Below are positions 1 through 39,734 of a DNA stretch of 39,734 nt, piece by piece (within the stretch, counting starts at the first letter, position 1; each line of letters opens with the position of its first letter). This DNA comes from an uncultured Clostridia bacterium (lineage in GTDB: Bacteria; Bacillota; Clostridia; TANB77; CAG-508). The position numbers and the translations under genes were made by a program. The stretch is taken from assembly GCA_947589835.1 (NCBI GenBank), contig CANQCT010000010.1, positions 1 to 39,734 on the forward strand, written 5' to 3'. The notes beneath the pieces were generated by a model, which saw nothing but the letters and a program-made list of their open reading frames with translations, ran no database searches and was not told the origin of the DNA.

Positions 1-153
1 AAAAAGAGAAATCCTGGTTATCCTTTAGATTCTATGTCAATTATGCCAGAGTGTAATAAGTATTTTGTAGATTTAACGAAAGAAGATAGAAATAAAGATA
101 AACAAAACTATAATGAAGATGATGTAATTAAGTTTATTATAAATAATGTATAA
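1..153 (+). CDS. C-terminal end of an unidentified CDS (runs off the left edge)
   Basis: Open frame 1 from base 1 to TAA at 151-153 (…YPLDSMSIMPECNKYFVDLTKEDR…FIINNV*), directly abutting the next ATG at 154. Confidence 0.6.
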   Translation, partial: KKRNPGYPLDSMSIMPECNKYFVDLTKEDRNKDKQNYNEDDVIKFIINNV

Positions 154-831
154 ATGGGAGAAATAAATTTGAAATTAGAAGATTTAAAACCAAAATATGA
201 TAAATTACAGAAAAAATATGGAGCAAAAGAATTAGATTCAATTTATAATGGAGGATGCACAGAAAATCCAGATATATGTTTTGTATTTATGAATCCAACT
301 GGAAAAAATATAGCATCATCTAAAAAATGGAAAGGCATAAAATCTCCATGGATAGGAACGAAGAATATTTGGGACTTGTTCTTTAAATTAAATTTAATGA
401 ATGAAAAAATATATAAAAATATAAAAGAAATTAAAGCAAATGAGTGGACGGAAGAATTTGCAGAAGAAGTATATGATGATGTAAGAAAACATAAATATTT
501 TATAACTAATCTAGGGAAATGCACGCAAATAGATGCAAGAGAACTTCCTAATAGTGTATATGAAGAATATTTAGATTTACTAAAACAAGAGATAGAAATT
601 ATAAAACCAAAAGTAGTAGTTTTATTTGGAAATCAAGTTAGTTCAATAGTATTAAATAAGAAAATATCAGTATCACAATGTAGAAAGCAATTATTTATAA
701 ATAAAATTAAAGATAATGAATATAAATTTTATTCTGTATATTATCCAGTAGGAAACGGAAGATTTAATATTGATAAATCAATTGAAGACATAAACTGGAT
801 TATAAAAAATGAAATTAGTAAAGAAGCGTAA
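154..831 (+). CDS. Uracil-DNA glycosylase-superfamily protein
   Basis: 225-aa ORF with CFVFMNPTG…SPWIGTKNIWDLF and VVVLFGNQVSS…YYPVGNGRFN, typical of UDG-like fold proteins. Confidence 0.7.
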   Translation: MGEINLKLEDLKPKYDKLQKKYGAKELDSIYNGGCTENPDICFVFMNPTGKNIASSKKWKGIKSPWIGTKNIWDLFFKLNLMNEKIYKNIKEIKANEWTEEFAEEVYDDVRKHKYFITNLGKCTQIDARELPNSVYEEYLDLLKQEIEIIKPKVVVLFGNQVSSIVLNKKISVSQCRKQLFINKIKDNEYKFYSVYYPVGNGRFNIDKSIEDINWIIKNEISKEA

Positions 832-866
832 TAAGATAAGCTAATAGAAGAAAAAAAGTATAATAT

Positions 867-893
867 AAAATCTCTCTGTATTAGAGGGATTTT
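867..893 (+). terminator. Probable intrinsic terminator hairpin
   Basis: AAAATCTCTCTGTATTAGAGGGATTTT imperfect stem-loop downstream of the UDG ORF. Confidence 0.5.
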
Positions 894-1042
894 AAAGCGT
901 TTATAAACGAACTAACCACATTTAATGTTTCAATAAATTTTTACAAATTTTGCTAAAAAGATTGAATAATTTTTAAATACATGATACAATACAAATGTTC
1001 GCATAAATATAATTTTAAATGATATATTGTGAGGTGATATAC

Positions 1043-1132
1043 TTGAGATATTTTATAGCAGATACACATTTTAACCATGAAAATATAATTAAATATTGTA
1101 ATAGACCATTTAATAGTCATTTTAAAAAATGA
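1043..1132 (+). pseudogene. Truncated metallophosphoesterase (5' fragment only)
   Basis: TTG start, LRYFIADTHFNHENIIKYCNRPFNSHFKK*; the DTHFNHENII motif is the N-terminus of calcineurin-like phosphoesterases, but the frame stops after 29 codons. Confidence 0.65.
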
Positions 1133-1173
1133 AGTTTTTTAATTGATAATATTAATAAATAGGGGGAAAATAG

Positions 1174-2217
1174 TTGATAGATAATAATAGTGAGAAAAAT
1201 AAAAATTTAATAATACGAAGTAGTTCTGCTGAATTTTTGATATTTGAACAACAAAAAAAAGAAAAAGGAATTGAAGTTAGATTCGAAGAAGGAGATTTAT
1301 GGCTAACTCAAAAAGCCATGGGAGAATTGTATAATTGTACTTCTGATAATGTAGGATTACATTTAAAGAACATATATAAAGATTTTGAATTAGACCCAAA
1401 ATTAACTACCGAGGAATTCTCGGTAGTTCAAAAAGAAGGAAATAGAGAAATAAAGAGAAATGTTAAATATTATAATTTAGATGCAGTTATATCTGTTGGT
1501 TACAGAGTAAATTCGGACAGAGCAATTCAATTTAGAAGATGGGCAACAAATGTATTAAAACAATTTGCTAAAAAAGGATATATAATAGATAAAAAAAGAA
1601 TGGAAAATGGAACATTTTTTGATGAAGATTATTTTGAAGAATTACTTGCAGAAATTAGAGAAATACGATTAAGTGAAAGAAAATTTTATCAAAAAATAAC
1701 AGATATATATGCAACAGCAATTGATTATGATAGTAAATCTCCAATAACTATAAACTTCTTTAAAAAAGTTCAAAATAAGATGCATTATGCAGTATCACAT
1801 CAAACAGCTGCAGAAATAATTTATAATAGAGCAAATAGCGAAAAAGAACATATGGGATTAACTTCATGGAAACATTCTCCAAATGGAAAAATTTTAGAAA
1901 CAGATGTGGTAATTGCTAAAAATTATTTAAGCAAAGAAGAATTAGAAGATTTAGAAAGAATAGTAAATGCTTTTTTAGATTTAGCAGAAGGTAGAGCAAA
2001 AAAAAATATTCCAATGACTATGGAAGATTGGGATAATAGAATAGATAAATATTTATTAGCAGATGATAGAGATATATTAAAAGATGCAGGAAAGATATCA
2101 CACGAAATAGCTGAAGAAAAAGCACTAACTGAATTTGAAAAATATAGGATAAAACAAGATAGATTCTATCAATCTGATTTTGACAAATTATTATTAGAAA
2201 CTGAAAATAAAGATTAG
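1174..2217 (+). CDS. RhuM family protein (virulence RhuM)
   Basis: 347-aa ORF with WLTQKAMGELYNCTSDNVGLHLKNIY…NREIKRNVKYYNLDAVISVGYRVNSDRAIQFRRWATNVLKQF, the characteristic RhuM core; TTG start after AGGGGG. Confidence 0.9.
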   Translation: MIDNNSEKNKNLIIRSSSAEFLIFEQQKKEKGIEVRFEEGDLWLTQKAMGELYNCTSDNVGLHLKNIYKDFELDPKLTTEEFSVVQKEGNREIKRNVKYYNLDAVISVGYRVNSDRAIQFRRWATNVLKQFAKKGYIIDKKRMENGTFFDEDYFEELLAEIREIRLSERKFYQKITDIYATAIDYDSKSPITINFFKKVQNKMHYAVSHQTAAEIIYNRANSEKEHMGLTSWKHSPNGKILETDVVIAKNYLSKEELEDLERIVNAFLDLAEGRAKKNIPMTMEDWDNRIDKYLLADDRDILKDAGKISHEIAEEKALTEFEKYRIKQDRFYQSDFDKLLLETENKD

Positions 2218-2276
2218 ATGTTTCAAAAAGATGTTATAATTTAGAAGAACATTGAAATATAGAATATTATATTTAA

Positions 2277-2387
2277 TTGCAAATAAATGCTAATTTTGGG
2301 CATACTACTCCAATTTTTACTTTTCCTATAGGAGGATATGCAAAAATAAAAGTAGATGAAGAAATAAAAATTGAAATAAGAGATTAA
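2277..2387 (+). pseudogene. C-terminal remnant of S66-type LD-carboxypeptidase
   Basis: LQINANFGHTTPIFTFPIGGYAKIKVDEEIKIEIRD*; resembles the conserved C-terminal 'NxxFGHT.P..T.PIG' segment of S66 peptidases; no N-terminal part present. Confidence 0.5.
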
Positions 2388-2419
2388 TAATATCACATAA
2401 AAATATATAGGAGTAAATA

Positions 2420-2653
2420 ATGTATAATACAATAATATTTGATTTAGATGATACACTTACTGATGATTGCGCAAATATAAGAGAAGCTTTTAAAATAGTT
2501 TTAGAGTATAAAAAAGAAGCTTACACTGATGAAAAATTTGAAGATTTTTATAGTATAGATAAAAAAACATGGAGAGATAGAGCAGATGGAAAATTAATGA
2601 CACCGTATGAAGATGATATAGAGAAAAAAGCAGAATGGTATAAAAATAGATAA
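2420..2653 (+). pseudogene. Truncated HAD-family hydrolase (N-terminal part)
   Basis: MYNTIIFDLDDTLTDDCANIREAF… HAD motif I and start of cap domain; stop after 77 aa, no motifs II-IV. Confidence 0.7.
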
Positions 2654-2675
2654 TAAAAAATAAATGGAGAAAAAT

Positions 2676-3960
2676 ATGCAAACTATAAAAGAAACAAAAG
2701 AAATAAGAAGAAATAACGCAAAGCTTTATCCAATATATAAAATGTTTTCATGGGATTTGTTATTTTTTTTACTCAATAGAATTTCTATTTTATACAATTG
2801 CTAAAAAAATAACAGCTTCAGAAATACTTATAATAAATGGTTTTTACTTACTATCAAAAATAATAATGCAAATACCATCTGTTACAATCACTGATTTCTT
2901 TGGAAAAAGAAACAGTATTATATTAGGAAATACACTACTAATTATATATATGTTAATATTATTATATTTTCCAGGTGCAATTAGTGTAATTATAGCAAAT
3001 TTATTCTTTGCTTTAGGATATGATATAAAAACAATTGCAGAATCTAATTTGCTATATGATTCTGTTGCAACAAGAGGAGGAGAAGGATTATATTCCAAGC
3101 TAGATGCCAGAGGTGGAAGTTTATATTATATATTAGATGGTGTAGCCTCACTTACAGCAGGATATCTATTTGTAGTTAATAATTATTTGCCAATGTATAT
3201 TTGCTTAGGCTTTATAATAATTTCTACAATATTATCATTTAAATTTAAGGAAGTATATGAAGTAAAAATTAAAAATAAATACAATAAAAAATTTTTAAAT
3301 ACATTAAAAGATTATAGAAAAGACTTGAAAACTTCTTTCAAATTCATATTAAAATCAAGAAGGATGAAAGCTTTTATATTATTTCAAATAGTATTATATA
3401 GTACAATAGAAATAATAAATACATATAATAGTGATTTATTGATTAGCATAGGAATAAAAGAAGAACAGTTTTCTATGATAATTGCTATTCTTACTTTGAT
3501 AGCAGGAATTTCACTTACACTAAAAAGGCCAATAGAAAGAAAATTTAAAAATAGAACTCTATCTTTTATATCATTACCATATATAGGAGCATGTGTAATT
3601 ATAGGAATTATTTCAAGTTTATGGAAAACTAATGCAATTATACCAATTATACTAGTAATGCTTGTTATACAAAAAATATGTGCTTCATTATGGTATATAT
3701 TAGAAAGTAAATATATAAAGAACTTTACAACTGAGGAAAATAGAAATAAAATTACTTTTACTTATGAATTCATTGGAAGTATTGTAGCAAGCATATTCTC
3801 AATTTTAGGTGGTATATTACTAGATTTAGTAAGTGTTCAGCATGCATTTGTTATAGTAGGATTATCATCATTGGCTAGTATGGTATTAGTTTTAGATTAT
3901 ATGCGAACAAGATTTGGATTAAAACCAGAAGAGTATAAAAAAGAAGATATAGAATTTTGA
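2676..3960 (+). CDS. MFS transporter, frameshifted near the N-terminus
   Basis: ORF 2866-3960 is MFS-like; the 5' part (ATG 2676, MQTIKETKEIRRNNAKLYPIYKMFSWDLLF) is in another frame and joins if one T of the T8 run at 2763-2770 is removed (…FYSIEFLFYTIAKKITASEILIINGFYLLSKIIMQIPS…). Confidence 0.8.
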
Positions 3961-3986
3961 AAAGGTTGCATTTTTTGCAACCTTTT
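3960..3986. terminator. Bidirectional intrinsic terminator
   Basis: AAAAGGTTGCATTTTTTGCAACCTTTT, 11-bp perfect stem between convergent genes. Confidence 0.85.
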
Positions 3987-3990
3987 CCCA

Positions 3991-4239
3991 TTAATTATTT
4001 GAAGCAAATTTTTGCTTTACTGTATCAATTTTAGTTTGTTCTACATTTTGAGTTTTATACCAGCCTTTTTCAGCCATTAAATTATACAGTTTATTTTGAA
4101 TGTCAAGAGAAGTATTTAAAGCATCTTTAAAAGCAGTATGAACATCAGCTGTGGTAGACTCTATACTACCATGAAGATATAAATCGCATACTCCTTTTAT
4201 AATTAAAAGTTCTTTTTCCATTATGTCCTTATCTTCCAT
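3991..4239 (-). CDS. Spore coat protein, CotF-like
   Basis: 82 aa, MEKELLIIKGVCDLYLHGSIESTTADVHTAFKDALNTSLDIQNKLYNLMAEKGWYKTQNVE; CotF/Coat_F-like pattern. Confidence 0.75.
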   Translation of the reverse strand: MEDKDIMEKELLIIKGVCDLYLHGSIESTTADVHTAFKDALNTSLDIQNKLYNLMAEKGWYKTQNVEQTKIDTVKQKFASNN

Positions 4240-4252
4240 AAAGTTTTACCTC

Positions 4253-4438
4253 CTATAATAAATTTAAAAATTTGTTAAATAATTCAGTATGTTTTGTTTC
4301 TAACTGTTTAATGTATTCTGCTAAGGTTACATCTTTTAATTGTTCAGATGTTTTTTTACAGCACGATTTCATAAAATTTTCGTGCCCTAAAGCATCTTCA
4401 ATGTACAAAAGTTCTTTATTTGTCATAAATATCACCAC
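4253..4438 (-). CDS. Small spore-coat/ferritin-like partner of CotF
   Basis: MTNKELLYIEDALGHENFMKSCCKKTSEQLKDVTLAEYIKQLETKHTELFNKFLNLL, paired with the CotF-like gene; start may be the internal ATG after MVIF. Confidence 0.6.
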   Translation of the reverse strand: MVIFMTNKELLYIEDALGHENFMKSCCKKTSEQLKDVTLAEYIKQLETKHTELFNKFLNLL

Positions 4439-4515
4439 CTAGTAAAATTATTTCCAGAAAAAAGAAACTTATACAAATAAAAAAATGTTTTTATTTAATC
4501 TTATGTCATAATTGG

Positions 4516-4544
4516 TTGAAAAACAATTTCAATTATGATATTAT
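4516..4544 (+). promoter_or_regulatory. Candidate sigma-A promoter for the ABC exporter/teichoic acid operon
   Basis: TTGAAA (4516-4521), 17-nt spacer, TATTAT (4539-4544). Confidence 0.55.
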
Positions 4545-4616
4545 AGGGAAAGCAAATAAACCTAAAAAAAATTTAAATGTAAAATGCAAAAAAATGCATT
4601 AAAGGAGAAGAAACGA

Positions 4617-5424
4617 ATGATATTAATAGATATAATAAAAGAACATATTACATACTGGCATCAAATATTAAAACTTGCCAAAGCAGATTTAGTTAAAACT
4701 TATAGAGGTGCAGCACTTGGCTGGTCGTGGGCTATTATTAAGCCTGCTGTTACTATTTTTGTATATTGGTTTACATTTGAAATAGGGCTAAGAGCAGGAA
4801 AACCTGTTAACCGGCTATCCATTCTTTTTGTGGCTAATTGCGGGCGTAATACCTTGGTTTTATATGAGTGATATGCTTACAAGTGGTACAGATACAATTA
4901 GAAAATATAGTTATTTAGTAACTAAAATGAAATTCCCAGTATCCACAATACCTACATTTGTTAGTATTTCCAAGTTTTGGATATGCCTTGCTTTAATACT
5001 TATAATGATTGTTATATTTATATGTATGGGCTTTCCACCTACAATTTATATAATACAAATGCCATTTTACTTGCTACTTATGTTTATATTTTTTACTATA
5101 TGGAGTTTATTCTCATCACTTTTAACATCTATGAGTAAGGACTTCGGAAACTTAGTAAAATCTATGGTTACAGCTGTATTCTGGCTTTCAGGTATAATAT
5201 GGAATCCAGATACAATAAAAATTGGCTGGGTAAAAAAACTTTTAAATATAAACCCAGTAACATATTTAACAAATGGTTTTAGAAATTGCTTTATAAATAA
5301 TATATGGTTTTGGGAACAGCCAAAAAGATTATTATATTTTGTTATTATAACGGTTATATTGTTAGCATTTACTATTTGGGCATATAAAAAGTTAAGAAAA
5401 GAAATTCCAGATGTATTAATTTAA
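4617..5424 (+). CDS. ABC-2 type permease, polysaccharide/teichoic acid exporter (TagG-like), frameshifted
   Basis: ATG 4617 after AAGGAGAAG; ORFs 4584-4871 and 4828-5424 form one TagG/RfbA-like permease if one C of CC at 4811-4812 is removed (…GKPVNGYPFFLWLIAGVIPWFYMSDM…). Confidence 0.85.
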
Positions 5425-5540
5425 AGCCAAAAAGCTAACTGCAATTAATTTTGCTTGTTCTGAGGAAGAAAATATAGTTTGAAAGAATATAAATTATTAT
5501 GTGTGCCTTTGAGCAAAGCAAGAAAGGAACAGAATTTAAA

Positions 5541-6278
5541 ATGAAAGAACAAAAAGATGTTGTGATTAAATTTGATCATGTAACTAAAATGTATAAATTA
5601 TTTAAAAATGATAAAAGAAGGCTTTTATATACTTTTTGCAAAAAAATAAAATTTATAGAAAAAAGGGCTGTTAATGATGTTTCTTTTGAAATAAAAAGAG
5701 GCGAGGCTGTAGCCTTGTTTGGCAGAAACGGTGCAGGAAAATCTACTATTTTAAAAATGATTACAGGTGTATGTTTTCCAACAGAAGGAGAAATTACGGT
5801 AAAAGGTAGAGTTAGTGCACTTCTTGAGTTAACATCTGGTTTTGACCCTGAATTTACAGGAAGAGAAAACATTTACTTAAAAGGCCAGCTTTTAGGACTA
5901 AAAGATAAAGAAATAAGTGAGCTTGAGCAAGAAATAATAGATTTTGCTGAAATAGGAGAATACATAGATCAACCAGTAAGAACTTATTCAAGTGGTATGA
6001 AGGCAAGACTTGGCTTTTCAATAAATGTTAATATAAATCCAGAAATATTAATAGTAGATGAAGCTTTAAGTGTTGGAGATGAAGAGTTTAAACGTAAATG
6101 TGTAAAAAAGGTAAATGAAATTGTAAGCAAAGAAAATGTAACTCTTTTATTTGTAACACACGCAACAGGTGTAGCAAAAGAATTTTGCCATAGAGGTATG
6201 GTAATGGAAAAAGGACAAGTTACATTTGATGGAGATATACAAGAAGCTGTTGATGTTTATGATAATTCGTTAAAATAA
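5541..6278 (+). CDS. ABC transporter ATP-binding protein, polysaccharide/teichoic acid export (TagH-like)
   Basis: Walker A GRNGAGKS, signature YSSGMKARLGFS, Walker B ILIVDEALSVGD; better RBS-supported start at ATG 5541 than the ORF-track start 5499. Confidence 0.9.
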   Translation: MKEQKDVVIKFDHVTKMYKLFKNDKRRLLYTFCKKIKFIEKRAVNDVSFEIKRGEAVALFGRNGAGKSTILKMITGVCFPTEGEITVKGRVSALLELTSGFDPEFTGRENIYLKGQLLGLKDKEISELEQEIIDFAEIGEYIDQPVRTYSSGMKARLGFSINVNINPEILIVDEALSVGDEEFKRKCVKKVNEIVSKENVTLLFVTHATGVAKEFCHRGMVMEKGQVTFDGDIQEAVDVYDNSLK

Positions 6279-6323
6279 CATTCTAAACTTACTAAAAAAT
6301 TTAATAATAGGAGGAAAAAAAAT

Positions 6324-7037
6324 ATGAATTTTGCAGGAATACTTGCCGGAGGCAGTGGTACCAGAATGGGAAAAACAGATTTACCAAAACAATTTTTAAT
6401 GTTAGGACAAAAACCAATTATTATTCACACAATAGAGCAATTTTTAATAGCACCATCAATTGATGAAATTATTGTTGCTGTTCCAGAAAATTGGGTAAGC
6501 TATACAGAAGATATTATATATAAATATTGCAGTGATACTAGAATTCACGTTATTAAAGGTGGAGCTTCTAGAAACGAAACAGTTATGAATGTTTGCAAAT
6601 ATATTAATGAAAATTATAAAAATGATAATAATATAGTAGTAACACACGATGCAGTAAGACCATTTGTTACACAAAGAATTATAGAAGATAATGTTGAGCA
6701 ATGCAAAAAATATGGTGCAACAGATACTATAATTCCTGCAGTAGATACCATTGTAGAATCAAAAGATGGAAATGTTCTTTCAAACATACCTGTTAGAAGC
6801 CAAATGTATCAAGGGCAAACTCCACAAAGTTTTAATGTAAGTGAATTTATAAAAACTTATGAAGCTTTAACAGAAGAAGAAAAAGAAATTTTAACAGATG
6901 CCTGCAAAGTGTATATATTAAAAGAAAAACCAGTAGGAATAGTTATTGGTGAAAACTACAATATGAAGGTAACAACTAAATATGATTTAAAAATGGCCAA
7001 TTTAATGCTTAACAATTTAAAAGATGGAGAAGAGTAA
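6324..7037 (+). CDS. tarI: D-ribitol-5-phosphate cytidylyltransferase (TarI-like; IspD superfamily)
   Basis: AGILAGGSGTRMGKTDLPKQFLMLG…VVTHDAVRPFV; immediately followed by a TarJ-like dehydrogenase, favouring TarI over IspD. Confidence 0.85.
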   Translation: MNFAGILAGGSGTRMGKTDLPKQFLMLGQKPIIIHTIEQFLIAPSIDEIIVAVPENWVSYTEDIIYKYCSDTRIHVIKGGASRNETVMNVCKYINENYKNDNNIVVTHDAVRPFVTQRIIEDNVEQCKKYGATDTIIPAVDTIVESKDGNVLSNIPVRSQMYQGQTPQSFNVSEFIKTYEALTEEEKEILTDACKVYILKEKPVGIVIGENYNMKVTTKYDLKMANLMLNNLKDGEE

Positions 7038-7039
7038 AT

Positions 7040-8056
7040 ATGATAAATGAAATTGTAAAATTAGTATCTCCTAAAAATATAGAAACTTTTTTTAAAGATG
7101 AGCAATATGCAGATAATATGGTAATTGTAAGACCAACATATTTATCAATTTGCGCAGCAGATCAACGCTACTATCAAGGAAAAAGAAAAAAAGAAGTTTT
7201 AGATAAAAAATTGCCACTTGGACTTATACATGAGGCAGTTGGACAAGTTGTTTATGACAAAAAAGGAGAATACAAACGAGGTGAAAAGGTAGTATTAATA
7301 CCAAACACACCTGTTGAAAAAGATGATATAATTCATGAAAATTATTTAAGAAGTTCTAAATTCCGTTCAAGTTCAGCAGACGGATTTATGCAAAATGTAG
7401 TTTATATGGATAGAGATAGAATTATTCCAATACGAAATATTGAAGAAAATGTAGGCTCACTTCTTGAACTTTGCAGTGTTTCCATAAGTGGAATAGAAAG
7501 CTTTTTAAGAAGAAGCCATAAAAGAAAAAATACAATAGGAGTATGGGGATGTGGAACTGTTGGCTATATTACCACTTTACTACTTAAAAGCTATTTTCCA
7601 GATAGCAAAATTGTTGTATTAGGAACAAGAATGGAAAAGCTTTCATACTTTTCTTTTGCAGATGAAGTTAAATTAATAACAGAGGTAGAACCAAACTTTC
7701 AAGTAGACCACGCTTTTGAATGTGTTGGAGGTAGCAAATCAGCAGAGGCTATAGAACAAATAATAGACCATATTAATCCAGAAGGTACAATTTCATTACT
7801 TGGAGTTTCTGAAGATCCTATTGGAATTAATACAAGAATGGTATTAGAAAAAGGTTTAGTTCTTGTAGGAAGTAGCAGAAGCGGTTATGAAGATTTTGAA
7901 AAAGCAGTAGAATTAGCACAAGACGGCCAAATACAAGCATATTTAAGTAATGTTATTTCAGAAGAAGTACAAATAAACCAATTAAATGACATAAATGATG
8001 CATTTGATAAAGACTTAAACAATGACTTTAAAACAGTAATGAAATGGAATTTTTAA
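7040..8056 (+). CDS. tarJ: Ribulose-5-phosphate reductase (TarJ-like zinc-type alcohol dehydrogenase)
   Basis: 338-aa MDR family protein (GVWGCGTVGYITTLLLK NAD-binding motif) directly after tarI. Confidence 0.85.
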   Translation: MINEIVKLVSPKNIETFFKDEQYADNMVIVRPTYLSICAADQRYYQGKRKKEVLDKKLPLGLIHEAVGQVVYDKKGEYKRGEKVVLIPNTPVEKDDIIHENYLRSSKFRSSSADGFMQNVVYMDRDRIIPIRNIEENVGSLLELCSVSISGIESFLRRSHKRKNTIGVWGCGTVGYITTLLLKSYFPDSKIVVLGTRMEKLSYFSFADEVKLITEVEPNFQVDHAFECVGGSKSAEAIEQIIDHINPEGTISLLGVSEDPIGINTRMVLEKGLVLVGSSRSGYEDFEKAVELAQDGQIQAYLSNVISEEVQINQLNDINDAFDKDLNNDFKTVMKWNF

Positions 8057-8083
8057 ATAAAAAATAAAAGGAGCAAATAAGTA

Positions 8084-9253
8084 GTGAATGAATTTTTTCA
8101 AAAAGTAATTAGAAAAATAAATCAATTTATAATTATGATTTTGAATAGATTATTTATATTATTTTTACCATTAGTAAAAAATAGGGTACTTTTTATATCA
8201 GATGATAGAGCTACTCTTGGTGGAAACTTAAAAAGCGTTTACGACTTTTTACCAGATAAAGACTATGAAAAAGTTGTAATATTAAGAGCAAATAAAAAGG
8301 CAAAAACAAAGCTAAAAACTAAACTTAAAACAGTATATTATTTATCTACTTCTAAATATATACTTTTAGAAGATTTAGTTCAAGCTACATCATATATGAA
8401 AGTTAGAAAAAATCAAGAGTTAGTTCAATTATGGCATGGCCCAGGAGCATTTAAAAAATTTGGACATAGCAGAGAAAAAACAGATTTAAAAAGGATTCAT
8501 AAAGGCTACAAAAAATATACAAAAGCTATTACTAGTTCAGAAGCAATTAGGCCATGCTATGCAGAAGCCTTTGCAATTGACATTGAAAAGGTTCAAGCAA
8601 AAGGCTTTCCAAGAACAGATATGTTTTTTAATCAAGAATACATAAATTCTAAAAAAGCAGAATTACTAAAAAAATATCCATTTATTGCAAATAAAAAAGT
8701 AATTTTATTTGCCCCAACATATAGAGGTACACAGTATTATAACGCAGACTATGACTTAGAAAAATTAGATTTAGAAAAAATATATAATGAATTAAAAGAG
8801 CAAAACTATATTTTTATTTTTAAATGGCATCCTTTTATTTATAACAAAATATCTGCTAAAAAAGAAGGAACAGAAAAATTTAACAAATATAAAGAATACA
8901 AAGATTTTTATTATGACTTATCTGAAGAAAGAGATATTAATGACTTACTATTAATAACAGATATTTTAATAACAGATTACTCATCACTTATTTTTGACTA
9001 TGTTTTTACAAACAAACCTATAATATATTTTGCCTATGACTTAGAACTTTATGAAAATGATAGAGGTATGTACTTTCCATTTAAAGAATACGTATATGGC
9101 GAAGTTACAAAAACAAATGAAGAATTATTAAATGCTATACAAAATGCAAGTTTAGAAGAAGAAAAAAGAAAAATATTTAAAGAAAAATTTGTAGGAGCAT
9201 GTGACGGACATTCTACTGAAAAAACTTGCAATTGGGTGTTTAATAAACTTTAG
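8084..9253 (+). CDS. CDP-glycerol/ribitol glycerophosphotransferase family protein
   Basis: LVQLWHGPGAFKKFGHS…KVILFAPTYRGTQ…FKWHP…DILITDYSSLIFDYVFTNKPIIYFAYDLE; GTG start with AAGGAG upstream. Confidence 0.9.
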   Translation: MNEFFQKVIRKINQFIIMILNRLFILFLPLVKNRVLFISDDRATLGGNLKSVYDFLPDKDYEKVVILRANKKAKTKLKTKLKTVYYLSTSKYILLEDLVQATSYMKVRKNQELVQLWHGPGAFKKFGHSREKTDLKRIHKGYKKYTKAITSSEAIRPCYAEAFAIDIEKVQAKGFPRTDMFFNQEYINSKKAELLKKYPFIANKKVILFAPTYRGTQYYNADYDLEKLDLEKIYNELKEQNYIFIFKWHPFIYNKISAKKEGTEKFNKYKEYKDFYYDLSEERDINDLLLITDILITDYSSLIFDYVFTNKPIIYFAYDLELYENDRGMYFPFKEYVYGEVTKTNEELLNAIQNASLEEEKRKIFKEKFVGACDGHSTEKTCNWVFNKL

Positions 9254-9277
9254 TATTTTACAAAAAGCACAAATATG

Positions 9278-9384
9278 AACATAACAACCCTTAATATAAT
9301 TAAGAAATAAAGCTTGCTATTTTGATGAAAAATAAACATAATAACCATTATTAAGAAGTGAAGCTTGCTATTTTGAGGAAAATA
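9278..9384 (+). repeat. Imperfect tandem duplication, two units (57 and 50 nt)
   Basis: AACATAACAACC…ATTAAGAA…AAGCTTGCTATTTTGATGAAAAATA followed by AACATAATAACC…ATTAAGAA…AAGCTTGCTATTTTGAGGAAAATA. Confidence 0.8.
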
Positions 9385-9404
9385 GATTGATTTGGGAGGA
9401 GAAA

Positions 9405-10544
9405 ATGAAGCAAATTGCTTTAAAAATAGGAATTGCAATTTTAAATGTTATATACTTTTTTATAAAGCTATTTCCAATACAAAAAAACAAAATAACATTT
9501 ATTAGTAGGCAATCTAATGAAATTCCTATGGATTTTAAAATGCTAACTAATGAACTAAAAAATGATAATTCTAATATAAAAATAGTTACACTTTGCAAAC
9601 GATTAGAAAACGGTTTAGCAAACAAAATAAAATATGCTTTTTATATGTTTACACAAATGTACCATATTGCAACATCAAAAGTAGTTATATTAGATAGTTA
9701 TTGCATTCCAGTTTGCATTTTAAAGCAAAAGAAAAACCTTACAGTAATACAAATATGGCACGCACTAGGCTCACTTAAAAAGTTTGGCTATTCTACATTA
9801 GGCAAAAAAGATGGAAGAGACGAAAAGTTAGCCAAAACAATGAAAATGCACTGCAATTATACATATATTTTAACATCTAGCAATATTTCTAAAGAATTTT
9901 TTAGAGAAGCATTTAATGCAAAACCTGAGCAGATGAAAGTAATGAATTTGCCAAGAGTAGATTTTTTACAATCTGAAGAAGAAAAAAATTCTGTACAAAA
10001 AAGATTTTATAAAGAATACCCTGAGGCTAATAACCAAAAGGAAAACATATTATATTGCCCTACACAAAGAAAAGAAAATAACATTCCTATAGAGCAAATA
10101 GTAAAAGAAATACCTTTTGAAAAATACAATTTAATTATAAAATTGCATGATGGCACAGAAATGGTATATGCAGATAATAAAAAAATACAAAAAGGAAAAT
10201 TGTTTGCAGGAATTGAACTTTTACATATAGGAAATTACATTATTACAGACTATTCTGCAATAGTGTATGAAGTAGCAGTAACTAAAAAACCAATTTATTT
10301 ATATGCTTATGATTATGAAAAATATATGGATGATAGAGGAACATACATTAATTACAAACAAGAAATGCCAGGCCCAATATGCGAAAAGTTTAGTGAAATT
10401 ATAAAATTAATACAAGCAAAAGAATATAACAAACAAAAAGAAGAAGAATTTTGCAATAAATATATAGAAAATTTGAATAAAAACACAACAAAAGAATTAG
10501 TAGAATTCATAATGCAATTTTTAGGAGGAAGAAATAATGCATAA
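9405..10544 (+). CDS. CDP-glycerol glycerophosphotransferase family protein
   Basis: VIQIWHALGSLKKFGYS…ILYCPTQRKE…YIITDYSAIVYEVAVTKKPIYLYAYDYEKYMDDRG; ATG 9405 behind GGGAGGAG is preferred over TTG 9387. Confidence 0.9.
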   Translation: MKQIALKIGIAILNVIYFFIKLFPIQKNKITFISRQSNEIPMDFKMLTNELKNDNSNIKIVTLCKRLENGLANKIKYAFYMFTQMYHIATSKVVILDSYCIPVCILKQKKNLTVIQIWHALGSLKKFGYSTLGKKDGRDEKLAKTMKMHCNYTYILTSSNISKEFFREAFNAKPEQMKVMNLPRVDFLQSEEEKNSVQKRFYKEYPEANNQKENILYCPTQRKENNIPIEQIVKEIPFEKYNLIIKLHDGTEMVYADNKKIQKGKLFAGIELLHIGNYIITDYSAIVYEVAVTKKPIYLYAYDYEKYMDDRGTYINYKQEMPGPICEKFSEIIKLIQAKEYNKQKEEEFCNKYIENLNKNTTKELVEFIMQFLGGRNNA

Positions 10545-13197
10545 AACGTACGAAATCTCTACAATAATACCGGTATATAATGTAGAAGCATATTTAGAAG
10601 AAACCATAAAAAGTATAATAAACCAAAAAATAGGTTTTAAGAAGCATATACAACTAATTTTAGTAAATGACGGAAGCAAAGATAATTCAGAAGCAATTTG
10701 CTTAAAATATAAGCAAAAATATCCAGATAATGTTGTATATATTTCTAAAAAAAATGAAGGAGTTAGTGTAGCAAGAAACACTGGACTTAAATTTGCAAAA
10801 GGAAAATATGTAAACTTCCTTGATAGTGATGACTACATAGACTTAGATTTTTACCAAAAAGCATATAAAATGCTAGAAGAAAATAATGAAATTGACTTAG
10901 TAGCCGCAAGACTAAAATACTTTGAGGCTTCTAATAAATATCATTGGTTAGACTATAAATTTACAAAAGATAGAATAATAGATATAAATAAAGAGCCACA
11001 AAGCATTCTTTTACACGCAAGCACAGCATTAATAAGAACAGATGTCATAAAAAAAATAAAATTTGACTCTAATCTAAAAATAAGCGAAGATACAAAATTA
11101 CTTTATGAAATAATATTGCAAAAAGAAAAATATGGTATTATTGCTTCTTCTATTTATTATTACAGAAAAAGAAAAGATCAATCATCTGCTGTACAAACCT
11201 CTAGAAAAAATAAATCTTGGTATATAGATACAATTAAATACTGCCATAATTTTTTAATAGATTTATCTATGAAAAAATATGGTAAAGTAATTAAATTTGT
11301 GCAACACTTTTTTATGTACGATATACAATGGAGAATAAAAACAGAACTATTAGAAACCTTAAGCACAGAAGAAAAGCAATATTACTTAGACTCTATTCGT
11401 AAAGAATTAAAATTAATAGATGATGATGTTATTCTTTTTCAAAAACAAATGAGCATTAATTATAAACTAATTGCATTAAAAGTAAAGTATGATAATAACC
11501 TTAAAGACCACATAAATATTAAAGAAGATGGAATATATTTAGAAAATGGCGAGCATATTTCATTTGAAGAAATAATAAATTATGTAGAACTTTCACACGT
11601 AGAAAATGGAAAATTAATTATAGAAGGGGAAATTAGCCTAGATGATATTGCAGAATTATATTATACTACAAATAAAGGAGAACATATACTAGTAAACACT
11701 TTTACTAGAAAACCTGTAAATAGTATTTTTAAAGAGCATAATATGCCAAGAGAAGGCTACCGCATTGAAATACCTTTAGAAGGAATTCAAAAAATAGAAT
11801 TTGAAATAAAAGTAGGAGATACATATTATACTTTAAATAACAAATTTATACATTTTTCGCATATTCAAAACTTTAAAGCAGGGTATTACTATAAAGAAAA
11901 ATATTTAATAGTAAAAAAAGGAAAACAAATAACAATAAACTACAAACCTTTTGGCTTAAAAGTATTTTTTAACGAATTATATTTTCTAGCATATATTTTA
12001 TTAAAACGAAAAAGATATAGAGTTTTTATGCAAAGAGCATTATACTGGCTTACAAAACCATTTATGCCTAAAAATATTTGGCTATTTTCAGATAGAGAAT
12101 TTATGGCAAAAGATAGCGGAGAGCTAATGTTTAAATACACAAATAGTCAAAAGAATTTGCTAAAAAGAAATACATATTTTGTAATAGACAAGCATTATGA
12201 AGATTACAAAAGAATGAAACAATATGGGAAAGTAGTAAGCTACCATACAATGAAATATAGGCTTTTGTTTCTAAATGCAAAATATATTATTTCATCTCAT
12301 GCAGATGGATATGTTAACAATGCATTTGGAAAGTCAAGAAAATACTATGTAGATTTATTTAAATTTGAATACATTTATTTAACACATGGAATTCTTCTTC
12401 ATGATTCATCTAGCTGGCTTAATAGAATAAATAAAGACATTACCTTAAATGTTGTAACAAGTCCATTAGAATACAAAAGTATATTAGATGGAATGTACTA
12501 TTTTAAACCAGAAGGATTAATGCAATCTGGTTTGCCACGACATGATAACTTAATTATGCAAGATGTAAAAGAAGAAAATAAAATATTAATTATGGCAAGT
12601 TGGCGTTCTTCATTAGTAGGACCGGTAATTACTGGAACACAAAGAAGAGCATATAACCCAAAATTTACAGAAAGTGAATATTACAATTTTTATAATGATT
12701 TATTTAATGATAAAAGATTACAAGAAACATTAAAAAAATATAACTACAAAATTAAATTTTGTATACACCCAAGCTTTAGAGCACAATTTGACGACTTTAA
12801 AGGTAATGAATTTGTAGAAATTGCAATAGATGTAGATTCACAATATGAAACAAAATCTTCAAAAATGCTTATTACAGATTATTCATCTGCTGCATGCGAT
12901 TTTGCATATTTAAGAAAGCCTGTTATTTACGCCAATTTTGACTTAGACCATATATATAAAATACATTACTACAACCAAGGATATTTTGATTATGATATTA
13001 ATGGCTTTGGGCCAAACTGTACAACTTATGAACAAACCATTAATGAAATTATAAAATGTATTGAAAATGATTGTAAAATAGAAGAAAAATACAAAAAAAG
13101 ATGTGATGAATTTTTCTATTATCATGATGGAAACAATTGCAAAAGAGTTTATGATGCAATTATTGAACATGATAAAAAGAGAAGCAATAATGCTTAA
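10537..13197 (+). CDS. Bifunctional protein: GT2 glycosyltransferase + CDP-glycerol glycerophosphotransferase
   Basis: N-term STIIPVYNVEAYLEETIKSI…LVNDGSKDNSE…NFLDSDDYID (GT2); C-term YIYLTHGILLHD…LIMASWRSS…MLITDYSSAACDFAYLRKPVIYANFDLD (TagF/TarL-type). Confidence 0.92.
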   Translation: MHKTYEISTIIPVYNVEAYLEETIKSIINQKIGFKKHIQLILVNDGSKDNSEAICLKYKQKYPDNVVYISKKNEGVSVARNTGLKFAKGKYVNFLDSDDYIDLDFYQKAYKMLEENNEIDLVAARLKYFEASNKYHWLDYKFTKDRIIDINKEPQSILLHASTALIRTDVIKKIKFDSNLKISEDTKLLYEIILQKEKYGIIASSIYYYRKRKDQSSAVQTSRKNKSWYIDTIKYCHNFLIDLSMKKYGKVIKFVQHFFMYDIQWRIKTELLETLSTEEKQYYLDSIRKELKLIDDDVILFQKQMSINYKLIALKVKYDNNLKDHINIKEDGIYLENGEHISFEEIINYVELSHVENGKLIIEGEISLDDIAELYYTTNKGEHILVNTFTRKPVNSIFKEHNMPREGYRIEIPLEGIQKIEFEIKVGDTYYTLNNKFIHFSHIQNFKAGYYYKEKYLIVKKGKQITINYKPFGLKVFFNELYFLAYILLKRKRYRVFMQRALYWLTKPFMPKNIWLFSDREFMAKDSGELMFKYTNSQKNLLKRNTYFVIDKHYEDYKRMKQYGKVVSYHTMKYRLLFLNAKYIISSHADGYVNNAFGKSRKYYVDLFKFEYIYLTHGILLHDSSSWLNRINKDITLNVVTSPLEYKSILDGMYYFKPEGLMQSGLPRHDNLIMQDVKEENKILIMASWRSSLVGPVITGTQRRAYNPKFTESEYYNFYNDLFNDKRLQETLKKYNYKIKFCIHPSFRAQFDDFKGNEFVEIAIDVDSQYETKSSKMLITDYSSAACDFAYLRKPVIYANFDLDHIYKIHYYNQGYFDYDINGFGPNCTTYEQTINEIIKCIENDCKIEEKYKKRCDEFFYYHDGNNCKRVYDAIIEHDKKRSNNA

Positions 13198-13256
13198 CAT
13201 AAAATTTTAAATAACTTAAAAAAAGTTATATAATAAAAGAATGGGGAGGGATTGTA

Positions 13257-14549
13257 ATGAAAAAAGTTAGTACAGAAAAAGTATATGATAATTACGAAAA
13301 AGGATTTAATGGAAGAATGAATTTAAGTGATTTACCAGAAGTACAGCAAAAAGTAACATACCCACACCCAAACAAAGAAGGAGAAATGACATCACAAAAT
13401 TATATTGAATATGAAGATTTAGCAGTAGTAGTTTTTATAAGAAAAGGCAAAAATAATGAAATGGAATTTGGACTTATAGAAAAAGAAGCACCAGCTTTTG
13501 CAAACGATGAAGAAGCAAAAGGATACTATGGAATACTTTTAGAAGCACCAACCTTTGCTTTCCCACAAAAAAACGAAGTGCCAGAAAATATGAGTTTATG
13601 GTTAGAAGAACAAATATTAAATATGGGGCTTGAAATGAAAGGATTTAGTGCTTTAGATGACTCAAAAACAGCAGTTTGTCAATCTTTTACAAACCAAAAT
13701 GCTAGATTTTATGTAGCAGGAATAAAAGAATCAGAACAAGATATACAAAATAAAATGCACTGGTTTCCATTATCTAGTTTAGTAAGCTATTTGAATATGC
13801 AAAGAATGGGTGGAGAAGATAACTTACATAGCTCTATTCAAACTTTATATCCATTAGAATTATTATATAAAAAATATAAAAAAGAAATACAAAAAGCTGA
13901 GCAAACAGAGTTTAAATTAGATAGAGAATTACCAAAATTAATAGTAGAAAAAAGCCAAAAGACTAATCCTGGTTACCGCTTTAGTATATGGGAGGCTACT
14001 TACAAAAATTCAAGAAATCCAGAAGAAGTAAAAGTTGCAACATGTTTAAAATCTAGATCTAATGCAGGAAATTGTGTACTAATGGCAGAAGATGGAGAAA
14101 AAATGTATTTATCTCCACAAAGAAGATCTCCATATATGATAGTAGGAGAAGACTTGAAAAAAGAAGTTGCAGGAGGACTAACAGAAGGTGAATCATACGA
14201 AGAAACAGCAACTAGAGAATTAGTAGAAGAGCAAGGATTTAATGCAAGTAGTGTAGAACCTTTAACAGGACCACTTGCAGCAACGCCACTCAATAATGAA
14301 TTATCTCAAGCATTTCTTGCACATTATGAACAAGGAACAGAAACAAGTCAGCATTTAGATGAACAAGAAGCAATAGGAAAAAAACAAGCAAAATCTTTTA
14401 AAGATTTATATGAAAACATACAAAATTCAGAATTACCACTAACAACTAAATATTATATTATGCTAAAAGCAAGAGAAAAAGACGAAAATTTAAAACCAAG
14501 TGAAAAAAATGGACAAGTAAATGCAAGTGAAGTAGAAGAAAGAATATAG
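13257..14549 (+). CDS. Nudix hydrolase with probable degenerate N-terminal Nudix-like domain
   Basis: C-terminal Nudix box GGLTEGESYEETATRELVEEQGF fits GX5EX7REUXEEXGU; N-terminal half has Nudix-like organisation without the catalytic box. Confidence 0.8.
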   Translation: MKKVSTEKVYDNYEKGFNGRMNLSDLPEVQQKVTYPHPNKEGEMTSQNYIEYEDLAVVVFIRKGKNNEMEFGLIEKEAPAFANDEEAKGYYGILLEAPTFAFPQKNEVPENMSLWLEEQILNMGLEMKGFSALDDSKTAVCQSFTNQNARFYVAGIKESEQDIQNKMHWFPLSSLVSYLNMQRMGGEDNLHSSIQTLYPLELLYKKYKKEIQKAEQTEFKLDRELPKLIVEKSQKTNPGYRFSIWEATYKNSRNPEEVKVATCLKSRSNAGNCVLMAEDGEKMYLSPQRRSPYMIVGEDLKKEVAGGLTEGESYEETATRELVEEQGFNASSVEPLTGPLAATPLNNELSQAFLAHYEQGTETSQHLDEQEAIGKKQAKSFKDLYENIQNSELPLTTKYYIMLKAREKDENLKPSEKNGQVNASEVEERI

Positions 14550-14637
14550 AAAATATATGTGAAATTGCAAAAAAGAAAAGTAAACAAAATAAAAACAGTA
14601 AAGATACTTAAAAAATATAAATAAAAATTCTAATAAT

Positions 14638-14716
14638 CTTAAGTCATATTTTTTACACAAACAAAATATACTTATATAAGAATACTTTGGAAAAAAGTGT
14701 AAAAAATATACTTAAG
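14638..14716 (+). promoter_or_regulatory. Long inverted repeat in the yfhO 5' leader reaching the Shine-Dalgarno
   Basis: CTTAAGTCATATTTTTTACAC (14638-14658) / GTGTAAAAAATATACTTAAG (14697-14716); SD AAGGTGA and GTG start at 14725 follow immediately. Confidence 0.65.
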
Positions 14717-14724
14717 GTGATTTT

Positions 14725-17457
14725 GTGAAAGAAAAACTAAATAATAACAAAATATATGCCATATACACTGCACTATTTATTTTAATAGTATGCATTGTAT
14801 TTGGCATATTTTTTATAAATAATCGCACTTTTATTTGGCAAGCAGATGGATTAAGACAACACTATATTATTTTAAAAGATTTTAATGAAATAATAAGAAA
14901 TTTTTTATCTTCTCCTCAAGAAGGTATAAAGTTATTTTCTTGGAATATGGGCTTAGGCTTTGATATAATAGGGCAATATTCTTATTATATATTAGGAGAT
15001 CCATTTGCATATATTAGTTTGCTATTTCCAATGGAAAACTTAGAAACTGCATATAGTTTTTTAGTATTACTAAGGCTCTTTTGCATAGGAATTTCTTTTA
15101 TTGTATATGCAAAGTATAATAGCAATAAAAATAAAAGCATACTACTAGGAGCAATTATTTACACATTTTCTGCATTTAGCTTATTTGCAGGAGTAAGGCA
15201 CCCATATTTTTTAAATGCAATGATTTTATTTCCATTACTATTGCTAGGAGTAGAAAAACTATTAAAAGAAAATAAAAAAGTATTTTTATGCACATTTGTA
15301 ACTGTTTCAGCAATTTCAAATTATTATTTTTTTTATATGCATACAGTTATGATTGTAATTTATGCAATTATTAAATATTTTTGTGAATATAGAAAAGAGG
15401 GCATAAAACACTTTTTACAAAAACTAAGTAGCGGAATTATTATATACATAATAGGAATTTTAATTGCAAGCATAATACTATTTCCAACAATATATGCATT
15501 TTTAAATTCGGCAAGAAGTGGAGAAGAAAATGTTTGTGAATACACTTTAGACTATTATAAATCATTATTTAGCATTAATTTATTAACTGTTTATGGCGAA
15601 AACTGGAGCGTAATAGGAGTATCTTCTATTATTTTAGTAATGCTTCCTATTTTTCTAAGCAGAATAAAGCAAAACAAAGCTTATTTTATTTATTTATGTG
15701 TTACAACTATATTTTTGATAGTGCCATTTTTAGGCTCAGCGATGAATGGATTTTCATTTCCAAATAATAGATGGTCTTTTGCATATGCATTTATATTATC
15801 ATACATAATTACAATTTGCTTTGACGAAAAATACAGTAAAAAAGAAATTAGAAATGCATATATATTCTTAGCACTTTATGCATTAACTGCTGTAATTGCA
15901 ATTTTAAGTACATCATTAAAAGCAGCATTTATTATATATTTAATTCAAATTTTACTTGCATTTATTATGCTAGTTGCAATTTACATAAGAAATAATATTA
16001 CAGAAGAAAAAACAAACAAATATAAAAAATTAAAATTTGATGTTTTAATATATATATTAGTCATTATAAACATTGGAATAATGGCCTATGGCTTATATAG
16101 TTCGTATGATAGAAACTATGCAAAAAATTTTGTAAAGGTAAACAATACTGAAGAAAGATTATTAACTCAATTAGGCAAAAACAAAAGCTATGAAGAAAAT
16201 ATAAAAAGCATTTTAGAAAAAGATAAAACAAGCTTTTATAGAATTGCTAAAATTCCACACCATATACAAAACCTTTCTATTTACTATAACTATCCATCAA
16301 CAGAATGTTTTTTATCAATAGGAAATAAATATATATATGACTTAAATAAAGAATTAGCAGATAACAGCTTTATTTCAACAAACTGTATTAAAGGAATGGG
16401 AGATAGAACTAAAATAACAACTATTTTAGGAACAAAATACTATATTTTAGATGAAAAAAATAAAAATAGTGTTCCTTATGGATATAAGTTAAAAGAAAAA
16501 ATAGGTGAGGTTAATACTTACGAAAATGAAAATGCGCTATCATTAGGTATTTCATATTCGCAATATATGCTAAGAGAAAATTATGAAAAATTAAATCCAC
16601 TTGAAAAAGAAGATGCTATTACAAAAGTAGCAGTTATTAATAGTAAAGAAGACTTACAAGGACTAGAAATAGAAGAAAAACAAGATTTATTAGATATACA
16701 AAATTCTGCCCTTACATTACCTATAAAAATAACAGATGATGAAGCTATAATGAATTCACATAATAAGGAAAAAGAGGTTATAACTAGTAAAAAAAATCAA
16801 AAGTTAATACTAACAATTCCTAAAGTTAGTAATTCTGAAATTTATGTATTAATAACAGGCTTTGAATTTCAAGGCAATGATCAGCATACTATTACAGCTA
16901 GCTTTAAAGGAATTAGCGCTAGTAAAACAATAGAAAATAAAATAACATCTGCATATTATGAAAAATGCAATGAAATTTTACTTCCACTAGGGTTTTATGA
17001 AAGCACAAAAGGAGATATAACATTAACCTTTAGCACAAAAGGAACATATAAATTTGAAAATATACAAGTTTTAGCAGTTTCAATGGAAAATTATGAAAAA
17101 ACAATAAAAAGCTTAAAAGAAAATGAATTAAAAGTTTCAAAATGCAATGATAAAGAAATAGTAGGAACAGTAAATTTAAAAGAAAATTCAATTATGCAAG
17201 TTTCTACAAGTTATACCACAGGATGGAAAGCTTATGTTGATGGAAAAAAGGTAAATACAATAAGGATAAATACAGCTTTTATAGGGATTACATTAGAAGC
17301 GGGGGAGCATAGTATTGAGTTTAAATATGAAGTGCCATATTTAAAAGAGGGTATTGTTTGCAGCATTATTGGAGTATGCTTGTTTGTAGGCTTAGCAATT
17401 TTTGAAAGAAGAAAAATTAAGATATTTAAGTATATTTATAAAAATAGATTAAATTAA
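14725..17457 (+). CDS. yfhO: YfhO family membrane protein
   Basis: 910 aa, N-terminal FIWQADGLRQHYIILKDF…LFSWNMGLGFDIIGQYSYYILGDPFAYISLLFP, multi-TM, C-terminal STSYTTGWKAYVDGKKV…IGITLEAGEHSIEFKYEVPYLKEG. Confidence 0.92.
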   Translation: MKEKLNNNKIYAIYTALFILIVCIVFGIFFINNRTFIWQADGLRQHYIILKDFNEIIRNFLSSPQEGIKLFSWNMGLGFDIIGQYSYYILGDPFAYISLLFPMENLETAYSFLVLLRLFCIGISFIVYAKYNSNKNKSILLGAIIYTFSAFSLFAGVRHPYFLNAMILFPLLLLGVEKLLKENKKVFLCTFVTVSAISNYYFFYMHTVMIVIYAIIKYFCEYRKEGIKHFLQKLSSGIIIYIIGILIASIILFPTIYAFLNSARSGEENVCEYTLDYYKSLFSINLLTVYGENWSVIGVSSIILVMLPIFLSRIKQNKAYFIYLCVTTIFLIVPFLGSAMNGFSFPNNRWSFAYAFILSYIITICFDEKYSKKEIRNAYIFLALYALTAVIAILSTSLKAAFIIYLIQILLAFIMLVAIYIRNNITEEKTNKYKKLKFDVLIYILVIINIGIMAYGLYSSYDRNYAKNFVKVNNTEERLLTQLGKNKSYEENIKSILEKDKTSFYRIAKIPHHIQNLSIYYNYPSTECFLSIGNKYIYDLNKELADNSFISTNCIKGMGDRTKITTILGTKYYILDEKNKNSVPYGYKLKEKIGEVNTYENENALSLGISYSQYMLRENYEKLNPLEKEDAITKVAVINSKEDLQGLEIEEKQDLLDIQNSALTLPIKITDDEAIMNSHNKEKEVITSKKNQKLILTIPKVSNSEIYVLITGFEFQGNDQHTITASFKGISASKTIENKITSAYYEKCNEILLPLGFYESTKGDITLTFSTKGTYKFENIQVLAVSMENYEKTIKSLKENELKVSKCNDKEIVGTVNLKENSIMQVSTSYTTGWKAYVDGKKVNTIRINTAFIGITLEAGEHSIEFKYEVPYLKEGIVCSIIGVCLFVGLAIFERRKIKIFKYIYKNRLN

Positions 17458-17460
17458 AAT

Positions 17461-17536
17461 AAAAAGCAAAATATAATAATTCTTGCACCGTACATGTGCT
17501 CTTGCTTAGCAGCAAATTCATTATATTTTGCTTTTT
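17461..17536. terminator. Bidirectional terminator with branched (three-way-junction-like) interior
   Basis: 17-bp perfect arms AAAAAGCAAAATATAAT / ATTATATTTTGCTTTTT enclosing GCAC-N7-GTGC and TTGC-N6-GCAA hairpins; lies between convergent yfhO and tyrS. Confidence 0.8.
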
Positions 17537-17543
17537 TAAAATC

Positions 17544-18767
17544 TTATTTTTCTAGCTTATGAAAAACTTTCTTGCCTTTCTTTAAAATAGCATATCCATC
17601 TTTAAAATCTGCATCAGATAACATATAATTTACATCTGTTACTTTCTCATCATTTAAAGTAATACCACCTTGCGTAATTAAAGTTCTAGCTTGACCTTTA
17701 GATGGTGCAAAACCAATAGTAATCATAGCATCCAAAATAGAAGTATTTACATTTTCTATTTTAGTAGTAGGCATATTTTCTAAACTACCATTTCCACCAA
17801 ATAGGGCATTAGCAGCTTCTTCTGCTTTAAGGGCTTCTTCTTCACCATGAATCAATTTTGTAATTTCAAAAGCAGCTCTTCTTTTAGCTTCATTTATTCT
17901 TTCATCTTTATAAGCACAAAGTTCATTAATTTCTTCCATAGGTAAAAATGTAATCAAAGATAAAACTGTTTTAACATCTTCATCTGCAATATTTCTCCAA
18001 TATTGATAAAATTCATAAGGAGAAGTTTTATTAGGGTCAAGCCATAAAGCACCTTTTTCAGTTTTACCCATTTTTTTGCCTTCTTTTGTTGTTAAAAGCT
18101 TAAAAGTTAGTCCAAAAGAATCAGAATGCCCAACTCTACGAATTAAATCAACACCGCCTAAAATATTAGACCATTGGTCATTTCCACCTAATTGTAACTT
18201 ACAACCATATTCTTCATATAACTTTAAAAAGTCATAAGATTGCATTAACATATAACCAAGTTCAAAAAATGTTAGCCCACGTTCCATTCTTTGCTTGTAG
18301 CATTCAGCAGTAAGCATTTTATTTACAGAAAATAAAGAACCAATATCACGCATAAATTCTATAAAATTTAAGTTTAAAAGCCAATCTGCATTATTAACTA
18401 TAATAGCAGCATTTTCACCTTCAAAACTTAAAAATTTTGACATTTGCTTTTTAAAACATTCTACATTGTGATCAATTTCTTCACGAGACATCATTCTTCT
18501 CATATCTGTTTTACCAGAAGGGTCACCAATAGTAGCTGTTCCACCACCAATTAACATTATAGGCTTATGACCTGCTTTTTGCATGTGAGAAGCTACCATT
18601 AAAGAAATAAAATGACCAATATGTAAGCTATCAGCAGTAGGGTCAAAACCAATATAAAAAGGAACTTTTTCTTTTCCTAATAAATCTCTTAATTCTTCAT
18701 GAGTTACTTGTTCAATGTAACCTCTGCTTACTAAAGTATCAAATACATTTGACATATATACCTCCAT
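17544..18767 (-). CDS. tyrS: Tyrosyl-tRNA synthetase
   Basis: [17 protein letters not shown] (HIGH), [37 protein letters not shown] (KMSKS-like KMGKT), C-terminal S4 domain. Start may be the ATG four codons in (MSNVFD). Confidence 0.97.
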
Positions 18768-18871
18768 TCTGTCGCTTCGCTTTAGTACAAAGAGACATTA
18801 AAAATAAAAACATTTTTTAAAATTAGTACTATTTTACCATAAAATATTAAAAAAACAAGATAAATTTAAAA

Positions 18872-20401
18872 TTAATAAATAATATGAGTATCTCCAATTA
18901 TATAATCATTAAAATTATCAAGGTCAATATTAATACTACTTAAATATTCATCTGCAATAATAAACGCCTCATTTTCCTTTTTGTTATTTAATCTGTCAAT
19001 AAAAGTAGCTAGGCTATAAACAAGCTCAGAAGAGGTGTTATCTAAATAATCTTGGAACTTAATATAAGTGCTAAATTTATTAGAACCACACAAACATACA
19101 TTATTTTTTTGCAAGGTTTGAGTAGAATAATGCAATGCATCTGTATAGCCAGCAGAAAAACACCAAGAGTTACCAATAACAGAAGTGTAAGAAGTATAAA
19201 GGTATGTAGTAAAGCAAATAAATAGCAAAACATAAATTACACTAATAATATATTTAAAAAACTTGATTTTACTGCAAACAAAATAAATCCCATAAAAACT
19301 AAAAAATAGTGTAGGTATCCAAATAGTGTTTAGCCTGTTAATATTAGCTTCTTTAATAATAATTCCAGGTAATATACTTAAAATTAACCATACTGCAAAA
19401 AAGAAGGTTCCAGTGTTTCGCTTTTCTTTATTCATTATTAAATAAATAATTCCTATAAAGAAAAATATAATAGATATATGATATATAGTGCCAAAAGTTT
19501 TAGTTCCATTCCATTCTAATGTATCATATTGAGTAAAAAATGTTGAAAGTAAATCTTTTGCATTATTAATAGTATTATTTACTATATTATCAGAAAAGAA
19601 TATCATATCATCTGTGCGTGCATTATTTTTAAAATATTGAATTGTTATAGGACCAATATGAATATTAGTTTCAATTTTAAAAGCATTCATTACATACATT
19701 GTAAAAATAGGAAAGCTAAATAAAAAGTATATAATAATGCAAAATATAACCTGCTTTACAGTAACTAATTTTTTTACAATTAAATAAATAGCACAAATTA
19801 AAAGAAATAGTGGTACTACAATAACCGCAACTCCATAAGTATACATAGTTAGCGCAAAGAAAACCATAGAAAGGTATAAAAGCCACTTTTTATCTGTTAC
19901 TCCACGATATAATAAATAAATGGAAATAAGCATAAAATGTGGAAACATATTACAGTCAATAGACCAAATAGATTGAAGCAAATGCCAAGGGCAAATACTA
20001 ATAAAAGCCATTGCACATAATGCTATTTTTTTATTATTAAATATACGTTTAGTAAAATCATAAAAAACAATAATTGAAATTATACTAACAATAAGCATAG
20101 GAAGTCTTATACTTATAAAAGAAAGTCCAAATATTTTTATAAAAAAAGCCATTAAGTACAAAAGCATTACACTTTGACCTGCAACTCCCCAAGCTTCTAA
20201 ATAAACTGGAAAACTTGTGCCATACATATCTACACCACTATCTGCTATTGTTTTAGCATTAATAGCTGTCATTGCTTCATCAATATTTACTTGTGAAATT
20301 GCATAAGGCCATTGAAAAATTCTAACTCCAATGGCAATAGCTAAAATTAATATAAATAAAATTTTGCAAATTACATTTTCATCTAATTTCTTCATTTTCA
20401 C
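18872..20401 (-). CDS. Membrane glycosyltransferase, GT39/ArnT-like (GT-C fold)
   Basis: 509 aa, QVNIDEAMTAINAKTIADSGVDMYGTSFPVYLEAWGVAGQSVMLLYLMAFFIKIFGLSFISIRLPMLIVSI, typical GT-C N-terminus and TM pattern. Confidence 0.8.
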   Translation of the reverse strand: MKMKKLDENVICKILFILILAIAIGVRIFQWPYAISQVNIDEAMTAINAKTIADSGVDMYGTSFPVYLEAWGVAGQSVMLLYLMAFFIKIFGLSFISIRLPMLIVSIISIIVFYDFTKRIFNNKKIALCAMAFISICPWHLLQSIWSIDCNMFPHFMLISIYLLYRGVTDKKWLLYLSMVFFALTMYTYGVAVIVVPLFLLICAIYLIVKKLVTVKQVIFCIIIYFLFSFPIFTMYVMNAFKIETNIHIGPITIQYFKNNARTDDMIFFSDNIVNNTINNAKDLLSTFFTQYDTLEWNGTKTFGTIYHISIIFFFIGIIYLIMNKEKRNTGTFFFAVWLILSILPGIIIKEANINRLNTIWIPTLFFSFYGIYFVCSKIKFFKYIISVIYVLLFICFTTYLYTSYTSVIGNSWCFSAGYTDALHYSTQTLQKNNVCLCGSNKFSTYIKFQDYLDNTSSELVYSLATFIDRLNNKKENEAFIIADEYLSSINIDLDNFNDYIIGDTHIIY

Positions 20402-21903
20402 TTTCCTTTCTTCTATGCTTTATAGATGTTATTAATATAGAAGAAACAGGTATCAGCACAACTATATAAGGAATTATATACCTAGATTTTGCTTCCCATA
20501 ATACGTGAAATGCAAATCCACCTATAAATATAGTAATTAAAAATATTAGTTCAAGAGATAGATTTTTTCTATTTTGTATTAAAACTATTAAGCTACACAC
20601 ACAAGTTATTATTAAAAGAACTTTTTGGTAAAAAGTAAGTGGTGCTATAAAATTTTCAAATTGATTACCGATCAGCAGTAGCATTGTTTCTTATAGCAGA
20701 ATATGTATTTTCAGTCCACATTGAAGCAAGCTTTGAAGTATAAAAATAAAAAGTATAGTCAATGTTTTGTGAAAAATAAAGCAATCTATCTTTTACCCTT
20801 TGCACATATTCATCTTTAATATCAGGATTTTGCAAAGCAGGTTCACTAATATTTGAATCATACCAGCCATTAGCTCTGTAACTATCATCTTCCATACCCA
20901 TAAGAATATAACTTATAATAGGATAAGAACTATTTTTATCTAAGTTATATTTATTTAAGTAATAATTTTGAACTAATGTAGATGGAAATATTGAAATAAC
21001 TATATAAGCAATAATTAAACCTACATTTAATAAGTTTTCTTTCCATGGCTTTTTGGTAAAATCTTTAAATAAATTTAACAATAAATATATTACAGTTGCA
21101 ATTACAAATATTAAACTATTCATTCTCATCATATAAGCTATCATTGTAGATAAGCTTGCAAATATAATATACCTAATTTTTTTAGTTTCAGTGTATTTCA
21201 TTGTAAAATAAACTGCAAGCAAACATAAAGCCAAACTTGGAATATCTCCATATATAAATGTTGAAAACATTGGCAAAGTAATAAAAGTTAATAACAATAT
21301 AAACATTAAAACTTTATTAGTTTTATACTTTTTAGAAAGCTGTATATTTATTTTATATAATGAAAATACGATTAAAATAGTAGAAAAAACATTGAGTATT
21401 CTTAGCAAACTTACTTCACTAGAATGTATTATTTTTAAAAAAATGTTATAAATAAACGAAAGTGTAATTTGATGATGATATCTTTGCATATAATCACCTA
21501 AAGAAATTCCAGGAGAGTAAGTAGGATTATTAAGGGCTTCATAATCATTATTATACATTATTTGTGTTACATCACAAGTAGTTCCACAATCTCCATATAT
21601 TCCAGGTCTTACAAAAATAGGCCATAACATAAGAAATATGGCATAAATTGCTACTGCTATAATAGGTAAGCATTTTTTTATTTTAGGATGTTTACAGTTT
21701 TCAGTGTTATATAAATGATCATTTATAAATTTAGCTATGAAAAATATAAATATTCCTAAAGCTATAACACCTATGACATATAAAATAGAGTTAGCATTAA
21801 TTGTAACTGCTTCATTAGCATCTAAATTTGCTGTAAATGAAAAGTTTAAAATAATAATTATACTTAAAAATAATATTCCAAAAATATATATGATTTTTTT
21901 CAA
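20379..21903 (-). CDS. Membrane glycosyltransferase-like protein, frameshifted
   Basis: ORFs 20665-21903 and 20379-20684 are consecutive parts of one ~505-aa multi-TM protein (…MWTENTYSAIRNNAT / LLLIGNQFENFIAPLTFYQKVLLI…GGFAFHVLWEAKSRYIIPYIVVLIP); frame change lies in 20668-20690. Confidence 0.75.
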
Positions 21904-22030
21904 CTTAAATCCATCCTTTTCTATAATTATTTACAAAAAATAAGGTCAAAATTATTATACCATAAATACTTTGTAAAGCAATACATTCTTGAAATTTTAA
22001 AAGCTACTGGTTACTATGTGATTTTATTAA

Positions 22031-22144
22031 GGCTTAAATAGTACTAGTTTTCTTGTTTTTCAAATGCCCGTTGCAGTTAGCAGTTCATAGAAGAAGGTCA
22101 GAACGGGACCTTTCAAAACTGCGAAAAATAGTACTATTTAAGCC
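22031..22144 (+). repeat. Intergenic structured repeat, copy A (full length)
   Basis: Perfect 16-bp terminal inverted repeats GGCTTAAATAGTACTA / TAGTACTATTTAAGCC; internal CCCGTT…AACGGG. Confidence 0.9.
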
Positions 22145-22159
22145 ATTGGTTATAAAGCC

Positions 22160-22258
22160 AGTTTTCTTGTTTTTCAAATTGCCCGTTGCAGAAGTAGGTT
22201 CAGTGAAGAAGGTCAGAACGGGACCTTTCAAAACTGCGAAAAATAGTACTATTTAAGC
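22160..22258 (+). repeat. Intergenic structured repeat, copy B (left terminal arm lost)
   Basis: Near-identical to copies A and C from GTTTTCTTGTTTTTCAAA onward; left GCTTAAATAGTACTA absent. Confidence 0.9.
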
Positions 22259-22372
22259 AATTATATATAAATCTATTAATAAAAAATTTAAGTATTAACA
22301 AAAAATTAAAGTAAGTATTGAGAAACGAAATTTGGTATGATAAAATATTAGCCAGAAAGGAAAGAGAGCAAA

Positions 22373-23869
22373 ATGAAAAAAATAAAGTTAAAATATATAC
22401 ACATAATTGTAATAATAGTAGGAATTGTATTTCTTAGCTTATCAGCATTTCATAGCAATATTTGGTTTGATGAAAGCTATTCAGTAGCAATTGCAAAACA
22501 CAATTTAGCAGATATATGGAAAATTACAGGAAATGATGTGCACCCAGCATTATATTATTGGATGTTACATATAGTGTTTATTATTTTTGGAAATAATGTT
22601 TTAGCCTTTAGGTTATTTTCGGTACTTGCAGTTGTTATACTTGGAATACTTGGCTATACTCATATACAAAAAGATTTTGGAGAAAAAGAAGGAATATTAT
22701 TCTCATTTTTAACATATTTTTTACCAATATGTTCTACATATAGTGGAGCAATTAGAATGTACTCTTGGGCTTGCTTATTTACTTGCCTTTTATGTATTTA
22801 TGCATATCGCTTTTATAAAGGCTTAAACACAAACAAATGGCAAAAGAACCTTATAATTTTTGAAATTTTTAGTATAGCATGTTGCTATATACATTATTAC
22901 GCAACAGTTACAGCCTGCATAGTTAATTTTATATTATTAATATATTTAATAAAAAATAGAAAACAATACAAAAAAGCATTTTATAGTTTTCTAATTTTAG
23001 CCATTGTACAAGTAGCATTATACATTCCATGGGTATTATATTTGTATAAACAACTAAAACATGTTGGAACAGGCTTCTGGATAACTTTAGGAATTAATAC
23101 ATTAGTAGAAGTTCCAAGTTTTCAATTTAGAAGAGAGTTAGATACCGTATTTACCTTTGATGCACCAACAATTATAGCATTAGTAGCTTCAATTTTAATG
23201 TATATATACATAGCATACCGCATTTATAAAGCTAAAAAAGAAAAAGAGAATATTAAGCCAGGAGTATGGGCAATAATAGTATACCTAGCTGTTATAGGAG
23301 CATATTTATTAGTTTCGTATATTTTTTCACCTGTGTTATATTCACGTTATTTATTTGCAATTACAGGAATATACATTTTTGCAATGGCATTTTTTATGGC
23401 AAAAGAAAAGAAAACTTGGGTAACAGTAATAATATGTGCTTTAATTTTAATACTATCTACTTGGAGCAATGTTAAAAACATATTAATTAATTACAATGAA
23501 ACAAATATGAAACAAATAGAATACTTAAAAGAAAATGTTAAAAAAGATGATATAATTATATATTCTAACATTGGAAATGGTGGAGTAATAGCAGCTTTCT
23601 TCCCAGAAAACAAGCAGTATTTTATAAATTTAGGACTCTGGGATATAATAGAAGCATACAAAGCTTATGCACCAGGAATGGAAACAGTATCTAGTTATGA
23701 AGAAGCTATAAATGGTTATACTGGTAGAATTTGGCTTATAGATTCAGAATATCCAGATTTATATAATAATTTTCCAAAGGAAGGAATAAGCTTAATTAAA
23801 GGGCCAATAAAATTCGAAACAGAATATCAGGGTTATATATATAATTTTTTCTTATTAGAAAAGAAGTAA
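22373..23869 (+). CDS. Membrane glycosyltransferase, GT39-like
   Basis: 498 aa, SNIWFDESYSVAIAKHNLADIWKITGNDVHPALYYWMLHIVFIIFGNNVLAFRLFSVL, hallmark GT39/PMT-like N-terminus. Confidence 0.85.
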   Translation: MKKIKLKYIHIIVIIVGIVFLSLSAFHSNIWFDESYSVAIAKHNLADIWKITGNDVHPALYYWMLHIVFIIFGNNVLAFRLFSVLAVVILGILGYTHIQKDFGEKEGILFSFLTYFLPICSTYSGAIRMYSWACLFTCLLCIYAYRFYKGLNTNKWQKNLIIFEIFSIACCYIHYYATVTACIVNFILLIYLIKNRKQYKKAFYSFLILAIVQVALYIPWVLYLYKQLKHVGTGFWITLGINTLVEVPSFQFRRELDTVFTFDAPTIIALVASILMYIYIAYRIYKAKKEKENIKPGVWAIIVYLAVIGAYLLVSYIFSPVLYSRYLFAITGIYIFAMAFFMAKEKKTWVTVIICALILILSTWSNVKNILINYNETNMKQIEYLKENVKKDDIIIYSNIGNGGVIAAFFPENKQYFINLGLWDIIEAYKAYAPGMETVSSYEEAINGYTGRIWLIDSEYPDLYNNFPKEGISLIKGPIKFETEYQGYIYNFFLLEKK

Positions 23870-23940
23870 AAAATTTTACGTTTTTTATGCAATAAGAAGA
23901 AAAAAGTAAAAAATTTTACAGCTTTTTATACAAGTAAGAA
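23859..23940 (+). repeat. Short imperfect tandem repeat spanning a gene end
   Basis: GAAAAGAAGTAAAAAATTTTACG-TTTTTTATGCAATAAGAA followed by GAAAAAAGTAAAAAATTTTACAGCTTTTTATACAAGTAAGAA; the first unit contains the TAA stop. Confidence 0.7.
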
Positions 23941-23959
23941 AAAAGAAAGGAATTTTTAA

Positions 23960-25510
23960 ATGCAAATTTTTAGTAGTATAAATCAATCAGAAGATATAAA
24001 AGTATATGCTTTTGTTGGACCATCTGGAACAGGAAAAAGTTATAGAGCACAAATGGTAGCAAATGAAAATGGAATTAGTTATATTATAGATGATGGTTTA
24101 TTAATTAATGAAAATAATGTTATTTGTGGTACATCAGCAAAAAAAGCGCCTACAAAGCTTGAAACAGTAAAAGGTGCAATATTTGTAAATGAAAAAGAAA
24201 GAAATGAAATGAAAAAGGCTATTAGAAAGTACAAACCAAAATCTATTTTAATTTTGGGTACTTCAGATGGAATGATAGAAAAAATAGCAGAAAATTTAGG
24301 ACTTCCAAAGCCATGTAAAACAATATATATTCAAGATGTAGCAACAGAAACAGAAATGGAAACAGCCAAAAGAATTCGCACTACCCAAGGAAAGCATGTT
24401 ATACCAGTACCAACATTTGAAATAAAAAAAGATTTTTCAGGATATATTTTAGACCCTTTACAAATATTTAAGTTAAAAGAAAAGGGGGATGAGCCATATA
24501 TGGCAGAAAAATCAATTATTAGACCAACTTTTAGTTATTTAGGAAAGTTTACTATTTCAGATACGGTATTTAGGCAAATTACAGAATATTTGGCAAAGCG
24601 TTCAGATGCAATATATAAGGTAATGAGAACAAGAGTAGAAAGCAAACCAGAAGGACCAAATATATATATGGAAGTTTCTATTAACTATGGCTACAATATA
24701 CTAGAAGCACTAAGAGAATTCAAACAAAAAATAAAAAAGGAAATCGAAATTTTAACCACTATGACTGTACAAGATATAACAATTGTGGCAAAAGGAATTC
24801 ATATTGAAGGAGATCCTAAAAAGCAAGCTAAAACCTTTATTGTGGCAATAGATGGACCATCTGGAACTGGAAAAGGAACTATAACAAAATTAATAGCAAA
24901 GGAAATGGGCTTATTAAATATAGATACAGGTGCAATGTATCGTTCATTAGCACTTAAATGTTTAAAATCAGGAATAAACACATTAGAAGAAAAAGAAAAA
25001 ATTATAGAAATTGCTAAAAATATTAATATTGAAATAAAACACAATAGGGAAAATCAAGAAATATTTTTAGATGAAGAAAATGTAACCACGGAAATTAGAA
25101 CAAAAGAAGTAACAGCCTTTTCTTCGGCAGTATCTTCTATTCCAGAAGTTAGAGAAATTATGGTGGCTATGCAAAGAAAAATGGCACAAAATAAAAATGT
25201 AATTATGGAAGGAAGAGATATTACAACAGTGGTATTTCCAAATGCAGATGTAAAAATATATTTAGATGCTAGCCTTGAGGAAAGAGCTAGAAGAAGATAT
25301 GAAGAAAACAAAGAAAAAGGAATACAAGAAACATTTGAAGCAACTTTGAAAGCAATGGAAAAAAGAGATTATGATGATACTCATAGAGAAGTAGCACCTT
25401 TGAAAATAGCAGAAGATGCAATAGTAGTAGATACTACAAAACTAACTATTGAGGAAGTAAAAGAAAAGGTAAGAGAAATTATTAATGAAAAATATAATAA
25501 TAAAAAATAG
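23960..25510 (+). CDS. cmk: Fusion: N-terminal P-loop NTPase + Asp23/Gls24-like domain + cytidylate kinase
   Basis: First Walker A GPSGTGKS at the N-terminus; middle SYLGKFTISDTVFRQITEYLAKR…IYMEVSINYGYNILEALREFKQKIKKEIEILTTMTVQDITIVAKGIHI (Asp23-like); C-term IVAIDGPSGTGKGTITKLIAKEMGLLNIDTGAMYRSLAL…VIMEGRDITTVVFPNADVKIYLDAS (Cmk). Confidence 0.85.
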   Translation: MQIFSSINQSEDIKVYAFVGPSGTGKSYRAQMVANENGISYIIDDGLLINENNVICGTSAKKAPTKLETVKGAIFVNEKERNEMKKAIRKYKPKSILILGTSDGMIEKIAENLGLPKPCKTIYIQDVATETEMETAKRIRTTQGKHVIPVPTFEIKKDFSGYILDPLQIFKLKEKGDEPYMAEKSIIRPTFSYLGKFTISDTVFRQITEYLAKRSDAIYKVMRTRVESKPEGPNIYMEVSINYGYNILEALREFKQKIKKEIEILTTMTVQDITIVAKGIHIEGDPKKQAKTFIVAIDGPSGTGKGTITKLIAKEMGLLNIDTGAMYRSLALKCLKSGINTLEEKEKIIEIAKNINIEIKHNRENQEIFLDEENVTTEIRTKEVTAFSSAVSSIPEVREIMVAMQRKMAQNKNVIMEGRDITTVVFPNADVKIYLDASLEERARRRYEENKEKGIQETFEATLKAMEKRDYDDTHREVAPLKIAEDAIVVDTTKLTIEEVKEKVREIINEKYNNKK

Positions 25511-25537
25511 TGTTACTAATAGTTTTATAACTAACTT

Positions 25538-25651
25538 GCTTAAATAGTACTAGTTTTCTTGTTTTTCAAATTGCCCGTTGCAGAAGCCAGTTCAAAGAAG
25601 TAAAGTCAGAACGGGACCTTTCAAAACTGCGAAAAATAGTACTATTTAAGC
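25538..25651 (+). repeat. Intergenic structured repeat, copy C (full length)
   Basis: Perfect 15-bp terminal inverted repeats GCTTAAATAGTACTA / TAGTACTATTTAAGC; otherwise near-identical to A and B outside one variable window. Confidence 0.9.
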
Positions 25652-25695
25652 TTTAATATATATAGTAACAAAATAGTAAAAAAAGGTGAATTAAA

Positions 25696-26283
25696 ATGAT
25701 TAGAAGAATAGTTATAGCTTTGCTACGTGTAATTTTTTTAATATTGTTTAGGGTAGAAAAAGTAGGAGAAAAAAATATACCAAAAGAAGGTGCATACATA
25801 GTATGTGCAAATCATAGGTCAAATTGGGATCCACCAATTTTAGTATCTTCAATTAAAAGGGTTTCATACATAATGGCAAAAGAAGAGTTATTTAAAAATA
25901 ATTTCATTAAGTGGATAGCCAAAAAATGCTGTGTATTTCCTGTAAAAAGAGGAAAAATGGACATAGAATCTATGAAATTTGCTCTAAAAGTTCTAAAAGA
26001 TGAACAAATTTTGGTAATTTTTCCAGAAGGAACCAGAAATGGTATGGAAAAGAACGGAAGAGCTCAAAATGGTACTGCATTTATGGCTTTAAAAACTGGA
26101 GTGCCTGTAATTCCGGTTGGAATTCAAGGAACATTAAAGCCATTTCATAAAGTTAAATTAAATTATGGAAAGCCATTAGATTTTAGCAAATACAAAACAA
26201 ATAAACCGGAAAAAGAGCTTTTAGATAAGGTAAGCAAAGAAATAATGGATAACATAATTATGTTGACAAATGAGAAAATTTAA
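25696..26283 (+). CDS. plsC: 1-acyl-sn-glycerol-3-phosphate acyltransferase
   Basis: YIVCANHRSNWDPPIL (NHxxxxD), IFPEGTRNGMEKNGRAQNGTAFMALKTGVPVIPVGIQG; cmk-plsC order is classic. Confidence 0.93.
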   Translation: MIRRIVIALLRVIFLILFRVEKVGEKNIPKEGAYIVCANHRSNWDPPILVSSIKRVSYIMAKEELFKNNFIKWIAKKCCVFPVKRGKMDIESMKFALKVLKDEQILVIFPEGTRNGMEKNGRAQNGTAFMALKTGVPVIPVGIQGTLKPFHKVKLNYGKPLDFSKYKTNKPEKELLDKVSKEIMDNIIMLTNEKI

Positions 26284-26303
26284 TTTATAATAGTAATGTT
26301 GAG

Positions 26304-26322
26304 GCCGAAAAATAGTACTATT
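26304..26322 (+). repeat. Relic right end of the intergenic repeat family (copy D)
   Basis: CCGAAAAATAGTACTATT matches GCGAAAAATAGTACTATT of copies A-C; followed by TCGAG instead of TAAGC. Confidence 0.6.
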
Positions 26323-26381
26323 CGAGTAATTAACTAAACACTATTAATTATAATACATTTAGAAAAAGGGGAAATAAAAAA

Positions 26382-28205
26382 ATGAATAACGAAAACATTA
26401 GAAATATAGCAATTATTGCACACGTTGACCATGGAAAAACAACACTAGTAGATGCACTTCTAAAACAAAGCCATGTATTTAGAGAAAATGAACAAGTATC
26501 TGAAAGAATTATGGATTCAGGAGATATTGAAAAAGAAAGAGGAATTACAATATTAGCTAAAAATACATCTGTTATGTATAATGGCATTAAAATAAACATA
26601 GTAGATACTCCAGGACACGCGGATTTTGGTGGAGAAGTAGAACGTGTTTTAAAAATGGTAGATGGTGTTCTTTTATTAGTAGATGCTTTTGAAGGTCCAA
26701 TGCCACAAACCAGAGAAGTACTAAAAAAATCTTTAGCACTTAACTTAAAGCCAATAGTTGTAATAAACAAAATAGATAGACCAGGTGCAAACCCATTAAA
26801 AGTAGTAGATCAAGTATTAGAGCTATTTATTGAACTTAATGCAAATGACGAGCAATTAGACTTTCCAGTTATTTACGCATCTGCTAAAAATGGAATTGCT
26901 AAAATGAACCTAGAAGATGAAAGCGATAATGTTACTTGCATTTTTGATACAATTATAAATACAATTAAAGCACCAAACTGCAATACCGAAGGCACAATGC
27001 AAATGCTAGTATCTAACATAGATTATGATGATTACTTAGGAAGAATTGCAGTAGGTAGAGTTGAACGTGGCACAATAAATACTGGAATGAATGTAGCTGT
27101 TTGTAAAAAAGATGATAAAATAACTCAAGGAAAAATTGCCAAACTATTTACTTATGAAGGTTTAAAAAGAGTAGAAGCAGAAAGCATTGGAGCTGGAGAT
27201 ATTGTTTGCGTTTCTGGTATTGCAGATATTAACATTGGAGAAACAATTTGTGATGTTAATAACCCAGAAAAAATAGACTTTGTAGATATAGATGAACCAA
27301 CTGTATCTATGACATTTAGCGTAAATAATGGACCATTTGCAGGAAAAGAAGGACAATTTGTAACCTCTAGACATATTAGAGATAGATTATTTAAAGAACT
27401 TGAAAGAAATGTAAGTTTACGTGTAAAAGAAACCGATACCCCAGATAGTTTTGAAGTATGTGGTCGTGGAGAGCTACACTTATCTGTATTAATAGAAACA
27501 ATGCGCAGAGAAGGATTTGAACTTTTAGTATCTCGTCCAAAAGTTATATTTAAAGAAATTAATGGAGTAAAATGCGAACCTATTGAAAGACTTGTTGTAA
27601 ATGTTCCAGATGATTGCATTGGAAACGTAATTGAAAAACTAGGAAGAAGAAAAGCAGAAATGCTTAATATGGAACCAGCGGAAGCAGGACACACTAAAGT
27701 TGAATTCAAAATTCCAGCAAGAGGATTAATTGGTTACCGTACAGAATTTTTAACAGATACAAAAGGCGAGGGAACAATGAATAGCATTTTTGATTGCTAT
27801 GAACCATATAAAGGCGAAATTCAAGCTAGAACAAGAGGTGTGCTAGTTGCATTTGAACAAGGAACATCTATTACTTATGGATTATACAATGCACAAGAAA
27901 GAGGCGAACTTTTAATAGGCGCAGGTGTAGAGGTATATGAAGGTATGATAGTAGGTATAAACTCTAGAAACGAAGACATTTCTATAAATGTATGTAAAGA
28001 AAAACACTTAACAAATACTAGAGCTTCTGGTTCAGATGATGCACTTCGCTTAGTGCCACCTGTTCAAATGTCATTAGAAAAAGCTATTGAATTTATAGCA
28101 GAGGACGAGCTTGTTGAAGTAACACCAAAAAATATTCGCTTAAGAAAGAAAATATTAGATAACAAAACAAGAGAAAGAATGGCAAGAAGAGTAACAGCTG
28201 AATAA
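26382..28205 (+). CDS. typA: GTP-binding protein TypA/BipA
   Basis: NIAIIAHVDHGKTTLVDALLKQS…RIMDSGDIEKERGITILAKNTSV…VDTPGHADFGGEVERVL…NKIDRPGA; full-length 607 aa. Confidence 0.98.
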   Translation: MNNENIRNIAIIAHVDHGKTTLVDALLKQSHVFRENEQVSERIMDSGDIEKERGITILAKNTSVMYNGIKINIVDTPGHADFGGEVERVLKMVDGVLLLVDAFEGPMPQTREVLKKSLALNLKPIVVINKIDRPGANPLKVVDQVLELFIELNANDEQLDFPVIYASAKNGIAKMNLEDESDNVTCIFDTIINTIKAPNCNTEGTMQMLVSNIDYDDYLGRIAVGRVERGTINTGMNVAVCKKDDKITQGKIAKLFTYEGLKRVEAESIGAGDIVCVSGIADINIGETICDVNNPEKIDFVDIDEPTVSMTFSVNNGPFAGKEGQFVTSRHIRDRLFKELERNVSLRVKETDTPDSFEVCGRGELHLSVLIETMRREGFELLVSRPKVIFKEINGVKCEPIERLVVNVPDDCIGNVIEKLGRRKAEMLNMEPAEAGHTKVEFKIPARGLIGYRTEFLTDTKGEGTMNSIFDCYEPYKGEIQARTRGVLVAFEQGTSITYGLYNAQERGELLIGAGVEVYEGMIVGINSRNEDISINVCKEKHLTNTRASGSDDALRLVPPVQMSLEKAIEFIAEDELVEVTPKNIRLRKKILDNKTRERMARRVTAE

Positions 28206-28315
28206 TTAAAACTTATGTACAAATTAATAATAAATAAAGAATATGAACTAATATTTTAATGAAAGTAGAAAACAAATTTTAGAATTTAACTAACAATATA
28301 TAAAGAGGGGAATAG

Positions 28316-28663
28316 GTGATAATTATGCCATCATATCAAGAAAAAAGAAGAATGGAATTAGCTAAAAGATCTTCTATCGACGCTGCCTATAGAGCAAGTC
28401 TTAGACAAAAAGCTAAACCAAAAACATTATCAGAAGATAGTTTAGCAAGGTTGGAAATTCAAAACTATATTAGAGAATTATGCAGTTTAGTAAAAACAAG
28501 AAGTAGAATTATAGAAATTTTAAACAATGCATACTCAGATAGCAAATATGATAAGTATCGCCAATATTTTGAGTCTTGGGTTAATGATGTACTATCTAGA
28601 ATGGGACATATAAAAGAAAAAGAAACGCAAGAAGCTAAAGATATAGAAGATGAAGAACGTTAA
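28316..28663 (+). CDS. Hypothetical charged helical protein
   Basis: 115 aa; GTG 28316 (or ATG 28325) behind AGAGGGG; no family recognised. Confidence 0.7.
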   Translation: MIIMPSYQEKRRMELAKRSSIDAAYRASLRQKAKPKTLSEDSLARLEIQNYIRELCSLVKTRSRIIEILNNAYSDSKYDKYRQYFESWVNDVLSRMGHIKEKETQEAKDIEDEER

Positions 28664-28729
28664 TTAACTATAAAAACAAAGGTAAAAAGAAATGCTAAAA
28701 ATAATAAAAGAAAGTGAATATTGCAAGCA

Positions 28730-29320
28730 ATGAATAAAATAGAACTACAAAACATTAAGAAAAAAGCATTAGAAGAAAAAATACCAATTATTATGGATGA
28801 TACTTTAGAGGTGATTAGCAAAATTTTAAAAGAGCAGCCACCTTTTAAAATATTGGAAATAGGTACAGCAGTTGGCTATTCTGCAATTTGCTTTTCAGAA
28901 TACCTACAGCCAAATGGCTATATAGACACAATAGAAAGAGATGAAGCTAGAGTAAAAGAAGCAAAGCAAAATATAAAAAAAGCAGAAGTAGAAGATAAAA
29001 TTAACATTTATGAGGGAGATGCTGTAGAAATTCTTCCAACACTAAAAGACACCTATGACATAGTATTTATAGATGCAGCAAAAGGAAAATATCCATTCTT
29101 TTTAAAAGAAGCAATGAGATGTTTAAATAAAAATGGAATAATTATAGCAGATAATGTGCTATATAAAGGTTATGTAATGAGCAACTACAATAAACATAAA
29201 CAACGTACAGCTGTTAGAAATTTAAGAGAATATATTGCAGAAATTACTGAAAGCCCTAATTTAGAAACTCAAATTTTAGAAGTAGGAGATGGCTTAGCTA
29301 TTTCTAAAAGAAAAGATTAA
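28730..29320 (+). CDS. O-methyltransferase (class I SAM-dependent, COMT-like)
   Basis: KILEIGTAVGYSAICFSEYL…IDTIERDEARVKEAKQNIKKA…DIVFIDAAKGKYPFFLKEAMRCLNKNGIIIADNVLYKGYV. ATG 28730 preferred to TTG 28721. Confidence 0.9.
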   Translation: MNKIELQNIKKKALEEKIPIIMDDTLEVISKILKEQPPFKILEIGTAVGYSAICFSEYLQPNGYIDTIERDEARVKEAKQNIKKAEVEDKINIYEGDAVEILPTLKDTYDIVFIDAAKGKYPFFLKEAMRCLNKNGIIIADNVLYKGYVMSNYNKHKQRTAVRNLREYIAEITESPNLETQILEVGDGLAISKRKD

Positions 29321-29342
29321 AAAATTTTAAACTTAAAAACTT

Positions 29343-29386
29343 AAAAAAATATTATATTAATTTAAGATTAATATAGTATTTTTTTT
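29343..29386. terminator. Bidirectional intrinsic terminator
   Basis: AAAAAAATATTATATTAAT…ATTAATATAGTATTTTTTT between convergent genes. Confidence 0.75.
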
Positions 29387-29936
29387 AAGTTAAATATCTT
29401 ATAAATGAAGCAACTGTATCAACCATCCAAACACCACATAATAAGTAAAGAACAGAAACTTGAACAATATAAGGAATTTTAGCTAAAATTAAGTTGATTT
29501 TCTTTTTCAAAAATGGATAAACATGGTTAATAAAAATAATAGCAATAATACCCCAAGCAAAAGAATAAAAAATACTAATTCTTCCATTCAAATTAAAAAA
29601 TTCATTTGTATAATCCCACCAATGCATAGCAAATAATGCATCTAATCCATAACTTACAACATATTCAAAAGCAGAAAAAATAATAGCAGCATATATAAAA
29701 AGTTTTAAATTATTATTACGATACTTTGCTAAAAACAAAATTAGCATTAAAGCACCAAAGCCATAAATGGGGCAAATAGGGCCATATAAAAAACCTCTTT
29801 TAGTAAAGTAACCTAAAGAATATATACTATACAATGTTTCCATAACCCAACCTAAAAAAGCAAATATAAAAAAGTACATTATTAAAGTTTGAATTCTATT
29901 TAATTTTATTTTTTTATTCAATTTTGAAATTTCCAT
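29385..29936 (-). CDS. Putative ABC-transporter type IV / CmpB-like membrane protein
   Basis: YFFIFAFLGWVMETLYSIYSLGYFTKRGFLYGPICPIYGFGALMLILFL…RISIFYSFAWGIIAIIFINHVYPFLKK. Confidence 0.75.
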   Translation of the reverse strand: MEISKLNKKIKLNRIQTLIMYFFIFAFLGWVMETLYSIYSLGYFTKRGFLYGPICPIYGFGALMLILFLAKYRNNNLKLFIYAAIIFSAFEYVVSYGLDALFAMHWWDYTNEFFNLNGRISIFYSFAWGIIAIIFINHVYPFLKKKINLILAKIPYIVQVSVLYLLCGVWMVDTVASFIRYLT

Positions 29937-30133
29937 AATAAAACCCCTTCTATATTTATATATAATAACAGATTTTTAGAACAAAGTAAATAGGAATTGT
30001 AGCTTTTAAAACATATAAAGCGGCAAAATTAACTACAAAACGGAAAAATTAACACTTTACAAACAAAGGGAAAAGTAGTAAAATAAATTTTAAGATAGCA
30101 TTGCTATCAAAAAAATTAAAAGGAGACCATATT

Positions 30134-30295
30134 ATGCATTTTAACTATTTTCAGCATGGAAAAAACAACCACGGAAGGGAGAAAAAAACCAAGAAGGAGA
30201 ACACGTGCAAATACCGGAATAACTGCGTTCTCGAAAATTGCGGAACGGCTAGGTGCGGCTCCGCTAAGAGGTGCTTTTCGTATAGAAAGAAATAA
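30134..30295 (+). CDS. 53-aa Cys-rich, basic small protein
   Basis: AAGGAG before ATG 30134; MHFNYFQHGKNNHGREKKTKKENTCKYRNNCVLENCGTARCGSAKRCFSYRKK*; followed by a terminator. Confidence 0.65.
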   Translation: MHFNYFQHGKNNHGREKKTKKENTCKYRNNCVLENCGTARCGSAKRCFSYRKK

Positions 30296-30309
30296 TAAAT
30301 AATATGGAA

Positions 30310-30353
30310 GGCCGGCGGGTTTTAGTTAACTTGCCGGCTTCTCCTTGTTTTTT
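30310..30353 (+). terminator. Intrinsic terminator (GC-rich stem)
   Basis: GCCGGCGGGTTTTAGTTAACTTGCCGGC followed by TTCTCCTTGTTTTTT. Confidence 0.85.
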
Positions 30354-30464
30354 AATATATAAATGATAAATTAGAAGTAAATACAAAATTAGAAGTAAAA
30401 AGTTGACTAAATAGTGCATAAGATATAAAATAAAAGTAACTTATAAAAAAGGGGAATGATTAAT

Positions 30465-32105
30465 TTGAAATTACAATTAAATGAAAAAGAAATTGAAATA
30501 ACAAACGAAAAAAAAACAGTAGCAGAGCTTTTTGCGAATGAAATAAAAGAAGATGATTTAATAATTGCTTGTAACTGCAATAACGAAATTAAAAGTTTAA
30601 ATTACATACCAAAAGAAAATGATAAAATTAAATTTGTAAATTTATTATCAAGAGATGGAAGAAGAATTTACATAAGAGGTCTTTTATACATAATGAGCAT
30701 GGCATTTCATGAATGCTACCCAGAAGCATACCTTACAGTAAATTACCAACTTACAAATGCTATGTACTGTGAAGTTGATAATATGCAAATAACAAAAGAA
30801 ATGATTGAAAATGTTAAAAACAAAATGAAAGAAATTATACAAAAAAAGCTACCAATTAAAAAAGTAGAAATGAACAAAGAAGAAGCAGAAAAGTTTTATG
30901 AAAAAGAAAAAACTCTAAGAGGTATATTACAATTAGATAATAACCAAAAATCAGGAGTTTCTTTATACTTTTGTGAAAATTATTATAACTATTTTTATGG
31001 TGTAATGCCAATTAACACTGAGTATATTAAAATATTTGAAATACTTAAATATAATGATGGATTTTTAGTTAGGTATCCAAGTAAAACAAATCCTTATGAA
31101 TTAGAAAAAGGTGCAGCAAGCAAAAAACTTGTTTCTGCACTTGACGAATATGATGATATTCATAAAGTACTAAATATTAATACATTATATAAGTTAAACC
31201 AAAAAATAAAAGAAGGAAAAGCTTCAGAAGTAGTACTTTTAGCAGAGGCTTTACATGAAAAGAAAATATCAGATATTGCCGATAATATTATTAAACGTAA
31301 AGGTGTAAAAGTAGTTTTAATAGCAGGACCATCATCTTCAGGAAAAACTACCTTTGCTAAAAGATTAGGAATACAATTAAGGCTAAATGGTCTAAAGCCT
31401 GTTACAATATCAGTAGATAACTATTTTGTAGAAAGAGAAGAAACTCCAGTAGATGAAAAAGGCGAGTATGATTTTGAATGCTTAGAGGCAATTGATAGAA
31501 AATTATTTAATAATCATCTACTTTCATTATTAAACGGAGAAGAAATACAATGTCCAACTTTTGATTTTAAAGAAGGAACTAAAAGATACGATGGCAAAAC
31601 TATGAAACTTGCAGATGATGAAATATTAGTTATTGAAGGAATTCACTGCCTAAACGATAAGCTAACAGAAGCTATTCCAAAAGATAAAAAATATAAAGTA
31701 TATATTAGTGCATTAACTGTTTTAAACATAGATTATTACAATAGAATCTCCACAACAGATAGTAGATTAATTAGAAGAATAGTTAGAGACAATAATTTTA
31801 GAGGTTATCCGGCACTTAACACTTTAAAAATGTGGGATTCTGTAAATAGAGGAGAGGAAAGCCATATATTTCCATTCCAAGATGGCGCAGATAGTATGTT
31901 TAACACTTCATTAATATATGAATTATGTGTATTAAAAAAATATGCAATTCCAGAGCTAGAAAAAATAGATAATTCATGTGCAGAATTTGCAGAAGCCAAA
32001 AGATTATACGAGTTTTTAAAATATTTTGAAGATATAGATGATGAGCTAGTTCCAAAAAATTCATTATTACGAGAATTTATTGGGGGAAGCATTTTTGAAT
32101 ATTAA
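30465..32105 (+). CDS. Nucleoside kinase: TGS/ThrRS-like N-terminal region + uridine kinase/PRK domain
   Basis: C-terminal VVLIAGPSSSGKTTFAKRLGIQLRLNGLKPVTISVDNYFVEREETPVDEKGEYDFECLEAID…DEILVIEGIHCLND; N-terminal TGS-like. TTG 30465 has better SD spacing than ATG 30456. Confidence 0.88.
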   Translation: MKLQLNEKEIEITNEKKTVAELFANEIKEDDLIIACNCNNEIKSLNYIPKENDKIKFVNLLSRDGRRIYIRGLLYIMSMAFHECYPEAYLTVNYQLTNAMYCEVDNMQITKEMIENVKNKMKEIIQKKLPIKKVEMNKEEAEKFYEKEKTLRGILQLDNNQKSGVSLYFCENYYNYFYGVMPINTEYIKIFEILKYNDGFLVRYPSKTNPYELEKGAASKKLVSALDEYDDIHKVLNINTLYKLNQKIKEGKASEVVLLAEALHEKKISDIADNIIKRKGVKVVLIAGPSSSGKTTFAKRLGIQLRLNGLKPVTISVDNYFVEREETPVDEKGEYDFECLEAIDRKLFNNHLLSLLNGEEIQCPTFDFKEGTKRYDGKTMKLADDEILVIEGIHCLNDKLTEAIPKDKKYKVYISALTVLNIDYYNRISTTDSRLIRRIVRDNNFRGYPALNTLKMWDSVNRGEESHIFPFQDGADSMFNTSLIYELCVLKKYAIPELEKIDNSCAEFAEAKRLYEFLKYFEDIDDELVPKNSLLREFIGGSIFEY

Positions 32106-32189
32106 TTATAGACATCAAATAAACAATAATATTAATTACAAAAATTAAGTAAATACTAACAAAAAATTTATTATAAATAAGAGGAAAAA

Positions 32190-32498
32190 ATGGGAAGAAA
32201 GTTTACAAAAATAGATGAAGAATTTATTTGTGAGCACTGTGGCAAAAAGGTAGAAAAGCTTGGCTACACTTGCCGAAATCACTGTAATTACTGCTTATAT
32301 TCTAAACATGTTGATATTAATCCAGGAGATAGAGAAGAAACTTGCCATGGTTTACTAGAGCCAATTAAGGTAGAGCTAGATAGTAAAAAAGGCTATGTTA
32401 TTATTTACCGTTGCCAAAAATGTGGAGCAATTAGAAAAAATAAGGCAGCAGACGACGATAATATGGACTTGATAATTAAGCTAACAGCAGAAAATTAA
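32190..32498 (+). CDS. RNHCP domain-containing protein
   Basis: EEFICEHCGKKVEKLGYTCRNHCNYCLYSKHVDINPGDREETCHGLLEPIKVE…IIYRCQKCGAIRKNKAADDDN; contains the RNHCPYCLxSxHVD-like motif. Confidence 0.93.
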   Translation: MGRKFTKIDEEFICEHCGKKVEKLGYTCRNHCNYCLYSKHVDINPGDREETCHGLLEPIKVELDSKKGYVIIYRCQKCGAIRKNKAADDDNMDLIIKLTAEN

Positions 32499-32620
32499 AA
32501 CAAAAGAGAATATCAGAAAGTTTGTGTAAACTTTAGACTTCTTATAATAAATTTTAAAAAATTTTAATAATCGAACTGACAAATTCTAGTATTTATTACT
32601 AATTGTAAATATTAGAGTAG

Positions 32621-32692
32621 CCACAGCGGTACGATATATGTTTTTTCGTGCTTTAGTCAAGAAAAAACATATATAATACGTTGGGCGCGTGG
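32621..32692. other. Strong long hairpin / possible structured RNA of unknown family
   Basis: Inner perfect 13-bp stem ATATATGTTTTTT (32634-32646) / AAAAAACATATAT (32662-32674); outer CCAC-a-GCG (32621-32628) pairs CGC-GTGG (32686-32692); ACG (32631-32633) can pair CGT (32679-32681). Confidence 0.6.
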
Positions 32693-32728
32693 CGGATAAT
32701 TTTAAGGCTAAAAATAGCAATTGTTAGC

Positions 32729-35173
32729 TTAAACTTCCCTATATAAATTTCCATTAGTATATTCTTTTCCATCTAATTTTTCTCTATTATAAACCGCATT
32801 TATAACTGTATTCATATCATCAATACTTTCATCAAGCATATCTATTCTAACATTTGGAATAGGTAAATCATTAGTAGCAATAAAAAGTTTTTTACTATTA
32901 AAAATTAATGTTACAGTTTGAAAATTATCTGGAACAACTCTAAACTTAAAGCCAAGTCTATCTTTTAAATAATAATTATTTTCCTGTCTGCACCTAGTTC
33001 CACAGTCTGGGTAGCAGTGATTAGTTTTTCCTAAAAAACAATAATTAGAAGCCATAACAGGTAAACTTCCATAAACAATTAATTCTGTATCTACGCTAGA
33101 TGAATGAAGTATTTCCTTTAAATCATCATGATTTAATTCTCTAGATAAAACAACACGATTTAAACCAGCTTTTTTAAATTCATCTACCGAAAAATTGTTA
33201 AATACATTTAAAGAATAATTACCAACAAAGTCATAATTATCTTTATATTTTTCTAAAAAATTCAAATCTGCTAAATTGGAAATAACAAAACCTTTAATGT
33301 TAAATCTAGCAGTTATTGCATCTAGTGAGTTTAATATAATATTTTTATAATTTGCCTTAATAATAGAAGGAATATATACATATAGCTCATAATTTTCAGC
33401 AAAATAATCTATTATATCATAGTAATTTTTATCAATAAATACTTTTAATGGAATATAAACTCTACTAATCTTTTCTTTTTGAAGTTCAGAATAATCATAA
33501 TCTAAATATAAATTACGCAAATATAATGCAATATTTGGATGCTCTAAATTTGGAATATATGTAACTGTTTCTTCTTTTTTAGTAGAAACTGCAATTTCTT
33601 TTCTTGCTACCTTTTTCATTACTTCTTCTTCAAGCTTTTCTAAGGCAATTCTTCTTAAATCGTTCAAACTGCTTATACTAGGAACATATAAGCCATCATC
33701 TAAAAGAACTGTAATATTTTCAAAATAATAAGGAGTATTATTAGTTTTTGAAATTTGCTTTACAACTCTTTCCACGCTAATAGGTGTTTTTAAAGCATCT
33801 ATTGGAACAGTATTAGAAGAAACTTCTAAATGTATATTATTGTAAATAGAATTACTTTTACTTAAAGTACTAAGCTTCATTTTAATAGGGGTGTCCTTTT
33901 TAATTGTTACAGTACAATTAAGTGGAATTTTTATATTTTCTACATTTTCATAAGATTTTTTAGCAATATCATTTAAAGTTTTACTACTAATACGGTAAAC
34001 TTTGTCACCTGCAGAAATATTACCTTTCATACGACCTATTGTAACTTCACATCCACTAGAAGCTTCTTTTAAATTTGAATTTTTAATCATAAGCTCAGAA
34101 ACAAAGTATGTTGTACTTTCTTTTTGAACAGCAATAGAATCGCCAATTTGCAAACTATTTTCTAATTTTAAAGTAATATGCCCTTTATTTGAATTATATC
34201 TACTTACTTTTCCAAGATAAATTCCCATATTATTAGGCTTTTCAGGAAATATAAGTTCTTTATTTGGGTTACTATCCAAGTGACCATTTGAAAACCCACC
34301 ACGGTTAAATACCTGCATTAAATCAGTAATATCATTTTCATCTATAATAAACTTATCTCCATTTAAAATCATATCTATATATTTACGATAAATTCTAGTA
34401 ACTGTTGCAACATATTCAGGGCTTTTCATACGTCCTTCAATTTTAAAACATTTTACACCAGCTTTAATTAATCTAGGCAAAAAGGCAATACCGCATAAGT
34501 CTTTAGGACTTAGCAAATACCCTTTATCTAAAGTTGTTACTTCGTTTGTATTCATATTTTCGCTTAAAAGTTCATAAGGAAGTCTACATGGACCAGCACA
34601 CTTACCGCGGTTAGCAGAACGGCCACCTGCCATACTAGAAAGCAAACATTGACCAGAATAGCAAATACATAAAGCACCATGAATAAAAACTTCAATTTCC
34701 ACCTTTGAATTACGACAAATATATTCAATTTCATCTATGGATAGCTCTCTTGCAAGAACTACTCTTTTAAAACCAAGCTCTTGCAATTCCAAAACACCTT
34801 CTAAATTATGTACAGACATTTGTGTACTAGAGTGAATTGGCATATCTGGAAAGTTCTTAATTAAAAATTTTGCTAAGCCTAAATCTTGAACAATAATTGC
34901 ATCAATACCAGCTTCATAAGCATTTTTAGCTAGCTTAACTGCTTCATCAAATTCAGAATTTTTAATTAAAGTATTTAAAGTTAAATGAGTTTTTACATTT
35001 CTTAATTTGCAATAGCTAATAACTTTTTTTATATCTTGAAGTCCAAAATTATCTGCATACATCCTTGCATTAAATTGGTCAGAACCAAAATACACACTAT
35101 TTGCACCATTTTGAACAGCTGCCTTTAAACAGTTCCAATCTCCAACAGGAGATAAAAGCTCTACATCTAGCAT
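32729..35173 (-). CDS. U32 family peptidase, large two-part form
   Basis: MLDVELLSPVGDWNCLKAAVQNGANSVYFGSDQFNARMYADNF…VEVFIHGALCICYSGQCLLSSMAGGRSANRGKCAGPCRLPYEL; second U32-like region near the C-terminus (VYGSLPVMASNYCFLGKTNHCYPDCGTRC). Confidence 0.95.
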   Translation of the reverse strand: MLDVELLSPVGDWNCLKAAVQNGANSVYFGSDQFNARMYADNFGLQDIKKVISYCKLRNVKTHLTLNTLIKNSEFDEAVKLAKNAYEAGIDAIIVQDLGLAKFLIKNFPDMPIHSSTQMSVHNLEGVLELQELGFKRVVLARELSIDEIEYICRNSKVEIEVFIHGALCICYSGQCLLSSMAGGRSANRGKCAGPCRLPYELLSENMNTNEVTTLDKGYLLSPKDLCGIAFLPRLIKAGVKCFKIEGRMKSPEYVATVTRIYRKYIDMILNGDKFIIDENDITDLMQVFNRGGFSNGHLDSNPNKELIFPEKPNNMGIYLGKVSRYNSNKGHITLKLENSLQIGDSIAVQKESTTYFVSELMIKNSNLKEASSGCEVTIGRMKGNISAGDKVYRISSKTLNDIAKKSYENVENIKIPLNCTVTIKKDTPIKMKLSTLSKSNSIYNNIHLEVSSNTVPIDALKTPISVERVVKQISKTNNTPYYFENITVLLDDGLYVPSISSLNDLRRIALEKLEEEVMKKVARKEIAVSTKKEETVTYIPNLEHPNIALYLRNLYLDYDYSELQKEKISRVYIPLKVFIDKNYYDIIDYFAENYELYVYIPSIIKANYKNIILNSLDAITARFNIKGFVISNLADLNFLEKYKDNYDFVGNYSLNVFNNFSVDEFKKAGLNRVVLSRELNHDDLKEILHSSSVDTELIVYGSLPVMASNYCFLGKTNHCYPDCGTRCRQENNYYLKDRLGFKFRVVPDNFQTVTLIFNSKKLFIATNDLPIPNVRIDMLDESIDDMNTVINAVYNREKLDGKEYTNGNLYREV

Positions 35174-35309
35174 AAATTCCTCCTAATTTTTATTATATAA
35201 ATATGATAAAAATTTGTATATATGGCAAATTTATTTTACCAAAATAATTGTAACACATTTTTTTGCTTTTGCATACTAATATTATATAAACAAAAAAGGA
35301 GGAGATAAT

Positions 35310-35474
35310 ATGCCAGAAGAAAATAGAGATTGTGGATGTGGCTGTAATTCTAACAATGGTGGCTTTTTAAGCAACATATTTGGTGGAAATGGTTGTTGCT
35401 GTGGAGATAATACTATTCTATTCTTCATAATAGTATTTTTATTACTATTTACTAATTTTGGAGGTAATAGATAA
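35310..35474 (+). CDS. 54-aa Cys/Gly-rich protein with C-terminal hydrophobic segment (YjcZ/coat-like)
   Basis: AAAGGAGGAG before ATG 35310; MPEENRDCGCGCNSNNGGFLSNIFGGNGCCCGDNTILFFIIVFLLLFTNFGGNR*; own terminator at 35513. Not in the supplied ORF track. Confidence 0.8.
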   Translation: MPEENRDCGCGCNSNNGGFLSNIFGGNGCCCGDNTILFFIIVFLLLFTNFGGNR

Positions 35475-35512
35475 TATACTTATTAAATATTCTACAATAG
35501 TAAAAAAACATT

Positions 35513-35556
35513 TGTGAATTTTGTGTAAATTTTAAAGCAAAATTCACATTTTTTTT
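35513..35556 (+). terminator. Intrinsic terminator
   Basis: TGTGAATTTTG-N14-CAAAATTCACA-TTTTTTTT, 11-bp perfect stem. Confidence 0.88.
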
Positions 35557-35637
35557 AATTTTAATTGACGACAAAAAGCAACAATGTTATACTTATTTTG
35601 AAATTATATACTTAATATTACCAACGAGGAGGAAAAA

Positions 35638-37824
35638 ATGTTGTTAAAAAACATTTTAATAAATAGAATTATAAGCTTATTATGCATTATTATACTATTT
35701 TCGAGTTTAATTATGCTTTTTATTAAAAATGATACTAAAGCAGCAACTGTAGATGAAGAACTAAAAGCTTTTGAACCATATCCAGGCTATGTAGATTTAT
35801 TAAAAAAATTAAAAGAAGCCCATCCAAACTGGACTTTTGAAATTTTAAAAACAAATTTAAAATGGCCTGAAGTAATTATTGCAGAATCTACAGGCTATCA
35901 TGGAAGAAATGTAGTTCCAAAAAGCTGGGGAAGTGCATATAAATGTGCGTGCGGAAAGGTAGTAGATGCAAGCTGGGTATGTGCTTCAACTGCTACTGTT
36001 GCATATTATATGGACCCTAGAAATTCTTTAAATGAAGACTATATTTTTCAATTTGAAAAATTAACTTTAGGAACTGTTTCTAAAGAAGAATTAGCACAAC
36101 TAGAAAAAGGTGTAGAAAAAATTATTGCAGACTGTAACTACTTACAAGGCAAAATTGAATATTATGATACAAAAGGCAAAAAACAAACAATAGATAAAAC
36201 ATATTTACAAGTTATTATGGAAGCTGCACAAAAATATAATGTAAGCCCATATCACCTAGCTTCAAGAATACGCCAAGAGCAAGGCACAGACGATGGTAGC
36301 ATTATGATTAAAGGCACATATAAAGGCTATGAAGGCTTATATAATTACTTTAATGTTGAAGCATTTGGAAGCACAACAGAAAAAATTATTACAAGAGGTT
36401 TAACTAGTGCTAGAGAGTATGGCTGGACAGATCCAGAAAAAGCAATTAATGGCGGGGCTTCTGTAATTTCAAAAAGTTATACTTCACAAGGTCAGTATAC
36501 TTTATACTTAGAAAAATTTGATGTAGAAAAAACAAATGGAATTTATACACACCAATATATGACAAATGTTTCTGCATCTAAAACAGAAGGAGAAGAAATC
36601 CGTGAAGCATATAGAGATATAGGAATGATTTCAAAAGAATCTAAAATGATATTTAAAATTCCTGTATATGAAGATATGCCAGAAATGCAATCACAAATAC
36701 CTGGCACAGAGCAAATGGTTACAGAAGATGTAAAAATAAATGCAGATAAAGTAGAAGTTAAATCTGGAAAAGGCACAGATTTTACAACAATAACTACATT
36801 AAATAAAGATGAAAAAATATTAAGAATAGAACTTGATAATAGCAAAGATTCAAAAGGAAAATCATGGGATAAAGTAGTTTTAAGCGATGGAAAAAAAGGC
36901 TATGTAATGAGAGATTACTTAACTAAAATTAGTATTCAAAATCCTTTAAACGAAGAATACATTGTTACAGCATACACTAATTTTAGAAATGGTCCAGGAA
37001 CTACATATACCACTATTTTAAAAGTACTTTCACCTGGTCAAATGGTAACTGTTGTTGAAAAAGATAAATATAAAAGTATAGATAAAGAAGATTGGTATAG
37101 AGTAAAAACAGCAGATGGCTTATATGGCTATGTTGGAACAGACTATATAGCAAAATATAACCCAAATACAAGCCCAATAGATAAAGTAAAAGTAGTTTGT
37201 ACAGATGGCTTAAACATCAGAAAAGAGCCAAGTTCTAACAAATCTGTTCAAATATTAAAAACAGTACCAGAAAATACTATATTAACAAGAACTGAAAAAG
37301 ATGTAAAAAGTTCAGATACTAAATATATATGGGATAAAGTAACTACTTCTGGAGGAGTTGTTGGCTATGTGGCAAGACAAGACCCAGAAACTAAAAAAGC
37401 TTGGATAGAGCCTATAAATAACAATAATAATGAAGACCCAAAAATTGAAGGCAAGGGCTTCAAAATAATCAACAATAATTTAGTTTGCGAGCCTAATATA
37501 ACAGTAGAAAATATAAAAAGTGTAGCAAGTACAGTAACAATTAAAGATGGAAATACTACTAAAACTACAGGAAATTTAGCAACAGGCTGGAAAATTACTG
37601 CTGGCGAAAAAACATATTCTATTGTAGTAAAAGGCGATGTAAATGGCGATGGAAAAGTAAGTTCAGCAGATTATGTAAGAATTAAAAATTATATACTTAA
37701 AAAAGTAAAATTAACTAAAGAACAAGAAAGCGCATCAGATGCCACAGGAGATGGAAAAACCTCTTCAGCAGACTATGTGAGAGTAAAAAATTATATACTT
37801 AAAAAAGCAAGCATCACAATATAA
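35638..37824 (+). CDS. Secreted glucosaminidase-like autolysin with SH3 domains and C-terminal type I dockerin
   Basis: N-terminal signal/TM; YLQVIMEAAQKYNVSPYHLASRIRQEQG…YKGYEGLYNYFNVEAFG…REYGWTDPEKAINGGASVISKSYTSQGQYTLYLEKFDV; SH3 repeats (NFRNGPGTTYTTILKVLSPGQMVTVVEK; LNIRKEPSSNKSVQILKTV); dockerin GDVNGDGKVSSADYVRIKNYILKK…SDATGDGKTSSADYVRVKNYILKK. Confidence 0.9.
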   Translation: MLLKNILINRIISLLCIIILFSSLIMLFIKNDTKAATVDEELKAFEPYPGYVDLLKKLKEAHPNWTFEILKTNLKWPEVIIAESTGYHGRNVVPKSWGSAYKCACGKVVDASWVCASTATVAYYMDPRNSLNEDYIFQFEKLTLGTVSKEELAQLEKGVEKIIADCNYLQGKIEYYDTKGKKQTIDKTYLQVIMEAAQKYNVSPYHLASRIRQEQGTDDGSIMIKGTYKGYEGLYNYFNVEAFGSTTEKIITRGLTSAREYGWTDPEKAINGGASVISKSYTSQGQYTLYLEKFDVEKTNGIYTHQYMTNVSASKTEGEEIREAYRDIGMISKESKMIFKIPVYEDMPEMQSQIPGTEQMVTEDVKINADKVEVKSGKGTDFTTITTLNKDEKILRIELDNSKDSKGKSWDKVVLSDGKKGYVMRDYLTKISIQNPLNEEYIVTAYTNFRNGPGTTYTTILKVLSPGQMVTVVEKDKYKSIDKEDWYRVKTADGLYGYVGTDYIAKYNPNTSPIDKVKVVCTDGLNIRKEPSSNKSVQILKTVPENTILTRTEKDVKSSDTKYIWDKVTTSGGVVGYVARQDPETKKAWIEPINNNNNEDPKIEGKGFKIINNNLVCEPNITVENIKSVASTVTIKDGNTTKTTGNLATGWKITAGEKTYSIVVKGDVNGDGKVSSADYVRIKNYILKKVKLTKEQESASDATGDGKTSSADYVRVKNYILKKASITI

Positions 37825-37901
37825 CAAAAGAAAAATAAAATACTATTATTTCTAAAAATTTTTAATCTAAATAAGTTAGAAATAAAATAAAGGAGACCAA
37901 A

Positions 37902-39518
37902 ATGAAAAAATTAAAATTAACAATAATATTATTAATAAGCCTAATTATTTTATGCAGTATACCTGTAGCAAGTAATGCAGCAGGGTCTTTTACTGCAAGT
38001 ATTTCTAAAACTACAGTAACAGTAGGAGATACATTTACTGTTACTGTAAAGTCAACTAATGCGGCAGGTCAATATACTGTAACTGCTAATAATACTAATG
38101 CTACTATTACACAAAGTGGAAGTGGATTTTTAGATAGCAGTTCAGAAACATGGACATTTAAAGCTCAAAAAGCTGGAACTGTTACAATTACCGCTAAAAC
38201 AACAGATATGATTGATAGTGATGATGATACTAAAAATGTAACTGGCACAAAAACATTTACCGTAACTATAAAAGAAAAATCTAATAATAATTCTTCATCT
38301 GGAAGTAGCAGTGGCTCTAGCGGAAATACTTCTAGTGGAGGAAATAGCTCAAGTGGTCAAACAAATAACAATACAACATCTAAAAAGCCAACTTTTACAT
38401 CTGTTAATAAAAAAGTATACACAACAAATGATGTAAACTTGCGTTCTAGCTGGTCAACTTCTAGTAGTGCAGTTTTAGTTGATGCTGGAACAGAACTAAC
38501 CTTAACAGGAACTTCAAAAGAAGTTGTAAACGGATATATATGGTATAGAGTAACTTATAAAGGTGCTACTAAATATATAGCAAGTAATTTTGTAACAGAA
38601 ACAAAACCAGAAGACAAAGACTATCCAGAAACTATAAAATCAAAAAATTGCTCTTTAAGCTCATTAACAATAGAAAGTTTAACACTAAATCCAGAATTTA
38701 ATAATGATGTACTAGAATATACTGCTACTTTAGAAGAAAATGTAACAAAATTAAATGTAACTGCTAAAGCAGAAAGCAATAAATCAAAAGTAGAAATATC
38801 TGGAAACGATAACATAAAAGATGGAGAAAATATTATTAAAATTAAAGTAACAGCAGAAGATGGTACTACAAAAACATATACAGTAAAGGTATTAAAAGGC
38901 ATTGAAAGTGAGGTTCCTGTTTCAACTCAAGTAACTAACACAGATGATGTAGATGATGGTACATTAAAATTAAAAAGTTTAGAAATTGAAAATGTTGATT
39001 TTATGAACGGATTTAATCCAAACCAACATTATTATGAATTAAGCTTAAACTTAGTAGTAGACAAATTAAATATTACAGCAGTTGCAAATAAAGAAGATGC
39101 AACCATTGAAATTTTAGGAAATAGCAATTTTACAGAAGGGGAAAACCTTGTTACAATTTTAGTAAAATCTGCTTCTGGAGATGAAACAGCTAATTATCAA
39201 ATTAAAGTTAATTTACCAATAGGAGTTGTACAAAAACAAGATGATATAATATTTTATATAAAATGTGTAGCTGTTGCATTTGCAGTACTATTAATAATCC
39301 TTGTAATTGTAATATTATCTAAGAGAGGCAAGAAAAAGGAACAAAATAAATTTGACTATATAGATTTAGAAGAAGATACTATGCCAACTTCTAAAATGGA
39401 AGACGAAAACAATGTATATAGCGAAAAAAATGAGCAAGAAGACGATAGTGATTATTTCTCAGATGATATAGGCACAAATAAAAAACAAAAAAATTCAAGA
39501 GGAAAACACTCTATATAA
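37902..39518 (+). CDS. Surface protein: Ig-like domain, Ser/Gly/Asn linker, SH3, two cadherin-like beta-sandwich domains, C-terminal TM
   Basis: Signal peptide; GSSSGSSGNTSSGGNSSS linker; VNLRSSWSTSSSAVLVDAGTELTLTG (SH3); LSSLTIESLTLNPEFNNDVLEYTATLEENVTKLNVTAKAE and LKSLEIENVDFMNGFNPNQHYYELSLNLVVDKLNITAVANKEDATIEILGN (cadherin-like); TM then charged tail. Confidence 0.88.
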   Translation: MKKLKLTIILLISLIILCSIPVASNAAGSFTASISKTTVTVGDTFTVTVKSTNAAGQYTVTANNTNATITQSGSGFLDSSSETWTFKAQKAGTVTITAKTTDMIDSDDDTKNVTGTKTFTVTIKEKSNNNSSSGSSSGSSGNTSSGGNSSSGQTNNNTTSKKPTFTSVNKKVYTTNDVNLRSSWSTSSSAVLVDAGTELTLTGTSKEVVNGYIWYRVTYKGATKYIASNFVTETKPEDKDYPETIKSKNCSLSSLTIESLTLNPEFNNDVLEYTATLEENVTKLNVTAKAESNKSKVEISGNDNIKDGENIIKIKVTAEDGTTKTYTVKVLKGIESEVPVSTQVTNTDDVDDGTLKLKSLEIENVDFMNGFNPNQHYYELSLNLVVDKLNITAVANKEDATIEILGNSNFTEGENLVTILVKSASGDETANYQIKVNLPIGVVQKQDDIIFYIKCVAVAFAVLLIILVIVILSKRGKKKEQNKFDYIDLEEDTMPTSKMEDENNVYSEKNEQEDDSDYFSDDIGTNKKQKNSRGKHSI

Positions 39519-39544
39519 TAATTTATTTATAAAATAGTATACTA

Positions 39545-39582
39545 AAAAGCAAGTAATTTATATATTAAAATTATTTGCTTTT
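39545..39582 (+). terminator. Intrinsic terminator
   Basis: AAAAGCAAGTAATTT…AAATTATTTGCTTTT hairpin after the surface protein. Confidence 0.75.
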
Positions 39583-39587
39583 GATGT

Positions 39588-39663
39588 GCCGATGTAGCTC
39601 AGTTGGTAGAGCAGTGAATTCGTAATTCAAAGGTCAGCAGTTCAATTCTGCTCATCGGCTCCA
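39588..39663 (+). tRNA. tRNA-Thr (anticodon CGT), CCA encoded
   Basis: GCCGATG…CATCGGC acceptor, GCTCAGTTGGTAGAGC D-arm, anticodon loop TTCGTAA, T-arm AGCAGTTCAATTCTGCT, TCCA 3' end. Confidence 0.96.
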
Positions 39664-39700
39664 AAAGATAAAATCGTCGCACCAAGCGATGTTAATGATT

Positions 39701-39724
39701 AAATCAACGCAAGTTGATTTTTTT
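39701..39724 (+). terminator. Intrinsic terminator after the tRNA
   Basis: AAATCAAC-GCAA-GTTGATTT then T-run; 8-bp stem with GCAA tetraloop. Confidence 0.8.
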
Positions 39725-39734
39725 GTTGCTATTG

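Follow-up and report, generated by a model that had tools for sequence, protein, structure and literature searches.

A palindromic repeat of one genus of uncultured gut bacteria, probably mobile, with a core that apparently flips or drops out in place

The genome of an uncultured Clostridia bacterium carries, between its genes, many copies of a repeat that is probably a lineage-specific, non-autonomous mobile palindrome. On this reading the repeat is MITE-like, modular in the manner of BOX elements, with a core that flips or drops out at the 8-bp sequence TAGTACTA, and it is moved in trans by a putative enzyme. Comparison of copies across assembled genomes shows intergenic dispersal, stem covariation, core-less copies, a locus with and without the core, inversion of the core in place, and a strand bias of the core only. 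As judged by database searches, the family is new and is restricted to one genus of uncultured gut bacteria. Small palindromic repeats are common in bacteria, and how they spread, or whether their pairing has its basis in RNA or in DNA, is rarely testable. This family offers several independent handles on repeat spread and on RNA selection versus DNA mechanics: covariation with no preference for G-U, alleles with and without the core, inversion in place, and a strand bias of the inner module. It also carries a warning, which is that strong covariation alone does not prove an RNA.

The window (the whole 39,734-nucleotide stretch that we analysed) contains three copies, A, B, and C (Table 1). 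They are intergenic and in the same orientation, and their coordinates, orientation, and arms, as given in a preliminary description, were confirmed by a check of the sequence. The 114-nt unit of that description is real, but it is the inner part of a larger element, in which an outer arm of about 30 bp extends it at either end. The interior of copy A is CAAATGCCC, not CAAATTGCCC as had been stated; both versions are common in the family. The terminal inverted repeats of A (16 bp) and C (15 bp) are perfect, while B consists of the core and the right arm, with a remnant of outer-arm sequence in place of the left stem. The whole element around copy C runs from about 25512 to 25669 (GTTACT...AGTAAC). 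RNA folds of A and C are 4.2-7.0 standard deviations below dinucleotide shuffles. At the A/B locus, the relative G013 has a single decayed copy, which makes the tandem a later event. The C locus is empty in G013 and G019, and G026 keeps the right part alone.

Table 1. Parts of the three copies, in positions of the window
Feature	Positions	Strand	Basis
Left outer arm of copy A, X type, partly decayed, GTTACTATGTGATTTTATTAA	22010..22030	+	Likeness to the X-arm consensus of other copies
Copy A: core between two 16-bp stem arms	22031..22144	+	R1 covariance model, 130 bits
Truncated outer arm, reverse X type, between A and B, at the expected place of B's left stem arm	22145..22159	+	Comparison with the X-arm consensus
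Copy B: core with its right stem arm; the left one has been lost	22160..22258	+	R1 covariance model, 92 bits
Putative decayed right outer arm of copy B (weak)	22259..22281	+	Position and A+T-rich similarity only
Left outer arm of copy C, X type, begins GTTACT	25512..25537	+	Sequence and arm consensus
Copy C: core between two 15-bp stem arms	25538..25651	+	R1 covariance model, 127.5 bits
Right outer arm of copy C, shortened Y type, ends AGTAAC	25652..25669	+	Sequence and arm consensus
TAGTACTA, 8-bp palindrome at the inner end of C's left stem arm (twin at 25637-25644); proposed flip or deletion point	25545..25552	+	Sequence comparison

The full unit is a modular palindrome of about 160-175 bp, in which outer arms (X and Y) and a 15-bp stem that ends in TAGTACTA enclose a core of about 84 nt, itself an imperfect hairpin. 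The outer ends (GTTACTA...TAGTAAC) form a terminal inverted repeat, and the inner repeats are perfect over 15-16 bp. Read towards the core, X is GTTACTAGTTAATGGTTTTATAGTTAACCC and Y is GTTACTATATAATAGTTATAATTACATTAAA; independent copies are similar over about 30 bases per side. One X and one Y arm were present in 58 of the 61 copies that we typed (40 were X-core-Y and 18 were Y-core-X), and the other 3 had the same type twice. The whole consensus forms a single long DNA hairpin, 5 standard deviations below shuffles. From the outside in, the 15-bp stem is followed by the pairs TTTTC/GAAAA and then, past an internal loop, by GTTTT/AAAAC; a second, larger internal loop separates these from CCCGTT/AACGGG, which closes a terminal loop where a conserved TTCAAAGAAG lies within variable sequence. 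The letters of the internal loops are nearly invariant, even between copies with wholly different outer stems. In the more distant members (from G006, G011, G021, and G029), the core sits in very different stems and the X and Y arms are absent. Species without the core have at most a few weak matches to the arms. In four copies from G011 (L079, L149, L155, and L161), the larger internal loop is closed by pairing of GTTTTCAAAAT with ATTTTGAAAAC, which means that not all members of the family have the bubble.

The genome and its relatives contain many further copies, by BLASTN, by pattern counts, and by the covariance model. With up to 2 mismatches, the 15-letter stem arm GCTTAAATAGTACTA has 141 forward and 147 reverse matches in this genome, versus 3 and 1 for a control with the pattern reversed. 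BLASTN found over 40 copies with only 40 of 175 candidates scored. The exact centre of the core, AATAGTACTATT, occurs 136 times in this genome (G000), 46 times in G026, 30 in G009, 29 in G019, 24 in G013, and 1-4 times in each of nine other searched genomes of the genus. The window and 20 other stretches of the genome, 434 kb in all, hold 33 good copies and 7 core-less ones, from which we estimate that the 1.59-Mb genome has about 120-140 core-bearing copies. The copies are spread over gaps between co-directional, divergent, and convergent genes about as the intergenic length of each class would predict.

Within the genus, the covariance model detects the repeat in 9 genomes, and BLASTN adds four more. 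The model had no match in 273 genomes from other genera of the same taxonomic family, and viral contigs, phages, and plasmids had no match to the repeat. Those relatives that have named records are MAGs of uncultured Clostridia with the label "Lapin" (French for rabbit). Given that the repeat is non-coding, short, palindromic, dispersed, lineage-specific, and present or absent at orthologous sites, "MITE-like element" was an apt name for it. The outer arms, the core-less copies, and the inversion of the core are beyond what the preliminary description could see. As for target-site duplications, we found no clean empty site for the whole element, and alignments show ragged outer ends. G005 has a single well-preserved core (C4:33602-33714; L073 and L138), at a locus common to G000 and G019. 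The family is otherwise nearly absent from G005, and this lone copy could reflect either near-complete loss or a single gain.

Core-less copies consist of the arms around a palindrome, GCTTAAATAGTACTATTTAAGC. At one orthologous locus, the core is present in G000 and G013, and the same site is precisely without it in G026 and G009. Since TAGTACTA is its own reverse complement, its two copies at the borders of the core form a direct repeat and an inverted repeat simultaneously. Among 45 groups of orthologous loci, 9 include a core that is inverted relative to the flanking DNA. In the clearest case, L035 (G009) and L354 (G026) are inverted relative to L343 (G019); L035 and L343 have the same flanking arms, and the loop is identical to that of L343 at 29/29 positions (L035) or 28/29 positions (L354). 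At a second locus (L349 versus L344), loop identity is 26/28. For random copies, the median loop identity is 0.70 and the 95th percentile is 0.85. In the other inverted cases, either the element flipped as a whole or one gap holds different copies.

These comparisons of orthologous loci, which are between species and from assemblies, show that the inner cassette can flip or drop out in place while the pairing of the hairpin is kept. Artefacts of assembly are an unlikely explanation for the inversions because the arms and the loop letters match the orthologue. We favour loss of the core as the origin of the core-less copies, since the ends of the core-bearing stems in more distant members are not self-palindromic. 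For the same reason we disfavour the possible alternative that the core is a pre-inserted passenger with an 8-bp target duplication.

Covariation among diverse copies is strong. Two-sided changes occur at 18 of 31 pairs in an alignment of 25 diverse copies, and at 22 of 31 in an alignment of 124 distinct rows that had been fitted to the structure (204 cells, versus 26.6 in shuffles and 36 or fewer in slid controls). In the inner stem, CCGTT/AACGG alternates with CCGAG/CTCGG and CCAAG/CTTGG. In the outer stem, the variants GCTTAAA, GCTTGAA, GCTCGAA, GCTTGCA, GCTAGAA, and GCTTTAA each occur with their exact complement, and the stem subfamilies are perfectly paired. Such covariation, together with nearly invariant internal loops, would be explained if the repeat were a structured RNA that was dispersed by duplication, with the core transcribed with its neighbours and acting in cis on, for instance, the stability or processing of mRNA, and with selection on the RNA keeping the stems and bubbles. 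We consider this explanation unlikely. Selection on RNA pairing is expected to favour G-U over A-C among single changes, but among departures in a single arm, we found 19 G-U, 23 A-C, and 29 other mismatches. Because G-U is not preferred, the pairing signal is not specifically RNA-like. It fits upkeep at the level of DNA, such as copying from arm to arm, followed by ordinary decay of the copies. Nor did Rfam have a matching family, at either gathering or permissive thresholds, which agrees with the preliminary description. That description had also offered "dispersed RNA element" as an interpretation; the strong covariation does not speak against it, but the RNA part of the interpretation lacks an RNA-specific pairing signal, while the MITE-like part is supported. 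Divergence at orthologous loci seems to speak for an RNA, in that the stem and core diverge less than the loop and arms. Our first estimate (stem 1.4%, loop 8.4%, arms 7.5%, flanks 9.3%) was biased, as the copies had been found by the similarity of their cores. When orthologous copies were fetched by their flanks, divergence was 9.3% for the stem and core halves, 32% for the loop, 28% for the arms, and 9.5% for the flanks, in a small sample whose pairs may include independent insertions or replaced cores. The better-kept stem and core, and internal-loop letters that are conserved beyond what a passive repeat needs, could reflect selection for a function in the host. We set aside purifying selection in place as proof of function, since one estimate is biased and the other is from a small sample with doubtful pairs. 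We also rejected an intrinsic terminator: a scan over 21900-25720 found none, and the location of the copies follows intergenic length.

The orientation of the core bears on the same question. In gaps between co-directional genes, the core is on the strand of the genes by 77:16 (p about 1e-10), as would be expected of an RNA that is transcribed with its neighbours. But divergent and convergent gaps are occupied as well as co-directional ones, in proportion to intergenic length, and the core inverts in place. The bias also holds where the neighbours differ in direction. With local GC skew as a proxy for the replication strand (although gene strand itself influences the skew), the core goes with the skew by 26:4 in the 434-kb sample (p = 6e-5), versus 10:13 for the orientation of the arms. 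In a wider sample, these counts are 51:18 for the core and 30:32 for the arms. Where the neighbours do not share the regional direction (convergent, divergent, or counter-oriented genes), 9 of the 10 cores in the 434-kb sample go with the skew. In a second sample, the core does so by 10:2 in convergent gaps, 17:10 in divergent gaps, and 6:1 in counter-oriented ones; this sample shares the window's copies with the 434-kb sample, and its regions were partly picked for cores opposed to their neighbours. These counter-examples led us to reject orientation by local transcription alone. Replication explains the bias no less well than transcription does, and we favour the view that replication, rather than transcription, sets the orientation of the core.

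A strand bias with replication would also suit movement of the hairpin as single-stranded DNA by a Y1 (HUH) transposase, either IS200/IS605-like or REP-associated (RAYT), in the manner of REP and REPIN sequences; a preference for the lagging strand is documented for IS200/IS605 elements (PMC6006769). The hairpin with conserved bubbles and the two Y1 genes in G000, which are short and of the IS200 type, are consistent with this. But G013 has no Y1 genes, and longer RAYT-like Y1 proteins (mostly 225-291 amino acids) were not found in G000, G013, or G019, yet they occur in many genomes that lack the element. Also, the ends of the element are symmetric, and by eye, the DNA around the IS200 copy that we examined in G000 is unlike the element. 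The distribution of the Y1 genes does not fit a RAYT or IS200 transposase as the resident mobiliser, and we consider movement by a Y1 enzyme to be very improbable. Alternatively, the core could be a site-specific cassette: an enzyme would cut at TAGTACTA, giving a circle with the junction GAAAAATAGTACTAGTTTTC, which would re-insert either way into the GCTTAAATAGTACTATTTAAGC of a separate palindromic repeat. This single mechanism would account for both orientations, the core-less sites, the precise difference between sites with and without the core, and the strand bias of the core only. We still think it quite unlikely. In the older lineages, the stems that bear a core are not self-palindromic at their inner ends, and the core-free species, with their few weak arm matches at most, make the arms look unlike a pre-existing family of receptors. 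Furthermore, the number of tyrosine recombinase hits does not correlate with copy number (G013 has 3 hits and G006 has 23), so we rejected tyrosine recombinases as the mobiliser by gene count. Searches of the Y1 and tyrosine recombinase families identified no mobilising enzyme in the incomplete assembly, which also yielded no autonomous element with the same ends.

We return to the mobile, MITE-like palindrome, which we prefer. An enzyme acting in trans would recognise the hairpin and disperse the whole unit. Exchange or template switching at the copies of TAGTACTA would flip the core, and extrusion of the hairpin at the replication fork may aid this. Slippage between the two copies of TAGTACTA would delete the core and leave GCTTAAATAGTACTATTTAAGC. 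Copying of one arm of the hairpin onto the other would give perfectly paired stem variants without G-U intermediates. A more far-reaching proposal is that over 100 dispersed cassettes flip or drop out in living populations, as fork-oriented invertible hairpins that are moved or flipped as single-stranded DNA and that perhaps switch neighbouring transcripts; this is a speculative idea that we put forward with little confidence.

Among known repeats, the closest in architecture is BOX from pneumococcus (boxA-boxB-boxC), which has about 125 copies per genome and is intergenic, modular, largely lineage-restricted, and predicted to form a hairpin (PMC3049150). In BOX, the flanking modules form an outer stem, the inner module is optional, and the number of boxB modules varies in tandem (PMC3049150). 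The likeness extends to copy number, intergenic sites, and an optional inner module between complementary outer modules, and is one of architecture only. The sequence and the host lineage are different, and here a copy has one core, in either orientation, or none. Both the covariation of the stems and the bias of the core towards the replication strand were measured for the present repeat. Because the repeat is confined to one genus of another lineage, it is unlikely to be a member of the BOX family.

Classical bacterial MITEs such as RUP, Correia, ERIC, and Nezha are short, non-coding, A+T-rich, and dispersed, with terminal inverted repeats, and they form hairpins (PMC10969869, PMC2229807). 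Our repeat shares all of these features (including a length within 50-500 bp) but differs in its nested architecture and its separately behaving core, and we found neither a target-site duplication in the ragged-ended alignments nor a cognate transposase in the two enzyme families searched. Like REP, BIME, and REPIN sequences, which are extragenic palindromes associated with RAYT (PMC2817692, PMC3116915), the repeat is an extragenic palindrome with over 100 copies. Unlike them, it is longer and three-layered, and we found no RAYT-type gene in the most copy-rich genome. The core also resembles invertons, or phase-variable invertible segments (PMC5903667, PMC10939037), in being short DNA between perfect inverted repeats that is found in both orientations at orthologous loci (L035/L354 versus L343, and L349 versus L344). 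It differs in belonging to a repeat family of over 100 copies and in that inversion is inferred between species rather than within a population. By eye, we recognised no promoter in the core.

Two loci in this genome have repeated sequences beside a copy. At L242 (about 7650-7816 of contig C14), irregular direct repeats (tttaatagtttaaa / aatagcttaaat) adjoin a copy and resemble multiplied half-stems. At L243 (about 7718-7960 of contig C13), tandem units of a half-palindrome and an arm (TAGTACTATTAAAGC-ATTAATG...) resemble nested or slipped copies with TAGTA at the junctions.

Within the window, positions 23960-25510 encode a protein in which a cytidylate kinase domain at the C terminus (PF02224) is fused to a P-loop region at the N terminus, with weak similarity to Asp23 in between; this is an unusual order of domains. 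The protein encoded at 35638-37824 combines a bacterial SH3 domain with a dockerin type I domain at its C terminus, which hints at cohesin-dockerin assembly in this lineage. Two direct repeats at 37636-37827, which are 76% identical as DNA, match the dockerin region of this gene in position.
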